From NCBI GenBank assembly GCA_902621345.1, contig CACNLV010000001.1, positions 248,001-312,000 of the forward strand: DNA of 64,000 nt. The letters are read 5' to 3'. How positions within the stretch are numbered: the first letter of the stretch is position 1; each line of letters starts with the position of its first letter. The DNA comes from an uncultured Pelagibacteraceae bacterium. Its GTDB lineage: Bacteria; Pseudomonadota; Alphaproteobacteria; Pelagibacterales; Pelagibacteraceae. The notes beneath the pieces are model-generated. The model was not told the DNA's origin. It was given only the letters and a program-made list of their open reading frames with translations, and ran no database searches. This document shows, piece after piece, positions 1-64,000 of this stretch. Both the position numbers and the translations under genes were made by a program.

Positions 1-753
1 AAATATTCCATCAGGTTTTAGAGATGAAATTTTTTCATAACTAGCATTACACGGAACCACTGTAACTTTACATTTAAAGTCAGAAAAATATCTTAAAATA
101 TTCTTTTTAATTCCATAATCTATAGCAACAATGTGAAAAGATTTTTGGTTATTTTTTTGATATCCAGTTTGCTTTTTCCATGTTTTAAAACCTTTCCACA
201 GATAATCTTTCTTTGTGGTAACTTCTTTTGCAAGATCTAAATTTTTTAATCCACTCCATTTTGTAGTTACATTGATGATTTTATTTATATTAAATTTGCC
301 TGTTTTTGAGACTGATATTGTGCCTTTTGGCGCTCCTTTCTCTCTAATAAAATTAGTTAAATTTCTTGTGTCTAATCCAGTAATTCCAACTATTTTGTTT
401 TTTTTAAGCCAAGCATCCAGATGTAAAAAAGATCTATAATTTGAGGGCGATGTTATTTCTGAATTAAATATAACACCTTTTGTCCAAATTTTATCAGACT
501 CATGGTCCTCATTATTGGTACCTACATTACCAATATGAGGAAAGGTAAAATTGATTATTTGTCCAGCATAAGAAGGATCAGAAATTATTTCTTGATAACC
601 TGTAAGAGATGTGTTGAAGCAAACTTCTCCGGTTGCAGTTCCTTGATAGCCAATACCAATACCTTTAAAAACTTTTCTATTTTCAAGAACTAAAATACCT
701 GTTTGTTTATCTGAGATTTTTTTTGAGTTAGTTTTTTTTGCTTTTTTGATCAA
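1..753 (-). CDS. carA: carbamoyl-phosphate synthase small subunit, 3' end outside window
   Basis: Glutamine-hydrolysing subunit of carbamoyl-phosphate synthase, which feeds arginine and pyrimidine synthesis. The reverse strand translates from a TTG at 753 into about 251 residues typical of the CarA N-terminal domain (GYQGTATGEVCFNTSLTGYQ, then the DPSYAGQIINFTFPHIGN block). The glutamine amidotransferase domain begins near the window edge (VAIDYGIKKNILR) and continues outside. A stop codon sits directly upstream of the TTG in frame and no ATG gives the full conserved start, so TTG is the likely start. It is divergent from yqeY; carA next to yqeY-dnaG-rpoD is a familiar alphaproteobacterial order. 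The identification is firm and the start less so. Confidence 0.93.
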   Translation of the reverse strand, partial: MIKKAKKTNSKKISDKQTGILVLENRKVFKGIGIGYQGTATGEVCFNTSLTGYQEIISDPSYAGQIINFTFPHIGNVGTNNEDHESDKIWTKGVIFNSEITSPSNYRSFLHLDAWLKKNKIVGITGLDTRNLTNFIREKGAPKGTISVSKTGKFNINKIINVTTKWSGLKNLDLAKEVTTKKDYLWKGFKTWKKQTGYQKNNQKSFHIVAIDYGIKKNILRYFSDFKCKVTVVPCNASYEKISSLKPDGIF

Positions 754-879
754 TTACAACTCATAAGTTAAAGGTTAATACAATAATTGGATTATTATCG
801 CAACAGAGATGTATTATAAAATTGAAAAAAAACAATTTTTCTTTTGAGAATTTTTTGCTTTAAAGTAGATTAAAAAATT

Positions 880-1344
880 ATGTCTTTAAAAGAAACAATC
901 GAAACTGAATACAAAAACGCTCTAAAATCTAAAGATAAAACAAAAATATCAACTTATAGGTTAATATTGTCATCCATAAAAGACTTAGATATTCAAAACA
1001 GATCGGGTCCTAACAAGAAAGAAACAGATGATGAGGACATAAAAAAGTTATTTAAAAAGATGGTTAAGCAAAGAACCGAATCAATTGAAATTTACAAAAA
1101 AAATAATCGAACGGATTTATTAGAAGTTGAGCAAAATGAATATGAAATTATATCAAGTTTTTTACCGAAGGTTTTAGGTGATGAGGAAACAAAAAAAATT
1201 TGTGAAAATATTATAACAAAATTAGGCGCATCTTCTATTAAGGATATAGGTAAAGTTATGGGTGAATTAAAAAAAGAGTATTCTGATAAAATCGACTTTG
1301 CTAAAGCAGGATCACTTATTAAAGAACTTTTAAACAAATCATGA
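880..1344 (+). CDS. yqeY: YqeY/GatB-domain-like protein
   Basis: A 154-residue member of the YqeY family, related to the C-terminal tRNA-binding domain of GatB; its cellular role is not settled. Visible family features are the N-terminal helical segment (LKETIETEYKNALKSKDK), the R-LILSSIKDL block and the C-terminal KVMGELKKEY motif. The length is normal for the family. It overlaps the dnaG start by 4 bases, so the two genes are probably cotranscribed and translationally coupled. The placement just upstream of dnaG and rpoD supports the call. Confidence 0.88.
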   Translation: MSLKETIETEYKNALKSKDKTKISTYRLILSSIKDLDIQNRSGPNKKETDDEDIKKLFKKMVKQRTESIEIYKKNNRTDLLEVEQNEYEIISSFLPKVLGDEETKKICENIITKLGASSIKDIGKVMGELKKEYSDKIDFAKAGSLIKELLNKS

Positions 1345-3119
1345 TGAAATATCCAAAAGAATATCTTAATGAAATAAAAACTAGATTAAAGGTTTCAACA
1401 GTCGTATCTAAATTCGTAAGTCTAAAAAAAAGAGGAAAAGAATTTGTGGGGCTATCTCCTTTTAAAAATGAAAAAACACCCTCATTCACTGTCAACGATG
1501 AAAAAGAATTTTATCATTGTTTTGCCACATCGGAACATGGAAATATTTTTGATTTTGTTATGAAAACACAAAACCTCAGATTTGGCGAAGCAGTAAAATA
1601 TCTCGCAAACATGGCTGGTATGCAACCTTACATGTTCACAAAACAAGATGAAGAGAGAGAGAAAAAGTGGAGAGAATATTGTTTAATTTTTAATCAATAT
1701 GTTGAATTTTATCATGATGAATTAATAAAAAATGAAACTCACAATAAAGCTAGAAATTATTTAAAAGATAGAAATATTAGCAAAGATCAAGTTAAAAAAT
1801 TTAAAATAGGATACGTGGAAAAAAATCCAAATTTTTTTGAAAAATTAAAAAAAAATTCTAGTGAACAAGCATTAATAGAAACTGGATTATTTTATTTTGA
1901 TGAAAAAAAGAAAACTTATGTTGAGAGATTTAAAGGACGTTTAATTTTTCCTATCAATAATATTTCTGGTCAACCAATTGCTTTTGGTGGAAGAATTATT
2001 GAAAAAAGTGATTACCTTGCGAAATACATTAACTCACCTGAAACTAATTTTTTTAAGAAAGGCTCAAATTTATACAACTTAGATCGAGCAAGAAAATTGT
2101 CTAATAAGACAGATCATATTTTTTTAGTTGAAGGTTATATGGATGTTGTTGGTTTAGCCAAAAATGATATTGAAAATGCCGTTGCTAATTTAGGAACATC
2201 TCTTACGGACAAACAAATACTAACACTAAATCAATTTTTCGATGATATTATTATATGTTTTGATGGAGATGAAAGTGGTTATAAAGCTGCATTAAGAGCA
2301 GCAGAAAATTCAATTATCTATTTAAAACCAGAGAAACAAATTTCATTTTTGTTTTTACCTGATAAAGAGGATCCTGATAGTTTTGTAAACAAAAATGGTA
2401 AAGATTTTTTTTTAGATTTTGCTAAAAAAAGTAAACTCTCAATTCACGAATTTATTTTTCTACACTATAAAAAACAAACTCAAAATAATCCTTCGTCTAT
2501 GGCTATTTTTGATAAGAAACTTAGGTCAATAGCAAATACTATTAAAGATGAATTTATTAAAAAATACGTTTTGGAATACTTTTTAGACAAAATTTCAGAG
2601 TTGGCACCACATACAAATCTAAATAAAAAATTTAATTATGTCAAACAAACCAAATCTCTTGAAACAACAAAAAAATATTTCAATGAAAGTAAATCTTTAT
2701 CAGCAATAGAGCTTAAAGAGTTTTCATTGCTTTACCTTTTGATGAATAATTTAGATTTAATGAAAGAAAACCTTCACTTAATAGAAAATGTGAGTCTATT
2801 TACTGAAGTAAATAAACAGATTTTCTCAAAAATCATCTCAAAACTTAAGTTAGAAGATAAAATAATTCTCAAAGATTTGGAGATTGATGATCAGTTAATT
2901 GAAAAAATAAATAAGTTTGCTCCAATTAAGTACATTCTGGGCAAGAAAAACAAAAATGATTATGAAATAATTGGATTACTTGATGACATAAATCGAGATT
3001 TAAAAAACTATAATTTAGAACTAAGAATTCAGGAATTAGAATCTAAGTTTTCTAAAGATTTGAGCGAGACAACATTTAATGAGCTAAAAGAGCTTAAAAA
3101 AAAGCAAAATATCAATTAA
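1341..3119 (+). CDS. dnaG: DNA primase
   Basis: Primase that synthesises RNA primers for replication. Domain order: an N-terminal CHC2-type segment (about 1-100), the DnaG core, and a Toprim domain around residues 255-340 with LVEGYMDVV and DGDESGY metal-binding motifs, then a C-terminal helicase-interaction region. The 592-residue length is typical. The zinc motif is degenerate: the usual CPFH reads SPFK (residues 39-42) and CFGC reads CFAT (60-63), so only one of the four expected ligands (Cys60) remains. Two ATG codons lie in tandem at the start, overlapping yqeY. Identity is secure; the zinc loss is read directly from the sequence. Confidence 0.96.
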   Translation: MMKYPKEYLNEIKTRLKVSTVVSKFVSLKKRGKEFVGLSPFKNEKTPSFTVNDEKEFYHCFATSEHGNIFDFVMKTQNLRFGEAVKYLANMAGMQPYMFTKQDEEREKKWREYCLIFNQYVEFYHDELIKNETHNKARNYLKDRNISKDQVKKFKIGYVEKNPNFFEKLKKNSSEQALIETGLFYFDEKKKTYVERFKGRLIFPINNISGQPIAFGGRIIEKSDYLAKYINSPETNFFKKGSNLYNLDRARKLSNKTDHIFLVEGYMDVVGLAKNDIENAVANLGTSLTDKQILTLNQFFDDIIICFDGDESGYKAALRAAENSIIYLKPEKQISFLFLPDKEDPDSFVNKNGKDFFLDFAKKSKLSIHEFIFLHYKKQTQNNPSSMAIFDKKLRSIANTIKDEFIKKYVLEYFLDKISELAPHTNLNKKFNYVKQTKSLETTKKYFNESKSLSAIELKEFSLLYLLMNNLDLMKENLHLIENVSLFTEVNKQIFSKIISKLKLEDKIILKDLEIDDQLIEKINKFAPIKYILGKKNKNDYEIIGLLDDINRDLKNYNLELRIQELESKFSKDLSETTFNELKELKKKQNIN

Positions 3120-3184
3120 TTCACATTATTTATTAATGGATTTTTACAAATTTAGCATTATATAAGACTCTTCAAACTATAGCC

Positions 3185-5008
3185 GTGGAAAGAATTATAA
3201 CGAAATCATTCGCTAGACTAATGGGTCGTGGAACTCATAGGGGTTTTATAACTTATGAGGAGTTAAGTAAATCTCTTGGAAAAAGAAACTTATCGAATGA
3301 GAATCTTGCTCAAGCATTCATTCATATTTTAGATGAAAAAGTTACACTAGTTGAAAAAAAATCTGATTTTAAAGTTCTAAGAAAGAAAGATAGCTCATCA
3401 AAAGAAGAGGGTAAGACCATTGAGAAAAGTGATGACCCAATAAGAATGTATCTTAGAGAAATGGGTGGTGTCGAGTTATTATCTAGAGAAGGTGAAATAG
3501 CCATTGCAAAAAGAATTGAAGCGGGAAAAGATGTGATGCTAATTGCATTATCACAAAGTCCTATAACTGCCCAACAATTCTTTGAGTGGAATGAAAAACT
3601 TCAAAATGATGAAATTTTGGTAAGAGAGATAATCGATATAGATACAAATTATATGGAAGATGAAACTACAGGACCAAGTGCCAAACAAAAAAATTCTGGG
3701 GAGATTGAAAAAGATGATGGTACTAGTGAAGAGGATGATGATTTTAATCCTACGCTCGCTGCAATGGAAAGTGAGATTAAACCAAAAGTTTTAAAAACTG
3801 TTAACTTATTGACTAAAGAATATAATAAGTTAATCAAGTATCAAAAAGAAAAATTAGATTGTGTATTAAATTCTAAAACTTTTTCACCAGCAAAGGAAAA
3901 AGGTCACGATAAAATTGTTAATGAAATTTTAGAAAATATTAAATCTCTTCAATTATCACCATCTGTTTTGGAAGAGTTAGTCCAAAAGCACTATGTAGAG
4001 AATAAAAAAATTGTTTCTTTAGAAGGAAACCTCTTAAGATTAGCCATAGACCACAAAATTCCACGAAATGAGTTTATTAAATTTTATATTGGAAATGAGA
4101 TAAACCCAAACTTAAAAAAGTTTCTAGATACAAATTCTTTATGGAAACAATTTTTCTCAAAAAACAAAAATGAATTTAAAAATATTAGGGATAGGTTAGT
4201 TGAAATAAGTCACAAATTAGGAATGTCTGTTACTGAGTACAAAAAACTAGTCAGCAGAATACAGAAAGGTGAGAAAGAGTCTAGAATTGCAAAAAAAGAG
4301 ATGGTTGAAGCAAATTTAAGATTAGTCATTTCCATTGCGAAAAAATATACTAATAGAGGTTTACAATTTTTAGACTTAATTCAAGAGGGTAATATTGGAT
4401 TAATGAAAGCGGTTGATAAATTTGAGTACAGAAGAGGTTATAAATTTTCTACTTACGCAACTTGGTGGATACGACAAGCAATTACTAGATCAATAGCTGA
4501 TCAAGCGAGAACCATAAGAATTCCAGTTCATATGATTGAAACTATAAATAAGATAGTCCGAACTCAAAGGTTAATACTCAGTGAATTTGGAAGAGAAGCT
4601 ACACCAGAGGAACTAGCAAAAAAACTTAGAATGCCTTTAGATAAAGTTAGAAAAGTCTTAAAAATTTCAAAAGAACCTGTGTCACTTGAAAAACCAGTTG
4701 GTGATGAGGAAGATAGTAGCTTAGGAGATTTTATAGAAGATACAAAAGCTCTTGCACCTTTAGAGCAGGCAATAAAATCAAATTTAGGAGAAGCAACTAC
4801 AAAAATATTATCTACTCTTACACCAAGAGAGGAAAGAGTTTTAAGAATGAGATTTGGAGTTGGAATGAACACTGATCATACTTTAGAAGAAGTAGGTTTG
4901 CAATTTTCTGTAACAAGAGAGCGTATTAGACAAATCGAAGCCAAAGCTTTAAGAAAATTAAAACACCCTAGTAGATCAAAACAACTAAAGAGTTTTTTGG
5001 AAAGTTAA
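3185..5008 (+). CDS. rpoD: RNA polymerase sigma factor RpoD (sigma-70)
   Basis: Primary sigma factor, 607 residues from a GTG start (no ATG fits upstream). Visible parts: region 1.1 at the N terminus, region 1.2 ([12 protein letters not shown]), a non-conserved acidic insert at roughly 150-200, regions 2.1-2.4 ([40 protein letters not shown]), region 3, and region 4.2 with the -35-binding helix ([20 protein letters not shown]). It lies downstream of dnaG with a 65-base gap, the conserved primase-sigma order. A tRNA gene begins 5 bases after its stop codon. Confidence 0.97.
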
Positions 5009-5013
5009 TTTTT

Positions 5014-5088
5014 GGGCCGTTAGCTCAATAGTAGAGTACTGCATTGACATTGCAGGGGTAGTTGGAGCGTAACCAACACGGCCCACCA
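5014..5088 (+). tRNA. tRNA-Val (GAC), with atypical D and T loops
   Basis: Cloverleaf: acceptor GGGCCGT pairs with ACGGCCC; D stem GCTC/GAGT; anticodon stem CTGCA/TGCAG with loop TTGACAT (anticodon GAC, Val); T stem GTTGG/CCAAC; discriminator A and an encoded CCA. All four stems pair well. The D loop reads AATAGTA and lacks the invariant GG, and the T loop reads AGCGTAA instead of a TTCRA-type loop, so the usual D-loop/T-loop tertiary contacts cannot form as drawn. It is either a functional variant or a decaying tRNA. Confidence 0.85.
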
Positions 5089-5138
5089 TCATTAAATAAT
5101 AATCTTTCAATCATTAATAAAAAAACTATTATTTAAAT

Positions 5139-6056
5139 ATGGAAATTACCAAAGATTTAAAAACAGTTTTTGCTGGATGTGCAAAAGACTGCGAAAAACA
5201 TTTACCAACAGTATTAGATAATATAGATCAGTATAGTAAAATTTTTAAAAAATCCTCAAAGATAATAGTTGAAAATGGATCTACCGATAGAACAAAAGAA
5301 ATTTTAAAACAAATAAGAAATAACGACGATATCATAATCTTTAGAGATGATTTTAATCAATTTAAACAAAGAGGAACTAGGCTCGCTCTAGCAAGGAATT
5401 TAATAATTGAACAAATAAAAGAGAATAAAGCTTTTAGAAATTTTGATCTTTTAATAGTCCTCGATTTAGATGATCGGAACAAGTTTAAAATAGAAAATCA
5501 CAATTTTATAAAAGCACTAAATTTTTTATATTCTAAAAATGATATTGCAGCTGTTTTTGCAAATCAACCTGGAGATTATTTTGATATTTGGACTCTTAGA
5601 GACAATCTTTATTCTAAGAACGATTTTTGGTGCGAAGCATTGAGATATGCTTCATCAAAATTAAATTCATATGACCCCATCACACGTGAGACTCTAAGTG
5701 ACCTAAAACAAAATTTTTTAGACAAAAATAAGCTAAGTTTCAATTCAAATAGTCCTCCATATAAAGTTAAATCTGCATTTGGTGGTTTTGGAATTTACAA
5801 AATTAGTAAAATATTAGAAAATAAAAATAAATATGTTGGTGAACAAGAATTTAGTATTAGATTTTTGGATGGTATAGAAAAAAAAGTTTATTACCAGAAA
5901 TGTGAACATGTTAATTTTAACTTGGGTTTTTGTGAGATGGGTTTAAATCTTTATATTTTACCGTATTTGATAAATTCAAACGTAAATTTTGAAAACTTAA
6001 GGCCAGAGGCTGCCTTTCAATTTATAATTAATAAGAAAGAGATTTTGAATTTGTAA
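5139..6056 (+). CDS. glycosyltransferase-like protein (GT-A fold)
   Basis: A 305-residue protein that looks like a GT-A glycosyltransferase. The N-terminal part has a nucleotide-binding style strand-loop (IIVENGSTDRTKEIL, around residues 42-57), and an acidic VLDLDDRN motif at about 107-114 could be the metal-binding DxD. A glycine-rich SAFGGFGIYK segment follows near 210. No signal peptide or membrane segment was seen. The motifs recall alpha-mannosyltransferase families, but donor and acceptor cannot be deduced. It opens the sugar-nucleotide cluster behind tRNA-Val, which supports a role in surface polysaccharide. Confidence 0.6.
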   Translation: MEITKDLKTVFAGCAKDCEKHLPTVLDNIDQYSKIFKKSSKIIVENGSTDRTKEILKQIRNNDDIIIFRDDFNQFKQRGTRLALARNLIIEQIKENKAFRNFDLLIVLDLDDRNKFKIENHNFIKALNFLYSKNDIAAVFANQPGDYFDIWTLRDNLYSKNDFWCEALRYASSKLNSYDPITRETLSDLKQNFLDKNKLSFNSNSPPYKVKSAFGGFGIYKISKILENKNKYVGEQEFSIRFLDGIEKKVYYQKCEHVNFNLGFCEMGLNLYILPYLINSNVNFENLRPEAAFQFIINKKEILNL

Positions 6057-6177
6057 TAAGCATTATAAATCAATCTTTAATAAAGGATTAATTTTTAACA
6101 AAAAATTTACAACTGTTTACCAACGAATGTAATTACATTAAGATCTTAATATCTTATTAAATTAAAACATACTTGTT

Positions 6178-7197
6178 ATGTCAAAAAATATAATTGTAAC
6201 TGGTGGCTTAGGTTTTATAGGAAGCAATCTTATAGAGCTTTTGTTAAAAAAAAATTACAGAGTATTGAATATCGACAAAGTTTCATATTCCTCAAATTTT
6301 TATAACGTAAAAAAATTTAAATCATCAAAAAAATATGAATTTCTAAAGTGTGATATAGGAAACACTAAGTTAAAAAAAATTTTTTTTAAATTTAAACCTA
6401 TATGTATATTTAATTTAGCTGCCGAAACTCATGTAGATAGATCTATTGATGATCCTAAGCAATTTGTAAAAAGTAATATTATTGGAGTATATAATTTGTT
6501 AGAAAACTTTAAAAAATTTTCGCAAAGATTTAATTCTAAATTAATTCACATATCGACTGATGAGGTTTTTGGGGATATTTTAAAAGGAAGATCTTCAGAA
6601 AAATATCCGTACCAACCAAGTTCACCTTATGCAGCTAGTAAGGCAGCCTCTGATCATTTGGTTAGTTCTTATGTTAGGACTTATAAAGTTCCAGCAATTA
6701 TAACTAATTGTTCTAATAATTATGGACCAAAACAACATCCAGAAAAATTAATACCAAAATTAATTTACAATATTTTGAACAACAGACCTTTGCCGATTTA
6801 TGGAAAAGGTATCAACTCTCGTGAATGGATATATGTGAAAGATCATTGTGAGGCTTTATTTCGAGTTTTTAAAAAGGGAAAAATTGGAGAAACTTACAAC
6901 ATAGGATCTAATAAAAATCTCTCAAACCTTGAAGTTTGCAAAAATATTTTAGATGTCTCAAAAAAATTAATCAAATTAGGGGATAAAGTAAAAATATATT
7001 TTATTAAAGACAGGCCAGGACATGATATGAGATATGCTTTAGATAGTAAAAAAATAAAAAAAGAACTTAAATTTAAACCAAGAACAAATTTTAAAACTGG
7101 GATTAAATTAACTTTTGAGTGGTATAAAAATAATAAATCTTATTATAAATACTTACCTAAAAAAGATATACTTAAAAGGTTAGGTAAAAATGATTAG
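6178..7197 (+). CDS. rfbB: dTDP-glucose 4,6-dehydratase
   Basis: Converts dTDP-glucose to dTDP-4-keto-6-deoxyglucose. An extended SDR of 339 residues: Rossmann motif GGLGFIGSNL near residue 9, the family signature AAETHVDRSIDDP, catalytic STDEVFGD (Asp-Glu pair) and YAASKAASD, the YxxxK pair. The GPKQHPEKLIPK block is typical of RmlB. It overlaps rfbA by 8 bases and clearly belongs to one operon with it. dTDP as the nucleotide is inferred from family resemblance and from the adjacent thymidylyltransferase. Confidence 0.93.
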   Translation: MSKNIIVTGGLGFIGSNLIELLLKKNYRVLNIDKVSYSSNFYNVKKFKSSKKYEFLKCDIGNTKLKKIFFKFKPICIFNLAAETHVDRSIDDPKQFVKSNIIGVYNLLENFKKFSQRFNSKLIHISTDEVFGDILKGRSSEKYPYQPSSPYAASKAASDHLVSSYVRTYKVPAIITNCSNNYGPKQHPEKLIPKLIYNILNNRPLPIYGKGINSREWIYVKDHCEALFRVFKKGKIGETYNIGSNKNLSNLEVCKNILDVSKKLIKLGDKVKIYFIKDRPGHDMRYALDSKKIKKELKFKPRTNFKTGIKLTFEWYKNNKSYYKYLPKKDILKRLGKND

Positions 7198-8068
7198 TAA
7201 AGGAATTATACTTGCTGGCGGTGCTGGGACAAGAATGAGTCCACTCACAAAGGCCGTGAATAAACAGTTACTACCTATTTATGATAAGCCACTTATTTTT
7301 TATCCTCTTTCAATTTTAATGTTGTCAAAAATTAGAGATATTTTAATTATTGTAAATAAGGGCCAAATTAATCAATATAGAAAATTAATCAACGATGGAA
7401 AAAATCTTGGAATAAAAATTACTTATCAAGAGCAAAATAAACCAAGAGGTTTGCCAGATGCTTTTATATTAGGAGAAAAATTTATTGGCACTCAAAATGT
7501 CGCGATGATTTTAGGAGATAATTTTTTTTATGGTCAAGGGTTATCCGAAAACTTAAAGAAATGTACAAAATTAAAATCAGGAGCAAAAGTATTTTTACAC
7601 AAGGTATCAAATCCAGAGTCTTTTGGTGTGGCAAAAGTAAATAAAAGAAATAAAATTTTAAAGATTATAGAAAAACCTAAAAAACATATTTCAAATTTAG
7701 CAGTCACAGGTCTTTATTTTTTTGATAACAATGTAATTAAATATTCAAAAACATTAAAACCTTCCAAGAGAGGAGAAATAGAGATTTCTGATTTATTGAA
7801 TATTTATAAAAAAAAAAATAAATTAACAGCAGATTATATTGGACGTGGTGGGGCATGGCTCGATACTGGGTCAATTGATGATTATTTCAAGACTTTCTCA
7901 TATGTTCATGCAATTGAAAATAGACAAGGAGTAAAAATTGCGTGTTTAGAGGAAATTGCATTATATAATAAATGGATTAATAAAACCCAGATTAAGAAAC
8001 AAATAAAATTTTATGGAAATTGTAGTTATTCAAATTATTTAAAAAAGATTATTAAAGAAAGTGCATAA
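7190..8068 (+). CDS. rfbA: glucose-1-phosphate thymidylyltransferase
   Basis: Makes dTDP-glucose from dTTP and glucose-1-phosphate. The 292-residue protein has the nucleotidyltransferase signature GIILAGGAGTRMSPLT at residues 5-20, KQLLPIYDKPLIFYPL, LGDNFFYGQ and the late RGGAWLDTGS motif, all RmlA hallmarks. Length is as expected. It overlaps rfbB upstream and the reductase gene downstream, consistent with translational coupling. It resembles RmlA far more than CDP-glucose pyrophosphorylase (RfbF), which matters for interpreting the pathway. Confidence 0.93.
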   Translation: MISKGIILAGGAGTRMSPLTKAVNKQLLPIYDKPLIFYPLSILMLSKIRDILIIVNKGQINQYRKLINDGKNLGIKITYQEQNKPRGLPDAFILGEKFIGTQNVAMILGDNFFYGQGLSENLKKCTKLKSGAKVFLHKVSNPESFGVAKVNKRNKILKIIEKPKKHISNLAVTGLYFFDNNVIKYSKTLKPSKRGEIEISDLLNIYKKKNKLTADYIGRGGAWLDTGSIDDYFKTFSYVHAIENRQGVKIACLEEIALYNKWINKTQIKKQIKFYGNCSYSNYLKKIIKESA

Positions 8069-8915
8069 AATCTTATTAACAGGCTCCTCTGGCTTCATAG
8101 GTTCAAACATTTTGAATAGTTTTTCTAAAGATTTCAAATTTTATATTCTAGTTAGAAAAAAACCTTTAAGAAGATATTCAAAAAACAAAAATATTAAAGT
8201 TATTAGATTTAAAAACTACAATTCACTAAACTCAAAATTAAAAAAGATAAAAGTTAATACAGTAATCCATTGTGCAACACACTACATAAAAGATCATAAG
8301 TTTCAGGATATAGAAAAACTTTGTTATTCTAATTTGGTGTTTGGGAATGTAATTTTAGAAAACCTTACAAAATTAAAAGCATCAAAATTTATCAATTTTT
8401 CTACAGTTTGGGAGGATGCCAACGCAAAAAAGGATAATATTGAAAATTTATATTCTGCATACAAAAAAAGCTTTAGTACGATTTTAGGTTTTTATAAAAA
8501 AATTTTAAAAAAAGTAAATTTCTACGAATTAATGGTCTTCGATACGTTTGGTAATTACGACCAGAGGAAAAAAATAATCCACGCTTTGAAAATTAATTAT
8601 CTTAAAAATAAATCAACAAATATAATATCAAAAAATCTTCATATGAATTTACTTAATATTTCAGATATAATTGATGCAGTTAGTTTAATTCTCAAGAAAA
8701 ATGTACCCCCTAAGAGATACTCAATTGTAAATAACTTAAATTTAAAAATTTTTGACTTGGTTAAAATTTTTAATAATCAAAGTAAAAAAAAACTTAAAGT
8801 TAAATGGTTATCTAATCAATTTATTAAATATAAAATTTATCCCTATGACAAATTAAGTGGTTGGAAACCGCGTAATAGTTCTGTAAGAGATATAATAAAT
8901 TATATTAAAACTTAA
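8061..8915 (+). CDS. NAD-dependent epimerase/reductase (extended SDR), likely sugar-nucleotide 4-reductase
   Basis: A 284-residue short-chain dehydrogenase starting at GTG (8-base overlap with rfbA). The Rossmann motif TGSSGFIGSN lies at residues 7-16 and a YxxxK pair occurs in YSAYKK. It is not a standard RfbD. By position it is the only candidate 4-keto reductase of this cluster, comparable in role to RfbJ or the ascarylose reductase. Substrate and product stereochemistry cannot be read from the sequence. The gene is part of the rfbB-rfbA run. Confidence 0.7.
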   Translation: MHKILLTGSSGFIGSNILNSFSKDFKFYILVRKKPLRRYSKNKNIKVIRFKNYNSLNSKLKKIKVNTVIHCATHYIKDHKFQDIEKLCYSNLVFGNVILENLTKLKASKFINFSTVWEDANAKKDNIENLYSAYKKSFSTILGFYKKILKKVNFYELMVFDTFGNYDQRKKIIHALKINYLKNKSTNIISKNLHMNLLNISDIIDAVSLILKKNVPPKRYSIVNNLNLKIFDLVKIFNNQSKKKLKVKWLSNQFIKYKIYPYDKLSGWKPRNSSVRDIINYIKT

Positions 8916-8928
8916 AAATTAATTTTTT

Positions 8929-10125
8929 ATGAAAAAAATTTATTATGGTAAAGCAGTTTATAACTCTAAAGAGATTAATGCAGTTATAAACGTTTTAAAA
9001 AATGAAGGGCTTTCGCTAGTCGATGGAAAAAATGTAAAAAAGCTTGAAAAGACTGTAAGTAAAATGTTTGGAAAAAAATATGGACTTATGGTTAATTCTG
9101 GCTCCTCTGCTAATTTATTGGGATTGTCTTCTTTCAATTTCAAAAAAGGTTCAGAGATTATTACCCCTAATTTAACTTTTTCAACAACTATTGCTCCAAT
9201 ATATCAGTTGGGACTGATCCCACATTTTATTGGGGTTGAAAAAAATAAATTTTTAGCGGATCCAACACAAATTGAAAAATGTATTAATAAAAAAACCGTT
9301 GCATTAATGATACCTAACTTACTTGGAAATATTGCAGATTGGAAAAAAATTTTTAAAATTGCGAAAAATCATAATCTAAAAGTTATTGAGGATTCTGCAG
9401 ATACAATCGGATATAAGATAAATAAAAAGAATACGGGTAAATATTCAGATGTTGTAACCAACAGTTTTTATGCATCACATATTATTAATGGTGCTGGAAC
9501 TGGTGGGATTGTTTGTTTTAATGATTTTAATTTATATCAAAGAGCAAAGTTATTAAGAGGATGGGGAAGATCTTCAGCAACTTTTAATGAGTCAGAGAAC
9601 ATTAATAAGAGATTTAATATAAAAGTTTCTGGCATTGATTATGATGCTAAATATATATTCTCAGATTTAGGTTATAATTTTTTACCATCTGAGCTTTCCG
9701 CAGCTTTTGCCTTAGAACAAATTAAAAAATTAAAAAATAATATAGATTTAAGAAATAATAATTTTGATTTTTTAAAAAATTTCTTTTCTAATTACCCAGA
9801 ATACTTTGAACTGCCAGAGCAAAATACTGGCGTCAAGACACCCTGGTTAGCTTTTCCGCTTGTCATTAAAAAAAATAAATCTTTTAATAGAAGAGAAATG
9901 CAAATTTTTTTTGAAAAAAATAATATTCAAACTAGAACAATTTTTACTGGCAACATATTAAGGCAGCCAGTCATGAAAAATAAGGTGTATAAAAAGCATC
10001 CAAAGTGTGATTCAGAAGCTGATAATGTGATGAAAAATGGAATATTGATAGGTTGTCACCAAGGTATGAAAAAAAGTGAGTTATATTATATTTGCAATAC
10101 ATTTAAGAAATTTATTAATTTGTGA
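8929..10125 (+). CDS. PLP/PMP-dependent sugar 3-dehydrase of the DegT/DnrJ/EryC1 family (RfbH/ColD-like)
   Basis: A 398-residue member of the DegT/DnrJ/EryC1/StrS fold. The lysine that would bind PLP in aminotransferases is His184 (context SFYASHIINGAGTGG), the replacement that marks the 3-dehydrases RfbH/E1 and ColD, so removal of the C3 hydroxyl is more likely than transamination. The region RGWGRSS...NKRF...YDAKY...SDLGYN lines up with RfbH, but the cysteines for the RfbH [2Fe-2S] cluster are replaced (Ser, Thr, and no Cys near KRF). It may therefore act like ColD without iron-sulphur. It overlaps rfbC by 4 bases. Confidence 0.78.
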   Translation: MKKIYYGKAVYNSKEINAVINVLKNEGLSLVDGKNVKKLEKTVSKMFGKKYGLMVNSGSSANLLGLSSFNFKKGSEIITPNLTFSTTIAPIYQLGLIPHFIGVEKNKFLADPTQIEKCINKKTVALMIPNLLGNIADWKKIFKIAKNHNLKVIEDSADTIGYKINKKNTGKYSDVVTNSFYASHIINGAGTGGIVCFNDFNLYQRAKLLRGWGRSSATFNESENINKRFNIKVSGIDYDAKYIFSDLGYNFLPSELSAAFALEQIKKLKNNIDLRNNNFDFLKNFFSNYPEYFELPEQNTGVKTPWLAFPLVIKKNKSFNRREMQIFFEKNNIQTRTIFTGNILRQPVMKNKVYKKHPKCDSEADNVMKNGILIGCHQGMKKSELYYICNTFKKFINL

Positions 10126-10664
10126 AAATTGTCAAAACAAAATTTGAAGGTCTCCTAATTTTAAAACGCCCAACATATCACGATAATAGAGGATTTCTAA
10201 AAGAATTATTCGAACAAAAAAATTTTAAAAAAAAAAAATTTGTTTTTGATTATTTTTCATTCTCAAAAAAAAATGTGATTAGAGGTCTTCATCTTCAATA
10301 TAAAAAACCCCAGGCTAAGATGATTAGTGTTTTAAATGGTAAGATATTTGATGTCGTTTTAGATTGTAGAAAAAATTCTAAAACTTTCGGAAAACATTTT
10401 GTTATTTATATTTCTGCAAAAGATAACACCTCATTATATATACCTGAGGGGTTTGCTCATGGATTTTGCAGTTTAACTAATAACACTTTTTTATATTATA
10501 AAAATTCAGATTACAGAGACAAAAAGAGTGAAATAGGAATTTTATGGAAGGATAAAGATTTAAATATTCGATGGCCTATTAAAAAACCTATTATATCATC
10601 TAGAGATAGAAAAAATTTAAGTTTTAATAAATTTTTAAATAGCAAAAATTTTAAAAAGATGTAG
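10122..10664 (+). CDS. rfbC: dTDP-4-dehydrorhamnose 3,5-epimerase family protein
   Basis: A 180-residue cupin-type sugar epimerase starting at GTG inside the stop of the preceding gene. RmlC motifs are visible: DNRGFLKELF, VIRGLHLQYKKPQAK (catalytic His), VVLDCRKNSKTFGK and YIPEGFAHGFCSLT. In the ascarylose route a homologue of this family acts as a 5-epimerase after the 3-dehydrase, and that role would fit this cluster. No rfbD-type gene completes a classical rhamnose pathway in the window. Confidence 0.88.
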   Translation: MKIVKTKFEGLLILKRPTYHDNRGFLKELFEQKNFKKKKFVFDYFSFSKKNVIRGLHLQYKKPQAKMISVLNGKIFDVVLDCRKNSKTFGKHFVIYISAKDNTSLYIPEGFAHGFCSLTNNTFLYYKNSDYRDKKSEIGILWKDKDLNIRWPIKKPIISSRDRKNLSFNKFLNSKNFKKM

Positions 10665-10682
10665 AACCATATTTATTCATTT

Positions 10683-10759
10683 GGGCCTGTAGCTCAGTTG
10701 GTTAGAGCAGTACACTCATAATGTATTGGTCCCAGGTTCGAGTCCTGGCGGGCCCACCA
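10683..10759 (+). tRNA. tRNA with CAT anticodon, probably tRNA-Ile2 (lysidine type)
   Basis: Complete cloverleaf: acceptor GGGCCTG/CGGGCCC, D arm AGCTCAGTTGGTTAGAGC, anticodon loop CTCATAA (CAT), T arm with loop TTCGAGT, and encoded CCA. CAT could be elongator Met or Ile2 read after lysidine modification. The C-G pairs at acceptor positions 4 and 5 match the discriminating features recognised by TilS in E. coli tRNA-Ile2, so Ile2 is preferred. It is not an initiator, since the first pair is G-C. Confidence 0.88.
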
Positions 10760-10791
10760 AAATTGGAAAAATTTAATTTAGTATATCTTAA

Positions 10792-11913
10792 ATGCATAAA
10801 AAAAAACTTAAATTAGTTTTAGATGGTACAGTTTTGGGTATGGCTATTGACAATAAATTGGCACGGACTGGTGTATATTTTGTAATTAAAAATTTGTGTG
10901 ACAGCCTTCTTTTGAGAGATGATGTAGATTTAAAAATAATTTCATCCTCAGAATTAACAGAAAAATTAATAAGTTTTTATAAAGGTCAAAAATATGAACA
11001 ATGTCTAAATACCAAAGACTTAAAATTTGGTAAAGAAAAATTAAATTTTATAATGCCATTTCACATTGCTAATAAAGAATTATTTAAAATTAAGAACGCG
11101 AATATAATACAAATAATTTATGATTTTTCTGTTCATTTTTGTCCAGAATTAAAAGATAATAATATCAATTTTGAAAAAAATGTCCTCAATTCTCTAAATT
11201 CAGAAATTTATGCATTATGTATTTCAAAAAAAACAAAAGATGATTTACTATCAATCTCTCAAATTATGCCAGATAAAGTTGGTGTTTTTTATCCTGGTCT
11301 AAGAAACGATCTCAATAACAATGAAAATTTTGATTTTAATGTGAAGGATTTTTTAAATATACCAAAAGAAGCTAATTATATACTATGCTTATCAACAATA
11401 GAGCCTAGAAAAAATTTAAATGCCTCATTTCAAACTTTTGAAGCTACTGTAAAGTTGTTGAAATCAAAAAATTTATATTTAGTTCTAACTGGTGCTCAAG
11501 GCTGGACTGATTGCGATAAGTTTTTAAAAAATCTTTCACCAGAAATAAAAAAAAAAATAATTTTTACTGGATATGTTCAAGACAAGCACATAAAGGAACT
11601 TTATAAATCTGCTCTTTGTTTTATGTACCCCTCATTCTATGAAGGATTTGGCTTACCACCACTTGAGGCTATGGCATGTGGTACACCAGTAATTATTTCT
11701 AATAGAGGTTCACTTCCCGAAGTTTTTGGAGAAATTACAAATACTTTTGATCCATATGATATAAATGGAATGTCTAAATGTATTATTGATTGGTACTCAA
11801 ATCCTGTAAAAAGGTTAACTGAAATAGAGAGATTAAAAAAATTTTCTAAAACTTTTACTTGGAAAAAATCAGCACAACAATTTGTAGATTTTATTAAAAA
11901 AATTAATATTTAG
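10792..11913 (+). CDS. glycosyltransferase family 4
   Basis: A 373-residue GT-B glycosyltransferase. The C-terminal half carries the GT4 signature: [17 protein letters not shown], then [19 protein letters not shown] with the E-x7-E pair, and [15 protein letters not shown]. An N-terminal [11 protein letters not shown] loop resembles acceptor-domain starts. There is no membrane segment. It lies just after the tRNA gene downstream of the dideoxysugar cluster and may transfer one of those sugars, which is inference. The donor is unknown. Confidence 0.85.
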
Positions 11914-12096
11914 ATATATTTTTTAAATTCTATTAAAAATAAGTTAAGTTCTACTTTATTTTATGAGAAATTTTATAAAACTAATTTATTGTTCAGTAAT
12001 CATTAATTATTCTGATATGAATTAAAGCTACTTTAAATCCCTCATGGTAAATTGATTTAAATACTAGTCCTAAAGAATTTAACAAATCTAGAAAAA

Positions 12097-12681
12097 TTAA
12101 TTTGAAGAAAACTTTTCTAAACTTTGAAATAAAGAATTAATATTTCCATCGTTAGAGCTAAGAATTGATGCAAATTCCTCTTTTTGGGTTCTTGCCAAAC
12201 TCAATCCCTCTATAATGAGATCTCTTATTAATGGATTATCCTTATTTTTTGTATAAATTCTCCAATCAATTTTTACTTCAGGTCTTTCAGCAGTTTCTTT
12301 TAAAACACTATTAACAATAGTATAATTTTCACTTAATACTTTTTTTGACAATACATCAATTTCTGGGTTTGTATATTCTGATAATCTGCTAGAAAAGCTT
12401 TTTAAAAAATAATCCTCAAATAATTTAAGATATTTTATTTTTTGCTCATTATTAAGGCTCTTTCTAGCTGAACCTAGGGAATAAAAACCTACACCTTCAA
12501 TATCGACTGTTTCTTTAGCTATTTCTTTTAAATTATTTATTTTGTCTTCTTTTGAAATATTTTTAGTTAATATTTCTGATGCTCTGTTAACTGTGGATTG
12601 GACAAATACATCGGGCTCAACTGAAAAAACGTTAAGTATATTTAAATTCAAGAATAGCAAAACTAAAAAAATTTTTTTCAT
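12097..12681 (-). CDS. mlaC: MlaC-like phospholipid-binding periplasmic protein
   Basis: A 194-residue secreted protein of the MlaC/Ttg2D family, which shuttles phospholipids between the outer-membrane MlaA complex and the inner-membrane MlaFEDB transporter. The signal peptide is about residues 1-20 (KKIFLVLLFLNLNILNVFS). The body contains the family pattern of a helical region followed by LSEYTNPEIDVLSKK and IDWRIYTKNKDNPLIRDLII. It follows mlaA with a 22-base gap on the same strand, so the two are cotranscribed. No inner-membrane Mla genes are in the window. Confidence 0.85.
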   Translation of the reverse strand: MKKIFLVLLFLNLNILNVFSVEPDVFVQSTVNRASEILTKNISKEDKINNLKEIAKETVDIEGVGFYSLGSARKSLNNEQKIKYLKLFEDYFLKSFSSRLSEYTNPEIDVLSKKVLSENYTIVNSVLKETAERPEVKIDWRIYTKNKDNPLIRDLIIEGLSLARTQKEEFASILSSNDGNINSLFQSLEKFSSN

Positions 12682-12703
12682 TTCTAAATCATCAATTTAA
12701 ATA

Positions 12704-13495
12704 TTAATTTTTATCTATTTCTTCCCAATCTTCCTCATTCTTATAAAAAATCTCAATATTTCCTTTTCTGATATTATTAATTTTATTTTCTCTATCTTGC
12801 AAATACAAGCTTTTTACTGATGCATAGAAGTCAATTGAATTTACCTCAAGATTATCAAATGACTCTATATTGTTTGATCTAAAATCAATGCCTTCTACCG
12901 CTTTTGTTGCCATGTAAACATTTTCATTTAAAAATTCATTATTACCGTGCATCGAAGCATTGTAATATGGATCTCCTCCCAATATATTCATGAAAGATCC
13001 AGTTGTGTCTCTTAGAGTTGAGGGCCCTAGGACTGGTAAAACTACATAGCAGCCTGGCCCAAATCCCCAAGTAGCTAAAGTTTGACCATAATCCTCTTTT
13101 TCATATTTTGGAAAACCCATACCATTAGCAACATCTATGGTTCCTAAAATTCCTACAGTAGAATTCACCACAAGCCTTGCTGTATTAATAACTGCTAATT
13201 TTATATCACCTTGCAAAACATTATTGGGTATTGTGACTAAACTTGACAGATTCGTAACAAAATTGTGAGTACCTTTTTGAATAGGATCTGGTAAATTTCT
13301 ATATCCCTCAGCTAATGGTTTGATTATAGCTTTGTCTAAACTTTGATTAAAAGCAAAAGTTGCTCTATTTATGCCCTCAAAGCAATCTTTGACTTTTTTT
13401 GGCTGTTCTCTTAAATTCAATTCACCATCAGATCCAGCATTGGCATTGAACGCTAGTAAAAAAGTTGTAATCAAGATTAGTGATATTTTTTTCAT
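12704..13495 (-). CDS. mlaA: MlaA/VacJ family outer-membrane lipid-asymmetry protein
   Basis: A 263-residue MlaA homologue that removes mislocalised phospholipids from the outer leaflet. Diagnostic segments are FEGINRATFAFNQSLDKAI, PDPIQKGTHNF, NTARLVVNSTVGILGTIDVA, DYGQTLATWGFGPGCYVVLP and PSTLRDTTGS. The N terminus is a clear signal peptide with a likely cleavage after FNANA, but no lipobox cysteine, so unlike E. coli VacJ it may not be a lipoprotein. It heads the mlaA-mlaC pair and is divergent from the amidase gene. Confidence 0.92.
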   Translation of the reverse strand: MKKISLILITTFLLAFNANAGSDGELNLREQPKKVKDCFEGINRATFAFNQSLDKAIIKPLAEGYRNLPDPIQKGTHNFVTNLSSLVTIPNNVLQGDIKLAVINTARLVVNSTVGILGTIDVANGMGFPKYEKEDYGQTLATWGFGPGCYVVLPVLGPSTLRDTTGSFMNILGGDPYYNASMHGNNEFLNENVYMATKAVEGIDFRSNNIESFDNLEVNSIDFYASVKSLYLQDRENKINNIRKGNIEIFYKNEEDWEEIDKN

Positions 13496-13604
13496 TATAA
13501 AGTAATATTTTATATATAATTATTAACGATGTAAATTAACATTTATTAATAAAAAATGACCATAAAGTGTTTATAAATAGCCAAATATTATACAAATATT
13601 TATA

Positions 13605-14333
13605 ATGAATTTAATTTACAATTATTCACCTAATTTTAGTTTGCCTAAAAGACCAAAAAAAAAGATAAAATTTATTATAATTCATTACACAGGAATGAGA
13701 AAAGAGGCAGAGTCAATTAAGAGATTACAAAATCTTAGGTCCAAAGTAAGCTCTCATTATTTAATAAAACAAAATGGTCATATATTAGTTTTAGTTCCTG
13801 ATCTTTATGAAGCTTGGCATGCTGGCTTATCAAATTGGAAAAATTACAAAAATTTAAATAAAACCTCAATCGGTATTGAAATTTCTAACCCGGGTCATCA
13901 ATATGGTTATAAGAATTTTTCAAAAAAACAAATTTTTTCTTTAAAAAAATTGTTAAAACTTTTGATTAAAAAATTTAAAATAAAAAAGAAATATATTCTA
14001 GGTCACTCGGACGTATCCCCTGATCGAAAAATGGATCCAGGTGAGAAATTTCCATGGAAAAAATTATCTAAAAGTGGTTTAGTTTGGCATCATAATTTAG
14101 ATCCAAAAAAAATTAAAGTATTCAGAAAAATCAAACTTTCCTCCAAACTTGAAAAAAATATATTTATTAAAAATCTTAATAGGATTGGATATAAAAAGAT
14201 AAAAGGCTTAAAACTTGATAAAAATATAGAGTATCTAACAACAGCTTTCCAAAGGAGATTTAGACAAGATTTAGTAGATGGCAAAATAGACAAAGAGTGT
14301 TTAAAAATTAGTAAAAATCTTGTCTCTTTATAA
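13605..14333 (+). CDS. N-acetylmuramoyl-L-alanine amidase (AmpD/AmiD type)
   Basis: A 242-residue zinc amidase that cleaves the amide between MurNAc and L-Ala. Zinc ligands are visible in FIIHYTGM (first His), AWHAGLSNW (His) and LGHSDVSPDRKMDPGEKFPW (His and Asp/Lys set), the pattern of the amidase_2 family. The C-terminal 60 residues resemble a small peptidoglycan-binding repeat (YLTTAFQRRFRQDLVDGKID). No signal peptide was seen, so a cytoplasmic muropeptide-recycling role is possible, though the extra C-terminal domain is more AmiD-like. Confidence 0.88.
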   Translation: MNLIYNYSPNFSLPKRPKKKIKFIIIHYTGMRKEAESIKRLQNLRSKVSSHYLIKQNGHILVLVPDLYEAWHAGLSNWKNYKNLNKTSIGIEISNPGHQYGYKNFSKKQIFSLKKLLKLLIKKFKIKKKYILGHSDVSPDRKMDPGEKFPWKKLSKSGLVWHHNLDPKKIKVFRKIKLSSKLEKNIFIKNLNRIGYKKIKGLKLDKNIEYLTTAFQRRFRQDLVDGKIDKECLKISKNLVSL

Positions 14334-14341
14334 GATTAAAC

Positions 14342-14369
14342 TTGAAATTATATAATTAAATTATAAGAT
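14342..14369 (+). promoter_or_regulatory. probable rnpB promoter
   Basis: TTGAAA at 14342-14347 and TAAGAT at 14364-14369 are separated by 16 bases, and the RNase P RNA 5' end at 14376 lies 6 bases further on, the expected spacing. The region is AT-rich, so chance matches are possible. Confidence 0.45.
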
Positions 14370-14375
14370 ATAATT

Positions 14376-14728
14376 GCCAGATGAACGATTTATCGCTTTA
14401 ATTTTTTAAAGAGGAAAGTCCGGACTCTACAAGAATGCAGTGCCAGGTAATCCCTGGCAGGGGCGACCCTAGGGATAGTGCCACAGAAAATAAACCGCCA
14501 TAACATGGCAAGGGTGAAAAGGTGTGGTAAGAGCACACCGGTTCTATTGGTAACAATGAACGCTGGAAAACCCCACTGGGAGCAAGACTAAGTAGAGATG
14601 ACAATGTTGAAAAACTAAAAGCTATTCTTGGCTAGTCATCAGGGTTAGTTGCTTGAGCTCAAGAGTGATCTTGAGCCTAGATAAATGATAAATTTCAATG
14701 ACAGAACCCGGCTTACAGTTCATCTGGC
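14376..14728 (+). ncRNA. rnpB: RNase P RNA (bacterial type A)
   Basis: Catalytic RNA that trims tRNA 5' ends. The ends pair as P1 (GCCAGATGAAC at the 5' end with TTCATCTGGC at the 3' end). Conserved core elements are in order: GAGGAAAGTCCGGACT near 14409, the ACAGAAAATA-ACCGCC segment near 14483-14500, the AAGGGTGAAAAGGTG-GGTAAGAGC-CACCG block near 14510-14541, and the terminal ACAGAACCCGGCTTA near 14701. A T-run follows the P1 3' strand and may end transcription. At about 353 bases it is typical in length. Confidence 0.97.
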
Positions 14729-14757
14729 TTTTTAAGAAAATTTTACATTTAACTTAA

Positions 14758-14781
14758 ATGTTCACGTTTTGACTCACTTTT
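14758..14781 (-). repeat. copy A of a 24-bp element shared with the umuDC upstream region
   Basis: Read on the minus strand this starts AAAAGTGAGTC and ends ACGTGAACAT. It matches 61762-61785 (plus strand) at 23 of 24 positions; the only difference is G versus A in the GANTC core. It lies between rnpB and the mraZ promoter, about 37 bases upstream of the -35. The matched element is intergenic in both places, which suggests a protein-binding site, but the binder is unknown. Confidence 0.8.
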
Positions 14782-14818
14782 TATCAAATTTTTTATTTTG
14801 TCAGTAATAATCTAGGTA

Positions 14819-14847
14819 TTGACTCTTTTTTAATAAACCCATAATAT
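14819..14847 (+). promoter_or_regulatory. dcw cluster promoter upstream of mraZ
   Basis: TTGACT (14819-14824) and TAATAT (14842-14847) are separated by 17 bases, a near-consensus sigma-70 promoter. A GANTC site (GACTC, 14821-14825) overlaps the -35 and the MraZ boxes cover the -10. It would drive mraZ, ftsZ and probably much of the cluster. Confidence 0.7.
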
Positions 14848-14861
14848 CCCATATATTCCCA
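14837..14861 (-). promoter_or_regulatory. three MraZ-box repeats (TGGGN with 5-base spacers)
   Basis: On the minus strand the sequence reads TGGGA, 5 bases, TGGGA, 5 bases, TGGGT (CCCA cores at 14838, 14848 and 14858 on the plus strand). The exact 10-base period and the TGGGN core match the operator known for MraZ in E. coli. It overlaps the promoter -10, so binding should repress mraZ and the downstream cell-division genes. The orientation is opposite to transcription. Confidence 0.8.
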
Positions 14862-14890
14862 TATTAAGGGAATAAAGGATTTTATGGTTT

Positions 14891-15346
14891 ATGTTTTTAT
14901 CAACTTACGAAAACAAATTAGACAAAAAAGGAAGGGTATCAGTGCCTGCAAGTTTTAGGTCGTATTTATCTAACCTAGGATACAATGGAGTAATTTGTTA
15001 TCCATCTTTCAATAATCAATCGATAGAAGCATGGCCTCAAGATAGAATAGAAAAAATCTCAAATACGATAGACTCATTAAATCCTTTTGAAGAAAAACGA
15101 GATTTTTTTGCTACGTCAATTTTGTCTGAAAGTATAAATTTACAATTTGATAGTGAAGGTAGAATTTCACTAACTTCAAAATTATTAAAACATGCAAAAA
15201 TAAAAAATAGCACAATTTTTGTTGGTCAGGGAAAAACCTTTCAAATTTGGGAACCAACAATTTTTGAAAAATTTAGGGCAAGCGCTAGAAAAAAAGCAAA
15301 TTCAAATCGTTCAAGTCTTAAATGGGAGAGTCAACTTAACAAATAA
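14891..15346 (+). CDS. mraZ: transcriptional regulator MraZ
   Basis: A 151-residue regulator and first gene of the dcw cluster. The two AbrB/SpoVT-like halves are visible: residues 1-60 start FLSTYENKLDKKGRVSVPAS (DxKGR motif), and the second half has LQFDSEGRISLTSKLLKHA with the matching D-x-GR motif. Family members form ring oligomers and bind direct TGGGN repeats; three such repeats lie upstream over the promoter, so autoregulation is likely. Length is normal and ATG at 14891 gives the conserved start. Confidence 0.95.
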   Translation: MFLSTYENKLDKKGRVSVPASFRSYLSNLGYNGVICYPSFNNQSIEAWPQDRIEKISNTIDSLNPFEEKRDFFATSILSESINLQFDSEGRISLTSKLLKHAKIKNSTIFVGQGKTFQIWEPTIFEKFRASARKKANSNRSSLKWESQLNK

Positions 15347-15365
15347 AAAAAAAGAGGGGGATTAA

Positions 15366-16841
15366 ATGACGATTAATTTTAAAGTACCAGAGATAAAAGA
15401 GTTACAACCAAGGCTTTTAGTAATGGGTATTGGTGGTGCAGGTGGAAATGCTATTAATGAAATGATTGATAATGGAATGCAAGGTGTTGAGTTTATTGCG
15501 GTTAATACCGATGCACAAGATTTAAAACATAGTAAAGCAAAATCAAAAGTCCAAATAGGTTTAAATTTGACAAAGGGCTTAGGAGCTGGTGCAAAACTTG
15601 ATATTGGTCAGGCTGCCGCAGATGAGTCTCTTAATGATATAGTAAATATTTTACAGGGTGCAAATATGGTTTTCATCGCCGCTGGTATGGGAGGTGGTAC
15701 AGGAACTGGTGCAGCCCACGTTATTGCAAGGGCCGCAAAAGAACTTAACATTTTAACAGTAGGAGTAGTAACACTACCTTTTTTATATGAAGGACCTTCA
15801 AGAATGAGAAGAGCTCAACAAGGATTAGAGGAACTTCGAAGACATGTGGATACTATTATAGTAATTCCAAATCAAAATTTATTTAAAATTGCCAATGAGC
15901 AGACCACATTCGAGGAGTCATTTAATTTGTCGAATAATGTTTTAATGCACGGGGTTCAAAGTATTACAGATCTAATGGTTAGACCAGGATTAATAAATCT
16001 TGATTTTGCCGATGTTGAGTCTGTAATGGCCTCGATGGGTAAAGCTATGATGGGAACAGGTGAAGCCGAAGGCGAAGGTAGAGCCATGAAAGCTGCAGAA
16101 ATGGCAATTAGCAATCCTTTAATTGATGATTATACCTTGAAAGGTGCAAAAGGCTTATTAGTAAATATTACTGGAGGTAAAGACCTTAAGCTTTTTGAAG
16201 TCGATGAAGCAGTTAATAAAGTAAGAGCCGAGGTTGACCCAGAGGCTGAGTTGATAATAGGAGCAATTACAGATCCAGAACTTGACGGAAAAATGAGAGT
16301 TTCAATCGTTGCAACTTCTTTAGATGGTCAACAACCCGAGACTAAATCTGTGATTAATATGGTGCACAGAATACAAAATAGAAATCCAGGGTATTCTGAT
16401 TTTGCAGCCAATGGTTTGACACAATCTTTTGTATTTAACGGAAATAATACAAATCCAGTTTCTCATGGTGCAAATGCTTTGAAACTTGAGAATGAGATAG
16501 TGACCAACGATTTACAAAATCAAACTAGCAATCAATCAGTAAATGATATGAATAATCAATATCATGAGGAGCTTTTAAAAAATCAAGAGATTAATGAGGT
16601 TGAAGATAAAAATTCTGAAAAAGATGAAATGTCTTTTCCAAAAGAAACATCAGAGTCTTTTGAGGAGACTGAAGTTAAATCTAATGACCTGAGAGAATTT
16701 GGAGTTGACACAAATGAGCCAGATTTATTTAGTTCTAGCGATAATAATTCAGATACTAATGATCTATCGAGTTCTTTGGACGAAGATAATGATGACGATG
16801 ATCTTGAAATTCCCGCATTTTTAAGAAGACAAAAAAATTAA
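15366..16841 (+). CDS. ftsZ: cell division protein FtsZ
   Basis: Tubulin-like GTPase that forms the division ring. Residues 1-320 hold the GTPase: [13 protein letters not shown], the tubulin signature GGGTGTGAA, and the T7 loop [12 protein letters not shown] long acidic, Asn/Ser-rich linker of about 150 residues follows, then the C-terminal peptide ([14 protein letters not shown]) that binds FtsA and other tethers. The start is preceded by a strong GAGGGGG ribosome-binding site 5 bases before ATG. The position is odd: it lies second, between mraZ and rsmH, not after ftsA. The length of 491 reflects the long linker. Confidence 0.98.
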
Positions 16842-16859
16842 TGGTCTTCAAGAAAATAA

Positions 16860-17870
16860 ATGGAAGCCACCATAGTATCGGATAAATCCAAGCATTATCC
16901 GGTACTGCTAAAAGAATTTATTAGCATTATTTCCCCTCAATATGGTGGCACATTTATTGATTGTACTTTTGGTCAAGGTGGATACACACAGGAAATATTA
17001 AAATTTTCAAATACCAAAGTAATTGCTATCGATAGAGATATTGAAACTAAGAAAATTGCAGATCAAATTAAGAAAAATTTTACAGATAGATTTTTTTTCA
17101 AGAATATGAAATTTAGTCAGCTAAATAATCTAAAATTGAAAAATGAAAATATAAAAGGAGTATTTTTTGATTTAGGTTACTCTCTAAACCAAATGAAAGA
17201 TCATAAAAAAGGATTATCTTTCACTTCTAAGGGCCAACTCAACATGAAACTAGGACTTAACGATTTTTCAGCACAAGAGGTAATTAATAAACTTTCATTT
17301 AATGATTTACAAAAAATTTTTAAATATTTTGGTGATGAAAAAGATTCAAAAAAAATTGCAAATAAAATTGTCAAGGAGCGAGTAAAATATAAAATTAATA
17401 CACGTGAATTAGTTAATATTATTGATTCTGTAAAAAAAAGAAATAATTCTAAAATTCATAAGTCAACAAAAGTTTTTCAAGCAATTAGAATTTTTGTTAA
17501 TAGAGAAATTAGTGAATTAATTAATGGTTTGATTAATGCTACAAAAATTTTAAAAAAGGATGGTGTACTGGCTGTTGTTACCTTTCATTCATTGGAAGAT
17601 AAAATCGTAAAATATTTTTTTAGAAGTCTTTCAGAAAATAAAAGTGTCTCAAGATATCAACCTAAAATTACACAATCAGAGCCATTATTATACATGACAG
17701 AGAGAAAGCCTATTATCCCAAGTGAACCAGAGTTAAATGAGAATATATCATCCAGATCAGCAAAATTAAGATTTGTTATTAAAAAAAAAAATTTTTACAA
17801 TTTTGATATTGATATTTTTGAAAAATTTAAATCTTTTATTGAGATAGAAAATATTGGCAATAAATTATGA
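16860..17870 (+). CDS. rsmH: 16S rRNA (cytosine1402-N4)-methyltransferase
   Basis: RsmH (formerly MraW), 336 residues, methylates C1402 in the decoding centre. Visible: the SAM-binding start [13 protein letters not shown] followed by [16 protein letters not shown], the DRD motif, [13 protein letters not shown] and [16 protein letters not shown], and the C-terminal SRSAKLRF. It sits in the usual place before ftsL and ftsI, but is separated from mraZ by ftsZ. It overlaps ftsL by 4 bases. Confidence 0.96.
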
Positions 17871-18184
17871 AAAAAACCGCAATAATTGTTTTTGTATTTT
17901 TATTAATATTTTTTACTGCTTTTATTAAAAACTCAAGTAAAAAAATCGAAGATGAAATATTTTTAGTTAATGAAAGTCTGAGAGATCTCGAAAAAGAATT
18001 AAGTGATACAAAATTAGAATTTGAATATCTTAGCTCGACAGAAAAATTACTTGAATATCAATCACAATTTTTTGAAAAAGATTTATTTCAAAAAGATATG
18101 AATAAGATTAAAAGATTAACCAAAAATTCAAATGGCTTATTAATTAGCAACTTTAATTTTTTTGAAATTAATGAAAAAAATTGA
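17867..18184 (+). CDS. ftsL: cell division protein FtsL
   Basis: A 105-residue bitopic membrane protein. There is a short cytoplasmic N terminus, one transmembrane helix at about residues 4-20 ([17 protein letters not shown]), then a charged coiled coil with heptads ([20 protein letters not shown]) and an [14 protein letters not shown] segment resembling the alphaproteobacterial FtsL motif. Sequence conservation of FtsL is low, so the call rests mainly on topology and its place between rsmH and ftsI. It overlaps both neighbours. Confidence 0.82.
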
Positions 18185-19859
18185 GTCAGACATTATTCTA
18201 GAAGATCAAAAAGATGATTTTTCTTATGAAAAAAGAAAATCAAATTTAGATATTTCATTTAATAGAATAAGTTTTATATTTTTTACTTTTTTTATCATTT
18301 CAGTAATTTACTCTATTCACTTAATGCATTTAGGTACAAGAGAGAATACTAAAATTATAAATTCAAATTTACAAATTCCATCTAACAAACTTTACAGAGC
18401 AGATATAGTTGATAGAAATGGAAAATATTTGGTAAAAACTGTAAATTCTATAGATGTCGGAATTAGTTCAAAAAAAGTTATTGATAAAGAAAAATTAATT
18501 TTAAACTTAAAATATATATTCCCAAATAAAGACTATGACCAAATTCAAGAGAAAATTGAAAAAAAAAATTTTTTTTATTTTGAAAAAAAGATATCACAAG
18601 AAAATTATGACAAAATAATGAAACTTGGAGACAAATCGATCCAACCAGAAGACAGATTAATAAGAATTTATCCTGAAAAAAATTTGTTTAGTCATATTAT
18701 TGGTCAAATAGATGACAATAACAGTGGGATTTCTGGTTTGGAAAAGTCTTTTGATGATAAACTCAAAACTTCAAAGGAACCATTCATACTAAGTTTAGAT
18801 AAAGATATTCAATATTTAGTCAGAAATGAATTAATCAAGTTCAACAAAGTTTTTGAAACAAAAGGAAGCGCTGCAATTTTAATGAATGTGAATAATGGTG
18901 AAATTTTATCTTTAGTATCCTTGCCAGATTTTAATCCAAATAAGAGAGAAAAAATTTCTGACATAAATTATATTAATCGAGCGACAAAAGGAGTTTATGA
19001 ATTTGGTTCTGTGTTTAAAACATTTACTTTAGCTGCAGCATTTCAAGAAAGAATTATTGAACCAGAAACTAGATTTGCCAACTTACCAAAATCCTTGACT
19101 TGTGCTGGATTTCCAATCAGAGAGTATGATAATAAAATCCCATCAGACCTTACTGCTGAACAAATTTTGATAAGATCTGGTAATATAGGCTCAGTCAGAA
19201 TTGGTCAAAAGGTTGGGCAAGAAAAATTTATATTATTTTTGTCAAAACTTGGTCTATTAAAAAAAATTGATTTTGATATCGAGGAGGTTGGAAAGCCTCT
19301 TAATTTTAAATGGGGAAAATGTCCATTAGCTACAGCCTCTTTTGGACATGGTATTACAGCTACATTGCTTCAAGTTGTTAAAGCATATTCAATTATTGTA
19401 AATGGAGGATACCAAGTGAACCCAACCTTAATAAAAACAAATAAAAAGACAAAAAATAAAAGAATTTTAGATAAAGACGTCTCAAATAAAATTTTACCGA
19501 TTTTAAGAAAAATTGTCTCTACTAAAGAGGGTACAGCCAACTTGGCTGATATCAACGGATACGAAATTGGTGGCAAAACAGGAACTGCAAATAAAAGCAT
19601 AAAAGGAATTTATTCAAAAGAGAAAGTTAATACTTTTGTTTCAGTTTTTCCAATCACAAAACCAAAGTTTATTTTAGCAGTTATGTTAGATGCTCCTAAA
19701 ATAAATGAGGATTATATTTACAGTTATAGAGATGGATCTAACTTCAAACTAAAAGGAAGTCCAAGAAATACAGCTGGCTGGAATAGTGTGGAAGCAGCAG
19801 GTCATATTGTAGAAAAAATTGGGCCCATTTTAGCCACAAAATATAGTGAAGTTAAATAG
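18171..19859 (+). CDS. ftsI: peptidoglycan transpeptidase FtsI (PBP3)
   Basis: Septal class B penicillin-binding protein. One N-terminal transmembrane helix (about residues 30-55) precedes the dimerisation domain (NKLYRADIVDRNGKYLVKTV) and the transpeptidase domain with SxxK (GSVFKTFT), SxN (SGNIGS) and KTG (GGKTGTANK). The open frame extends to a TTG at 18162, but ATG at 18171 is preferred; either way it overlaps ftsL. Length about 562 residues is typical. No PASTA domain is present. Confidence 0.95.
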   Translation: MKKIESDIILEDQKDDFSYEKRKSNLDISFNRISFIFFTFFIISVIYSIHLMHLGTRENTKIINSNLQIPSNKLYRADIVDRNGKYLVKTVNSIDVGISSKKVIDKEKLILNLKYIFPNKDYDQIQEKIEKKNFFYFEKKISQENYDKIMKLGDKSIQPEDRLIRIYPEKNLFSHIIGQIDDNNSGISGLEKSFDDKLKTSKEPFILSLDKDIQYLVRNELIKFNKVFETKGSAAILMNVNNGEILSLVSLPDFNPNKREKISDINYINRATKGVYEFGSVFKTFTLAAAFQERIIEPETRFANLPKSLTCAGFPIREYDNKIPSDLTAEQILIRSGNIGSVRIGQKVGQEKFILFLSKLGLLKKIDFDIEEVGKPLNFKWGKCPLATASFGHGITATLLQVVKAYSIIVNGGYQVNPTLIKTNKKTKNKRILDKDVSNKILPILRKIVSTKEGTANLADINGYEIGGKTGTANKSIKGIYSKEKVNTFVSVFPITKPKFILAVMLDAPKINEDYIYSYRDGSNFKLKGSPRNTAGWNSVEAAGHIVEKIGPILATKYSEVK

Positions 19860-19862
19860 TCT

Positions 19863-22700
19863 ATGCTTCTTAAAGATTATATCCCAAGTGCTAAAAAAAA
19901 CTTAAAAACTTTTTTTTCTGGTATTGCCTTTAACAGTTCAAAAGTGAAAAGAGAGGATATTTTTTTTGCAATTAAAGGAAGTAATTATGACGGTAATAAA
20001 TTTATACCTACTGTAATAAAAAAAGGTTGTAGGATTATTGTTACTGATAAAAAAATCAAAAAAAAATACAATGGAGTCTTAATAATTTATACAAATAATG
20101 TGCGTAAATTATTAGCAGAAGTTTCATTTAAAATTTATAAAAATCTTCCGAAAAATTTGGTAGCAGTTACTGGAACAAATGGAAAATCTTCTGTTTCCGA
20201 TTTTTTTTATCAAATATTAAAGTTGAATAACAAAAAAGTTGCATCTATTGGAACGCTAGGTGTTAAGTCAGATAGCATTAATTTTGATTTATCCAACACT
20301 ACAATTGATCCAATTCAATTAGGAAGAATACTAAATAATCTTAAAGAAAAGGGAGTTGATAATGTGATTATGGAGGCTTCAAGCCATGGTCTTGAACAAA
20401 ATAGGCTTAATGGTCTTTTGTTTAATTTAGGAATATTTACTAATTTTTCACAAGATCATTTAGATTATCATAAAAATTTAGATAATTATTTAAAAGCAAA
20501 ACTCTATTTATTTAAAAATTTAATCAAAAAAAAAGGACATATAATTACTGACGAAAAAATACCAGAATTCATTAAAATCAAAAGAATTTCAGTAAATAAA
20601 AGTCTCAAGCTACATAAAATAAATAGCAAAGGTTCATTTAAAATTCTATCTCATCATTATCAAGATGAGACACAAATTATAAAAATTCAGCTTAAGAATT
20701 CAATTAAAACCATAAAACTGAATCTAATTGGAAAAATTCAATTAAATAATATATTGATGGCAATCATTGCAGCAAAAAAAAGTAATTTAAGTCTTGATAG
20801 AATTTTTCAAATTATCCCAAAAATTAAATCAGTTGAGGGAAGATTTGAAAAGATTGGTAAAATCAAAAATAATTCAAAAGTAATTCTAGATTATGCTCAT
20901 ACACCAGAAGCTTTAAAAACTTGTATATTAAATTTAAGAGAACAATTTAAAAATAAAAAAATTTCTTTACTATTTGGATGTGGTGGTAATAGGGATCAAA
21001 ACAAAAGATCTAAAATGGGTAAAATTGCATCTGATTACTCCGATAAAATCTATTTAACAGATGATAATCCAAGATATGAAAATCCAAAAAAAATTCGATC
21101 AGACATAAAAAAGGGTATAGAGAACACAAAAGTGCTTGAAATATCTGACAGGTCTAAGGCTATAGCTATAGCAATTAAAAATCTTAATTCAGGCGAAATT
21201 TTGCTTATTGCTGGAAAGGGTCATGAAAAAACACAAGATTTTGGTAATCAAAAAATTTATTTTTCAGATAAACAAGTTATTTTAAATTCGATAAAAAAGA
21301 AAAATTTAGATTTATCAAATAATTTAAAGTTTAATATTTTAAAAGAATTGTCAGGTAATCATAAATTAAAATCAATATCACTTTTTAAATTTGCCAGAAT
21401 TAACTCACAAGAAGTAAAGAAAAATGATATTTTTTTTGCAATTAAGGGAAGGAAAAACGATGGAAATAAATTTATAAATCAAGCATTCAAAAATAAAGCT
21501 TCAGTTGTAGTAGTAAATAGCATTCAAAAGAAATTTGAAATTAATAGACAAATAAAAGTAAAAGATACATTAAAATTCTTAACAGATACTGCCAAAATTT
21601 TTAGATCAAGTATAAACACAAAAATAATAGCAATAACTGGAAGTTGTGGAAAGACAACACTTAAAGAAATGTTAGGAAACTCTTTAAAAAAAATTTCTAA
21701 AGTTAGTATTTCACCAAAATCTTATAACAATAAATATGGAGTTCCTTTAAGTTTACTAAACTTAAAGGAAAATGATGACTTTGGTGTTTTAGAAGTTGGG
21801 ATGGATAAAAAGGGTGAAATAGACTACTTATCCAAAATAATTCGACCAGATGTTAGTGTAATAACAAATATTAATTTTGCTCATATAAAAAACTTTAAAA
21901 GTATTAAACATATTGCGTTAGCTAAATCTGAAATCATTCAAAATACTAACCCGGGTGGTTATGTAATATTGAATGCTGATGATAATTTTTTTTCTTTACA
22001 TAAAAAAATAGTCATTCAAAATAATCTTAAATTAGTATCTTTCGGAATAAAAAATAAACAATCGAATATGAAATTTTTAGGTATCAAAAAAAAAAAAGAT
22101 CATTTTCAACTCTGGATTCAAATTAATGGAGCAAAAAAATACTTTTTGGTTTCAAATAATTTTCATAATAATATTTATAATATTTTGGCTACATTAGCTA
22201 TTATGAGTATTTATAGAAATATTTTTCAATTAGATAAAGATTTTTTTTTCAAATTTAAGGTGCCACAAGGTAGGGGGGATATATCTAATATTAAGTTTCT
22301 TAAAAAAAATATAAATCTAGTTGATGAGAGTTACAATTCAAACCCCTTATCACTAAAATCTGCTGTCCTAAACTTTGACAAAATTAAAACAAAAAAAAAT
22401 AAAAAGTATCTTTTACTTGGAGATATGTTGGAACTCGGCAATCATTCAAAAAAACTTCATGAGTCAATTGCAGCTATAATAAACAAAACTAAGATTAATA
22501 AAGTTTTTATAAAAGGTCGTTATATGAAATATATGTTTGAAAAACTTACAGACTCTAAAAAAGGTCGAGTTTTACATAATAAATCTCAAATTATTGATTT
22601 GATTCGAAACGACTTAAATAATAATGATAGTCTTATGGTAAAGGCCTCAAATGCGACAGGTTTCAACAAGATAATAAAAGAGATTAAAGGAATTAATTAA
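19863..22700 (+). CDS. murE-murF: fused MurE-MurF: UDP-MurNAc-tripeptide synthetase and D-Ala-D-Ala adding enzyme
   Basis: One 945-residue frame contains two complete Mur ligases. MurE is residues 1 to about 478: ATP loop TGTNGKSS (103-110), ASSHGLEQNRL, the SVEGRFE segment, and DNPR at 401-404, the motif for meso-diaminopimelate. MurF is about 485-945: FAIKGRKNDGNKF, ATP loop TGSCGKTT (592-599), the SYNNKYGVPLSLL block and LLLGDMLELG. The linker is short. Elsewhere these are usually two adjacent genes. The fusion could channel substrate or simply reflect streamlining. It overlaps the start of mraY by 1 base. Confidence 0.95.
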   Translation: MLLKDYIPSAKKNLKTFFSGIAFNSSKVKREDIFFAIKGSNYDGNKFIPTVIKKGCRIIVTDKKIKKKYNGVLIIYTNNVRKLLAEVSFKIYKNLPKNLVAVTGTNGKSSVSDFFYQILKLNNKKVASIGTLGVKSDSINFDLSNTTIDPIQLGRILNNLKEKGVDNVIMEASSHGLEQNRLNGLLFNLGIFTNFSQDHLDYHKNLDNYLKAKLYLFKNLIKKKGHIITDEKIPEFIKIKRISVNKSLKLHKINSKGSFKILSHHYQDETQIIKIQLKNSIKTIKLNLIGKIQLNNILMAIIAAKKSNLSLDRIFQIIPKIKSVEGRFEKIGKIKNNSKVILDYAHTPEALKTCILNLREQFKNKKISLLFGCGGNRDQNKRSKMGKIASDYSDKIYLTDDNPRYENPKKIRSDIKKGIENTKVLEISDRSKAIAIAIKNLNSGEILLIAGKGHEKTQDFGNQKIYFSDKQVILNSIKKKNLDLSNNLKFNILKELSGNHKLKSISLFKFARINSQEVKKNDIFFAIKGRKNDGNKFINQAFKNKASVVVVNSIQKKFEINRQIKVKDTLKFLTDTAKIFRSSINTKIIAITGSCGKTTLKEMLGNSLKKISKVSISPKSYNNKYGVPLSLLNLKENDDFGVLEVGMDKKGEIDYLSKIIRPDVSVITNINFAHIKNFKSIKHIALAKSEIIQNTNPGGYVILNADDNFFSLHKKIVIQNNLKLVSFGIKNKQSNMKFLGIKKKKDHFQLWIQINGAKKYFLVSNNFHNNIYNILATLAIMSIYRNIFQLDKDFFFKFKVPQGRGDISNIKFLKKNINLVDESYNSNPLSLKSAVLNFDKIKTKKNKKYLLLGDMLELGNHSKKLHESIAAIINKTKINKVFIKGRYMKYMFEKLTDSKKGRVLHNKSQIIDLIRNDLNNNDSLMVKASNATGFNKIIKEIKGIN

Positions 22701-23785
22701 TGCTTTACCAATTTTTATTAAACTTTGTTGATACATACGGTTTCTTAAATGTTTTTAAATATCTTACGTTTAGAACTGGTTTATCTGTTTTTACATCCTT
22801 AGTTATTGTCTTAATTATTGGAGGTCCGTTCATTAAATTTTTCTCTAATCAAAAAATTTTAAATCCTATAAGAGATGATGGTCCAGAAGATCATATTGTA
22901 AAAAAAATAGGAACACCAACAATGGGTGGTGTAATCATTTTATTGGGTTTATTAGTTTCAGTATTACTTTGGGCTGATCTATCAAATTTAAATATTATAT
23001 TTTGTATATATATAGCCGTTTCATTTGGATTACTTGGAGCATTTGATGACTTTAAAAAAATTAAATATAGTAACTCGACCGGAATTTCCTCTAAATTAAA
23101 AATAATTTTACAAATTTTATTAGCAGTTATTGGAGTAATTTTATTTGTCTACTATGTTGATTATCAAGATATAACTAATTTATATTTTCCATTTTTCAAA
23201 AATCTCATAGTAAATCTTGGATGGTTTTTTATTCCTTTTTCAGTTTTTGTTATAATTGGATCTTCAAATGCTGTTAATCTAACAGATGGACTTGATGGTT
23301 TAGCAACAGTGCCAGTGATACTAGTAGCTGCATGTTTTGCGTTTATAAGTTATGTGACTGGAAATATTGTATTCTCTGATTATTTACAAATACCTTATAT
23401 AGAGGGTACAGGTGAAATTTCAATTTTTTGTGGAGCAATCATTGGTTCATGTCTCGGTTTTTTGTGGTTTAATGCTCCACCGGCAAAAATTTTTATGGGG
23501 GATACAGGATCATTATCTCTTGGTGGGTCTTTAGGTGCTGTTGGAATAATTACAAAGCATGAAATTGTGTTAGCAATAACCGGTGGCCTTTTTGTTTTGG
23601 AAGCTATATCAGTAATGGTTCAGGTAATATCTTTTAAACTTACTGGTAAAAGAATTTTTAAGATGGCACCAATTCATCATCATTTTGAGAAAAAAGGATG
23701 GCCAGAATCAACAGTTGTTATTAGATTTTGGATTATCTCAATCATTTTGGCAATGATTGGTTTGGCAACACTCAAATTAAGATAA
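22700..23785 (+). CDS. mraY: phospho-MurNAc-pentapeptide transferase MraY
   Basis: Integral membrane enzyme that makes lipid I from UDP-MurNAc-pentapeptide and undecaprenyl phosphate. At 361 residues with about ten membrane helices it has the expected size. Motifs: KKIGTPTMGGVI, LLGAFDDFKKI (Asp pair), SSNAVNLTDGLDGLA, FMGDTGSLSLGG and the HHHFEKKGWPE histidine loop. It follows murE-murF directly and precedes murD, the standard order. Confidence 0.97.
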   Translation: MLYQFLLNFVDTYGFLNVFKYLTFRTGLSVFTSLVIVLIIGGPFIKFFSNQKILNPIRDDGPEDHIVKKIGTPTMGGVIILLGLLVSVLLWADLSNLNIIFCIYIAVSFGLLGAFDDFKKIKYSNSTGISSKLKIILQILLAVIGVILFVYYVDYQDITNLYFPFFKNLIVNLGWFFIPFSVFVIIGSSNAVNLTDGLDGLATVPVILVAACFAFISYVTGNIVFSDYLQIPYIEGTGEISIFCGAIIGSCLGFLWFNAPPAKIFMGDTGSLSLGGSLGAVGIITKHEIVLAITGGLFVLEAISVMVQVISFKLTGKRIFKMAPIHHHFEKKGWPESTVVIRFWIISIILAMIGLATLKLR

Positions 23786-23796
23786 AGGAAATTTAT

Positions 23797-25065
23797 TTGA
23801 GTATTTTTTTAAATAAAAAAATATTAATTTATGGTTTAGGTAAAAGTGGACTATCTACTTTGCAGTTTTTAAAAAATAAAAGTGACGTTTTTTTATATGA
23901 TGATTTAAAGAAAAATTTAAAAAATTCAATTAGCTATAAATCAATTTTAAAAAAAAAATTTGATTTCATCATAATTAGTCCAGGTATAGATATAAATAAA
24001 TGTAAATTATCTAAATTCTTAAAAAAAAATTCAAAAAAAATTTATACTGATTTAGATATTTTTTATTCATTTTACAAAAATAATTGTATTTCTGTTACAG
24101 GTACAAATGGAAAATCTACAACCTGTCAACTTTTATATGAAATATTGTTAAACCATAAATATGATGTTAGATTAGTTGGAAATATAGGCAATCCAATTTT
24201 ATCAGCGAAAAAAATAAAATCTAAAACAATTTTTGTTGTAGAAGCCTCATCCTATCAACTTGAATACAGCCAAATTTTTCAATCAAAATATGCTGTGCTA
24301 CTAAATATATCACCAGACCACTTAGAGAGACATAAAACAGTCAAAAATTATGTAAATGCTAAATTTAAAATTCTAAATAGTAATTTTAAAAATTCTATAG
24401 GTTTTATTAACAAAAAAGATTTTATAATAACTAAAGAGTTGAAAAAACGAAAAATAAATAGAAAATTATTAAAGGTCGATATTCAACCAGTAGAAAATTT
24501 TCAAAAAAATATAGAAAATGAATATTTTTTAAATGACGCAAATAAAGAAAATTTATCTTTTATAATTGCGATTTCAAAGAAATTAAAATTAAAAAAAAAT
24601 ATTGTTATTAAAACTCTTAAAAGATTTAAGGGATTAAAGTATCGTCAACAAACAATTTATAAAGACATGTTCTTAACAATAATTAATGACTCTAAATCTA
24701 CAACTTTTGCATCATCAATATCTATTTTAAAAAAGAAATTAAATATTTATTGGTTACTAGGCGGGATACCAAAGCAAGGTGATAAATTCAATTTAGATAA
24801 AAAATATTACTCTAATATTAAAGCATTTATTTATGGAAAAAATAAAAAGTTCTTTAATAACCAACTTAGAGGAAAAATTAAGTATAGTAATTTTGATAAT
24901 CTAAGTGATGCTTTAAAAAAAATATTTACAATAATTAAAAAAGAAATTTTTTTAAAAAAAAATATAATTTTTAGTCCTTCCGCTGCTTCATTTGACAATT
25001 TCAAAGATTTTGAGGACAGAGGAAATTATTTTAATAAACTTATTAAAAAGTACTTAAATGGATAA
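23797..25065 (+). CDS. murD: UDP-MurNAc-L-alanine--D-glutamate ligase
   Basis: Adds D-glutamate to UDP-MurNAc-L-Ala. The open frame reaches back into mraY (23728), but the better start is TTG at 23797: it follows an AAAGGA ribosome-binding site with suitable spacing and gives the family start NKKILIYGLGKSGLS. That yields 422 residues. Motifs: ATP loop VTGTNGKSTT, EASSYQLEY, NISPDHLERH and SPSAASFDNFKDFEDRG at the C terminus. It overlaps ftsW by 8 bases. Confidence 0.93.
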   Translation: MSIFLNKKILIYGLGKSGLSTLQFLKNKSDVFLYDDLKKNLKNSISYKSILKKKFDFIIISPGIDINKCKLSKFLKKNSKKIYTDLDIFYSFYKNNCISVTGTNGKSTTCQLLYEILLNHKYDVRLVGNIGNPILSAKKIKSKTIFVVEASSYQLEYSQIFQSKYAVLLNISPDHLERHKTVKNYVNAKFKILNSNFKNSIGFINKKDFIITKELKKRKINRKLLKVDIQPVENFQKNIENEYFLNDANKENLSFIIAISKKLKLKKNIVIKTLKRFKGLKYRQQTIYKDMFLTIINDSKSTTFASSISILKKKLNIYWLLGGIPKQGDKFNLDKKYYSNIKAFIYGKNKKFFNNQLRGKIKYSNFDNLSDALKKIFTIIKKEIFLKKNIIFSPSAASFDNFKDFEDRGNYFNKLIKKYLNG

Positions 25066-26182
25066 AATAGTGTCTTTTCAAAAACTGTATTATAAATGGT
25101 GGAAAAACATTGATAAATTTATACTAGCATTAATAATTTTGTTATTTTTAGTAGGTTTATTTTTTTCACTTGTATCTACTTCGTTGATCGCATCTGATAA
25201 ACTAAATACTAATGATTACCTTTTTTTTTTTAAGCATCTAATTTTTTTATGTATTGGAGCGTTTTCTATTTTTATTTTTTCATCCATAGATCAAGAAAAT
25301 CTTTTTAAAATTTCTATTATTTTTTTTTCTGCATCAATATTACTTTTACTACTAGTTCCTTTAATTGGTGTTGAGGTCAAAGGATCTAAAAGATGGATTG
25401 ATCTATATTTGCTACCAAGATTCCAGCCAATTGAATTAGTTAAACCTTTTTTGATTGTATTCTTGAGTATTATTTTAAGCAGTCGAAGATATACTAATAT
25501 CTATATAAAATATTCAGTTTCTTTTTTAGTAACTTTAAGCATAGTTTTTTTATTAGTTTTACAACCCGATATTGGTCAAACTTTATTGATACTTTTTTCA
25601 TGGTTAGTATTGATTTTTATTTCTGGAATAAGTTTTGTTCTTTTAATCAGTTTATTTTTCACTCTAATTCTATTATTTTCTTACCTGATATTATTTGTTC
25701 CAAAATTTAGCTACATTAAAAATAGAATTTTCTCTTTTTTTGATTCTGAAACTGGAACACATAATTTTCAATCTGACAAAGCAATAGAATCAATCATTAG
25801 TGGAGGTTTTTTTGGTAAAGGAATTGGTGAGGGAACTTTAAAGAATAGAGTGCCTGAAGCACATACAGACTATATTATTTCAGTAATATCTGAAGAATTC
25901 GGAATTATTGCCATAATTTTAATTTTATTTTTGTTTTTAATTTTAATTCATGCAGTTTTTAAAAAAGTAAACTTTGAAAATGATGATAGGTCAAAATTAG
26001 TCTTAGTAGGTTGTGTAACTTTAATTTTAATGCAAGTAATAATACATGTTGGAGTAAACATACGATTATTTCCAACAACTGGTATGACTCTTCCTTTCAT
26101 AAGTTATGGAGGTTCGTCTATTGTGGGCATGTCAATTATTTCAGGGATAATTCTTAATTTGACCAAAAGAAAAATAGATTAA
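25058..26182 (+). CDS. ftsW: septal peptidoglycan glycosyltransferase FtsW
   Basis: SEDS-family polymerase partnering FtsI. The 374-residue protein has about ten membrane helices. Family segments include GSKRWIDL, LPRFQPIELVKPFLIVFLS, LVLQPDIGQTLLI, GGFFGKGIGEG, PEAHTDYIISVISEEFG (catalytic-loop region) and TTGMTLPFISYGGSS near the end. It sits between murD and murG as in most dcw clusters and overlaps murD by 8 bases. Confidence 0.96.
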   Translation: MDKIVSFQKLYYKWWKNIDKFILALIILLFLVGLFFSLVSTSLIASDKLNTNDYLFFFKHLIFLCIGAFSIFIFSSIDQENLFKISIIFFSASILLLLLVPLIGVEVKGSKRWIDLYLLPRFQPIELVKPFLIVFLSIILSSRRYTNIYIKYSVSFLVTLSIVFLLVLQPDIGQTLLILFSWLVLIFISGISFVLLISLFFTLILLFSYLILFVPKFSYIKNRIFSFFDSETGTHNFQSDKAIESIISGGFFGKGIGEGTLKNRVPEAHTDYIISVISEEFGIIAIILILFLFLILIHAVFKKVNFENDDRSKLVLVGCVTLILMQVIIHVGVNIRLFPTTGMTLPFISYGGSSIVGMSIISGIILNLTKRKID

Positions 26183-26183
26183 A

Positions 26184-27245
26184 ATGAAAAAAAAAATTTT
26201 AATTTCAACAGGAGGTTCAGGAGGTCATGTAATACCAGCAATAATTCTACATGATCATCTATTAAAAAAAAAAGATATAATCATTTCAACAGATAAAAGA
26301 GGATATAAGTATCTTGATAAAGAAATTCATAAAATCTTATTGATAAATACTCCAAAGCTAAGTTTATTTTTATTACCTCTTAATTTTTTTAAGATTTTAT
26401 TTTTATGTATAAAATCTTTCTTTTTTTTGAAGAAAGAAAAAATACATGAATTAATCTCAACTGGTGGCTATATGTCATTACCTTTAATTTTAGCGGGAAA
26501 ATGCTTGAATTTAAAAATTTATCTACTTGAACCTAACTTCGTTCTAGGAAGGGCTAATAAATTTTTTTTAAGTTCGTGTGAAAAAATTTTTTGTTACACA
26601 GATCAAATAAAAAATTTTCCTGAAAAATTTAAAAATAAAATGGTAGTTATATATCCTCTTGTAAGAGATGAATTTTATAAAAAAAAGATACGAAAATCCA
26701 ATAATGAAAAACTTTGTTTATTGATTGTTGGGGGGAGTCAAGGAGCAAGTGTTTTTGATCAAAATTTAAAGAAATCAATTCTTAATATATCTAAAAAATT
26801 TTCTATTAAAGTTGTTCAGCAAACTCAATTAACTAATATTTCTTCACTAAAAAAGTTTTATTCTGAAAATAATATCGAAAATGAAATCTTTAATTTTGAC
26901 AAAAATTTTATTAAAAAAATTTCTGAAACGGATATTTGTATAACTAGAGCAGGAGCAACAACCTTAGCTGAACTATCAATTCTTAATGTGCCCTTTATTG
27001 CAGTTCCATTACCAAGTTCTAAAGATAACCATCAGTTTGAAAATGCAAATTTTTACGTAAAAAATGATTGCTGTTGGATTTTAGAACAAAATCTTTTTGA
27101 GGAAAAAATAGAACAAATGATTGAAGAAATAATGCAAAATAGATCAAATCTAAATAAAAAAAAAGAAAATTTAATTAATTTGAATTATCAAAATACTTGG
27201 ATAAATGTTAATCAAAAGTTGTTAAATATTTTAGATGAAAATTGA
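26184..27245 (+). CDS. murG: UDP-GlcNAc transferase MurG (lipid II synthase)
   Basis: GT28 enzyme adding GlcNAc to lipid I at the inner face of the cytoplasmic membrane. The glycine-rich loop STGGSGGHVIPA is at residues 7-18, the second loop is in IVGGSQGASVFD, and the donor-site motif ITRAGATTLAELS precedes PFIAVPLPSSKDNHQFENA. Length is 353. It overlaps murC by 11 bases and is separated from ftsW by a single base. Confidence 0.96.
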   Translation: MKKKILISTGGSGGHVIPAIILHDHLLKKKDIIISTDKRGYKYLDKEIHKILLINTPKLSLFLLPLNFFKILFLCIKSFFFLKKEKIHELISTGGYMSLPLILAGKCLNLKIYLLEPNFVLGRANKFFLSSCEKIFCYTDQIKNFPEKFKNKMVVIYPLVRDEFYKKKIRKSNNEKLCLLIVGGSQGASVFDQNLKKSILNISKKFSIKVVQQTQLTNISSLKKFYSENNIENEIFNFDKNFIKKISETDICITRAGATTLAELSILNVPFIAVPLPSSKDNHQFENANFYVKNDCCWILEQNLFEEKIEQMIEEIMQNRSNLNKKKENLINLNYQNTWINVNQKLLNILDEN

Positions 27246-28632
27246 ACTTGCAAAGAACGAAATTATTCACTTTATTGGAATAGGTGGAATAGGGATGAGT
27301 GGTCTCTCTCTTATAATGAAAGGAAAAGAATTTAAAGTGCAAGGTAGCGATATAACTTTAAACAAAAATATTGAAAAATTAAAAAAAGAAAAAATAAAAA
27401 TATTTATAGGTCATAAAAAACAACATATAAAAAACGCTACAATTGTTGTTGTTTCATCAGCTATTAAAAAAAATAATCCAGAATTACTTGAAGCAAAAAG
27501 AAAAAATTTACCAATAATAAAAAGAGGAAGAATGTTGGCACACATTGTTTCTTTAATGAAAAATATAGTAGTTGCCGGATCCCATGGAAAAACTACTACC
27601 ACTTCTCTTGTAGCCTCAATTTTCCAAAAAACTACTCTTGATCCAACAATAATTAATGGTGGTGTCATTAACTCATTAGATAGTTCCGCAAGATTAGGCA
27701 GAAGCGACTGGTCAATTTTGGAAGCTGATGAGTCAGATGGTAGTTTTGTAAATATTACTCCCACATATTCAATTATTACCAATATAGACAGAGAACACAT
27801 GGATTTCTACAAAACCACTGAAGAATTAAAAAAATCTTTTTGTGAATTTATTAAAAAAGTTCCATCATTTGGAAAATCTTTTATTTGTATTGATGATAAA
27901 ATTAACAAAGAACTTATTAAAGATATCAAAAGTAAAAATTTTTATACATATGGTAAAAATAAAAGATCAAATTTTTTAATAAAAAATATAATTCAAAAAA
28001 AAGAGATGACACGATTTGACTTAATAGTAAATTTACCCAACAAAAAGAAAAAAATGATTAAAAATATAAAAATCCCTCTCATTGGTATCCATAACGTAAG
28101 AAATTCTGTAGCAGCTGTAGCTGTAGCTCTAACAGTCGGTATTACAATTAAAGATATTAAAGATGGTTTATTAAGATTTGGAGGTGTTCAAAGAAGATTT
28201 AATAAAATATTTTCATTTAATGGTATAAATTTTTATGACGATTATGCTCACCATCCAACTGAAATCAAGATGGTTTTAGATGGAGTTAAAGAAGTTTATA
28301 AAGATCATGAAAAAGTTTGTGTATTTCAGCCTCATCGAATTTCAAGATTAAGAGACCTCCGTAAAGAATTTTCATTTTCGTTTCAAAATGCAGATATAGT
28401 TATTTTGTGTCCAATTTATTCGGCGGGAGAAAAAATAAAACTAGGTTTCGAATATTTAAAATTTGCAAAAGAGATAATAAAAAATTCAAAAGTGAAACTA
28501 TTTTTAGTAAAAGATAATCTCCAATTGGCAAAATTTATAAAAAAGAATATTTATGGAAAAAAAATCATAATCGGCATGGGCGCTGGAACAATTTCGAATT
28601 GGATGAGAAAACTTCCAGAATTAATGAAATGA
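27235..28632 (+). CDS. murC: UDP-MurNAc--L-alanine ligase
   Basis: First Mur ligase, 465 residues. Motifs: nucleotide loop HFIGIGGIGMSGL at residues 12-24, ATP loop VAGSHGKTTTTSL, EADESDGSF, NIDREHMDFY, GVQRRFNKI, DDYAHHPTEI and VFQPHRISRLRDL, all classic for MurC. It overlaps murG upstream and murB by 4 bases downstream. A 129-codon antisense frame within it is a shadow. Confidence 0.97.
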   Translation: MKIELAKNEIIHFIGIGGIGMSGLSLIMKGKEFKVQGSDITLNKNIEKLKKEKIKIFIGHKKQHIKNATIVVVSSAIKKNNPELLEAKRKNLPIIKRGRMLAHIVSLMKNIVVAGSHGKTTTTSLVASIFQKTTLDPTIINGGVINSLDSSARLGRSDWSILEADESDGSFVNITPTYSIITNIDREHMDFYKTTEELKKSFCEFIKKVPSFGKSFICIDDKINKELIKDIKSKNFYTYGKNKRSNFLIKNIIQKKEMTRFDLIVNLPNKKKKMIKNIKIPLIGIHNVRNSVAAVAVALTVGITIKDIKDGLLRFGGVQRRFNKIFSFNGINFYDDYAHHPTEIKMVLDGVKEVYKDHEKVCVFQPHRISRLRDLRKEFSFSFQNADIVILCPIYSAGEKIKLGFEYLKFAKEIIKNSKVKLFLVKDNLQLAKFIKKNIYGKKIIIGMGAGTISNWMRKLPELMK

Positions 28633-29537
28633 AAATAGACCATCTTAAAAAACTACTTAATGGTTTTGATAAAAATTTGTATTTCGAATACGATTTAAAA
28701 AATAAAAATTGGTTTAATATAGGTGGTAAATCTAAAGTATTTTTTAAAGCTGATAATCTTAATCAGCTGATAAATTTTCTTAAAACTATTAATAATCAAG
28801 AAAGAATATTTGTGCTTGGGGCTGGCTCAAATATTTTAGTAACAGACGGCTTATTTGATGGAATAGTTATCAAATTAGGTAAAAATTTTAGTAATATTAC
28901 ATTACATAGCGAAGATATTATAATTGCTGGCAGTGCTGTTTTAGATAAAAGTTTGTCTTATTTTGCTCTTAAAAATAATTTGAGCGGTTTTGAGTTTCTA
29001 TCATGTATACCCGGCACAATTGGTGGTGGTATATCGATGAATGCTGGTTGTTTCGGTAAAGAGTTTAAAGATATACTAGTTTCTATTCAGGTAAGTGACA
29101 AATTTGGCAAAGTAGCCACAATACCTTCAAAAGAAATAAAATTTGAATATAGAAAAAACAACATACCAGAAGATTATATTTTTTTGAGTGCATCTTTTAA
29201 AGGAGTTAAATCAAACCAAAAAGAAATAGAGGCTATAACAAATAACTTAAAATCCGAAAAAGAAAAAAATCAACCTACGAGAATTAAAACGAGTGGAAGT
29301 ACTTTTAAAAATCCAATATCTCAAACTAATAAAAAAGTTTGGGAACTTATAAAAGATTCTGTTCCTCTTAATCAATCATTTGGTGATGCTTGTATTTCAG
29401 AAAAACATTGTAATTTTTTTGTAAATAAAGGTAATGCGAAGTTTGAAGATATGAAAAAATTAATAGATTATGTGTCTGAAAAAGTTTTAAAAAAAACTGG
29501 GATTAGTTTAGAAAAAGAGATCAAAATATTGGAATAA
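28629..29537 (+). CDS. murB: UDP-N-acetylenolpyruvoylglucosamine reductase
   Basis: FAD-dependent reductase producing UDP-MurNAc. The start is set at ATG 28629, overlapping the murC stop by 4 bases, which gives about 302 residues; an upstream in-frame start at 28599 is less likely. Motifs: NWFNIGGKSKVFFKADN, FVLGAGSNILVTD, GFEFLSCIPGTIGGGISMNA and the active-site KTSGSTFKNP (type I MurB serine), followed by GDACISEKHCNFFVN. Confidence 0.95.
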   Translation: MKIDHLKKLLNGFDKNLYFEYDLKNKNWFNIGGKSKVFFKADNLNQLINFLKTINNQERIFVLGAGSNILVTDGLFDGIVIKLGKNFSNITLHSEDIIIAGSAVLDKSLSYFALKNNLSGFEFLSCIPGTIGGGISMNAGCFGKEFKDILVSIQVSDKFGKVATIPSKEIKFEYRKNNIPEDYIFLSASFKGVKSNQKEIEAITNNLKSEKEKNQPTRIKTSGSTFKNPISQTNKKVWELIKDSVPLNQSFGDACISEKHCNFFVNKGNAKFEDMKKLIDYVSEKVLKKTGISLEKEIKILE

Positions 29538-29538
29538 T

Positions 29539-30453
29539 TTGAAAAAAAAAATATTAATAATTTCAGGAGGTATTTCAAAAGAGAGAATAATTAGTCTTGA
29601 TACTGGAAGGCAGGTGGCAAGAGAACTAAAAAAAAATGGTTATAAGGTAAAAACTACAGAACCAAACTACAAACTTTTTGAAACAATTAAATCTTTTAAA
29701 CCAAAAGTTATTTTTAATGCTTTACATGGTCAATATGGCGAGGATGGGTATATTCAGACAATCTTAGAAACCACCAGAATACCTTACACTCACTCAGGAG
29801 TTATCTCATCCGCTTTAGCCATGGACAAAGAGATATCTAAAAAAATTTTCAAAAAAAATAATATATTAACTCCAAAATATTTTTGTTACTCATTTAATTT
29901 ATCAAAATTTAAGTTACTAGAGAAAATTAATATCAAATTAAAATTTCCTGTTGTTATTAAACCAATAAATGAAGGGTCAAGTGTCAATGTTTTCATTTGC
30001 AATAAATCAAATATTTATAAAAAAATAAATTTATTAAAAGGATATGGAAAGATTATCATTGAAGAATTTATTCCTGGTCGTGAAATCCAAGCTGCGATAA
30101 TTGGATCAAATAAGCTAGGAGCCATTGAATTAAGGCCAAAGAGAAAATTTTACGATTATCAAGCCAAATATAATCCAAAAGCAAAAACCATGCATATAAT
30201 TCCTGTAGATCTCACTAAGAAAGAATATAATAAGTTAATGAATATAGCTTTTAAAGCTCACAAAATATTAAAGTGTGAAGGTGTTACAAGATCAGATTTT
30301 AAATTTTTTAAAAACAAGTTCTATCTTTTGGAAATTAATACTCAGCCTGGAATGACAAAACTTTCTCTAGTACCTGAAATAGCAGCATTTAAAAAGATAA
30401 GTTTTATTAAATTAATTGAACTACTCCTAAAAAATGCAATTAAGTTTAAGTAG
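29539..30453 (+). CDS. ddl: D-alanine--D-alanine ligase
   Basis: Makes D-Ala-D-Ala for the stem peptide, 304 residues from a TTG start 1 base after the murB stop. ATP-grasp landmarks: ALHGQYGEDGYIQTIL, PYTHSGVISSALAMDKEISK, FPVVIKPINEGSSVNVF, and the metal-binding end RSDFKF...YLLEINTQPGMTKLSLVPE. It overlaps ftsQ by 20 bases. Confidence 0.95.
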   Translation: MKKKILIISGGISKERIISLDTGRQVARELKKNGYKVKTTEPNYKLFETIKSFKPKVIFNALHGQYGEDGYIQTILETTRIPYTHSGVISSALAMDKEISKKIFKKNNILTPKYFCYSFNLSKFKLLEKINIKLKFPVVIKPINEGSSVNVFICNKSNIYKKINLLKGYGKIIIEEFIPGREIQAAIIGSNKLGAIELRPKRKFYDYQAKYNPKAKTMHIIPVDLTKKEYNKLMNIAFKAHKILKCEGVTRSDFKFFKNKFYLLEINTQPGMTKLSLVPEIAAFKKISFIKLIELLLKNAIKFK

Positions 30454-31108
30454 AAAAATACTATTTTATATTCTTTTAATTATTTTTTTTAGTACTCTTA
30501 ACAATAAGTATTTTTCAAAAATTGGATTAAAAGCCATAGATAAAATTGCAATAATAGGATTAGAAGAACAAGAAATGCAAGATTTATTAAATAATCTTAA
30601 ATCCCTTAATTCAAAGAATATTTTTTTTTTAAAAAAATTTGAGCTTATAAGAAAATTAGAAGCTAACAATTTAATTGAAAATTACACAGTATTTAAAAAA
30701 TATCCTTCAACAATAGAAATTAAAATAGAAAAAACAAAATTTTTAGCGAATGTGTTTAAAAATGGAAAATTCTATGTATTAGGTTCGAATGGTAAATTAA
30801 TTCAGTCCGATAAAAAAAAAGATAAGTTACCAAATATTTTTGGAGATTATGATAAAACTTCTTTTTTTAGCCTATTAAATTCTGTAAAAAAGTCGAATTT
30901 TAAATTTTCTAAAATTAAAAATTTATATTTTTTTAAGTCAGGCAGATGGGATATAGAAACTGACCAAAATGTAATTATTAAATTTCCAAAAGAAAATCTA
31001 AAAGATTTATTAAATTTATCATTAGGCATATTAAATAATAACGAGTTTAAAGATATTAAGGTTTTAGATCTTCGTCAAAATAACCAGGTTATAATAAATG
31101 GAAAATGA
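30434..31108 (+). CDS. ftsQ: cell division protein FtsQ
   Basis: A 224-residue bitopic division protein. A membrane helix at about residues 8-24 (ILFYILLIIFFSTLNNKYF) is followed by a POTRA-like domain (IAIIGLEEQEMQDLLNNLK...NLIENYTVFKKYPSTIEIKIEK) and a FtsQ beta domain ending in IKVLDLRQNNQVIING. Shorter than many FtsQ proteins but with both domains. Placement between ddl and the FtsA-like gene supports it. It overlaps that gene by 11 bases. Confidence 0.9.
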   Translation: MQLSLSRKILFYILLIIFFSTLNNKYFSKIGLKAIDKIAIIGLEEQEMQDLLNNLKSLNSKNIFFLKKFELIRKLEANNLIENYTVFKKYPSTIEIKIEKTKFLANVFKNGKFYVLGSNGKLIQSDKKKDKLPNIFGDYDKTSFFSLLNSVKKSNFKFSKIKNLYFFKSGRWDIETDQNVIIKFPKENLKDLLNLSLGILNNNEFKDIKVLDLRQNNQVIINGK

Positions 31109-31802
31109 TTTAAACTTTGAAGTCTTTTTATTTTTTAGTCCTAAAAAAATAATATTTTCTGTTAATCAAAAAACTGATTCTAAATTAATATTTAAAAATG
31201 AACTTATCTTTGAAAATAATTCTACTAATCTAAACTTTGAAAAATTAAATTTTTTTCTTAGTGAAAACGTATTTAAGGTTGAAAAAATTTTGGGAAACTT
31301 CATTGAAAAAATAAATGTAATAATAGAAACAAGAGATTTTTTAGATTTACAAATTTCCATGAAAAATAATGATCATAATGAATATGTTGACTCTAATGTA
31401 ATTTCATATTTAGTAAAAAGTGCCAAGTATCAGTGTGAAAAAACAATTCAAAATAATAGGATTATTCATATTTTAATTGACACCTATCTTATAGATAATG
31501 TCCATTATACAGAGTTACCACTTAATCAAAAATGTAAGAATTTTTCTTTGGATATAAGGTTTATTTGTTTGCCTGATGAATTAATAAAAAATATTGAAAA
31601 AATCCTTAAAAGATTTCAAATCTCGGTAAATAGAATACTAAGTGCAAGTTATATTGATAGATTTGTGGATGATAAGGAAATAAATTTTTTTAAAATGACT
31701 CGTAAAATTATTGATGGGCATAATAAAAATGAAGTTAAGTTAGTTAATAAAACAAGGAAAAATAAGGGTTTTTTTGAAAAATTTTTTGCTTTATTCAATT
31801 AA
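31098..31802 (+). CDS. reduced FtsA-like protein (domain 1C plus amphipathic tail, no ATPase body)
   Basis: A 234-residue protein in the exact slot of ftsA (usual length about 400-430). Residues 10-90 resemble the start of FtsA domain 1A and the first part of 1C. Residues 120-188 (IIHILIDTYLIDN..., then LDIRFICLPDELIKNIEKIL and ISVNRILSASYID) follow the FtsA 1C pattern in which HAIPQ-Y-VD is followed by a V-TA-HNL-KC-E-AGL helix and LE-LASA. It then ends, after a charged linker, in an aromatic amphipathic tail (GFFEKFFALFN) like the FtsA membrane anchor. Domains 2A, 2B and the ATP-binding DIGGGTTD motif are absent, with no remnant before lpxC. I infer a minimal FtsZ tether. The homology is remote and read by eye. 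Confidence 0.65.
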   Translation: MENDLNFEVFLFFSPKKIIFSVNQKTDSKLIFKNELIFENNSTNLNFEKLNFFLSENVFKVEKILGNFIEKINVIIETRDFLDLQISMKNNDHNEYVDSNVISYLVKSAKYQCEKTIQNNRIIHILIDTYLIDNVHYTELPLNQKCKNFSLDIRFICLPDELIKNIEKILKRFQISVNRILSASYIDRFVDDKEINFFKMTRKIIDGHNKNEVKLVNKTRKNKGFFEKFFALFN

Positions 31803-31864
31803 TTGTATTTTCCAGTAACATTTGTTGTATTTAAATTAATTTATCTCGATATTAAAAGCTTCAT

Positions 31865-32785
31865 GTGAAGTTATTAACCCAAAAAACTATCAAAAAAACC
31901 GTAAGTTTTCGTGGAATAGGTTTACACAGTGGAAAAATTACAAATATTTCTTTAAAACCGTCTGAACCAAACTCAGGAATAATTTTTAAAAGAACTGACT
32001 TAAAAATAAATAATTTGATTTTTCCCAATTTTTCTAATGTCAATAATACTGTTCTCAATACCACAATTTCTAATGAATACGGTGTTAAAATTTCTACCAT
32101 AGAACATTTGATGGGAGCTTTGTTTGGTTTGGGTGTAGATAATGTTTTAATAGAAATTGATAATGAAGAAGTACCAATTTTAGATGGCTCAGCGAAAGAA
32201 TTTATAGAAAAGATTTTAATTTCTGGTTTAAAGAAAAGTGAAGCACCCATCAAAATTATTAAGATTAATAAAAAAGTAATTTATAGAGAAAATGAAAAGT
32301 TTATATCCATTGAGCCATCAAAATTAAGTTTAGATATTGATTTTCAACTAAGATATCAAAATCCCGTCATAGGAAATCAGAGAAATAAAATTAATATTTA
32401 TGAAGATGATTTAACTGATATTTTTAATTCGAGAACTTTTTGTTTGTATGAAGACGTAGAAAAAATTAGACAAAACGGTCTTGCAAAAGGTGGCAGTTTA
32501 AATAATGCTATTGTTGTTAAAGATGACAGTGTCTTAAATAAAGATGGCCTAAGAAACTCATTAGAATTTGTCAATCATAAGATCCTTGATTGTTTAGGAG
32601 ACTTATATACATCTGGTTACAGAATGGTAGCTAGCATAACATGTTCTCAGGGTGGACATTTTATGACCAATCAACTTTTAAAAAAAGTATTTGAAAATAA
32701 AGAAAATTTTTCAATAATCGAAATTCAAGAAAGAAATCTTCCTCATTCCTTGATAAATAAAAGATTATTAAAATCTATAGCGTAA
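31865..32785 (+). CDS. lpxC: UDP-3-O-acyl-N-acetylglucosamine deacetylase
   Basis: Zinc deacetylase committing to lipid A synthesis, 306 residues from GTG. Motifs: KKTVSFRGIGLHSGKI at the N terminus, TIEHLMGALFGLGVDN (zinc His), LDGSAKEFI, FVNHKILDCLGDLY (zinc His and Asp) and QGGHFMTNQL (catalytic His). It lies at the end of the dcw cluster as in many proteobacteria. A 62-base gap separates it from the FtsA-like gene. Confidence 0.96.
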   Translation: MKLLTQKTIKKTVSFRGIGLHSGKITNISLKPSEPNSGIIFKRTDLKINNLIFPNFSNVNNTVLNTTISNEYGVKISTIEHLMGALFGLGVDNVLIEIDNEEVPILDGSAKEFIEKILISGLKKSEAPIKIIKINKKVIYRENEKFISIEPSKLSLDIDFQLRYQNPVIGNQRNKINIYEDDLTDIFNSRTFCLYEDVEKIRQNGLAKGGSLNNAIVVKDDSVLNKDGLRNSLEFVNHKILDCLGDLYTSGYRMVASITCSQGGHFMTNQLLKKVFENKENFSIIEIQERNLPHSLINKRLLKSIA

Positions 32786-32831
32786 AGATATTATTCTTTT
32801 AAATTTATGCTTTAAATTATATAAAAGTTTA

Positions 32832-33680
32832 ATGGTATTTTTAAAAGCTTTTTATTTGATATTTTCACTATTAATTTTTGTATCCTGTTCTAAAAATAAT
32901 ATTGAAAATTCTGCAATTAAAGAAAAAAGTTTAGAACTCCAAGTATTAGAGGCATATGACATAGGCAAAGATGCACTTGAGGGTGGTGATGTATTATTTG
33001 CAGCCAAGAAATTTAATGAAGTTGAAACATTATTCCCCCAATCTGATTGGGCTCCTAAAGCAGCCTTAATGGCAGCTTATTCTTATTACACCCAAGATTA
33101 TTATGGTGATTCTATCGCTGAATTAAAAAGATTTGTAAAAGTTTATCCTTTTCATAAAGATCTTTCATACGCTCATTATCTTATGGGCGTGTGCTACTTT
33201 GAGCAAATAGTTGATGAAAAAAAAGATTTGCAATCAATCAGGAATGCTAAAATAAAATTTAACTTTATATTAAAAGAATACCCCAACACAGAATATGCTT
33301 TAGATGCAGAATTCAAAATAAGTTTAATAGATGATATTTTAGCCTCAAAAGAAATGTATATTGGCAGATATTACTTTGAAAAAAAAAAATGGATATCGGC
33401 AATCAATCGTTTTAGAACTGTAATTGATGAATATGATACAACAATTTATACTGCAGAGGCATTACATAGGTTAGTGGAGGTTCATTACACAATTGGTCTA
33501 ATTGATGAAGCAGAAAAGTATGCGCAACTTCTTGGATATAATTATGGCTCGTCTGAATGGTATCAAAATACTTATAGTTTATTTAATAAAAATTACAAAA
33601 TTAGAAAAAAGAATAGATTACAAGATATAAAAAAAAAGAACAAAAAAAGATTTAAGAAATTTAGAGCCCTTTTCGAGTGA
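32832..33680 (+). CDS. bamD: outer-membrane assembly lipoprotein BamD
   Basis: Essential lipoprotein of the BAM complex, 282 residues. The N terminus is a lipoprotein signal ending in IFVSC, with Cys near residue 19 as lipidation site. TPR-like repeats follow: YDIGKDALEGGDVLFAAKKFNEVE, KAALMAAYSYYTQDYYGDSI and YFEKKKWISAINRFRTVI. The C-terminal 25 residues are strongly basic. Family recN, often next in alphaproteobacteria, is absent here; ligA follows after 1 base. Confidence 0.93.
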   Translation: MVFLKAFYLIFSLLIFVSCSKNNIENSAIKEKSLELQVLEAYDIGKDALEGGDVLFAAKKFNEVETLFPQSDWAPKAALMAAYSYYTQDYYGDSIAELKRFVKVYPFHKDLSYAHYLMGVCYFEQIVDEKKDLQSIRNAKIKFNFILKEYPNTEYALDAEFKISLIDDILASKEMYIGRYYFEKKKWISAINRFRTVIDEYDTTIYTAEALHRLVEVHYTIGLIDEAEKYAQLLGYNYGSSEWYQNTYSLFNKNYKIRKKNRLQDIKKKNKKRFKKFRALFE

Positions 33681-33681
33681 G

Positions 33682-35712
33682 ATGAAAAATAAAGAAATTA
33701 AGAAAGAGTATGATAAAAAAATTCAAAAATTGATTAAATTAAATGAATTTTATTATGAACATAATAAACCAATAGTTGACGATGCCAAATATGATGCTCT
33801 TAAAAAAGATATCTTAAAACTTGAGAGCAAATATCCTTATCTTAAAGATGAAAATTCACCTTCTGTAATTGTAGGGTTTAAACCCTCTAAAAACTTTAGA
33901 AAAGTTTTACATAGAGTTCCTATGCTTTCACTTGCCAATGCTTTTGATAAAAATGATTTGGATAATTTTGAAAAAAAAATTACCAATTACCTTAATCAAA
34001 AAGATCGGTCACTACTTGAGTATAGTGCTGAACCAAAAATTGATGGGATTTCAGCTTCATTATCGTATAAGGCTGGCGTTTTCACTATAGGACTATCGAG
34101 AGGAGATGGTAAAGAGGGAGAAGACATAACAGAAAATTTAAAAACAGTAAGCGATATCCCACAAAGGATTTTATCAAAAGATTTTCCGGATGATATAGAA
34201 ATTAGAGGAGAAATATTCATACAAAATAATGATTTTAAAAAACTAACCGGAAAATTTGCGAATCCACGAAATGCTGCTTCAGGCTCTTTGAGACAGAAAA
34301 ATCCTCATGAAACAAAAAGAATCCCTTTAAAATTCATTGCATATACTTTTGGTTATCAAAAAGGATTAAAAATTAATAAACAAAGTGAATTTTTAAAAAA
34401 ACTTAAAGAATGGGGTTTTAAAACTAATCCTTTAAACAAAACTATAAAAGGTATTAAAAATTTGATGAAAAATTATCATGAGATTGAGAATAAAAGAGGA
34501 AGTATAGATTTCGACATAGACGGTATTGTGTATAAAATTAATGATTTTCAATTACAAAAAAGGTTAGGTAATGTTGCTAATGCACCTAGATGGGCTATTG
34601 CACATAAATTCTCTGCTAATAACGGAATCTCAAAAATAGAAAATATTGAAATTCAAGTAGGCAGAACAGGAGCATTAACACCAGTCGCTAAAATTAAACC
34701 AATTAATATTGGTGGAGTAATGGTCTCTAACGCATCATTACATAATGAAGAAGAAATAATCCGTAAAGATATAAGAGTTGGTGATACTGTTTTGATCGAA
34801 AGAGCTGGCGATGTAATTCCGCATGTAATTTCGGTAGATTTAAAGCAGAGAGATGATAGATCAAAAAAATTCGTTTTCCCATTAAGTTGTCCTTCATGTG
34901 GATCAAAAACTGTTAAAGAGTACAATTCAACTACAAAAAAAGAAGATGCAGTAAGACGATGTACTAGTGAAGGTTTTGAATGTGATAAGATTGCTATTGA
35001 AAAAATTAAGCACTTTGTGTCAAAAGAAGCATTCAATATAGATGGTTTTGGGAAAAAAATTGTTGAAAATTTTTGGAAATTAAATTTAATTCGGTTACCT
35101 CAAGATATATTTAAATTAGACTTTAACTTTATAGAAAATTTAGATGGATGGGGAAAACAATCTGTTTCTAATCTAAAATATTCAATAAATTTAAAAAAAA
35201 CAATCCCGTTTGAAAAATTTATTTTTGCTCTAGGAATAAGACATATAGGTCTGGAGAATGCAAAGCTGATTTCAAAAAATCTATTCTCTATTAAAAATTT
35301 TCTTTTGTTATCTAAAACAAAAAAATTTAACGATTTAATTAATATAGACGGTATTGGTGAAACACAAATCAATTCGATAAGAAATTTTTTTTCAAATAAT
35401 ATTAATCTAAAAATGTTAAAGGAATTAAGCGAATTGGTAGATATAAAAGATGCTGTTTTAGTGAAAAGTAACGGTTTATTTACTAATAAAACTTTTATGA
35501 TTACAGGTAAGCTTGAGGGTATTAGCAGAGCGGAAGCAAAATCTGTAATAGAGAAAAACTCTGGATCAATTATTAGCAATGTTTCAAAAAAACTTGACTA
35601 TTTAATAATAGGAGAAAAACCAACAAAAAGAAAAATAGATTTAGCTAAAGATTTTAGAGTAAAAATACTGTCCCAGGCTGAATGGTTAAATATGTTAGAT
35701 AAAACTAGCTAA
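33682..35712 (+). CDS. ligA: NAD-dependent DNA ligase
   Basis: Seals nicks during replication, 676 residues. Domains in order: Ia/adenylation with Lys motif AEPKIDGISASLSY, RGDGKEGEDITEN, and RNAASGSLRQK; OB fold (GRTGALTPVAKI); a four-Cys zinc site (CPSC ... RRC ... FEC); HhH region (FEKFIFALGIRHIGLENAK); and a C-terminal BRCT domain (FMITGKLEGISRAEAKSVIE). The last 18 bases overlap the convergent M24 peptidase gene. Confidence 0.97.
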   Translation: MKNKEIKKEYDKKIQKLIKLNEFYYEHNKPIVDDAKYDALKKDILKLESKYPYLKDENSPSVIVGFKPSKNFRKVLHRVPMLSLANAFDKNDLDNFEKKITNYLNQKDRSLLEYSAEPKIDGISASLSYKAGVFTIGLSRGDGKEGEDITENLKTVSDIPQRILSKDFPDDIEIRGEIFIQNNDFKKLTGKFANPRNAASGSLRQKNPHETKRIPLKFIAYTFGYQKGLKINKQSEFLKKLKEWGFKTNPLNKTIKGIKNLMKNYHEIENKRGSIDFDIDGIVYKINDFQLQKRLGNVANAPRWAIAHKFSANNGISKIENIEIQVGRTGALTPVAKIKPINIGGVMVSNASLHNEEEIIRKDIRVGDTVLIERAGDVIPHVISVDLKQRDDRSKKFVFPLSCPSCGSKTVKEYNSTTKKEDAVRRCTSEGFECDKIAIEKIKHFVSKEAFNIDGFGKKIVENFWKLNLIRLPQDIFKLDFNFIENLDGWGKQSVSNLKYSINLKKTIPFEKFIFALGIRHIGLENAKLISKNLFSIKNFLLLSKTKKFNDLINIDGIGETQINSIRNFFSNNINLKMLKELSELVDIKDAVLVKSNGLFTNKTFMITGKLEGISRAEAKSVIEKNSGSIISNVSKKLDYLIIGEKPTKRKIDLAKDFRVKILSQAEWLNMLDKTS

Positions 35713-37395
35713 CCATTTTCTCTCTTTTTTATTGAGGTATTTTGACAATTTCAAATAAATATTTAAGTGATAATCAAAAAGATAATTTTTTTCTTTTTTA
35801 TTGAGAAGTTCGAAATTGATTAAATCCTTATCAAAAGGCGCCAACGTTAGATTTACAAAAAATAACTTTTTATTATATCTTTTAATATATAATAAATTTT
35901 CTAACCTTATACCAAATTTACTTCTTTTATAGTATCCAGGCTCATTACTTAAAATCATACCTTCTTGTAATTTTATTGTATTAGACCTTGAAATTGCTTG
36001 AGGTCCTTCATGAACATTTAAGAAAAATCCAACACCATGACCTGTTCCGTGTTCGTAATCAAGACCACTTTTTTTAAGAAAAGCTCTAGCTCTTTTGTCG
36101 ATTAACTTACCATTATAATGAGTTTTAAAATTTGATGATGCAACAGCGATATGTCCCTTCAAAACTTTTGTAAAAATATTTTTTACATAATGGGGAGGTT
36201 TAGATAAACATATAGTTCTTGTCACATCTGTAGTTCCATATTTGTATTGACCACCTGAGTCACATAAAAATAAATCTTTTTTATTAATTTTTTTTGTATT
36301 TTTTTTTGTTGCCTTGTAGTGAATTATTGCTCCATTGGCTCCTGAGCCAGCAATTGTACTAAAACTCGGAAATAAATAATTTTTATTTATCCTTCTAAAT
36401 TTTTCTAGTTTATTTTGTGCGTCGACTTCAGTAATTTTCTTTTTATTTAGTACTTTAATCCAATGTAAAAATTTTGTTAAAGCTACTCCATCTTGAATGT
36501 GAGCATTAATCATATTGTTAATTTCATTTTTGTTTTTGATGGATTTCATTAAATATATTGGGTCATTTTCACTAATAATTTTGTGATTATTATTAGTTAA
36601 TGAATCTCTATAGAATATTGAACATGTTCTATTATCTATTATGAATTTTCCTTTTTTTATTTTACTAAAAAAACTTGTTAATTCTTCTGGATTTATTATT
36701 TGGTCGTGAGTAATTTTTTTTTCTTTAATTAAACTTAATAATTTCTTTTTTTCACAAATTATAAAAAACTTTTTATTCTTAAACAAAAGTAGACGACAAT
36801 TGGGTATTGGACTAGTTGGATTATCATAGCCTCTTATATTCAAAAGCCATGCGACATTTTCTGGTGCGCTTAGGAACAAATAATCTATTTTGCTTTTTTT
36901 CAAGATACTAGAGACTTTATTTATTTTTTTCAAATGACTTTCCCCCACAATTTTTTGTTTAATAGAATAAAAGGGCCTTATTTTTTTGGTATATCTATTG
37001 TAAATCTCGTCAACTAAGTTGAGACTAATAACTTTTACTTTGTTGAATTTTAAAAAAAATTTATTTATTTCATTAGTTGTAAATATTTTAGGATCTATAC
37101 CAAGTGTGATATTCTTAAATAATTTACAATTTAAAATTTCATTGAAATTTTTGATAACGAAATTACTTCCCGACTCTATTTGAGCTTGAATAGAATATCT
37201 TCCATCTATAAATAGATAATTTTTGTTTTTCAAGATTACCGCATATCCTGCAGAACCACTAAAATTTGAAATTGTTTTGAGCCTATCCTTATTAGAATAT
37301 TCTGAAAAAAACTCATCATTTTTAGGTACCACGTATCCATCTATACCAAGTGAATTAAATTTTTTTTTTAATATATTTAACCTTTTTTTTATCAT
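35695..37395 (-). CDS. aminopeptidase P family (M24) Xaa-Pro peptidase
   Basis: A 566-residue M24B metallopeptidase removing N-terminal residues before proline. Two creatinase-like N-terminal domains (GYVVPKNDEFFSEYSNKDRL) precede the pita-bread catalytic domain with metal ligands in LCDSGGQYKYGTTDVTRTI (two Asp), GHGVGFFLNVHEGP (His), NEPGYYKRSKFGIRLENLL (two Glu). Length matches the three-domain aminopeptidase P type. It overlaps uvrD by 4 bases upstream and ligA tail to tail. Confidence 0.93.
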   Translation of the reverse strand: MIKKRLNILKKKFNSLGIDGYVVPKNDEFFSEYSNKDRLKTISNFSGSAGYAVILKNKNYLFIDGRYSIQAQIESGSNFVIKNFNEILNCKLFKNITLGIDPKIFTTNEINKFFLKFNKVKVISLNLVDEIYNRYTKKIRPFYSIKQKIVGESHLKKINKVSSILKKSKIDYLFLSAPENVAWLLNIRGYDNPTSPIPNCRLLLFKNKKFFIICEKKKLLSLIKEKKITHDQIINPEELTSFFSKIKKGKFIIDNRTCSIFYRDSLTNNNHKIISENDPIYLMKSIKNKNEINNMINAHIQDGVALTKFLHWIKVLNKKKITEVDAQNKLEKFRRINKNYLFPSFSTIAGSGANGAIIHYKATKKNTKKINKKDLFLCDSGGQYKYGTTDVTRTICLSKPPHYVKNIFTKVLKGHIAVASSNFKTHYNGKLIDKRARAFLKKSGLDYEHGTGHGVGFFLNVHEGPQAISRSNTIKLQEGMILSNEPGYYKRSKFGIRLENLLYIKRYNKKLFFVNLTLAPFDKDLINFELLNKKEKNYLFDYHLNIYLKLSKYLNKKERKWLASFI

Positions 37396-39431
37396 TTTAG
37401 TTTTTTTTGATATCTAATCCATCCTGGACTTCTTATATTAACGTTATCATCAAAATCTATATCTTGATTAAATTCAAAATCCTCTACTTCATCTTTATCT
37501 CGATCAAAAAAAGAATTTTTTTCTATAAATTTTTCAGGAAGTTCACTAACAAATCTTGATGCTAAACTATCAATCCAGTCACCTTGATAAAATCTATTAA
37601 TTGAGAAGGATATATTTAATTTTTTTTTAGCTCTAGTTATTCCAACGTAAGCTAACCTTCTTTCTTCTTCTAAACCATTTTGTCCTTTTTCTTCAATAGA
37701 TTTTTGATGTGGAAAAAGACCTTCTTCCCAACCCGGTAAAAAAACAACATCAAATTCCAAACCCTTGGCTGCATGCATTGTCATCATATTTATTTTTTCA
37801 CCATCCCAATTTTGATCAATTGAAGTAGCTAGTGCAACATGTTCTAAAAAACTTTCTAAATTGTCAAATTCTTTCATGGCACTTAAAAGTTCTTTAATAT
37901 TTTCAAGTCTATTCTCATTTTCTAAATCTTTTTTATTTTTAAGCATCGCAGAGTATCCTGACTCATCAAGAACTAGTTGAAGTAATTTGACATGATTAAT
38001 ATTTTTAAGTTTAAAATCATTTCTCCATTTGTCTATTAGATCTAAAAAAATTGTTAAACCAATCTTTGCTTTAGGTTTTATTAAATTTTGATCAATCATT
38101 TTTTTTGAAGATATTTCTAAACAGAGAGCATTATTTTTTGAAAAACTGTGTATTTCTTTGAGTGTAGTTTCACCGATTGATCTTTTCGGATTATTAACAA
38201 TTCTTTCAAAAGCAAGATCATCTTTTTCCTGGAAAATTAAACGAAGATAGCCAATACAATCCTTTATTTCAGCTCTTTCATAAAATTTAATTCCACCAAG
38301 AATTCTATAAGGCATTCCTATCTTTAAAAATCTTTCCTCAAATTCTCTAGTTTGAAAAATTGCTCTTACAAGTATAGCAATGTTATTAAGTGAAAAATTT
38401 TTTTTTATTTTTTCTATTTCATCTGAAATTCCTATGGCTTCATCCTTACCACTTTTAAAACAATTTAAATTTACCAAGTCGCCATCTTCCATAGTTGTTT
38501 CTAGTGTTTTTCCTACACGATTCTCATTATTCGAAATTAAATCTGATGCTACTGATAAAATATTTTGTGTAGATCTGTAATTTTGCTCAAGCCTAATAAC
38601 TTTCGTATTTTTATAAATTTTATCAAATTCTAAAAAGTTTTTTATTTCTGCTCCTCTCCAACTATAAATTGACTGATCATCATCACCAACACAACAAATG
38701 TTTTGATTATTTCCTACCAAGAGGTTAAGCCATTTACTTTGAACGAAATTTGTATCTTGGTACTCATCTACCAAAATATATTTAAAATTTTTTTTATATA
38801 ACTCTCTAATATCAACGTTTTTTTCTAAAATTTTTAGTGAATGCAAAATTAAATCTCCAAAATCGCATGAGTTAAGATCAGTAAGTTTTTGTTGATAAAT
38901 TTTATATATTGGTAAAATTGTTTTCTCGTAAATATCTTTTTTGTTTATATTTACCTCATCAGGGTAAAATCCTTTATTTTTCCATTTGTCAATGATTGCT
39001 AAAATATATTTAGGTGACAATTTTTTTACATCCACATTTTCGGCTTTACAAATATTTTTGATTAATTTAGCCTGGTCATCTGTATCAACAATCGTAAAAT
39101 TTGAATTTAGATTGACTGCAGCAGCATGCTTTCTTAACAATTTTGCACAGATTGAGTGAAAAGTGCCTAACCAAGATAACCCAACTGCAGAAGAACCCAA
39201 AATTTGACTTACTCGATTTTGCATCTCCTTGGCAGCTTTATTTGTAAAAGTAACTGCTAGGATTTCATTTGGAAAAGCCTTTTTCTCTCTAATTATATTT
39301 GCAATTCTCGTTGTGAGCACCTTAGTTTTACCTGATCCTGCACCTGCAACAATTAACAGGGGTCCATCCAGATGTGTAACTGCCTCTTTTTGAGCTTTAT
39401 TGAGATTTTTCAAATAATCAGAGTTTACCAT
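37392..39431 (-). CDS. uvrD: UvrD/PcrA-type superfamily 1 DNA helicase
   Basis: A 679-residue 3'-5' helicase. Motifs: Q motif LNKAQKEAV, Walker A VAGAGSGKTKVL, AVTFTNKAAKEM, Walker B YILVDEYQDTNFVQ, GDDDQSIYSWRGA (III), LEQNYRST (IV), MTMHAAKGLEFDVVFLPG (V) and EERRLAYVGITRAKKKL (VI). It is likely the mismatch/excision repair helicase; Rep is less likely in alphaproteobacteria. No PcrA tail is needed for the call. ATG at 39431 is followed by the conserved start. Confidence 0.94.
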   Translation of the reverse strand: MVNSDYLKNLNKAQKEAVTHLDGPLLIVAGAGSGKTKVLTTRIANIIREKKAFPNEILAVTFTNKAAKEMQNRVSQILGSSAVGLSWLGTFHSICAKLLRKHAAAVNLNSNFTIVDTDDQAKLIKNICKAENVDVKKLSPKYILAIIDKWKNKGFYPDEVNINKKDIYEKTILPIYKIYQQKLTDLNSCDFGDLILHSLKILEKNVDIRELYKKNFKYILVDEYQDTNFVQSKWLNLLVGNNQNICCVGDDDQSIYSWRGAEIKNFLEFDKIYKNTKVIRLEQNYRSTQNILSVASDLISNNENRVGKTLETTMEDGDLVNLNCFKSGKDEAIGISDEIEKIKKNFSLNNIAILVRAIFQTREFEERFLKIGMPYRILGGIKFYERAEIKDCIGYLRLIFQEKDDLAFERIVNNPKRSIGETTLKEIHSFSKNNALCLEISSKKMIDQNLIKPKAKIGLTIFLDLIDKWRNDFKLKNINHVKLLQLVLDESGYSAMLKNKKDLENENRLENIKELLSAMKEFDNLESFLEHVALATSIDQNWDGEKINMMTMHAAKGLEFDVVFLPGWEEGLFPHQKSIEEKGQNGLEEERRLAYVGITRAKKKLNISFSINRFYQGDWIDSLASRFVSELPEKFIEKNSFFDRDKDEVEDFEFNQDIDFDDNVNIRSPGWIRYQKKLK

Positions 39432-39465
39432 TTAATATAATTTATTATAAGTTGATCCAAAAATA

Positions 39466-40953
39466 ATGAATAAAATTAATTTAATTCCAAAAAAACTTAA
39501 GCAGGGATTTTTATCAATAAATAACCTATTAGAAAGCTATTTTAGTAAACTAAATTTACTCAAAAAATATCCTAAAAAAAACAATATTCTCGCTAATAAT
39601 AAAGTCTTTTTTGGTTTATCAGCAATCATCATTTTGACACTGAGCTATTTTTTATTACCAACTTTATATGATAAAGATATAGCTCAAGTTGAAATAAAGA
39701 ACCAAATTTCAAAGAATTACAATTTTGATATAAAATTTAATGAAAAAATTAGGTATGGCTTACTTCCAAAGCCTCATTTCGTAAGCAAAAATTTGTCAAT
39801 TCTAAATAATAAAAGAGAAATAGGTGTAGTCCAAAATTTTAAAGTATTTATTGATTTTGGAAACCTTTTTTCCATAGATAACTTAGAGATCAATGACCTA
39901 GTTTTAAACAAAACAGATTTTGATTTAAATAAAAACGATTTACTTTTTTTTGAAAAATTTCTCAAAATGGAGCCGAATGAGAATAAAATAATTATTAAAA
40001 GAAGTAACATTTTTTTCAAAAACTTGAATGAAGAATTATTATTTTTAAACAAGATAAATGATAGTAAATTTTATTTCGATTCGTATAATTTAGAAAATGT
40101 CCTAATTTTAAAAAATGAGATATTCAATATTCCTTATATTGTCACATTTAAAAATAATAAATTTCAAAAAAATTTTTCAATAAAGTTTAATTCTAAAAAA
40201 ATAGGTCTGAATGTTGAGAGTAATACAAATTACAACGATTTAATAAAAAAAGGTAAATTAGATTTATTGTTTGTTAATAAAGATGAGTCTCTTTTTTACG
40301 AAATTGATAAGAAATCTTTAAATTTTTCGTCTATTGATAAAAAAAATTTTGATGGATATTTTGATTTTAAACCTTTTTATTTAAAGGCGTCATTTAATTA
40401 TAATGGTATAAGTACTAAAGATATTTTGAGAAGTGACTCATTATTAATTGAAATACTCAAATCTGAAATTCTGAACAATCAAAATTTAAATGTAAATATT
40501 GATTTAAATGTAAAAAATATTACGAACATAGATTATTTAAATGATTTGAAATTAAAGCTAAATCTGGATCAAGGTAACATAACTTTTTCAAAATCAAAGA
40601 TACAGTGGAAAAATGATTTAGATATCAATTTAAAAGAAGCAGTGTTGAATTACAATCAAAATGAAATTTCCTTAATTGGTAAACTAATTATTAATGCGAA
40701 CAATATTGATAATTTTTATAAATCATTTCAAATTAAAAAAATCCATAGAAAAGATATTAAAAAGCTTGAATTGGATTTTGTTTATAATTTCAATAAAAAT
40801 AAATTTAATTTTGACAATGTAAAAATTGATAATCAAACTTATGACAAACTCAATGAATTTCTCGACAGATTTAATTCGACAGAGAAAAAATTTTTTAACA
40901 AAATTTCTTTTAAAAACTTTATAAATGAATTCTTTAGTAATTATGAGGGATAA
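39466..40953 (+). CDS. AsmA-like membrane-anchored protein
   Basis: A 495-residue protein with one N-terminal membrane helix (about residues 48-67) and a long beta-rich, Asn/Lys-rich exterior part with no enzymatic motif. The segment after the helix (QVEIKNQISKNYNFDIKFNEKIRYGLLPKPHF) resembles the start of AsmA proteins, which are linked to lipid transport and outer-membrane assembly. It is divergent from uvrD with 34 bases between starts and overlaps fumC tail to tail by 13 bases. The family call is moderate and the function unproven. Confidence 0.6.
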   Translation: MNKINLIPKKLKQGFLSINNLLESYFSKLNLLKKYPKKNNILANNKVFFGLSAIIILTLSYFLLPTLYDKDIAQVEIKNQISKNYNFDIKFNEKIRYGLLPKPHFVSKNLSILNNKREIGVVQNFKVFIDFGNLFSIDNLEINDLVLNKTDFDLNKNDLLFFEKFLKMEPNENKIIIKRSNIFFKNLNEELLFLNKINDSKFYFDSYNLENVLILKNEIFNIPYIVTFKNNKFQKNFSIKFNSKKIGLNVESNTNYNDLIKKGKLDLLFVNKDESLFYEIDKKSLNFSSIDKKNFDGYFDFKPFYLKASFNYNGISTKDILRSDSLLIEILKSEILNNQNLNVNIDLNVKNITNIDYLNDLKLKLNLDQGNITFSKSKIQWKNDLDINLKEAVLNYNQNEISLIGKLIINANNIDNFYKSFQIKKIHRKDIKKLELDFVYNFNKNKFNFDNVKIDNQTYDKLNEFLDRFNSTEKKFFNKISFKNFINEFFSNYEG

Positions 40954-42329
40954 ATCATTTTTTTTGGATCAACAATCTTGTCGTATTCTTTTTCATCGAT
41001 TAATCCTGATTTTAAAACTTCAGACCTAAGTGTTGTTCTATTTTTTAATGCTGATTTTGCAATATTGGCTGCTTTATCATATCCAATTTTTGGTGCAAGC
41101 GCAGTGACCAGCATAAGAGAATTCTCAAGATAATGTTTTATTTTAACCTTATCGGCTTTAATACCTTTAATGCAGTACAATGCAAAATTTTTTGAACTAT
41201 CAGATAACAAATCAATAGATTGAAGAATATTGTGGGCAATCAATGGTTTAAATACATTCAATTCAAAGTGACCGTGTGATCCAGCCATAGTAATACCATT
41301 GTGATTACCAATTACTTTGACACAGACCATTGTTACTGCTTCTGATTGAGTAGGATTTACTTTTCCTGGCATTATTGATGAACCTGGTTCGTTTGCTGGT
41401 AGGATTAGTTCCCCATATCCTGCTCTTGGTCCAGAACCTAAAAATCTGATATCATTAGCAATTTTCATCAAACATACTGCAGTGGTGTTTAACGTTCCTG
41501 AAAAATTTACTATTTCATCGTGAGCTGCTAATGCTGCAAATTTATTTTTAGTTGGTTTAAAAGGAATTTTTGTAATTTTTTTAATTTGATTGATAATTTT
41601 TTTGTCAAAACCTTTTCTACTATTAATCCCTGTTCCAACAGCAGTCCCACCTTGAGCTAGGAAATAAATTTCGTTTAATGCATTTTTAATTCTTGATAAG
41701 CAGTCATCAAGTTGTGATTGATAACCAGAAAATTCTTGTCCGAGCGATAAAGGAGTAGCATCTTGTAGGTGAGTTCTTCCTACTTTAATTATTTTTCTGA
41801 ACTTAGAGGCTTTCTTTTTCAGTTCCTTATTCAACAATTCTAAAGCAGGTAATAATTTTTTTCTTGTTTCAATAGCTATGGCAATATGCATGGCAGTTGG
41901 AAATACATCATTAGTTGACTGAGATTTATTTACATGATCGTTTGGATGTACAGGTTTTTTTGATCCTTTTTTTCCTCCTAAGATTTCAATAGCTCTGTTT
42001 GCAATGACTTCATTTACGTTCATATTAGTTTGAGTACCAGAACCGGTTTGCCAAACCTTTAGTGGAAAATGATCATCTAATTTTCCTGAAATTATCTCAT
42101 TTGATGCTTTTATAATTGCTTTTGAAATGTTAGGTGAAATTTGTTTTTCTTTTGCATGAACTATTGCAGCTGCCTTTTTAATAATAGCTATTGATTTTAT
42201 TAGTGCTGGTCTTACTAAAAATTCACCAATATCAAAATATTTTTTTGATCTCTGAGTTGACGCACCCCAATATTTGTCATTAGGAACATTAATAGATCCT
42301 ATACTGTCAAATTCTTTTCTTAATTTCAT
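40941..42329 (-). CDS. fumC: class II fumarate hydratase
   Basis: Iron-independent fumarase of the TCA cycle, 462 residues. Motifs: GSGTQTNMNVNEVIANRA, NKSQSTNDVFPTAMHIA, GRTHLQDATPLSLGQE, GGTAVGTG and the lyase signature GSSIMPGKVNP. The catalytic loop serine and the HLQDA histidine are present. It stands alone on the minus strand, divergent from the MazG-like gene. No anomaly. Confidence 0.97.
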   Translation of the reverse strand: MKLRKEFDSIGSINVPNDKYWGASTQRSKKYFDIGEFLVRPALIKSIAIIKKAAAIVHAKEKQISPNISKAIIKASNEIISGKLDDHFPLKVWQTGSGTQTNMNVNEVIANRAIEILGGKKGSKKPVHPNDHVNKSQSTNDVFPTAMHIAIAIETRKKLLPALELLNKELKKKASKFRKIIKVGRTHLQDATPLSLGQEFSGYQSQLDDCLSRIKNALNEIYFLAQGGTAVGTGINSRKGFDKKIINQIKKITKIPFKPTKNKFAALAAHDEIVNFSGTLNTTAVCLMKIANDIRFLGSGPRAGYGELILPANEPGSSIMPGKVNPTQSEAVTMVCVKVIGNHNGITMAGSHGHFELNVFKPLIAHNILQSIDLLSDSSKNFALYCIKGIKADKVKIKHYLENSLMLVTALAPKIGYDKAANIAKSALKNRTTLRSEVLKSGLIDEKEYDKIVDPKKMIYPS

Positions 42330-42395
42330 TGATTAATTAGTAATTAATAAATTATTATGAATATACATTATTTTTAAAAAACTTACAGGAGCATT

Positions 42396-42767
42396 ATGTC
42401 AAATTTTAGTAAGGTTGGAGTTTTCATGAAAACTTTTGGACAAGAGGTTAAAGATAAACCCTCATTTAGCACAGATAAAATCAATAAATTAAGACTAGAC
42501 CTAATAAAAGAGGAATTCAACGAACTTACAGAGGCAATGAATAACAAAGATTTATTAGAGGTTGCAGATGCATTGACAGATATACTTTACGTCACATACG
42601 GTGCAGGACATGCATTTGGTATTGATTTAGATAAGTGTTTTGAAGAGGTTCAAAACTCAAATATGAGTAAATTAGATGACAATGGAAAACCAATTTATAA
42701 TGAGCATGGCAAAGTAATGAAAGGGCCAAATTATTTTAAGCCAGATCTGAGAAAATTTATCAATTAA
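42396..42767 (+). CDS. MazG-like / phosphoribosyl-ATP pyrophosphohydrolase-like NTP pyrophosphatase
   Basis: A 123-residue all-alpha NTP pyrophosphohydrolase. The metal-binding pattern EEFNELTEAM followed by EVADALTDILYVTYGAG (ExxE...ExxD) is typical of the MazG superfamily. An insert with MSKLDDNGKPIYNEHGKVMKGPNY is typical of the PRA-PH-like subfamily. It is preceded by an AGGAG ribosome-binding site. The substrate is not evident; house-cleaning of modified nucleotides is a guess. It overlaps nadC tail to tail by 4 bases. Confidence 0.82.
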   Translation: MSNFSKVGVFMKTFGQEVKDKPSFSTDKINKLRLDLIKEEFNELTEAMNNKDLLEVADALTDILYVTYGAGHAFGIDLDKCFEEVQNSNMSKLDDNGKPIYNEHGKVMKGPNYFKPDLRKFIN

Positions 42768-43597
42768 AATTCAATTTTAAAATCTATTGCTGGAGCGCTG
42801 TGTGTTATACTTCCAACTGAAACCCTGTTGACCCCAGTTTTTGCCACAGATTTAATTGTTCTAAAATTAATGTTTCCAGACGCCTCAGTTTCATAATTTT
42901 TTTTTGCAAGTTTGACCCCAAGTTTTAAGTTTTTAGTATTCATATTATCAAATAAAACCCTATCAAATTTTAAACCCATAATTTGCCTAAGTTGATTGAG
43001 ATTATCCACTTCAACAGTAATTTTCCTTCCTTTTTTGTTTTTGATAGCTGAGGAAACTAATCTTTTAATATTTTTGCTTGCAACATGATTATCTTTAATA
43101 AGAAACTCATCACTAAGATTAAATCTGTGATTCGTGCCCCCACCTAATTTTACAGCATATTTTTGAATAACTCTTAAATTGGGAATAGTTTTTCTTGTGC
43201 AACATATCTTACATTTTTTTCCAGCTAGTTTCACAAATTTATTTGTTTTTGTCGCGATACCTGAAATATGAGATAAAAAATTTAAAGCAACTCTTTCTGC
43301 AATTAATATGTTTTGAATATTACCTTGAATTATTGCAACTAATGACTTTTTTTTAACAAAAGATCCATCTTTTTTTTTTTCAATAAATTTTATTTTTTTA
43401 TCAATAAGAGAAAATGCACCTTTTGCGAATAATAATCCTCCAATGATTGCATCTTGATTAGCTATTAATTTTGCTCTGATTGTGTTGTTATTTTTTACAA
43501 GACTTGAGGTGATATCCCCCGAGGGATACAAATCTTCATTTAGCGCAAGCTTAACAGTATTTCTAATAAAATTTTCACTTAGTTTTATGTGAGACAC
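42764..43597 (-). CDS. nadC: nicotinate-nucleotide pyrophosphorylase (carboxylating)
   Basis: Converts quinolinate and PRPP to nicotinate mononucleotide, 277 residues from GTG. Motifs: NEDLYPSGDITSSL, ERVALNFLSHISGIATKT, CCTRKTIPNLRVIQKYAVKLGGGTNHR (quinolinate-binding) and DEFLIKDNHV. It follows nadA with a 6-base gap. NadB, the usual source of iminoaspartate, is not adjacent. Confidence 0.95.
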   Translation of the reverse strand: MSHIKLSENFIRNTVKLALNEDLYPSGDITSSLVKNNNTIRAKLIANQDAIIGGLLFAKGAFSLIDKKIKFIEKKKDGSFVKKKSLVAIIQGNIQNILIAERVALNFLSHISGIATKTNKFVKLAGKKCKICCTRKTIPNLRVIQKYAVKLGGGTNHRFNLSDEFLIKDNHVASKNIKRLVSSAIKNKKGRKITVEVDNLNQLRQIMGLKFDRVLFDNMNTKNLKLGVKLAKKNYETEASGNINFRTIKSVAKTGVNRVSVGSITHSAPAIDFKIEF

Positions 43598-43603
43598 AAA
43601 AAG

Positions 43604-44593
43604 TTATCTACCGATAGCAACCATTTTTTCTACAGACAATCTAGCTTTATCAATTGTCTCTTGATCCATAATAATTTCACCAGTTTCGTTCTCTAGGCAA
43701 TCTAGTATTTTTGGTAAAGTAATTTTTTTCATATGAGGACACATATTACATGGTCTAATAAATTCTACATTTGGATTCTCAACTTGAATGTTATCACTCA
43801 TAGAACATTCAGTAACCATCATTACTTTTTTAGGTTGATTATCTCTAACATAATTAATCATTCCTGAAGTTGAGCCAGCAAAATCACTAGCTTTAATTAC
43901 ATCAGGTGGACATTCTGGATGTGCAATAATTTTTATTCCTGGATTATTTTTCCGAATATTGAGAATTTCCTTTTCATTAAACTGATCATGAACAATACAA
44001 ATTCCTTTCCATGAAACTATTTCTACATCTGTTTGAGAGGCAACATATTTTGCCAAATAATCATCAGGAAGAAAAATTACTTTCTTCACTCCAAGAGAAT
44101 TTACAATTTTGACAGCATTAGCTGAAGTACAACAAACATCTGTTTCAGCTTTAACATCCGCAGATGTATTTACATAAGATACAACTGGAACACCTGGATA
44201 TTTCTCTTTAAGTAATCTTACATCCTTACCGGTAATTGAAGAAGATAATGAGCATCCTGCTTTCATATCAGGCAATAATACTTTCTTATTTGGACTCATT
44301 AACTTTGCTGTTTCAGCCATAAAGTGAACACCAGCCATTACAATTATGTCAGCAGAAGTTTTAGCTGCTTCAACTGCAAGGGCAAGAGAATCAGCTGAAA
44401 AATCTGCTATACCATGATAAATTTCTGGAGTTTGGTAATTATGAGCAAGAATTACTGCATTTTTTTCTTTTTTAAGTTTATTAATTTTATGTATATAAGG
44501 CGCATGCACTGACCATTCAATTTCAGGCATTACCTTCGATATTTTTTTGTAAATAGGGTCAGTTGCTTGTTTTACTTCTTGATTAAATTCCAT
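43604..44593 (-). CDS. nadA: quinolinate synthase
   Basis: 4Fe-4S enzyme condensing iminoaspartate with dihydroxyacetone phosphate, 329 residues. Motifs: VILAHNYQTPEIYHGIADF, MAGVHFMAETAKLMSP, LLPDMKAGCSLSSS (Cys ligand), TDVCCTSANAV (Cys) and RPCNMCPHMKKI (Cys). Starts at ATG 44593, upstream of nadC, as a two-gene operon. Divergent tRNA-Leu lies 57 bases away. Confidence 0.96.
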   Translation of the reverse strand: MEFNQEVKQATDPIYKKISKVMPEIEWSVHAPYIHKINKLKKEKNAVILAHNYQTPEIYHGIADFSADSLALAVEAAKTSADIIVMAGVHFMAETAKLMSPNKKVLLPDMKAGCSLSSSITGKDVRLLKEKYPGVPVVSYVNTSADVKAETDVCCTSANAVKIVNSLGVKKVIFLPDDYLAKYVASQTDVEIVSWKGICIVHDQFNEKEILNIRKNNPGIKIIAHPECPPDVIKASDFAGSTSGMINYVRDNQPKKVMMVTECSMSDNIQVENPNVEFIRPCNMCPHMKKITLPKILDCLENETGEIIMDQETIDKARLSVEKMVAIGR

Positions 44594-44650
44594 AGGAAAA
44601 ATTTATCAATTTGAAACCTACTTGTCATTGATTTAATGTGGGTCATATTT

Positions 44651-44736
44651 GCGGCTATGCTGAAATTGGTAAACAGGCACGGTTGAGGGCCGTGTGGACC
44701 AAGTCCATGAGAGTTCGAGTCTCTCTAGCCGCACCA
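44651..44736 (+). tRNA. tRNA-Leu (GAG)
   Basis: Acceptor GCGGCTA/TAGCCGC, D loop with GG (AAATTGGTAAAC), anticodon stem CACGG/CCGTG with loop TTGAGGG (GAG), a long variable arm (TGGACCAAGTCCA hairpin) as expected for a class II tRNA, T loop TTCGAGT and encoded CCA. A normal tRNA. Confidence 0.96.
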
Positions 44737-44755
44737 AAAACTAATTAAATACTAG

Positions 44756-45640
44756 TTATTTATATATAATAAATTTTGGGTTAGAAAAGTAAGAAACTAT
44801 GTATCTTATAATATTACCAATAATCTTTAATTTGAATAAGTAATTAAAAAACAGTCTCATTTTTTTTCTTCTTTTATAAAATTTTATATTTACATCTGTT
44901 AGATATCTAGGCGTTAACCAGTCTACTTTTTTAAATTTTGAATTGAAAAGTTTTATGAAATAAAAAACGCTTTTTAAATTTAGAAGCTTTTTATAATATC
45001 TACTTCCACCTTGCTCTTTTCTGAAAACATCTAACCAAAAATTTAAGATAAATTTTGGAAACCAATGAACAAACATTGTATTGATATGATTTTCAACTGG
45101 CTTTAGTCTTTGTCCAAAGGTTAAATATGCTGATCCGTTATTATCTAGTAACCTTGCACACTCATCTGTATATCCGTCAAGGTTATGACAATGTTCTAAA
45201 ACGTATTCACTAAGAATAAGATCAAAAGATTTATCTTTATAGATTGTTAAATTTTCACCATTTTCTGAGAATTGTTTGCAAGAGCTAAAAATATTATCTT
45301 CATTTAAAATTTTGCTGAATAGAGAATTGTTCTTATCAATTTGATTACTTTTTTCTTTTCCATAATTATCTAATACATCACAACCTTTAATATTTCTGTA
45401 ACCTAATGAATATAGGTAAAATGTTAATCTTCCACCACCACATCCATAATCTAATATTCTAATTTTTTTATCTGGATAATTTGAAGTAATAATATCTAAT
45501 GTTTGATAATTTTTTGAATTAAAAGGTTTTTCATTTAAGATTTTTTTTTCAAATAAAATTTTGTATTTTTCACATTCTTTTTCATCATTGAAATTTTCAA
45601 TGAACTTTTTATAGAGTTGATCCAGATTTAGATTATCCAT
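44756..45640 (-). CDS. SAM-dependent methyltransferase, class I
   Basis: A 294-residue predicted methyltransferase. SAM-binding motif I is ILDYGCGGGRLTFYLYSLGY around residues 58-77, followed by KGCDVLD (acidic end of beta 2) and the motif IV/post region SFDLILSEYVLEHCHN. The C-terminal half is basic and aromatic with no recognised domain. The substrate is not evident; small molecule or surface sugar methylation is possible. It follows ygfZ with a 13-base gap. Confidence 0.75.
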   Translation of the reverse strand: MDNLNLDQLYKKFIENFNDEKECEKYKILFEKKILNEKPFNSKNYQTLDIITSNYPDKKIRILDYGCGGGRLTFYLYSLGYRNIKGCDVLDNYGKEKSNQIDKNNSLFSKILNEDNIFSSCKQFSENGENLTIYKDKSFDLILSEYVLEHCHNLDGYTDECARLLDNNGSAYLTFGQRLKPVENHINTMFVHWFPKFILNFWLDVFRKEQGGSRYYKKLLNLKSVFYFIKLFNSKFKKVDWLTPRYLTDVNIKFYKRRKKMRLFFNYLFKLKIIGNIIRYIVSYFSNPKFIIYK

Positions 45641-45653
45641 ATAAGTATATATA

Positions 45654-46538
45654 TCAATTTAGCCAGAAGGGTTTTAAAATTTCTAGCTCAGCGTTATCTG
45701 AATATAGTCTATCATTGTTATCTAAGTCAATCTCGAAAAATTTGATGATAGCAAAAGAATATTTGCCATCAATAAGAATCTTACCAATTTCTTTTTTATC
45801 ATTATAAATTTTTTCATCTTTAATTAATTTTCCTTTAATTAATTTTATAGGAAATAATTTTTTCGAAAGTTTATTTTTAAGTTTAATTCTCGCAGTATTT
45901 TCTTGACCGACATAACAACCCTTTTTAAAATCTATTCCATTTAGTTCTTCATAATTACACTCAATTCCAAATAATTTATTTTGTAATTGATTAAAGTTCT
46001 TTGGAACAATTCCAAGTTTATAGCATTGATCGTAATAATTTTTTATATCGGCATTTTTAAGATCTAATTTTTTTAGTGATAAATATAGTTTTTCTAAATT
46101 TATGATTAGTCTTGCTCCTAAATTTTTATTTCTTGGGTCTAAAACTATTGGATCCTCCCGATATTTAAAAGTATAACCCAATATATCTTGCGAGCCCTCG
46201 ATTGATAAAAATTTTTCATAACTAAAACTTGCAACAACAAATTCATTACTTAAGTTTAATATTTCAACTTTTGATCTTATTTTATAAGTATTTAACTGTT
46301 TTAAAAGACTTTCAACTTGTGATTTTTCACAATCAATGAAGTAACCTTTTTTATGTTTAACTATTATAAATTCATAAAGAAATTTTCCTTGAGGTGTTAG
46401 TAGTGAGGCAAAGCAACTTGAATTATCTGATACCTTGCTTATGTCGTTACTAATTAAATTTTGTAAGAAATCTTTATCGTCTTTACCATTTACATAAATT
46501 ATGGCCCTATCCTCTAATATATAAACACTATTATTCAT
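45654..46538 (-). CDS. ygfZ: YgfZ/GcvT-domain folate-binding protein
   Basis: A 294-residue tetrahydrofolate-binding protein that supports repair or maturation of certain Fe-S enzymes. It carries the YgfZ signature KGCYVGQENTARI (K-x-GCYxGQE), with LISNDISKVSDNSSCFASLLTPQGK at the N terminus as in the family. Length is normal. It is divergent from the dihydroorotase gene with 43 bases between them. Confidence 0.92.
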   Translation of the reverse strand: MNNSVYILEDRAIIYVNGKDDKDFLQNLISNDISKVSDNSSCFASLLTPQGKFLYEFIIVKHKKGYFIDCEKSQVESLLKQLNTYKIRSKVEILNLSNEFVVASFSYEKFLSIEGSQDILGYTFKYREDPIVLDPRNKNLGARLIINLEKLYLSLKKLDLKNADIKNYYDQCYKLGIVPKNFNQLQNKLFGIECNYEELNGIDFKKGCYVGQENTARIKLKNKLSKKLFPIKLIKGKLIKDEKIYNDKKEIGKILIDGKYSFAIIKFFEIDLDNNDRLYSDNAELEILKPFWLN

Positions 46539-46581
46539 ATTTGATTGATAATTAATTTTAATATATTACCTTTTTCTAAAA

Positions 46582-47889
46582 ATGTTAGATTTAATAATTA
46601 AAAATGGTCAATGTTATATTGATGGAAGTTTAGAAAACAAAGATATTGCTATTAAAGGTGGCAAAATATCTAAGATTGGTGAAATCTTTGAAGAGGCTGA
46701 AGAAACTTATGATGCGGAAAATCAAATTGTTTTACCTGGTTGTATAGATACTCAAACTCATTTTAGAGAACCAGGTTCAACTGATACTGAAGATCTAAAT
46801 TCTGGAAGTAGGGCTGCGGTTGCAGGAGGCATAACAGCTGTATTTGAAATGCCTAATACAAATCCTCCAACATCAAACATAAAAGAATTTCAAAGAAAAT
46901 TAGATCTTGCAAAAAATAGAATGTATTGCAATTACGCTTTTTATTTTGGTGCAACTGCTGACAACGTCAGTCAATTAGCAGAATTAAAAAACTTAGAAGG
47001 TTGCTGTGGTATTAAATTATTTGCCGGTTCTTCAACTGGAAATCTTTTAGTAGCTGATGAAAAAAATATTGATAAAGTATTTCAAAATAGTTCAAAAGTT
47101 GTGGCGGTTCATTCAGAGGATGAGGCAATTTTAGAGGTAAATAAAAAATTAATTAAAAATGGAGATGTTCATACCCATCCGATTTGGAGAAGTGAAGAAT
47201 GTGCCATGTCATCAACAAGAAGAATAGTAAGAATTGCAAAGAAATATAACAAAAAAGCTCACATACTTCATATATCAACAAAGCAAGAAATAGATTTTTT
47301 ATCTCAGCATAAAGGAAACATTACTTTTGAAATTACACCCCAACATTTAACTATTTATGCGCCAGACTGTTATAACAAGCTTGGGACATATGCTCAAATG
47401 AATCCTCCTATAAGAGATAAATCTCATTATGATAGATTCTGGTACGCAGTTAAAAATAATTTAAACGATACAATTGGGTCTGATCATGCTCCACATCTAA
47501 AAGTTAATAAAGAAAAAGAATATCCCAATTCACCTTCAGGAATGCCCGGTGTTCAAACTTTGATGCCAGTGATGTTAAATCATGTAAATGATGGAAAATT
47601 ATCGTTAACTCAATTAATTAATCTTGTTTGTGAAAATCCAGTTAAGATTTTTGGTATAAAGAATAAGGGATTTATTAAAGAAGGTTATGTTGCCGATTTT
47701 ACTGTGGTGGATATGAATAGAACAATTAAAATTAAAAATGAAAATATCGAGAGTAAATGTGGATGGTCACCATTCAATGGATTTGAATTTAAGGGTACTC
47801 CAATGGCAACTATTATAGCTGGAAAAATAAAGATGAAAGATGGTAAAATTTTAGGGGAACCTGAAGGAAATCCTTTAGTGTTTAGCTAA
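46582..47889 (+). CDS. pyrC: dihydroorotase (class I amidohydrolase)
   Basis: Amidohydrolase of pyrimidine synthesis, 435 residues. The N-terminal beta domain leads into GCIDTQTHFREPG, where the first His of the usual HxH metal pair is Gln; the second His remains. Other ligands: HSEDE, HILHISTK, and IGSDHAPH. The Gln variant is common in alphaproteobacterial members of this family as I recall them, so it is not a defect. Allantoinase is the alternative, less likely. It overlaps the SMR gene tail to tail by 8 bases. Confidence 0.86.
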   Translation: MLDLIIKNGQCYIDGSLENKDIAIKGGKISKIGEIFEEAEETYDAENQIVLPGCIDTQTHFREPGSTDTEDLNSGSRAAVAGGITAVFEMPNTNPPTSNIKEFQRKLDLAKNRMYCNYAFYFGATADNVSQLAELKNLEGCCGIKLFAGSSTGNLLVADEKNIDKVFQNSSKVVAVHSEDEAILEVNKKLIKNGDVHTHPIWRSEECAMSSTRRIVRIAKKYNKKAHILHISTKQEIDFLSQHKGNITFEITPQHLTIYAPDCYNKLGTYAQMNPPIRDKSHYDRFWYAVKNNLNDTIGSDHAPHLKVNKEKEYPNSPSGMPGVQTLMPVMLNHVNDGKLSLTQLINLVCENPVKIFGIKNKGFIKEGYVADFTVVDMNRTIKIKNENIESKCGWSPFNGFEFKGTPMATIIAGKIKMKDGKILGEPEGNPLVFS

Positions 47890-48214
47890 TCTTTCCAGTA
47901 AAACTATTTACTAATATTACACCAATCACAATTAAGAATAACCCTACAATTGCTTGCCAAGCTAAGGTTTGTTTGAAAAAGATATAACCTAGTATTGCAA
48001 TAGTAAATATGCCAAGACCGCTCCAGGTCGCATAAACAATTGCAATTGGTAGTTTGTTGACAACAAAAGTTAGAAGATAAAATGCAGTTAAATAAAATGC
48101 AGCTAGAGCAAAAGTTGGTAAAAACTTTGTAAAATTTTGTGATACTGGCAATAACATTGTCCCAGCAACTTCACAAAAAATTGCCCCAACTAGGAATAAA
48201 TATGTTTTTAACAC
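47882..48214 (-). CDS. small multidrug resistance (SMR) family transporter
   Basis: A 110-residue protein with four transmembrane helices, GTG start. The membrane-embedded Glu (IFCEVAGTMLL, residue 15) that couples protons to drug export is present, as is the YATWSGLG loop of helix 3 and IVGLFLIVIGVILVN in helix 4. Family members export quaternary ammonium compounds or guanidinium. It follows prpE with a 2-base gap and may be cotranscribed. Confidence 0.9.
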   Translation of the reverse strand: MLKTYLFLVGAIFCEVAGTMLLPVSQNFTKFLPTFALAAFYLTAFYLLTFVVNKLPIAIVYATWSGLGIFTIAILGYIFFKQTLAWQAIVGLFLIVIGVILVNSFTGKIS

Positions 48215-48216
48215 TA

Positions 48217-50109
48217 TTAAAGAATATTATTACTTTTTAGATCAGCTTTTATCTCATCTAAAATTGCTGGATCATCAATGGTTGGAGGCATTTTATATTC
48301 TTCTTTATCAGCAATTTTTCTAATTGTTCCTCTTAAAATTTTACCTGATCTAGTTTTGGGTAATCTTTTAATAACTATAGCAATTTTAAATGCAGCAACT
48401 GGACCTATTTTCTCTCTGACCATTTGGATACACTCTTTTGAGATATCTTCGTGACTTTTATCAACGCCTGCTTTTAAAACGACTAAGCCAATAGGCAATT
48501 GTCCTTTAAGTTTGTCAGCAATTCCAAGAACAGCACATTCAGCCACTGATTGATGTTCAGATAAAACTTCTTCAATTGCGCCAGTTGATAATCTGTGACC
48601 TGCAACATTAATTATGTCATCTGTTCTAGACATAATCCATATATAACCATCATCATCAATATGACCTGCATCATAAGTTTGATAATAACCATCATAATTT
48701 GACATATAGTTTTCTTTATATCTTTGATCAGCATTCCATAAAGTTGGAAAAGTTCCTGGTGGCAATGGAAGTTTAACAACGATATCTCCCATTTCATTTG
48801 GTTTAGCTAAAGTCTGATCTGATTTAATAATTTTCACATCATATCCAGGTACTGCTTTACATGCTGAACCATATTTAGTTTTCATCATTTCAATTCCAGT
48901 ACAATTTGAACTGATCGCCCAGCTAGTTTCTGTTTGCCACCAATGATCTATAACTGGAACTTTTAATAAATTTTCAGCCCATTTAATTGTATCTGGATCA
49001 GCTCGTTCTCCTGCAAGAAAAAGACTCTCAAATTTACTTAAGTCATATTTTGAAAAAAATTTACCTTCAGGATCTTCTTTTTTAATTGCTCTAAAAGCTG
49101 TCGGTGCTGTGAAAAGTGATTTAACTTTATAGTCTGAAATAATTTTCCAGAAAGCACCTGCATCAGGTGTACCGACAGGCTTACCCTCAAACAGCACGGT
49201 TGTGCATCCTTTAAATAACGGAGCGTAAACAATATATGAGTGACCCACTATCCAACCAATATCACTAGCTGACCACCAAATATCATCCTCTTCAATGTTA
49301 TAAATATTTTTCATAGTCCATTTTAAAGCAACAATATGCCCACCTATGTCTCTGACTATTCCTTTTGGAGTTCCGGTAGTGCCTGAAGTGTAAAGAATAT
49401 AAGCGAACTCATTTGAATTCATTTCCACACAATCTGTATCCTTAGCATCAGCATTAGCTTCATCCCAACTGATTTCTACAGGTGCATTTAGTTTGACCTC
49501 ATGACCTTTTCTTTGAAACAAAATCATTTTGCTGATCTTGTGATTAGCTAATTTTATTGCCTCATCTACTAGAGGTTTGTATTCAACAGTCCTTCCAGGC
49601 TCAAAACCGCATGAAGCAGTTACTAAAAGTTTTGCTTTACTATCGTCAATTCTACTTGCAAGTTCGTTTGAGGCAAATCCACCAAAAACAACTGAGTGTA
49701 TTGCTCCAATTCTCGCACAAGCAAGCATTGCTATAACAGCCTCAGGTATCATGGGCATATAAATTATTACTCGATCACCTTTATTGATCTCTTGATTTTT
49801 AAGTGCTCCTGCAAATTTTGATACTTTTGATCTTAATTCCTCATAACTGAACTTGCTTTTATTTCCAGTAATAGGACTGTCGTAAATTAATGCAGTTTTG
49901 CCTCCTTTTCCTTGATCAATGTGAAAATCCAACGCATTATAACACGTGTTAGTGACACCATCCTCGTACCACTTATAGAAAGGGGGATTAGATTTGTTTA
50001 AAATTTTGCTTGGTTTTTTAAACCAGAAGATGTTTTCTGATGCTTCTCTCCAAAAGCTTTCAGGATTATTTATTGATTCTTGGTATATTTCATTGAATTT
50101 CTTGGACAT
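48217..50109 (-). CDS. prpE: propionyl-CoA synthetase (PrpE type acyl-CoA ligase)
   Basis: AMP-forming acyl-CoA ligase, 630 residues. Motifs: YILYTSGTTGTPKGIVRDIGG (P loop; the G-RD-GGH form typifies PrpE), WWSASDIGWIVGHSYIVYAPL, HWWQTETSWAI and TRSGKILRGTIRKI with the catalytic Lys. PrpE is preferred over acetyl-CoA synthetase because of the length and the GIVRDIGGH pattern. No methylcitrate-cycle genes are nearby. Confidence 0.9.
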   Translation of the reverse strand: MSKKFNEIYQESINNPESFWREASENIFWFKKPSKILNKSNPPFYKWYEDGVTNTCYNALDFHIDQGKGGKTALIYDSPITGNKSKFSYEELRSKVSKFAGALKNQEINKGDRVIIYMPMIPEAVIAMLACARIGAIHSVVFGGFASNELASRIDDSKAKLLVTASCGFEPGRTVEYKPLVDEAIKLANHKISKMILFQRKGHEVKLNAPVEISWDEANADAKDTDCVEMNSNEFAYILYTSGTTGTPKGIVRDIGGHIVALKWTMKNIYNIEEDDIWWSASDIGWIVGHSYIVYAPLFKGCTTVLFEGKPVGTPDAGAFWKIISDYKVKSLFTAPTAFRAIKKEDPEGKFFSKYDLSKFESLFLAGERADPDTIKWAENLLKVPVIDHWWQTETSWAISSNCTGIEMMKTKYGSACKAVPGYDVKIIKSDQTLAKPNEMGDIVVKLPLPPGTFPTLWNADQRYKENYMSNYDGYYQTYDAGHIDDDGYIWIMSRTDDIINVAGHRLSTGAIEEVLSEHQSVAECAVLGIADKLKGQLPIGLVVLKAGVDKSHEDISKECIQMVREKIGPVAAFKIAIVIKRLPKTRSGKILRGTIRKIADKEEYKMPPTIDDPAILDEIKADLKSNNIL

Positions 50110-50255
50110 TTGATTTTTGATTCGATATAGCCTTTTTTTTAGATTATTAAATTATAAATTGTATTTAATTTCAAAAAGTCAGTAAAATCAACGTAAATAA
50201 ATGACACTTTAGTCTTCAATAATCTGTTTTTATTTGCTATTTAACCCAAACCTTT

Positions 50256-50273
50256 GCTTAGGGAAGCCTAAGC
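50256..50273. promoter_or_regulatory. inverted repeat in the proteorhodopsin upstream region
   Basis: GCTTAGG-GAAG-CCTAAGC is a perfect 7-bp inverted repeat with a 4-base loop; its right arm runs into a 10-bp palindrome (CTAAGCTTAG, 50268-50277). It lies 51 bases before the proteorhodopsin ATG. As DNA it could be an operator, lying between a possible TTGCTT -35 (50254) and TTTATA -10 (50278); as RNA, a hairpin. The promoter assignment is weak. Confidence 0.55.
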
Positions 50274-50323
50274 TTAGTTTATATAAACTAACAAGTAAAA
50301 ACTAACTAAAGAGGGAGTTTTTT

Positions 50324-51100
50324 ATGAAAAAACTTAAACTGTTTGCTCTAGCAGCTGTTGCCCTAACAGGTTTAACAGGAATTGCTAATGCAGCAGACGC
50401 AACGATGTTAGCTCAGGATGACTTTGTTGGAATATCTTTTTGGATAATTTCAATGGGTATGTTAGCGGCTACTGCTTTCTTCTTCATGGAGAGAGGTACT
50501 GTTAACCCTGCGTGGAAAACATCAGTAACTGTTGCTGGTCTTGTAACTGGTATTGCTTTCATTCACTACATGTACATGAGAGAAGTATGGGTTGCTACAG
50601 GTGACTCACCAACAGTATATAGATATATTGACTGGTTAATTACTGTACCATTACAGATGGTAGAATTTTATTTAATTCTAGTAGCTGTAAGAAAAGCAAA
50701 CTCTGGAATGTTCTGGAGATTGTTAATCGGTTCACTAGTAATGTTAATCGGTGGATACTTAGGAGAAGCTGGATATATCAATGCTACACTTGGTTTCATT
50801 ATCGGTATGGCAGGTTGGGTATACATTCTTTATGAAGTATTCTCAGGTGAAGCAGGTAAAGCTGCTGCTAAGAGCGGAAACAAAGCTCTTGTAACTGCGT
50901 TCGGTGCAATGAGAATGATTGTAACTGTAGGTTGGGCAATTTATCCATTAGGTTATGTATTTGGTTACCTAACTGGTGGAGTAGATGCTGACACATTAAA
51001 CGTAGTTTACAACTTAGCTGACTTCATTAACAAAATTGCATTTGGTCTAGTAATCTGGGCTGCTGCAATGAGTTCTGGAGCTGGCGCAAGAGCAAGATAA
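50324..51100 (+). CDS. proteorhodopsin, light-driven proton pump, predicted blue-absorbing
   Basis: A 258-residue, seven-helix retinal protein with a cleavable signal peptide (about 1-23). The retinal Schiff-base Lys is K237 (DFINKIAF). Proton acceptor D103, T107 and donor E114 (YRYIDWLITVPLQMVEFYL) correspond to D97/T101/E108 of green proteorhodopsin, so it is a DTE-type outward proton pump; H81 matches His75. The tuning position (L105 in green types) is Gln111, which predicts blue absorption. A strong AGGGAG site lies 6 bases before ATG, and a terminator follows. No retinal or carotenoid synthesis genes are in the window. Confidence 0.97.
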   Translation: MKKLKLFALAAVALTGLTGIANAADATMLAQDDFVGISFWIISMGMLAATAFFFMERGTVNPAWKTSVTVAGLVTGIAFIHYMYMREVWVATGDSPTVYRYIDWLITVPLQMVEFYLILVAVRKANSGMFWRLLIGSLVMLIGGYLGEAGYINATLGFIIGMAGWVYILYEVFSGEAGKAAAKSGNKALVTAFGAMRMIVTVGWAIYPLGYVFGYLTGGVDADTLNVVYNLADFINKIAFGLVIWAAAMSSGAGARAR

Positions 51101-51122
51101 TTACGCTTTAAACTTATAATTT

Positions 51123-51164
51123 ATAGGGCGAGTATGTTTTTACATACTTGCCCTATTTTTTTTT
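51123..51164 (+). terminator. rho-independent terminator after proteorhodopsin
   Basis: A 14-bp stem (51123-51136 with 51143-51156, one G-T pair) with a TTTTTA loop is followed by a run of nine T. It begins 22 bases after the stop codon and isolates the rhodopsin from the ferredoxin genes, or attenuates read-through. It is the strongest terminator noticed in the window. Confidence 0.92.
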
Positions 51165-51182
51165 ACTCCTATATTCATATTA

Positions 51183-51503
51183 ATGGCTAAAATAACTTAC
51201 ATCACTCACGAGAATGAAAAGTATACAATCGAAGTTCAAAATGGCTTAACAGTTATGGAGGGTGCAATTCAAAATGACGTACCTGGAATAGATGCAGATT
51301 GTGGTGGGGGAATGGCATGTGCAACTTGCCATGTTTATGTCAAAGAAGACTGGTTTAATAAGTTACCAAAAAAAGAAAACGGAGAAGACGATATGCTGGA
51401 TATGGCATTTGAACCAAAAACAAATAGCAGACTGAGTTGCCAAATTATTGTTTCAGATGAAGTAGATGGTCTCGAAGTAAACATACCTTCTAAACAGGCT
51501 TAA
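51183..51503 (+). CDS. [2Fe-2S] ferredoxin, adrenodoxin type
   Basis: A 106-residue electron carrier. The cluster ligands are Cys40, Cys46, Cys49 and Cys86 in the C-x5-C-x2-C...C arrangement ([26 protein letters not shown]), typical of vertebrate-type/adrenodoxin-like ferredoxins used by cytochrome P450 or Isc systems. It abuts the reductase gene immediately (no gap), so the two likely form an electron-transfer pair. Confidence 0.95.
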
Positions 51504-52520
51504 ATGAATAAAACCGATGCACTAATTATTGGAGCAGGACCTACAGGATTATTTACGGCACACCAATTAAAACTAATTGGCCTCGATTGTGAAATAGTTG
51601 ATAATTTAGATAAAATAGGTGGACAATGTATAGAACTTTATCCTGATAAACCAATTTATGATATTCCTGCGGTACCTGAGTGTACAGGAGAGGAATTAAC
51701 AAATAATTTAATTAGTCAATTAAAGCCTTTTGACATTAAATTTCATTTAAGTGAAAGAGTTGAAGAGGTTAAGAAAGAAGATGCTAACTGGTTAGTAAAA
51801 ACTAGTAGTGGTAATACTTTTTTAACACCAAATGTTATTATTGCTGGAGGCGTTGGTTCATTTGAACCTCGAAAATTTGCACCAAAGGAGTGTGAACAAT
51901 ATGAAAATAAATCTTTATTTTATTCGGTAAAAGATAAAAATATATTTAAAGGTAAAACAGTATCAATTTTTGGAGGTGGAGATAGCGCATTAGATTGGGC
52001 CATTGAGTTATCTAAAGATTGTAAAATTAATTTAATACATAGACGAGATGAATTTAGAGGAGCACAAGCAACAGTCGATAAAATGCAAGAACTGGTAAAA
52101 TCAGGAAAAATAAACTTGTTTACTAAATATCAAATGGCAAATGCTCGTGGAGATCAAAAATTAGAAAGTATAGATATAAAGCACGACAATAATGAAATTA
52201 AGAACCTTAAGTCTGATTATGTACTTGGTTTTTTTGGCCTTATTATGCAATTAGGACCAATTGCTGATTGGGGTCTTAATTTGAATAAAAAAACTATTGA
52301 GGTTGATACAGAGAAATTTGAGACAAATCAAAAAGGTATTTATGCTGTTGGAGATATTTGTAACTATCCTGGTAAATTAAAACTTATTCTCTCTGGTTTC
52401 CATGAGGGTGCTTTAGCTGCTAGAGCATGTTTTAAACTCGCAAGACCTAATGAAAAATATAGATTTGAATTCACAACTACTTCATCAAACTTGTTAAAAA
52501 GACTTGGGAAAAAAGAGTGA
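51504..52520 (+). CDS. ferredoxin--NADP reductase (thioredoxin-reductase-like FAD enzyme)
   Basis: A 338-residue FAD/NAD(P) oxidoreductase. FAD motif IIGAGPTGLFTAHQL at residues 8-22, IGGQCIELYP, NADPH motif IFGGGDSALDWAIEL, and the C-terminal AVGDICNYPGKLKLILSGFHEGALAA. No redox-active CxxC pair occurs in the NADPH domain, so this is a TrxR-like ferredoxin/flavodoxin reductase, not thioredoxin reductase. The ferredoxin partner is immediately upstream. Its position after proteorhodopsin is familiar in SAR11. Confidence 0.92.
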   Translation: MNKTDALIIGAGPTGLFTAHQLKLIGLDCEIVDNLDKIGGQCIELYPDKPIYDIPAVPECTGEELTNNLISQLKPFDIKFHLSERVEEVKKEDANWLVKTSSGNTFLTPNVIIAGGVGSFEPRKFAPKECEQYENKSLFYSVKDKNIFKGKTVSIFGGGDSALDWAIELSKDCKINLIHRRDEFRGAQATVDKMQELVKSGKINLFTKYQMANARGDQKLESIDIKHDNNEIKNLKSDYVLGFFGLIMQLGPIADWGLNLNKKTIEVDTEKFETNQKGIYAVGDICNYPGKLKLILSGFHEGALAARACFKLARPNEKYRFEFTTTSSNLLKRLGKKE

Positions 52521-53143
52521 TAGAGCTTTTTTCAGCTAATACTCCTAATGGAAAAAAAATTAGTATTATGCTCGAGGAGATCAAGTTTGACTACAAAGTA
52601 ACTAAAGTTGATTTAGATAATGGTGAACAATTTAAACAAGATTTTAAAAAGATTAGTCCATTAAGTAAAATTCCCGTAATTATTGATCATAAAAATAAAA
52701 AAACAGTTTTTGAGTCTGGGGCAATTTTAATTTACTTAGCTGAATTAAGTGGAAAATTTTATAATTCTGAAGAAAGATTAGAAATTAATCAATGGCTTAT
52801 GGCCCAAATGGGCTATGTTGGTCCAATGTTAGGTCAACATCATCAGTTTCATCATTATAATCCGGGGAAAAGTAAGTTTGGTGAAGATAGATATTTTAGA
52901 ATTTCCGAAAGAATATATAGAGAGCTAGATGAAAGATTGTCAAAATCAAAATATTTATCAGGAGAAAATTATACAATTGCAGATATTGGAACATTTCCTT
53001 GGATTGCTAGGCATGAGTGGCATGACATTGGTCTAAAAAAATTCAAAAATTTAACTAGATGGTACGAGAATATCTCTGAAAGGGAAGGTGTTAAAAAAGG
53101 TTTTGCTTTTATGGATAAAAGTGAATTACCACCTAAGCCATAA
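52517..53143 (+). CDS. glutathione S-transferase family protein (YghU/YfcG-like)
   Basis: A 208-residue thioredoxin-fold plus helical GST. N-terminal domain: ELFSANTPNGKKISIMLEEI, with SKIPVIIDH and the ESGAILIYLAE glutathione-site motif. C-terminal domain: MAQMGYVGPMLGQHHQFHHY and NYTIADIGTFPWIARHE (conserved N-capping box). The TPNG motif resembles disulphide-bond oxidoreductases YfcG/YghU. GTG start, overlapping the reductase stop by 4 bases. Stop codon abuts the convergent micro-ORF. Confidence 0.9.
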   Translation: MIELFSANTPNGKKISIMLEEIKFDYKVTKVDLDNGEQFKQDFKKISPLSKIPVIIDHKNKKTVFESGAILIYLAELSGKFYNSEERLEINQWLMAQMGYVGPMLGQHHQFHHYNPGKSKFGEDRYFRISERIYRELDERLSKSKYLSGENYTIADIGTFPWIARHEWHDIGLKKFKNLTRWYENISEREGVKKGFAFMDKSELPPKP

Positions 53144-53248
53144 TTAATTTATCGAATTAAGAAATCTAAATAATGAAGCAAAAATGCCATGACCTGATGC
53201 TTCGATCGCAAGTATTACTAAAATAATTAAAATTAATTTTGGGTTCAT
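53144..53248 (-). CDS. 34-residue predicted membrane microprotein
   Basis: An unrecognised 34-codon frame starting MNPKLILIILVILAIEASG, then a short SLFRFLNSIN tail. Residues 3-15 form one hydrophobic helix. Its ATG overlaps the TGA of the upstream 42-codon frame as ATGA, and that frame in turn overlaps dksA, so the three look translationally coupled. It ends exactly at the stop of the convergent GST gene. No function is proposed. Too short for most gene callers. Confidence 0.5.
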   Translation of the reverse strand: MNPKLILIILVILAIEASGHGIFASLFRFLNSIN

Positions 53249-53373
53249 CTACTAAAGACAAAAAATATTAGAATTATCCAGAACAGAGCATAATAATAGT
53301 AAATATATTTTTTAGTAAAATTATAAGTAACTGGATTATGCACTTTTTTTATTTTTTTCTTTTTTTTAGTCAT
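53245..53373 (-). CDS. 42-residue basic membrane microprotein, dksA-coupled
   Basis: The start ATG lies inside the last codons of dksA (8-base ATGACTAA overlap). The protein starts MTKKKKKIKKVHNP, a very basic leader, and ends in one hydrophobic helix (about 27-40, ALFWIILIFFVFSR). A longer frame extends upstream within dksA but the coupled ATG is more sensible. Nothing similar is recognised. Basic leader plus single helix suggests a cytoplasmic-side-in membrane microprotein, which is inference. Confidence 0.5.
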   Translation of the reverse strand: MTKKKKKIKKVHNPVTYNFTKKYIYYYYALFWIILIFFVFSR

Positions 53374-53890
53374 CTGCGTGAACCTTTTCGTCCTTCTCAT
53401 GTTTTTCTTGTGCGGCAATTGTATATTTTGCAACTGGTCTTGCCATTAGTCTTTTTAGCCCGATCGGCTCTGCAGTATCGAGGCAATAGCCGTAAGTATC
53501 TTCCCTTATTCTTGCCAAAGCTTTGTCAATTTCTGAGATAAGTTTTATTTGTCTGTTGATTGCTTTCATTTCTACATTTTTATCGGTATACGAACTCGCT
53601 TGATCGACAATATCTGCAGAAATACTATTATCATCCATAGAGCCGTTGTAGAGAGCTTCATTGTTTGATTTTACAAGCTCTTTTTTCCATTCTTGTAATT
53701 TAATTCTGAAAAATACTTTGTGTTTTTCACACATATATTTTTCTGTATCTTTAGGAATGTAGGTTTTTGATATTTTTATAGGTCCTTTTTTGACTTCTTT
53801 TGTTTTACTAACCACTTTTGTTTTTGGTTTAGAAACATTCTTTGTTTTAGTTTTAGTAACCTTTTTTTTTGTTTTAGCTATCTTTGGCAT
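53366..53890 (-). CDS. dksA: DksA/TraR-family transcription factor
   Basis: RNA-polymerase-binding regulator acting with ppGpp, 174 residues. The N-terminal 50 residues are Lys/Thr/Val-rich and low complexity, then the coiled-coil core, then DTYGYCLDTAEPIGLKRLMARPVAKYTIAAQEKHE. The zinc-finger region keeps only one Cys; alphaproteobacterial DksA typically lacks the full C4 set, so this is normal. It is followed by two overlapping micro-ORFs and divergent from the GT39 gene. Confidence 0.9.
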   Translation of the reverse strand: MPKIAKTKKKVTKTKTKNVSKPKTKVVSKTKEVKKGPIKISKTYIPKDTEKYMCEKHKVFFRIKLQEWKKELVKSNNEALYNGSMDDNSISADIVDQASSYTDKNVEMKAINRQIKLISEIDKALARIREDTYGYCLDTAEPIGLKRLMARPVAKYTIAAQEKHEKDEKVHADD

Positions 53891-53968
53891 GTTCGAATTT
53901 GAATTCGAGGGAGTATATTCAGCAAAATATGGGTGTCAAGCAACCTTAATTATTGTAAATATTTACTT

Positions 53969-55288
53969 ATGAATGTTTTAAACAAGAATATTAATAACAT
54001 ATTTTTTATTTTTGCTATTACACATTTGATAATTTGGACAATGATTCCCTCATTAACAAATTCAAATTTGCCCCTTGATACAATAGAAGCGCTAGCTTGG
54101 GGAAGCAATTTAGATTGGGGTTTCAACAAACACCCACCAATGAGCGCTTTTTTTTCTGAGGTATTTTATAATATATTTGGTTCTCAAGATTGGGCTTTTT
54201 ATCTTTTAAGTCAAATTTTTGTAGTTATATCATTCTATTTTATATTCAAATTTGCTTTTGAAATTTTAGGAAATATTAAATTAAGTTTAATTTCAGTTTT
54301 ATTGTTAGAGGCTATTTATTTCTTTAATTTCACAACTCCGGAGTTTAATGTAAATGTTTGTCAGTTACCATTTTGGTCATTGGTTATTTATTACTCTTGG
54401 AAGATATATGATGCAAAAGAAATACATTTTTATGATTGTTTTCTAATCGGATTATTTGCTGCAATTGGTTTTCTTTCTAAATATTTGTTCGTTTATTTAT
54501 TATTGTCAATTAGTTTATTATTTATTTATGTTATTTATAAAAAATTTAAAAATTTTAATTTTAAATATTTGATAATAATTGAAATTTTTTTAGTTCTCTT
54601 AGTTCCACATATAATTTGGTTGCTTGATAACGATTTTATAACTGTTTTATATGGCTTGAAAAGATCAGGCCTTGAGGAAACAGGAATTCTCAATCATGTA
54701 AAATATCCAATAACTTTTTTATTTAAACAACTTGGAATATTAATACCATTTTTCCTCTTAATGTTTTTATTGATAAAAAAAATTGAAATTAAATTCAATT
54801 TTAATGATAGGAAGTTTCTTTTTTTATTATCTATTAGTATTTTACCTATCTTTTTAATATTTATTACTTCAGTTATTACAGGATCTAAAATTAGAACAAT
54901 GTGGATGACACCTTTTTATTTGCCTCTTGGAATATTTTCTGTCTATTTATTTAGGTCTCAAATCAATCTTAAAAAAATAAATTCTTTTTTAGTTGGTTTT
55001 TTATTTTTGTTTTTTTTATCTCCAAGCCTATACGCATATATTTCTATAACAAAAACTGACAAAAGAACTGATTATCCAGGCAAAGAGATCGCAGCAAAGG
55101 TTCAATTTACTTGGGAACAAGATTTTGAAAAAGAAATTGAGTTTGTTACAGGAGATGAGTGGAAGGCAGGTAATTTATCTTATCACTTAAAATCACGACC
55201 AAAGTGGGAAGGGTTTACTAAAAAGGAAATTTTAAATAAATCAAGCCAATTTATTTGTTTAGATGATATTTGTTTAGGGAGATATTAA
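53969..55288 (+). CDS. glycosyltransferase family 39 (ArnT/PMT-like) membrane protein
   Basis: A polytopic protein of about 439 residues from ATG 53969; the open frame reaches back to GTG 53933 but that start would be close to dksA and lacks support. A luminal loop after the first helix has LPLDTIEALAWG (acidic catalytic region of GT-C enzymes) and WGFNKHPPMSAFF, the K-P-P motif of GT39. About ten helices follow. It probably transfers a sugar from a polyprenyl donor. GT2 follows immediately, likely supplying the donor. Confidence 0.8.
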   Translation: MNVLNKNINNIFFIFAITHLIIWTMIPSLTNSNLPLDTIEALAWGSNLDWGFNKHPPMSAFFSEVFYNIFGSQDWAFYLLSQIFVVISFYFIFKFAFEILGNIKLSLISVLLLEAIYFFNFTTPEFNVNVCQLPFWSLVIYYSWKIYDAKEIHFYDCFLIGLFAAIGFLSKYLFVYLLLSISLLFIYVIYKKFKNFNFKYLIIIEIFLVLLVPHIIWLLDNDFITVLYGLKRSGLEETGILNHVKYPITFLFKQLGILIPFFLLMFLLIKKIEIKFNFNDRKFLFLLSISILPIFLIFITSVITGSKIRTMWMTPFYLPLGIFSVYLFRSQINLKKINSFLVGFLFLFFLSPSLYAYISITKTDKRTDYPGKEIAAKVQFTWEQDFEKEIEFVTGDEWKAGNLSYHLKSRPKWEGFTKKEILNKSSQFICLDDICLGRY

Positions 55289-55294
55289 AAAACT

Positions 55295-56164
55295 ATGAAA
55301 GTAAAAATTATAATCCCTATCTATAACGATTGGCAGTCGGTGCTCAAACTTTTTGAAAAAATCAATAATTTGAAAATTGATAAAAATTTTGAGATATCCA
55401 TTATTGTTGTTAACGATGCCTCAAACCATGATCGATCAAATGAGGAAATCAATTTTGATAATATTCAATCTATAAAGATTTTAAACATGAAAAAAAACCA
55501 AGGACATGCAAGATGTATAGCTACTGGATTGAAATATATTTTGGATAAAGAGGAATTTGATTATGCAATACCAATGGATGGAGATGGCGAAGATAGACCT
55601 GAGGAAATTAAAAATTTTTTAGATCAAATTAAAAATACAGATGGTATTACAGTCGTAGGAGAGAGAATAAAAAGGTCAGAGAGCATGTTATTTAAGGTTT
55701 GTTATCAGTTACATAAATTAGTAACTTTAACTTTTACTGGCAAATCAATAAAATTTGGAAACTTTACTTGTTTACCAAAAAAGACAGTCGAAAATATGAT
55801 TAATGAAAAAGCCACTTGGAATAGTTTTTCTGGCTCTTTATCTAAAGTAGAAAAAAATTTCATAAAAGTACCATCGATCAGAGGAACTAGATATTTTGGA
55901 CCATCTAAAATGAGTTTTTTAAATCTGATAAAACATTCATTGTCTATCATCAGTGTTTTTAAAAAAACTTTTTTAATACGTTCTGCTGTATTTATAGTTT
56001 TATATATATTATTAATTAAAAGTAATGCCTCTGTGATAACGGCGTTACCTTTGATATTCCTACTAATAGCAGTTTATTCCGTATCAAATTTAGCATTGAG
56101 AGAAAATATGGATGAATTCAAAAATTCTCTAAGTCAAATAGAGAGCATAGATAATATTAAATGA
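55295..56164 (+). CDS. glycosyltransferase family 2, DPM1/GtrB-like with C-terminal membrane helices
   Basis: A 289-residue GT-A glycosyltransferase. Nucleotide-binding strand KVKIIIPIYNDWQSVLKLF, the IIVVNDASNHDRS acid, and the DxD-type PMDGDGEDRPEEI. Two hydrophobic helices end the protein (about 225-265). This architecture matches polyprenyl-phosphate-sugar synthases. Located between GT39 and ppc; with GT39 it would form a donor-plus-transfer pair, an inference. It overlaps ppc by 4 bases. Confidence 0.83.
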   Translation: MKVKIIIPIYNDWQSVLKLFEKINNLKIDKNFEISIIVVNDASNHDRSNEEINFDNIQSIKILNMKKNQGHARCIATGLKYILDKEEFDYAIPMDGDGEDRPEEIKNFLDQIKNTDGITVVGERIKRSESMLFKVCYQLHKLVTLTFTGKSIKFGNFTCLPKKTVENMINEKATWNSFSGSLSKVEKNFIKVPSIRGTRYFGPSKMSFLNLIKHSLSIISVFKKTFLIRSAVFIVLYILLIKSNASVITALPLIFLLIAVYSVSNLALRENMDEFKNSLSQIESIDNIK

Positions 56165-58848
56165 AAAAAAGAGATCTTTATTACGAGCGAATACCAACTA
56201 AATTTTTCAGAGAAAATGTCAAATATCTGGGTAATATTTTAGGTAGAGTTATCAAAGAACAAGAAGGACAAAAGTTTTTTGAATTAGTTGAAAAAGTTAG
56301 AAAATTATCAAAAGCTTACAAAATAAATTCTAAAGATAATCGAACTAATCAAACAGTAATTAAAGCAATTAAAAAACTAAGCCCAAAAAATTCATTTAAA
56401 TTAACTAGAGCATTCACACATTTTATGAATTTTATAAATTTAGCTGATTTAATTGATGCTTCTAGAAAGCTAAATGAATATGAAAATAGTAATAAGAAAA
56501 CTTCAAACAACAACATATTTATAGAGGAAATATTTGAGGATCTCTTTAGAAATAAAAAAATTTCAGAAACAAAAATATACAATACTGCCAAAAACTTGAA
56601 AATTGGAATTGTATTGACTGCACACCCAACCGAAGTAAAGAGAAGAACTCTTATTCAAAAATATCATAATATAATTGAAATTCTTGAACAAAGAGATTTG
56701 CTTAAAAATTTTCCATCAAAATTAGTAGTTTTGGAGAAAAAACTTTTTGATGAGTTAACTATTATTTGGAATACGGATGATTTAAAAAGAATTAAACCAT
56801 CTCCATTCGATGAAGCAAGATGGGGACTTGCAATAATTGAGGATAGTTTGTGGGATACAATTCCAAAAGTTTATAGAAGATTAAATTCAATTTTTGTACA
56901 GAACATGAATAAAGGTTTGCCGAAAAATTTTAATCCTATTGAATTTGGATCTTGGATGGGGGGAGACCGCGATGGTAATCCGAATGTTACAGCTGATGTC
57001 ACTAGAAAAGTAATTTTACTATCAAGGTGGGAGGCTGCAAAGTTGTACGAGAAAGCACTTACCAAAATAATAAGATCTTATTCTATGGAAAAATGTTCGA
57101 AAAAAATTCTTAAAAGTGTAGGTAAATCTTTTGAACCCTATAGGGTTTTTTTAAGGCCTCTAAGAGATAAAATGAGGATCACACATAGATCGATAGAACA
57201 ACACCTTATTAATAAAAAACCTTTAGATCACAATAATTTATTGAGTTCTCGAGAGGAGATATTAAAGCCTTTAAGAGTTGTAAGAGAATCTTTAGAACAA
57301 AATCAAAATGAAAATCTTGCCAGTGGTGAATTATTAGACTTAATGCGAAGGGCAAAGTGTTTTGGCATTAATCTTGCAAGATTAGATATAAGACAAGAGT
57401 CCTCAAGACACAGTCAGGTAATTAGTGAATATGTTAAAAAGAAATATAAAAAAAATTATTTAAAATTTAGTGAAAACGAAAAAATTGAATTTTTAAAGAA
57501 ACAAATACTCTCTAAAAAAAATCAATTAAACAAATTTCAATTTTCAAATAGAGAAAATAAAGAAGTTTGGTCAACCTTTAAAATTTTAGCCAGTGAACCT
57601 AGTGAATGTCTCGGAGCTTATGTAATATCAATGACCAATTCAGCTTCAGATTTGTTATCTGTAATATTTTTGCAAAAAGAGGCCAATATTAAAAACAAGT
57701 TAAGAGTAGTCCCATTATTTGAGACTTTAGATGATTTAGTCAATGCCAAAGAAATAATGGAGAAATTGTTTTCTCAATCATGGTACAGAAAAGTTATTAA
57801 AAATGAGCAGGAGGTCATGATTGGTTATTCAGATTCAAGTAAAGACGCAGGCAAAATTTGTGCAAGTTGGCATCAGTATAAAGCTCAAGAGGAAATAATT
57901 AAATTGAGTAAAAAATATAATATTAATGTAACTTTTTTTCATGGAAGAGGTGGATCTCCTGGACGAGGAGGTGGCCCGATACAATCAACATTAAGATCAC
58001 AACCTCCAAACTCTGTTAGAGGAAAAATAAGAATAACCGACCAAGGTGAAGTAATTCAACAAAAATATGGTTATGAACCTTTGGCAAAATATAATTTATG
58101 TAGTTACATAGGTGCAGTGACTGAAGCCACCTTAAAACCATCACCTGTTCCAAAAGCTAGTTGGAGATCGTTAATTGAAAAAATGTCAGAGATATCAAAA
58201 AATTCTTATAGAAAAAATATTAATCAAAGTTCTGATTTTATAAAATACTTTGAAACTGTTACGCCCCACAAAGCTCTTGGTAAACTTTCAATAGGTTCAA
58301 GGCCATCAAAAAGAAAAAACATTGATACTATAAAAAGTTTAAGAGCAATCCCTTGGGTGTTTGCTTGGACACAAATTAGACTTATGCTGCCTGCATGGCT
58401 TGGAAGTGCAGAAGCTTTAAGATATTCATATATAAAACAATTTAGAAAAACTTTATTTGACATGGAGAGAAACTGGCCATTTTTTAATTCAATGCTTGAT
58501 ATATTAGATATGGTGATTACTAAAGCAGATCCTGAAATATCAAAAATTTACGAAGAACATTTAGCAGATGAAAGTTTAAAGAGAGTTGGAAAAAAACTTA
58601 GATTTCAATTTGATGTTATAAAAAAACTAAATAAAAAAATTACGCCTAAAGAAATAATTGCTGCAAGAAAACAATTTAGAACATCAATAGGTGTAAGAAA
58701 TATTTATTCTGAAGTTTTGAACATAGTTCAGCCTATCGCGATAAAAAAAATTAAGACTATTAAAAATAAAAAAGATAAAGAATATTTGAATGATACTTTG
58801 TTGACTTCAATAGCAGGAATTGCTGCAGCAATGAAAAATACTGGATAA
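56161..58848 (+). CDS. ppc: phosphoenolpyruvate carboxylase
   Basis: Anaplerotic CO2-fixing enzyme making oxaloacetate from PEP, 895 residues, full length. Motifs: VLTAHPTEVKRRT, GSWMGGDRDGNPNVTA (PEP and catalytic His/Asp region), YSDSSKDAG, FFHGRGGSPGRGGGP, and the terminal segment RKQFRTSIGVRN... ending in AAAMKNTG (conserved MRNTG end). No N-terminal phosphorylation-type extension. It overlaps the lyase gene by 1 base. Confidence 0.97.
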   Translation: MKKRDLYYERIPTKFFRENVKYLGNILGRVIKEQEGQKFFELVEKVRKLSKAYKINSKDNRTNQTVIKAIKKLSPKNSFKLTRAFTHFMNFINLADLIDASRKLNEYENSNKKTSNNNIFIEEIFEDLFRNKKISETKIYNTAKNLKIGIVLTAHPTEVKRRTLIQKYHNIIEILEQRDLLKNFPSKLVVLEKKLFDELTIIWNTDDLKRIKPSPFDEARWGLAIIEDSLWDTIPKVYRRLNSIFVQNMNKGLPKNFNPIEFGSWMGGDRDGNPNVTADVTRKVILLSRWEAAKLYEKALTKIIRSYSMEKCSKKILKSVGKSFEPYRVFLRPLRDKMRITHRSIEQHLINKKPLDHNNLLSSREEILKPLRVVRESLEQNQNENLASGELLDLMRRAKCFGINLARLDIRQESSRHSQVISEYVKKKYKKNYLKFSENEKIEFLKKQILSKKNQLNKFQFSNRENKEVWSTFKILASEPSECLGAYVISMTNSASDLLSVIFLQKEANIKNKLRVVPLFETLDDLVNAKEIMEKLFSQSWYRKVIKNEQEVMIGYSDSSKDAGKICASWHQYKAQEEIIKLSKKYNINVTFFHGRGGSPGRGGGPIQSTLRSQPPNSVRGKIRITDQGEVIQQKYGYEPLAKYNLCSYIGAVTEATLKPSPVPKASWRSLIEKMSEISKNSYRKNINQSSDFIKYFETVTPHKALGKLSIGSRPSKRKNIDTIKSLRAIPWVFAWTQIRLMLPAWLGSAEALRYSYIKQFRKTLFDMERNWPFFNSMLDILDMVITKADPEISKIYEEHLADESLKRVGKKLRFQFDVIKKLNKKITPKEIIAARKQFRTSIGVRNIYSEVLNIVQPIAIKKIKTIKNKKDKEYLNDTLLTSIAGIAAAMKNTG

Positions 58849-60038
58849 TGTTTAGGATAATTTCTGCAACATTAGTTTATTTGTTATTTTGTACACCGTC
58901 TTTTTCGAATTTTAAAGAAATTAAGAAAAAAGCAAAAATAAATAATCCTGAAATTATTTTTCCAGTTTCAAAAAATCCAAATAGATGTATGACGAAAATG
59001 TATTCCAATCCCATGACTAATCCAGTTACACCTATTCCAGAAGTTAAAGCTCCTAAAGGTTATGGATTAGATAATAGGTTTAATAGAGCGTTACAAAGAT
59101 TTGAAAATTTTAAACGTCCATGTGGTGGGGGTAGTGTTGAAGCGTGTGAAAATGTAAAAAAGATTATTTTGGAATGGGCTAAAGCAGATGCAGCAAAAAG
59201 AACCGGTCCATCAGATCATGAGGGTAGACATTGGAATGATACTCTAACAGTAAATTTATGGGTGGCTTCACCCATGATGGCTGGTTATTCTTTTGCAAAA
59301 CAAGTGATAGATATCCCAACTAATGAGGATAAGATAATTAAAGATTGGTTTAAAAAGATAGTAAAGAAAAACAAACATCTTATGTATGACATGACCTACA
59401 AAGATGGTACTCAAGCAAGAGGCGTTCCTAAAAGAGCTCATAACCATGCACTGTCATCTGCAATAAGTCATATGCAGTTGGGTGTCCTGCTAAATGATAA
59501 TAAGCTTTTTAAAAAAGCTTTTAAAAATTATGAAGCCACAATTCGGTATCAAAGAAAAGATGGTAGTTTACCTATTGAAACTAGAAGAGGTGGTAGAGCA
59601 ATGTTTTACCAAGCAAGAGCAATGAATGCTTTAACAGTCATTGCAATTATTGCGGAAAACCAGGGCTATAATATTTGGGACTATGAATACAAAGGCAAAA
59701 ACTTTCATAATATTGTTAAGTTTTTCATCGATTTTACTGAAAATAACGAAATAGTTTTTAAATACGCCAAAGAGATGAAAGCACCTGGACCTGCAAAAAA
59801 TTATAAAATGCAAGATCTTGATGGAAGACAAGGGAGTAATTGGGGCTGGCTTTATGCTTATGCAACTCGGTTTCCAGATCATGAAAATATCAAAAGACTT
59901 CAGCAATGGTCGTCAAATAGCAGTAATCTTAATAGTTACCAAGCTAAAATAGTTTTGAATTTTGAAAATATTTCAAAAAGAAAATTTGGCACTTCATCAT
60001 GGACAGTTGTTGAACCAAATTGCCATTTTATTAAATAG
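58848..60038 (+). CDS. PL5-type alginate-lyase-like secreted protein
   Basis: A 396-residue protein with a signal peptide (about 1-20) and a helical (alpha/alpha) toroid. The segments RAHNHALSSAI (Asn199, His200) and DGSLPIETRRGGRAMFYQARAM (Arg247, Tyr254) line up with the AlgL/A1-III pattern NNHSYW and RR-x-RALSYH, so the catalytic Asn/His/Arg/Tyr set looks intact. It probably cleaves a uronic-acid polymer in the periplasm, possibly alginate; the substrate is inferred. It directly follows ppc and overlaps umuC tail to tail by 8 bases. Confidence 0.72.
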   Translation: MFRIISATLVYLLFCTPSFSNFKEIKKKAKINNPEIIFPVSKNPNRCMTKMYSNPMTNPVTPIPEVKAPKGYGLDNRFNRALQRFENFKRPCGGGSVEACENVKKIILEWAKADAAKRTGPSDHEGRHWNDTLTVNLWVASPMMAGYSFAKQVIDIPTNEDKIIKDWFKKIVKKNKHLMYDMTYKDGTQARGVPKRAHNHALSSAISHMQLGVLLNDNKLFKKAFKNYEATIRYQRKDGSLPIETRRGGRAMFYQARAMNALTVIAIIAENQGYNIWDYEYKGKNFHNIVKFFIDFTENNEIVFKYAKEMKAPGPAKNYKMQDLDGRQGSNWGWLYAYATRFPDHENIKRLQQWSSNSSNLNSYQAKIVLNFENISKRKFGTSSWTVVEPNCHFIK

Positions 60039-61311
60039 CTTTGATTGTTGGCAAACAATAAAAATCAGCGGTATCTATTTTAGAAGAATATTGTCTTCTC
60101 ATATTCCATTTTTTATGAACTCCAGCACTCGCAAGACTTAAGGTTGATCTACCATATCTATAATTAGTATTATCAATTGATTGCATCAAAGTTTTTATTT
60201 TTTCATCTTTTTCTGATGAGAATAAATTTTTCCTACCATCATCATCTCGTAACCCTGTAAGCATAACTCCTGCTTTTTGATAACGACAGCCGTTCCTAAA
60301 TATACTCTCAAGTATTACGATTGCAGTTTTAACAGTCTCAAGACTATTGTTTGTTGCAATTGGAAAGTCGACAGTTTTTGAATTTGAATAATAACCATAA
60401 TCTCTTTGAAAAGGACTAGTTCTAACAAATACTGTAATCGCTTTTGCAACTAAAGACTCTGATCTAATTTTCTCAGAAGCATTCAAGCAATAATTAGCAA
60501 CTGCTTCCTTTAATTCTTGAAAACTTTCTATTCTTTTACCAAATGATCTTGAAACGACACAACTTTTTCTTTTTGTTTGTGTAGTCTCTAAGTCAATACA
60601 AGGAACTCCTCTAAGTTCCATTGCAGTTCTTGAGCTTAAAACATTAGAACATTTTTTAATCCAAGTATTAGACTTATTTTTAAGTTGTTTGGCATTATAG
60701 ATGCCGTTCTTTTGATAAAATTTTGTAAGTTGTCTACCAACACCCCATACATCATTAATTTCAACTTTTTCTAAAATTGGATCCAAATTTTCTATACCAA
60801 TCAAACTCGTTACTCCTGATTGTTTTTTCTTTGCAATATGATTTGCAACTTTACTTAAAGTTTTAGTTTTAGCAATTCCAATACTAGTTGGAATTCCAGT
60901 CCATTGCAGAACCGTTTGTCTAATTTCTCTTCCAACTTTTTCAACTTCTGAGTCTGGAAAATTAGATAAATCTATGAATGCCTCATCGATTGAATATACC
61001 TCTATTTCAGTATTAAATCTTTTAAGAGTTCTCATTACTCTTCTAGATAAATCTCCGTATAAAGAGTAATTCGATGAAAAAACTTCAACTTTATTTTTAA
61101 CAATAATATTTTTTGCTTTAAAGTAGGGCTCACCCATTTTAATTCCTAACGCCTTTGCTTCATTGGATCTAGAAATGATACAACCATCATTATTAGATAA
61201 AACAACCACAGGTTTTTTTCTTATTTTTGGATTAAATAATCTTTCACATGAAACATAGAAAGAATTACAATCAACTAAGCCTATTTTTTTAGTACGTTGA
61301 ATGGATGACAT
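60031..61311 (-). CDS. umuC: DNA polymerase V catalytic subunit UmuC
   Basis: Y-family translesion polymerase, 426 residues. Motif I LVDCNSFYVSCERLFNP (metal Asp and steric-gate Phe/Tyr), VVVLSNNDGCIISRSNEAKALGIKMG, and catalytic EVYSIDEAFIDLS are present, followed by VWGVGRQLTKFYQ (HhH) and a little-finger domain. UmuC rather than DinB because of the GIKMGEPYFKAK pattern and the umuD partner upstream. It overlaps umuD by 23 bases. Confidence 0.94.
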   Translation of the reverse strand: MSSIQRTKKIGLVDCNSFYVSCERLFNPKIRKKPVVVLSNNDGCIISRSNEAKALGIKMGEPYFKAKNIIVKNKVEVFSSNYSLYGDLSRRVMRTLKRFNTEIEVYSIDEAFIDLSNFPDSEVEKVGREIRQTVLQWTGIPTSIGIAKTKTLSKVANHIAKKKQSGVTSLIGIENLDPILEKVEINDVWGVGRQLTKFYQKNGIYNAKQLKNKSNTWIKKCSNVLSSRTAMELRGVPCIDLETTQTKRKSCVVSRSFGKRIESFQELKEAVANYCLNASEKIRSESLVAKAITVFVRTSPFQRDYGYYSNSKTVDFPIATNNSLETVKTAIVILESIFRNGCRYQKAGVMLTGLRDDDGRKNLFSSEKDEKIKTLMQSIDNTNYRYGRSTLSLASAGVHKKWNMRRQYSSKIDTADFYCLPTIKAI

Positions 61312-61684
61312 ACGTCACAACCCCCCAAATAAAAACATCTTCTTCTTCATTAATTAAAATTCTATTAGAAAAATCTTTAGACCCAGAAGATAGAAATTTT
61401 TTATCTCTCTCTTGAACTAAAGTTTTAACCACAAGCTCATCATGAACATTTGCAATAACTGTTGAAAAATTTTTTGGTTTTAAACTTTTATCGACAACTA
61501 ATAAGTCTCCATCATTGATCCCAACATCCACCATGGATTTTCCTTGTACTCTGATAATAAAAGTAGCTGGAACGTTTTTGATTAGATGCATGTTTAGATC
61601 GATATCTTCTTCGATATAATCAGTGGCAGGTGATGGGAAACCAGCACCAGCTTTATGCAGATAATAGGGAATAGTTAGTTTCAT
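61289..61684 (-). CDS. umuD: UmuD-type S24 peptidase, Pol V subunit
   Basis: A 131-residue LexA-like autoproteolytic protein whose cleaved form joins UmuC. The cleavage site is AGAGFPSPATDY (Ala14-Gly15, same place as in E. coli UmuD), the catalytic Ser50 is in VQGKSMVDVGI and Lys87 in ELVVKTLV. No N-terminal DNA-binding domain, so not LexA itself. Its start codon directly follows a LexA-box-like sequence. Confidence 0.92.
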   Translation of the reverse strand: MKLTIPYYLHKAGAGFPSPATDYIEEDIDLNMHLIKNVPATFIIRVQGKSMVDVGINDGDLLVVDKSLKPKNFSTVIANVHDELVVKTLVQERDKKFLSSGSKDFSNRILINEEEDVFIWGVVTYVIHSTY

Positions 61685-61699
61685 GTTCTTGTTTTGTTC
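61685..61699 (-). promoter_or_regulatory. alphaproteobacterial LexA (SOS) box before umuDC
   Basis: GTTC-N7-GTTC on the plus strand, GAAC-N7-GAAC in umuD sense, the known alphaproteobacterial LexA operator. It lies between the umuD -10 and the ATG, directly abutting the start codon. Confidence 0.8.
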
Positions 61700-61702
61700 T
61701 TA

Positions 61703-61731
61703 TTTATAGCCCATTTATACAATGCACGCAA
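61703..61731 (-). promoter_or_regulatory. umuDC promoter
   Basis: On the minus strand TTGCGT (61731-61726) and TATAAA (61708-61703) are 17 bases apart. Transcription would begin near 61697, inside the LexA box, leaving a leader of about 14 bases, so repressor binding would block initiation. Confidence 0.6.
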
Positions 61732-61761
61732 GAGGTTGTATTTTGAGTCCGTAATTGAATC

Positions 61762-61785
61762 AAAAGTGAATCAAAACGTGAACAT
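61762..61785 (+). repeat. copy B of the 24-bp element shared with the mraZ upstream region
   Basis: Starts AAAAGTGAATC and ends ACGTGAACAT, 23 of 24 bases identical to 14758-14781 (which is on the minus strand). Part of a tandem set: TGAATCAAAA recurs at 61756-61765 and 61767-61776, with a related TGAACATCAAAA at 61779. It lies about 30 bases upstream of the umuD -35, the same side and similar distance as copy A is from the mraZ promoter. Confidence 0.8.
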
Positions 61786-61806
61786 CAAAACTATATTTTG
61801 TATGCT

Positions 61807-61815
61807 TGTGGATAA
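61807..61815 (-). promoter_or_regulatory. perfect DnaA-box sequence
   Basis: TTATCCACA on the minus strand, identical to the strongest E. coli DnaA box. It stands alone, 31 bases before the GFA-family gene. It might link that promoter or umuDC to replication status. A single 9-mer can occur by chance, and no cluster or origin-like region is visible here. Confidence 0.5.
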
Positions 61816-61845
61816 CTTCAACCAAGGATAGTTTAAAAATATCAA

Positions 61846-62208
61846 ATGAAAAAATTAATTTGTCATTGTGGAGCTGTAGAAGCAGAAATTAATTTAGATG
61901 GCGATTTAGCTAAAGTAATAAAATGTAATTGTTCTATTTGTAAAAGAAAAGGCGCAATCATGTCGATGGTAAAAAACGAAGATTTCAAAATTACTAAAGG
62001 CCATGATAAATTAAAACTTTATCAATTTCACTCAAAAGTTGCTAAACATTATTTTTGCTCAGATTGTGGAATTTATACTCATCATAATCCAAGAATAAAT
62101 CCAGCAATGACAGGATTTAATGTTGGATGTATTGATGAAATAAATACTTTTGAAATGAAGGATGTTACGGTAAACGATGGTCAAAATCACCCATTAGATA
62201 AAAAATAA
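61846..62208 (+). CDS. GFA/CENP-V family zinc protein
   Basis: A 120-residue protein of the glutathione-dependent formaldehyde-activating family fold. Zinc-binding cysteines are in LICHCGAVEAEI (CxC), IKCNCSICKRKGA (CxCxxC) and HYFCSDCGIYTHHNP (CxxC), the complete GFA set. True formaldehyde-activating activity is doubtful for the family at large. It is divergent from umuD across the regulatory region at 61685-61845. Confidence 0.9.
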   Translation: MKKLICHCGAVEAEINLDGDLAKVIKCNCSICKRKGAIMSMVKNEDFKITKGHDKLKLYQFHSKVAKHYFCSDCGIYTHHNPRINPAMTGFNVGCIDEINTFEMKDVTVNDGQNHPLDKK

Positions 62209-62213
62209 TTTTC

Positions 62214-63143
62214 ATGCAACAATTTAGCTTATGCTTTGGTAAGGTAAAAAAAGACTGTTTAAAGTTTATCAAATCTCAAGAGACAAAAGCTGACAAATTT
62301 AAGAATAAAGAAAGAATGATTAAATTGTTCTTAATTCCATTATGTTTTTGGATAAGTAAAAAAGCCGAAAAGAAAAAACCTTATTTTGTGGGTTTAGCAG
62401 GGGGTCAAGGAACAGGTAAAACTACAATTAGTTCTTTAATAAGAATTATCTTAACAAAATACTTTAAATTAAATGTTTTTAGAATTTCAATAGATGACTT
62501 TTATAAAACAAGAAAAGAACGTAAAAATTTATCAAACAGAGTTCATTCTATGCTTTTAACAAGAGGAGTTCCAGGAACTCATGACATTGATATGATGTTA
62601 AATTTCTTTAAAAAAGCAAAAAGCAATAAATTTAAAAGACTAAAATTACCAACATTTAATAAAGCCATAGATGACAGATTTAATAAAAAATACTGGTACG
62701 ATTTAAAGGACAGACCAGATGTAATTATATTTGAGGGATGGTGTGTTGGAGCGAAATCTGAAAAAAATAGCTCATTAAAGAAAACAATCAATTCAATGGA
62801 GAAGGCCAAGGATCAAAAACAGATCTGGAGAAAATATGTTAACGACCAATTGAAATCAAAATATAAAAAATTATATTCCCAATTGAATTGTTTAATTTAT
62901 TTAAAAGCAAAAAATTTCAGTTTGCTCCAAAAATGGAGATTAAAACAAGAGAGAAAACTTTGGGTAAAAAGTAAAGTAAAATCAAACTTAAAGATTATGA
63001 GTAGAGGGGATGTAATTAATTTTATGCAAACGTATCAAAGAATTACGCAAAACATGTTCAAGAATATGCCTAAATATGCATCAATTATATTCAATTTAAA
63101 TAGTAACCATCAGATCAAATCTGCATTATATAGAAACAAATGA
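62214..63143 (+). CDS. D-glycerate 3-kinase (plant GLYK/Tda10-like P-loop kinase)
   Basis: A 309-residue kinase of the phosphoribulokinase/uridine kinase class. Walker A GLAGGQGTGKTTISSL sits near residues 60-75, then ISIDDFYKTRKERKNLS, the family block LLTRGVPGTHDIDMML and VIIFEGWCVGAK, all matching GLYK-type glycerate kinases. It would phosphorylate glycerate to 3-phosphoglycerate, joining glycolate use or photorespiration-like salvage to central metabolism. It overlaps the tolC-like gene by 4 bases. Confidence 0.84.
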   Translation: MQQFSLCFGKVKKDCLKFIKSQETKADKFKNKERMIKLFLIPLCFWISKKAEKKKPYFVGLAGGQGTGKTTISSLIRIILTKYFKLNVFRISIDDFYKTRKERKNLSNRVHSMLLTRGVPGTHDIDMMLNFFKKAKSNKFKRLKLPTFNKAIDDRFNKKYWYDLKDRPDVIIFEGWCVGAKSEKNSSLKKTINSMEKAKDQKQIWRKYVNDQLKSKYKKLYSQLNCLIYLKAKNFSLLQKWRLKQERKLWVKSKVKSNLKIMSRGDVINFMQTYQRITQNMFKNMPKYASIIFNLNSNHQIKSALYRNK

Positions 63144-64000
63144 AAAAATTTTTAATTATCATTCTTAGTAATTTATTTATAATTTCTAATTTAAGTGCTG
63201 AAACATTTACTGCAGCTCTAAAAAAAGCTTATAAAAATAATTCTGAATTAAATGCTGAAAGAGAAAATATTAGTATTTCGGAACAAGAACTTAAAATCTC
63301 AATGAGTTCCTATTTTCCAACAATTACTCTAGAGGGATCAAAGAGCCAAGATGAGACTGACAAATTAACAAATAGAAATGGGTCAAATGCCACAATTACT
63401 GATGTAGATACAGAAACTAAATCTATTTCAGTTACTCAAACATTATTTGATTTTGGTAGAGGCGCTGATTTGTCAAAAAGTAAAATTGGTATCAATTTAG
63501 CTAAAGCAAAACTTTTAAAAAAAGAGCAAGATATTTTATATAAAACTGTAGCAGCGTATACCGGGTTAATTTCAGCGAATGAAAAATTAGAAATTAATAG
63601 AGCTAACGTTGAGCTTCTAAGTAGACAAGTTGAAACTGATAGAATTAGACTTGAAAGAGGTCAAATTAGTTTATCAGATGTTTCACAATCAGAGTCATCG
63701 TTAGCTGGCGCAGAAGCAAGTTTCATTCAAGCACAAAGTGACCTTTTAACTAGCAAGTTGAATTATGAAAATATTATTGGACCTTTAGGTAATGCTCAGT
63801 CATTAGATAAAAGTTCAATAATGAGTTACCAAATACCAGGCAGTTTAAATTCAGCTATTGAACAATCTAAAAAAAGTAATCCAGATTTAATTATTGCTGA
63901 AATGGAATATGAACAATCGAAAAAAGATACATCGATTGCAAGATCAGAATTGGTACCAACTGCAAAATTATCTTTAGAAAAGTCCTACTCAGATGACTTT
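63140..64000 (+). CDS. tolC: TolC-like outer-membrane efflux protein, 3' end outside window
   Basis: The first 287 codons run to the window edge with no stop. A signal peptide (about 1-20, ending in LSA) is followed by helical OEP-repeat sequence: TFTAALKKAYKNNSELNAER, ISVTQTLFDFGRG (typical TolC start of a beta strand), and the coiled helices ERGQISLSDVSQSESSLAGA. It starts at ATG overlapping the kinase stop (ATGA). TolC proteins are the outer-membrane exit duct of tripartite exporters. Confidence 0.92.
   Translation, partial: MKKFLIIILSNLFIISNLSAETFTAALKKAYKNNSELNAERENISISEQELKISMSSYFPTITLEGSKSQDETDKLTNRNGSNATITDVDTETKSISVTQTLFDFGRGADLSKSKIGINLAKAKLLKKEQDILYKTVAAYTGLISANEKLEINRANVELLSRQVETDRIRLERGQISLSDVSQSESSLAGAEASFIQAQSDLLTSKLNYENIIGPLGNAQSLDKSSIMSYQIPGSLNSAIEQSKKSNPDLIIAEMEYEQSKKDTSIARSELVPTAKLSLEKSYSDDF

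Follow-up and report, generated by a model that had tools for sequence, protein, structure and literature searches.

A short FtsA without domain 2 in one lineage of SAR11 bacteria

Introduction

Must FtsA polymerise and bind ATP to serve the divisome, and what parts of its surface are indispensable? This question is raised by a 64,000-nucleotide stretch of DNA from an uncultured Pelagibacteraceae bacterium (hereafter the window), in which the usual position of ftsA is occupied by a gene encoding only 234 residues. According to passages of PMC7613929, FtsA of E. coli and Vibrio forms longitudinal contacts through subdomains IIA and IIB and lateral contacts through IC, and the cytoplasmic tail of FtsN binds in the cleft between IA and IC. 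According to PMC9098913, FtsA is believed to be inactive while polymerised and to become active as a monomer. In the literature covered, which mostly excluded subscription papers, no description was found of an FtsA that lacks domain 2, or of SAR11 FtsA. Similarly, a shortened FtsA is not mentioned in the Pelagibacter and SAR11 passages of PMC2877005, PMC10580974, and PMC10906006, or in the FtsA passages of the review PMC10591338. The window and its relatives were compared at the level of sequence, predicted structure, gene neighbourhood, and phylogeny.

A short gene in the ftsA position

The gene (31098..31802, + strand) starts with ATG and is intact. Its start is overlapped by ftsQ (30434..31108, +; Pfam POTRA_1 4e-8, FtsQ_DivIB_C 1e-7), and its stop is separated by 62 bases from lpxC (31865..32785, +; Pfam E 1e-92). 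The initial annotation had placed a 234-residue product in the ftsA slot between ftsQ and lpxC, and the intact reading frame and the Pfam-checked flanks agree with this. The cluster as a whole runs mraZ, ftsZ (15366..16841, +; Pfam-checked), mraW, ftsI, murE-murF (one frame), mraY, murD, ftsW, murG, murC, murB, ddl, ftsQ, the 234-residue gene, lpxC, bamD, and ligA, where ftsQ, lpxC, ftsZ, and ddl are named by Pfam and the others are read from translations. The order ftsQ-[gene]-lpxC is common to the window and its relatives, whether the intervening gene is short or full-length. Two further features of the window were noted from reading of the translations: murE and murF are seemingly fused into a single 945-residue frame with two Mur-ligase halves (19863-22700), and a proteorhodopsin-like gene of 258 aa is located at 50324-51100.

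Judged by sequence comparison, the homology of the window protein to FtsA is weak from the single sequence but specific, and it is strong at the family level. The NCBIfam model TIGR01174 (ftsA) matches residues 60-185 at E 4e-6 (model positions 59-182 of 371). The score falls short of the curated equivalog cut-off (26.2 vs 175.85 bits), as is also the case for most full-length SAR11 FtsAs, with 9 of 148 genomes above it. Pfam SHS2_FTSA is matched at residues 94-156 with E 0.022 and 15.5 bits, against a gathering score of 25.4. Of 68 short proteins, 54 reach E 0.01 or better with TIGR01174, and just 23 reach E 0.1 or better with SHS2_FTSA. Profile comparison with hhalign aligns residues 2-188 with three full-length FtsAs of the same genus at E 1e-37, and a comparison with seven full-length FtsAs from other genera of the family gives E 1e-13. 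Among named records that carry this gene, the nearest are from uncultured Pelagibacteraceae, the first seven being 72-78% identical to the window protein, in agreement with its assignment to SAR11. The 234-residue protein is an FtsA ortholog by descent that lacks 2A/2B, the ATP motifs, and the FtsZ site on 2B.

A second, full-length FtsA in the same genome (97.3% complete) was rejected after a genome-wide search with TIGR01174, which returned this gene and two partial matches in frames of 366 aa and 648 aa (MreB-like and DnaK-like, respectively, by reading). A full-length copy elsewhere, which would have undone the initial proposal, was thus found neither by this search nor by the domain-2 profile described below.

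Domain anatomy and ATP motifs

An AlphaFold2 model of the short FtsA, built from an alignment of 68 sequences (the window protein and 67 of 80 loci fetched from other contigs), has a mean pLDDT of 87.1 and a pTM of 0.82. In a Foldseek search with this model the top match is FtsA 7q6i (E 8e-13) and the first 19 entries are FtsA chains, three of them from 3wt0, which is titled 'Cell Division Protein' and was taken here to be FtsA. VIA-align also places 3wt0 first (Z 14.7, 194 residues at 4.6 A), and its first 11 entries are all FtsA, with Z 11.9-14.7 over 191-204 residues. These VIA-align matches begin at model residues 2-6 and stop at 204-211, corresponding to the end part of the FtsA chains; the structural alignment with 1e4g, for instance, reaches FtsA residue 392. 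Other actin-fold proteins (kinases, NTPDases) score lower than FtsA. The 1C/SHS2 fold that had been predicted for this protein is thus found in the AlphaFold2 model and in its FtsA fold matches, with the Pfam match below its cut-off.

In the model, the first part of subdomain 1A (residues 1-80; 31098..31337, +) comprises three strands, a helix at 47-65, and a strand at 71-76, and the phosphate-1 motif is gone from it. Subdomain 1C/SHS2 follows (31338..31613, +), supported by Pfam, the model, and the FtsA fold matches. Its extent is about residues 81-172, with limits of our own choosing on the model, and is thus narrower than the residues 60-188 first proposed. A strand (176-182) and helix (183-187) of 1A come after 1C in the model (residues 173-190; 31614..31667, +), and they align with the equivalent part of full-length relatives. 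Beyond a junction at about residues 191-195 (31668..31682, +), located by same-genus alignment at the site of the missing 2A and 2B, the protein resumes with the last 1A helix and a GxNxxEV turn (residues 196-214; 31683..31739, +), as judged by alignment with the full-length proteins of G094, G011, and G024 and by structural alignment; helix 197-205 is the part aligned with the last 1A helix of the full-length relatives.

The short protein therefore aligns through 1C in full, with the opening portion of 1A before it and the next strand and helix after it, and then jumps to the last helix, turn, and tail. The missing segment extends from just before the DIG-type phosphate-2 strand to after the GxG[SA] loop, corresponding to 2A with 2B enclosed within it, and the full-length FtsAs of the genus are longer by 134-157 residues. 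Against the distant genera, hhalign makes no such jump and carries the alignment on into the start of domain 2, so that residues 196-214 are assigned from the same-genus and structural alignments. The short FtsA apparently keeps the whole of domain 1 (1A and 1C), which is one lobe of the actin-like fold, together with the tail; no complete two-domain fold with 2A and 2B can be recognised in its sequence. Of the arrangement suggested initially (the beginning of 1A, then 1C and the tail), 1C and the tail stand, and according to the alignment and model 1A is apparently whole, last helix included. The loss of 2A and 2B is borne out by the alignment with full-length relatives and by the domain-2 profile, which finds nothing in the genome.

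The phosphate-1, phosphate-2, and adenosine-like motifs were scored with simple self-made patterns, which are a rough measure. None of the three was found in any of the 51 short proteins, the window protein included, in agreement with the earlier statement that it has no DIGGGTTD-like motif. Among the 23 full-length proteins of the window's genus (g1), the respective motifs are present in 22, 21, and 23. Of seven full-length proteins from genera g2-g4, the same motifs are recognised in 3, 7, and 7; as four of these seven miss the phosphate-1 pattern, motif loss judged by pattern alone is to be read as approximate. In the neighbouring genera g5 and g6, all three motifs are absent from 11 of 11 FtsAs that keep full length (loci L120-L123, L125, L126, L128-L131, and L133). 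If the patterns are fair, ATP motifs would have been lost at least twice in the family, in one case together with domain 2 and in the other without it, and g5 and g6 may have come to an ATP-free FtsA by another path.

The protein ends in an aromatic C-terminal tail, a putative membrane-targeting helix that ends KGFFEKFFALFN (31755..31799, +; within residues 220-234). The tail pattern is present in 51 of 51 short proteins and, in slightly loosened form, in 22 of 23 full-length congeners, and by this pattern and by alignment the tails are homologous. AlphaFold2 places a helix at 225-232 with low pLDDT. The hydrophobic moment is borderline, with a median of 0.057 of shuffles as high, and is 0.44 in the window protein vs a short-form median of 0.52. 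Membrane binding by the tail is thus putative and rests on conservation and homology.

Distribution of short and full-length FtsA

The slot before lpxC was read in 101 loci, namely the window and the cluster from 100 relatives. Two genomes of the same family with frames at contig starts (G038 and G052) and 41 genomes from the order's second family lie outside this survey, and the slot was unreadable in four of the 87 same-genus genomes (G046, G132, G134, and G144). Slot lengths are bimodal: 51 genes are intact and short (220-244 aa), 41 are full-length (368-410 aa), and nine are cut or frameshifted. Of these nine, two are frameshifted and seven are cut by contig ends, and the contig-end fragments (G128, G064, G115, G103, G030, G022, and G110) were left out of the counts. 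All 51 short genes belong to the window's genus, in which 23 of 83 slots are nonetheless full-length. The 18 slots read in other genera of the family all hold a full-length gene. The order's second family has FtsA frames of 397-403 aa in 36 of 41 genomes, with none shown in the other five. The initial annotation spoke of SAR11 at large, which is too wide: 23 of 83 same-genus slots and 18 of 18 in other genera hold a full-length gene, most of the former with ATP-like motifs.

Intact short forms are separated from lpxC by 59-69 bases and full-length genes by a similar distance, so that both kinds of gene share one and the same end. A further scan of contigs yielded 80 loci, 77 of them intact at 230-244 aa, with two of the other three cut by contig ends; as the scan was keyed to the tail and the window protein and overlaps the survey, it is uninformative on the frequency of full-length genes. 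A domain-2 profile built for the genus matched in 0 of 48 genomes with an intact short gene, the window's own included. It was positive in five of five genomes whose full-length gene is complete or cut by a contig end, four of these genomes having contributed rows to the profile, and negative also in two frameshifted and two unread genomes.

These observations bear on whether the short gene could be an error of assembly or annotation, or part of a split gene whose domain 2 lies at another locus. The genomes are mostly draft, and seven slots are indeed cut by contig ends. However, intact short forms are present in the single-contig genomes G003, G005, G013, and G020, the spacing to lpxC is steady in intact short forms, and the profile found no domain 2 in the short-form genomes, so that this explanation carries almost no probability. 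A separately encoded domain 2 was rejected on the 0 of 48 profile matches. An artefact of contig ends was rejected too; the short fragments that do end there were left out of the counts. A recent or strain-specific truncation was likewise rejected, on the 51 short slots, the 77 of 80 intact loci, and purifying selection. The short FtsA is neither artefact nor recent.

In a class-wide search, SHS2_FTSA was matched in 139 of 153 genomes, with frames of at least 398 aa in all but two; the frame of G277 begins at a contig start, and that of G283 continues, for its second half, on a different contig. The window's own genome is itself missed by this search, and equally diverged short forms could be missed in the same way. 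Among 13 other genomes with no match, seven have a long FtsA-like frame and six are without FtsA by TIGR01174. Short FtsAs may therefore exist elsewhere in the class.

Selection and origin

Over 13 close pairs, dN/dS of the short ftsA is 0.14-0.30, which is similar to ftsQ (0.10-0.46) and mostly above ftsZ or lpxC (0.02-0.19). The gene evolves fast but under purifying selection, and this, along with the many intact short relatives, argues against a recent truncation, which the initial annotation had named as a possible refutation. The short gene could alternatively be a decaying vestige whose former job has been dropped. Its fast evolution would fit such decay, the window protein being 76% identical to that of the closest survey genome and at most 46% to the others (except one 27-residue match), as would the frameshifts in G026, G139, and L183. 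Yet the dN/dS values, the 77 of 80 fetched loci that are intact (some from genomes also in the survey), and the invariant residues and tail make decay very unlikely. As for the frameshifted copies themselves (L092 in G026, L060 in G139, and L183), the shifts in G026 and G139 lie near A runs, and the genome of G026 consists of one contig with a completeness rating of 100%. The three frameshifts may reflect sequencing error, slippage, or real decay.

Whether domain 2 was lost once or repeatedly was addressed with trees. A tree of 12 flanking proteins with 86 rows (46 short, 38 full, and 2 frameshifted; 15 of the 101 loci, with fewer than five genes present, were left out) needs three changes between short and full. 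It contains three maximal groups without a full-length row, of 42 (including the two frameshifted), 2, and 4 rows. A 38-row subset also needs three changes, two of them forced by well supported branches. One reading is that the deletion happened a single time and was then carried through the genus by recombination, as opposed to two or three separate losses of domain 2. A single short clade is not rejected by the ftsA gene tree (AU p 0.42; 47 of 92 intact proteins, 227 shared columns), and one short/full change is seen in 10% of 200 ftsA bootstrap trees. Additionally, the junction is at about the same place in the aligned short forms, and a GxNxxEV-like turn is shared by 45 of 51 short forms (loose pattern) and the full-length G094 group. 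In contrast, a grouping of all short forms in one clade is rejected by the flanking genes (AU p 1e-91; 37 of the 86 rows, hand-picked after the first tree was seen, and a quick tree), ftsA would have to be replaced without its close neighbours, and a shared junction is also expected from the domain limits. A single origin is thus a tentative alternative, and the balance leans towards repeated loss at the domain limit over one loss followed by recombination.

FtsZ and candidate division partners

The C-terminal peptide of FtsZ binds domain 2B of FtsA, and has other binders besides FtsA. PDB 4a2a is, by its title, FtsA with an FtsZ 336-351 peptide. In the window this peptide is EIPAFLRRQ (16806..16832, +), and EIPAFLR[RK]Q is present in 78 of 78 FtsZ sequences read (41 from short-form, 35 from full-form, and 2 from unclassified genomes), so that its conservation, claimed at first for the window, extends unchanged to all of these genomes.

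Other proteins were sought that might differ between short-form and full-form genomes. SepF was found in 0 of 15 genomes, and ZapA in 45 of 50; ZapA is not known as a membrane anchor. Neither ZapA nor SepF tracks the short form or explains the difference between short and full. It is possible, although unlikely, that the short FtsA still tethers FtsZ, with a remodelled 1A-1C surface, perhaps the face laid bare where domain 2 is lost, binding the peptide. The unchanged peptide in 41 of 41 short-form genomes, the lack of SepF in the 15 genomes tested, and the retained C-terminal tail are consistent with this, but the usual peptide site on 2B is gone and other binders of the peptide are known.

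A SPOR domain was found in 18 of 50 genomes, and 8 of the 18 SPOR loci were read properly. In the window's own genome (G000), no canonical SPOR FtsN was found, and the single SPOR match is a lipoprotein by reading. This lipoprotein (L221, C1:594408) has an RlpA-like layout, and similar frames occur in 7 of 17 other SPOR loci. The interval between argS and nagZ, the position of ftsN in other Alphaproteobacteria, contains a frame of 81-87 residues in 19 of 19 argS loci (L250:3132-3392 in the own genome). The small protein has a very short N-terminus, starting M[LIF]KE[ILFV]KY within the genus, one hydrophobic stretch, and [FY]WxL[LI] near its end. No SPOR domain was found in it, and in the own-genome copy no Pfam family exceeds its cut-off. 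The small protein is a candidate partner and a possible minimal FtsN.

Discussion

The favoured reading is that the ftsA ortholog of this SAR11 lineage has lost its entire domain 2 (2A and 2B) in frame, leaving domain 1 (1A and 1C) and the C-terminal tail. The comparisons above show the anatomy (through alignment and a predicted model), the conservation, the lack of a domain-2 match in the genomes searched, and the loss of ATP motifs; the role that follows is proposed. The tail would seat the short FtsA on the membrane, where the 1A-1C unit would bring in the septal wall synthesis complex or pass a signal to it. With 2A and 2B gone there would be no actin-like longitudinal contact, no closed ATP pocket, and no binding of the FtsZ peptide in the known mode. 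The surfaces that make lateral contacts and receive a partner's tail are kept, and those for polymerising, ATP, and FtsZ are lost. On the simplest reading, the protein would always be monomeric, or at most paired through 1C, and act as a recruiter without ATP control. The usual ligand of the 1A-1C cleft, FtsN, is uncertain here because the only SPOR match in the own genome is a lipoprotein. The unchanged C-terminal peptide of FtsZ would be held by another partner.

That domain-2 loss has left an ATP-free, non-polymerising 1A-1C membrane recruiter, with FtsZ tethering moved elsewhere, is what we infer as the probable state of this system. It is a more guarded suggestion, somewhat short of an even chance, that tethering has passed to another protein that uses the peptide, and that a free-living bacterium can divide without an FtsA that polymerises and switches with ATP.

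The SAR11 short ftsA is a natural domain deletion under selection, found beside congeners with full-length FtsA, and for this reason it allows a direct test of whether FtsA must polymerise and bind ATP. The essential signalling function may reside in the 1A-1C unit by itself, from which FtsZ tethering would be separable. The case also bears on how very small and abundant free-living cells divide.

In comparison to canonical FtsA (T. maritima 1e4f/1e4g, S. aureus 3wqt/3wqu, E. coli 7q6d, and V. maritimus 7q6f/7q6i), the short form shares the dcw position and the 1A and 1C fold. Unlike it, the short form has no 2A, 2B, or ATP motifs, and has 234 residues against the 368-410 of full-length SAR11 FtsA, whose aromatic C-terminal tail is similar. 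Full-length FtsAs of the same genus (e.g. G094, G011, and G024, 368-369 aa) are 30% identical to it and share the last helix and tail, but they retain 2A/2B and the DxG-type and GxG[SA] motifs, which the short form does not.

PilM has FtsA-like 1A and 1C and is a structural match to the short FtsA, and passages of PMC7613929 describe its cleft as the binding site for the cytoplasmic tail of PilN, which is a bitopic partner. It differs in the length of the matched chains (333-357 residues), in the bound nucleotide that the titles of several entries mention, and in belonging to type IV pili. The cytoplasmic domain of GspL/EpsL (4pht, 1w97, and 1yf5; Z 10.6-11.1) is an actin-like inner-membrane component of 224-238 residues, and is nearer to the short FtsA in size than FtsA is. 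This domain is a reduced form and is not known to have ATPase activity. However, it belongs to type II secretion, lies in another gene context, and is 10-12% identical to the short FtsA. Membership of either the PilM or the GspL family was rejected, since the gene sits in the mur/fts cluster and adjoins lpxC in relatives, with no pilus or type II secretion context. Nearest in kind to the short FtsA are PilM and the cytoplasmic domain of GspL/EpsL, which are FtsA-like adaptors at membranes.
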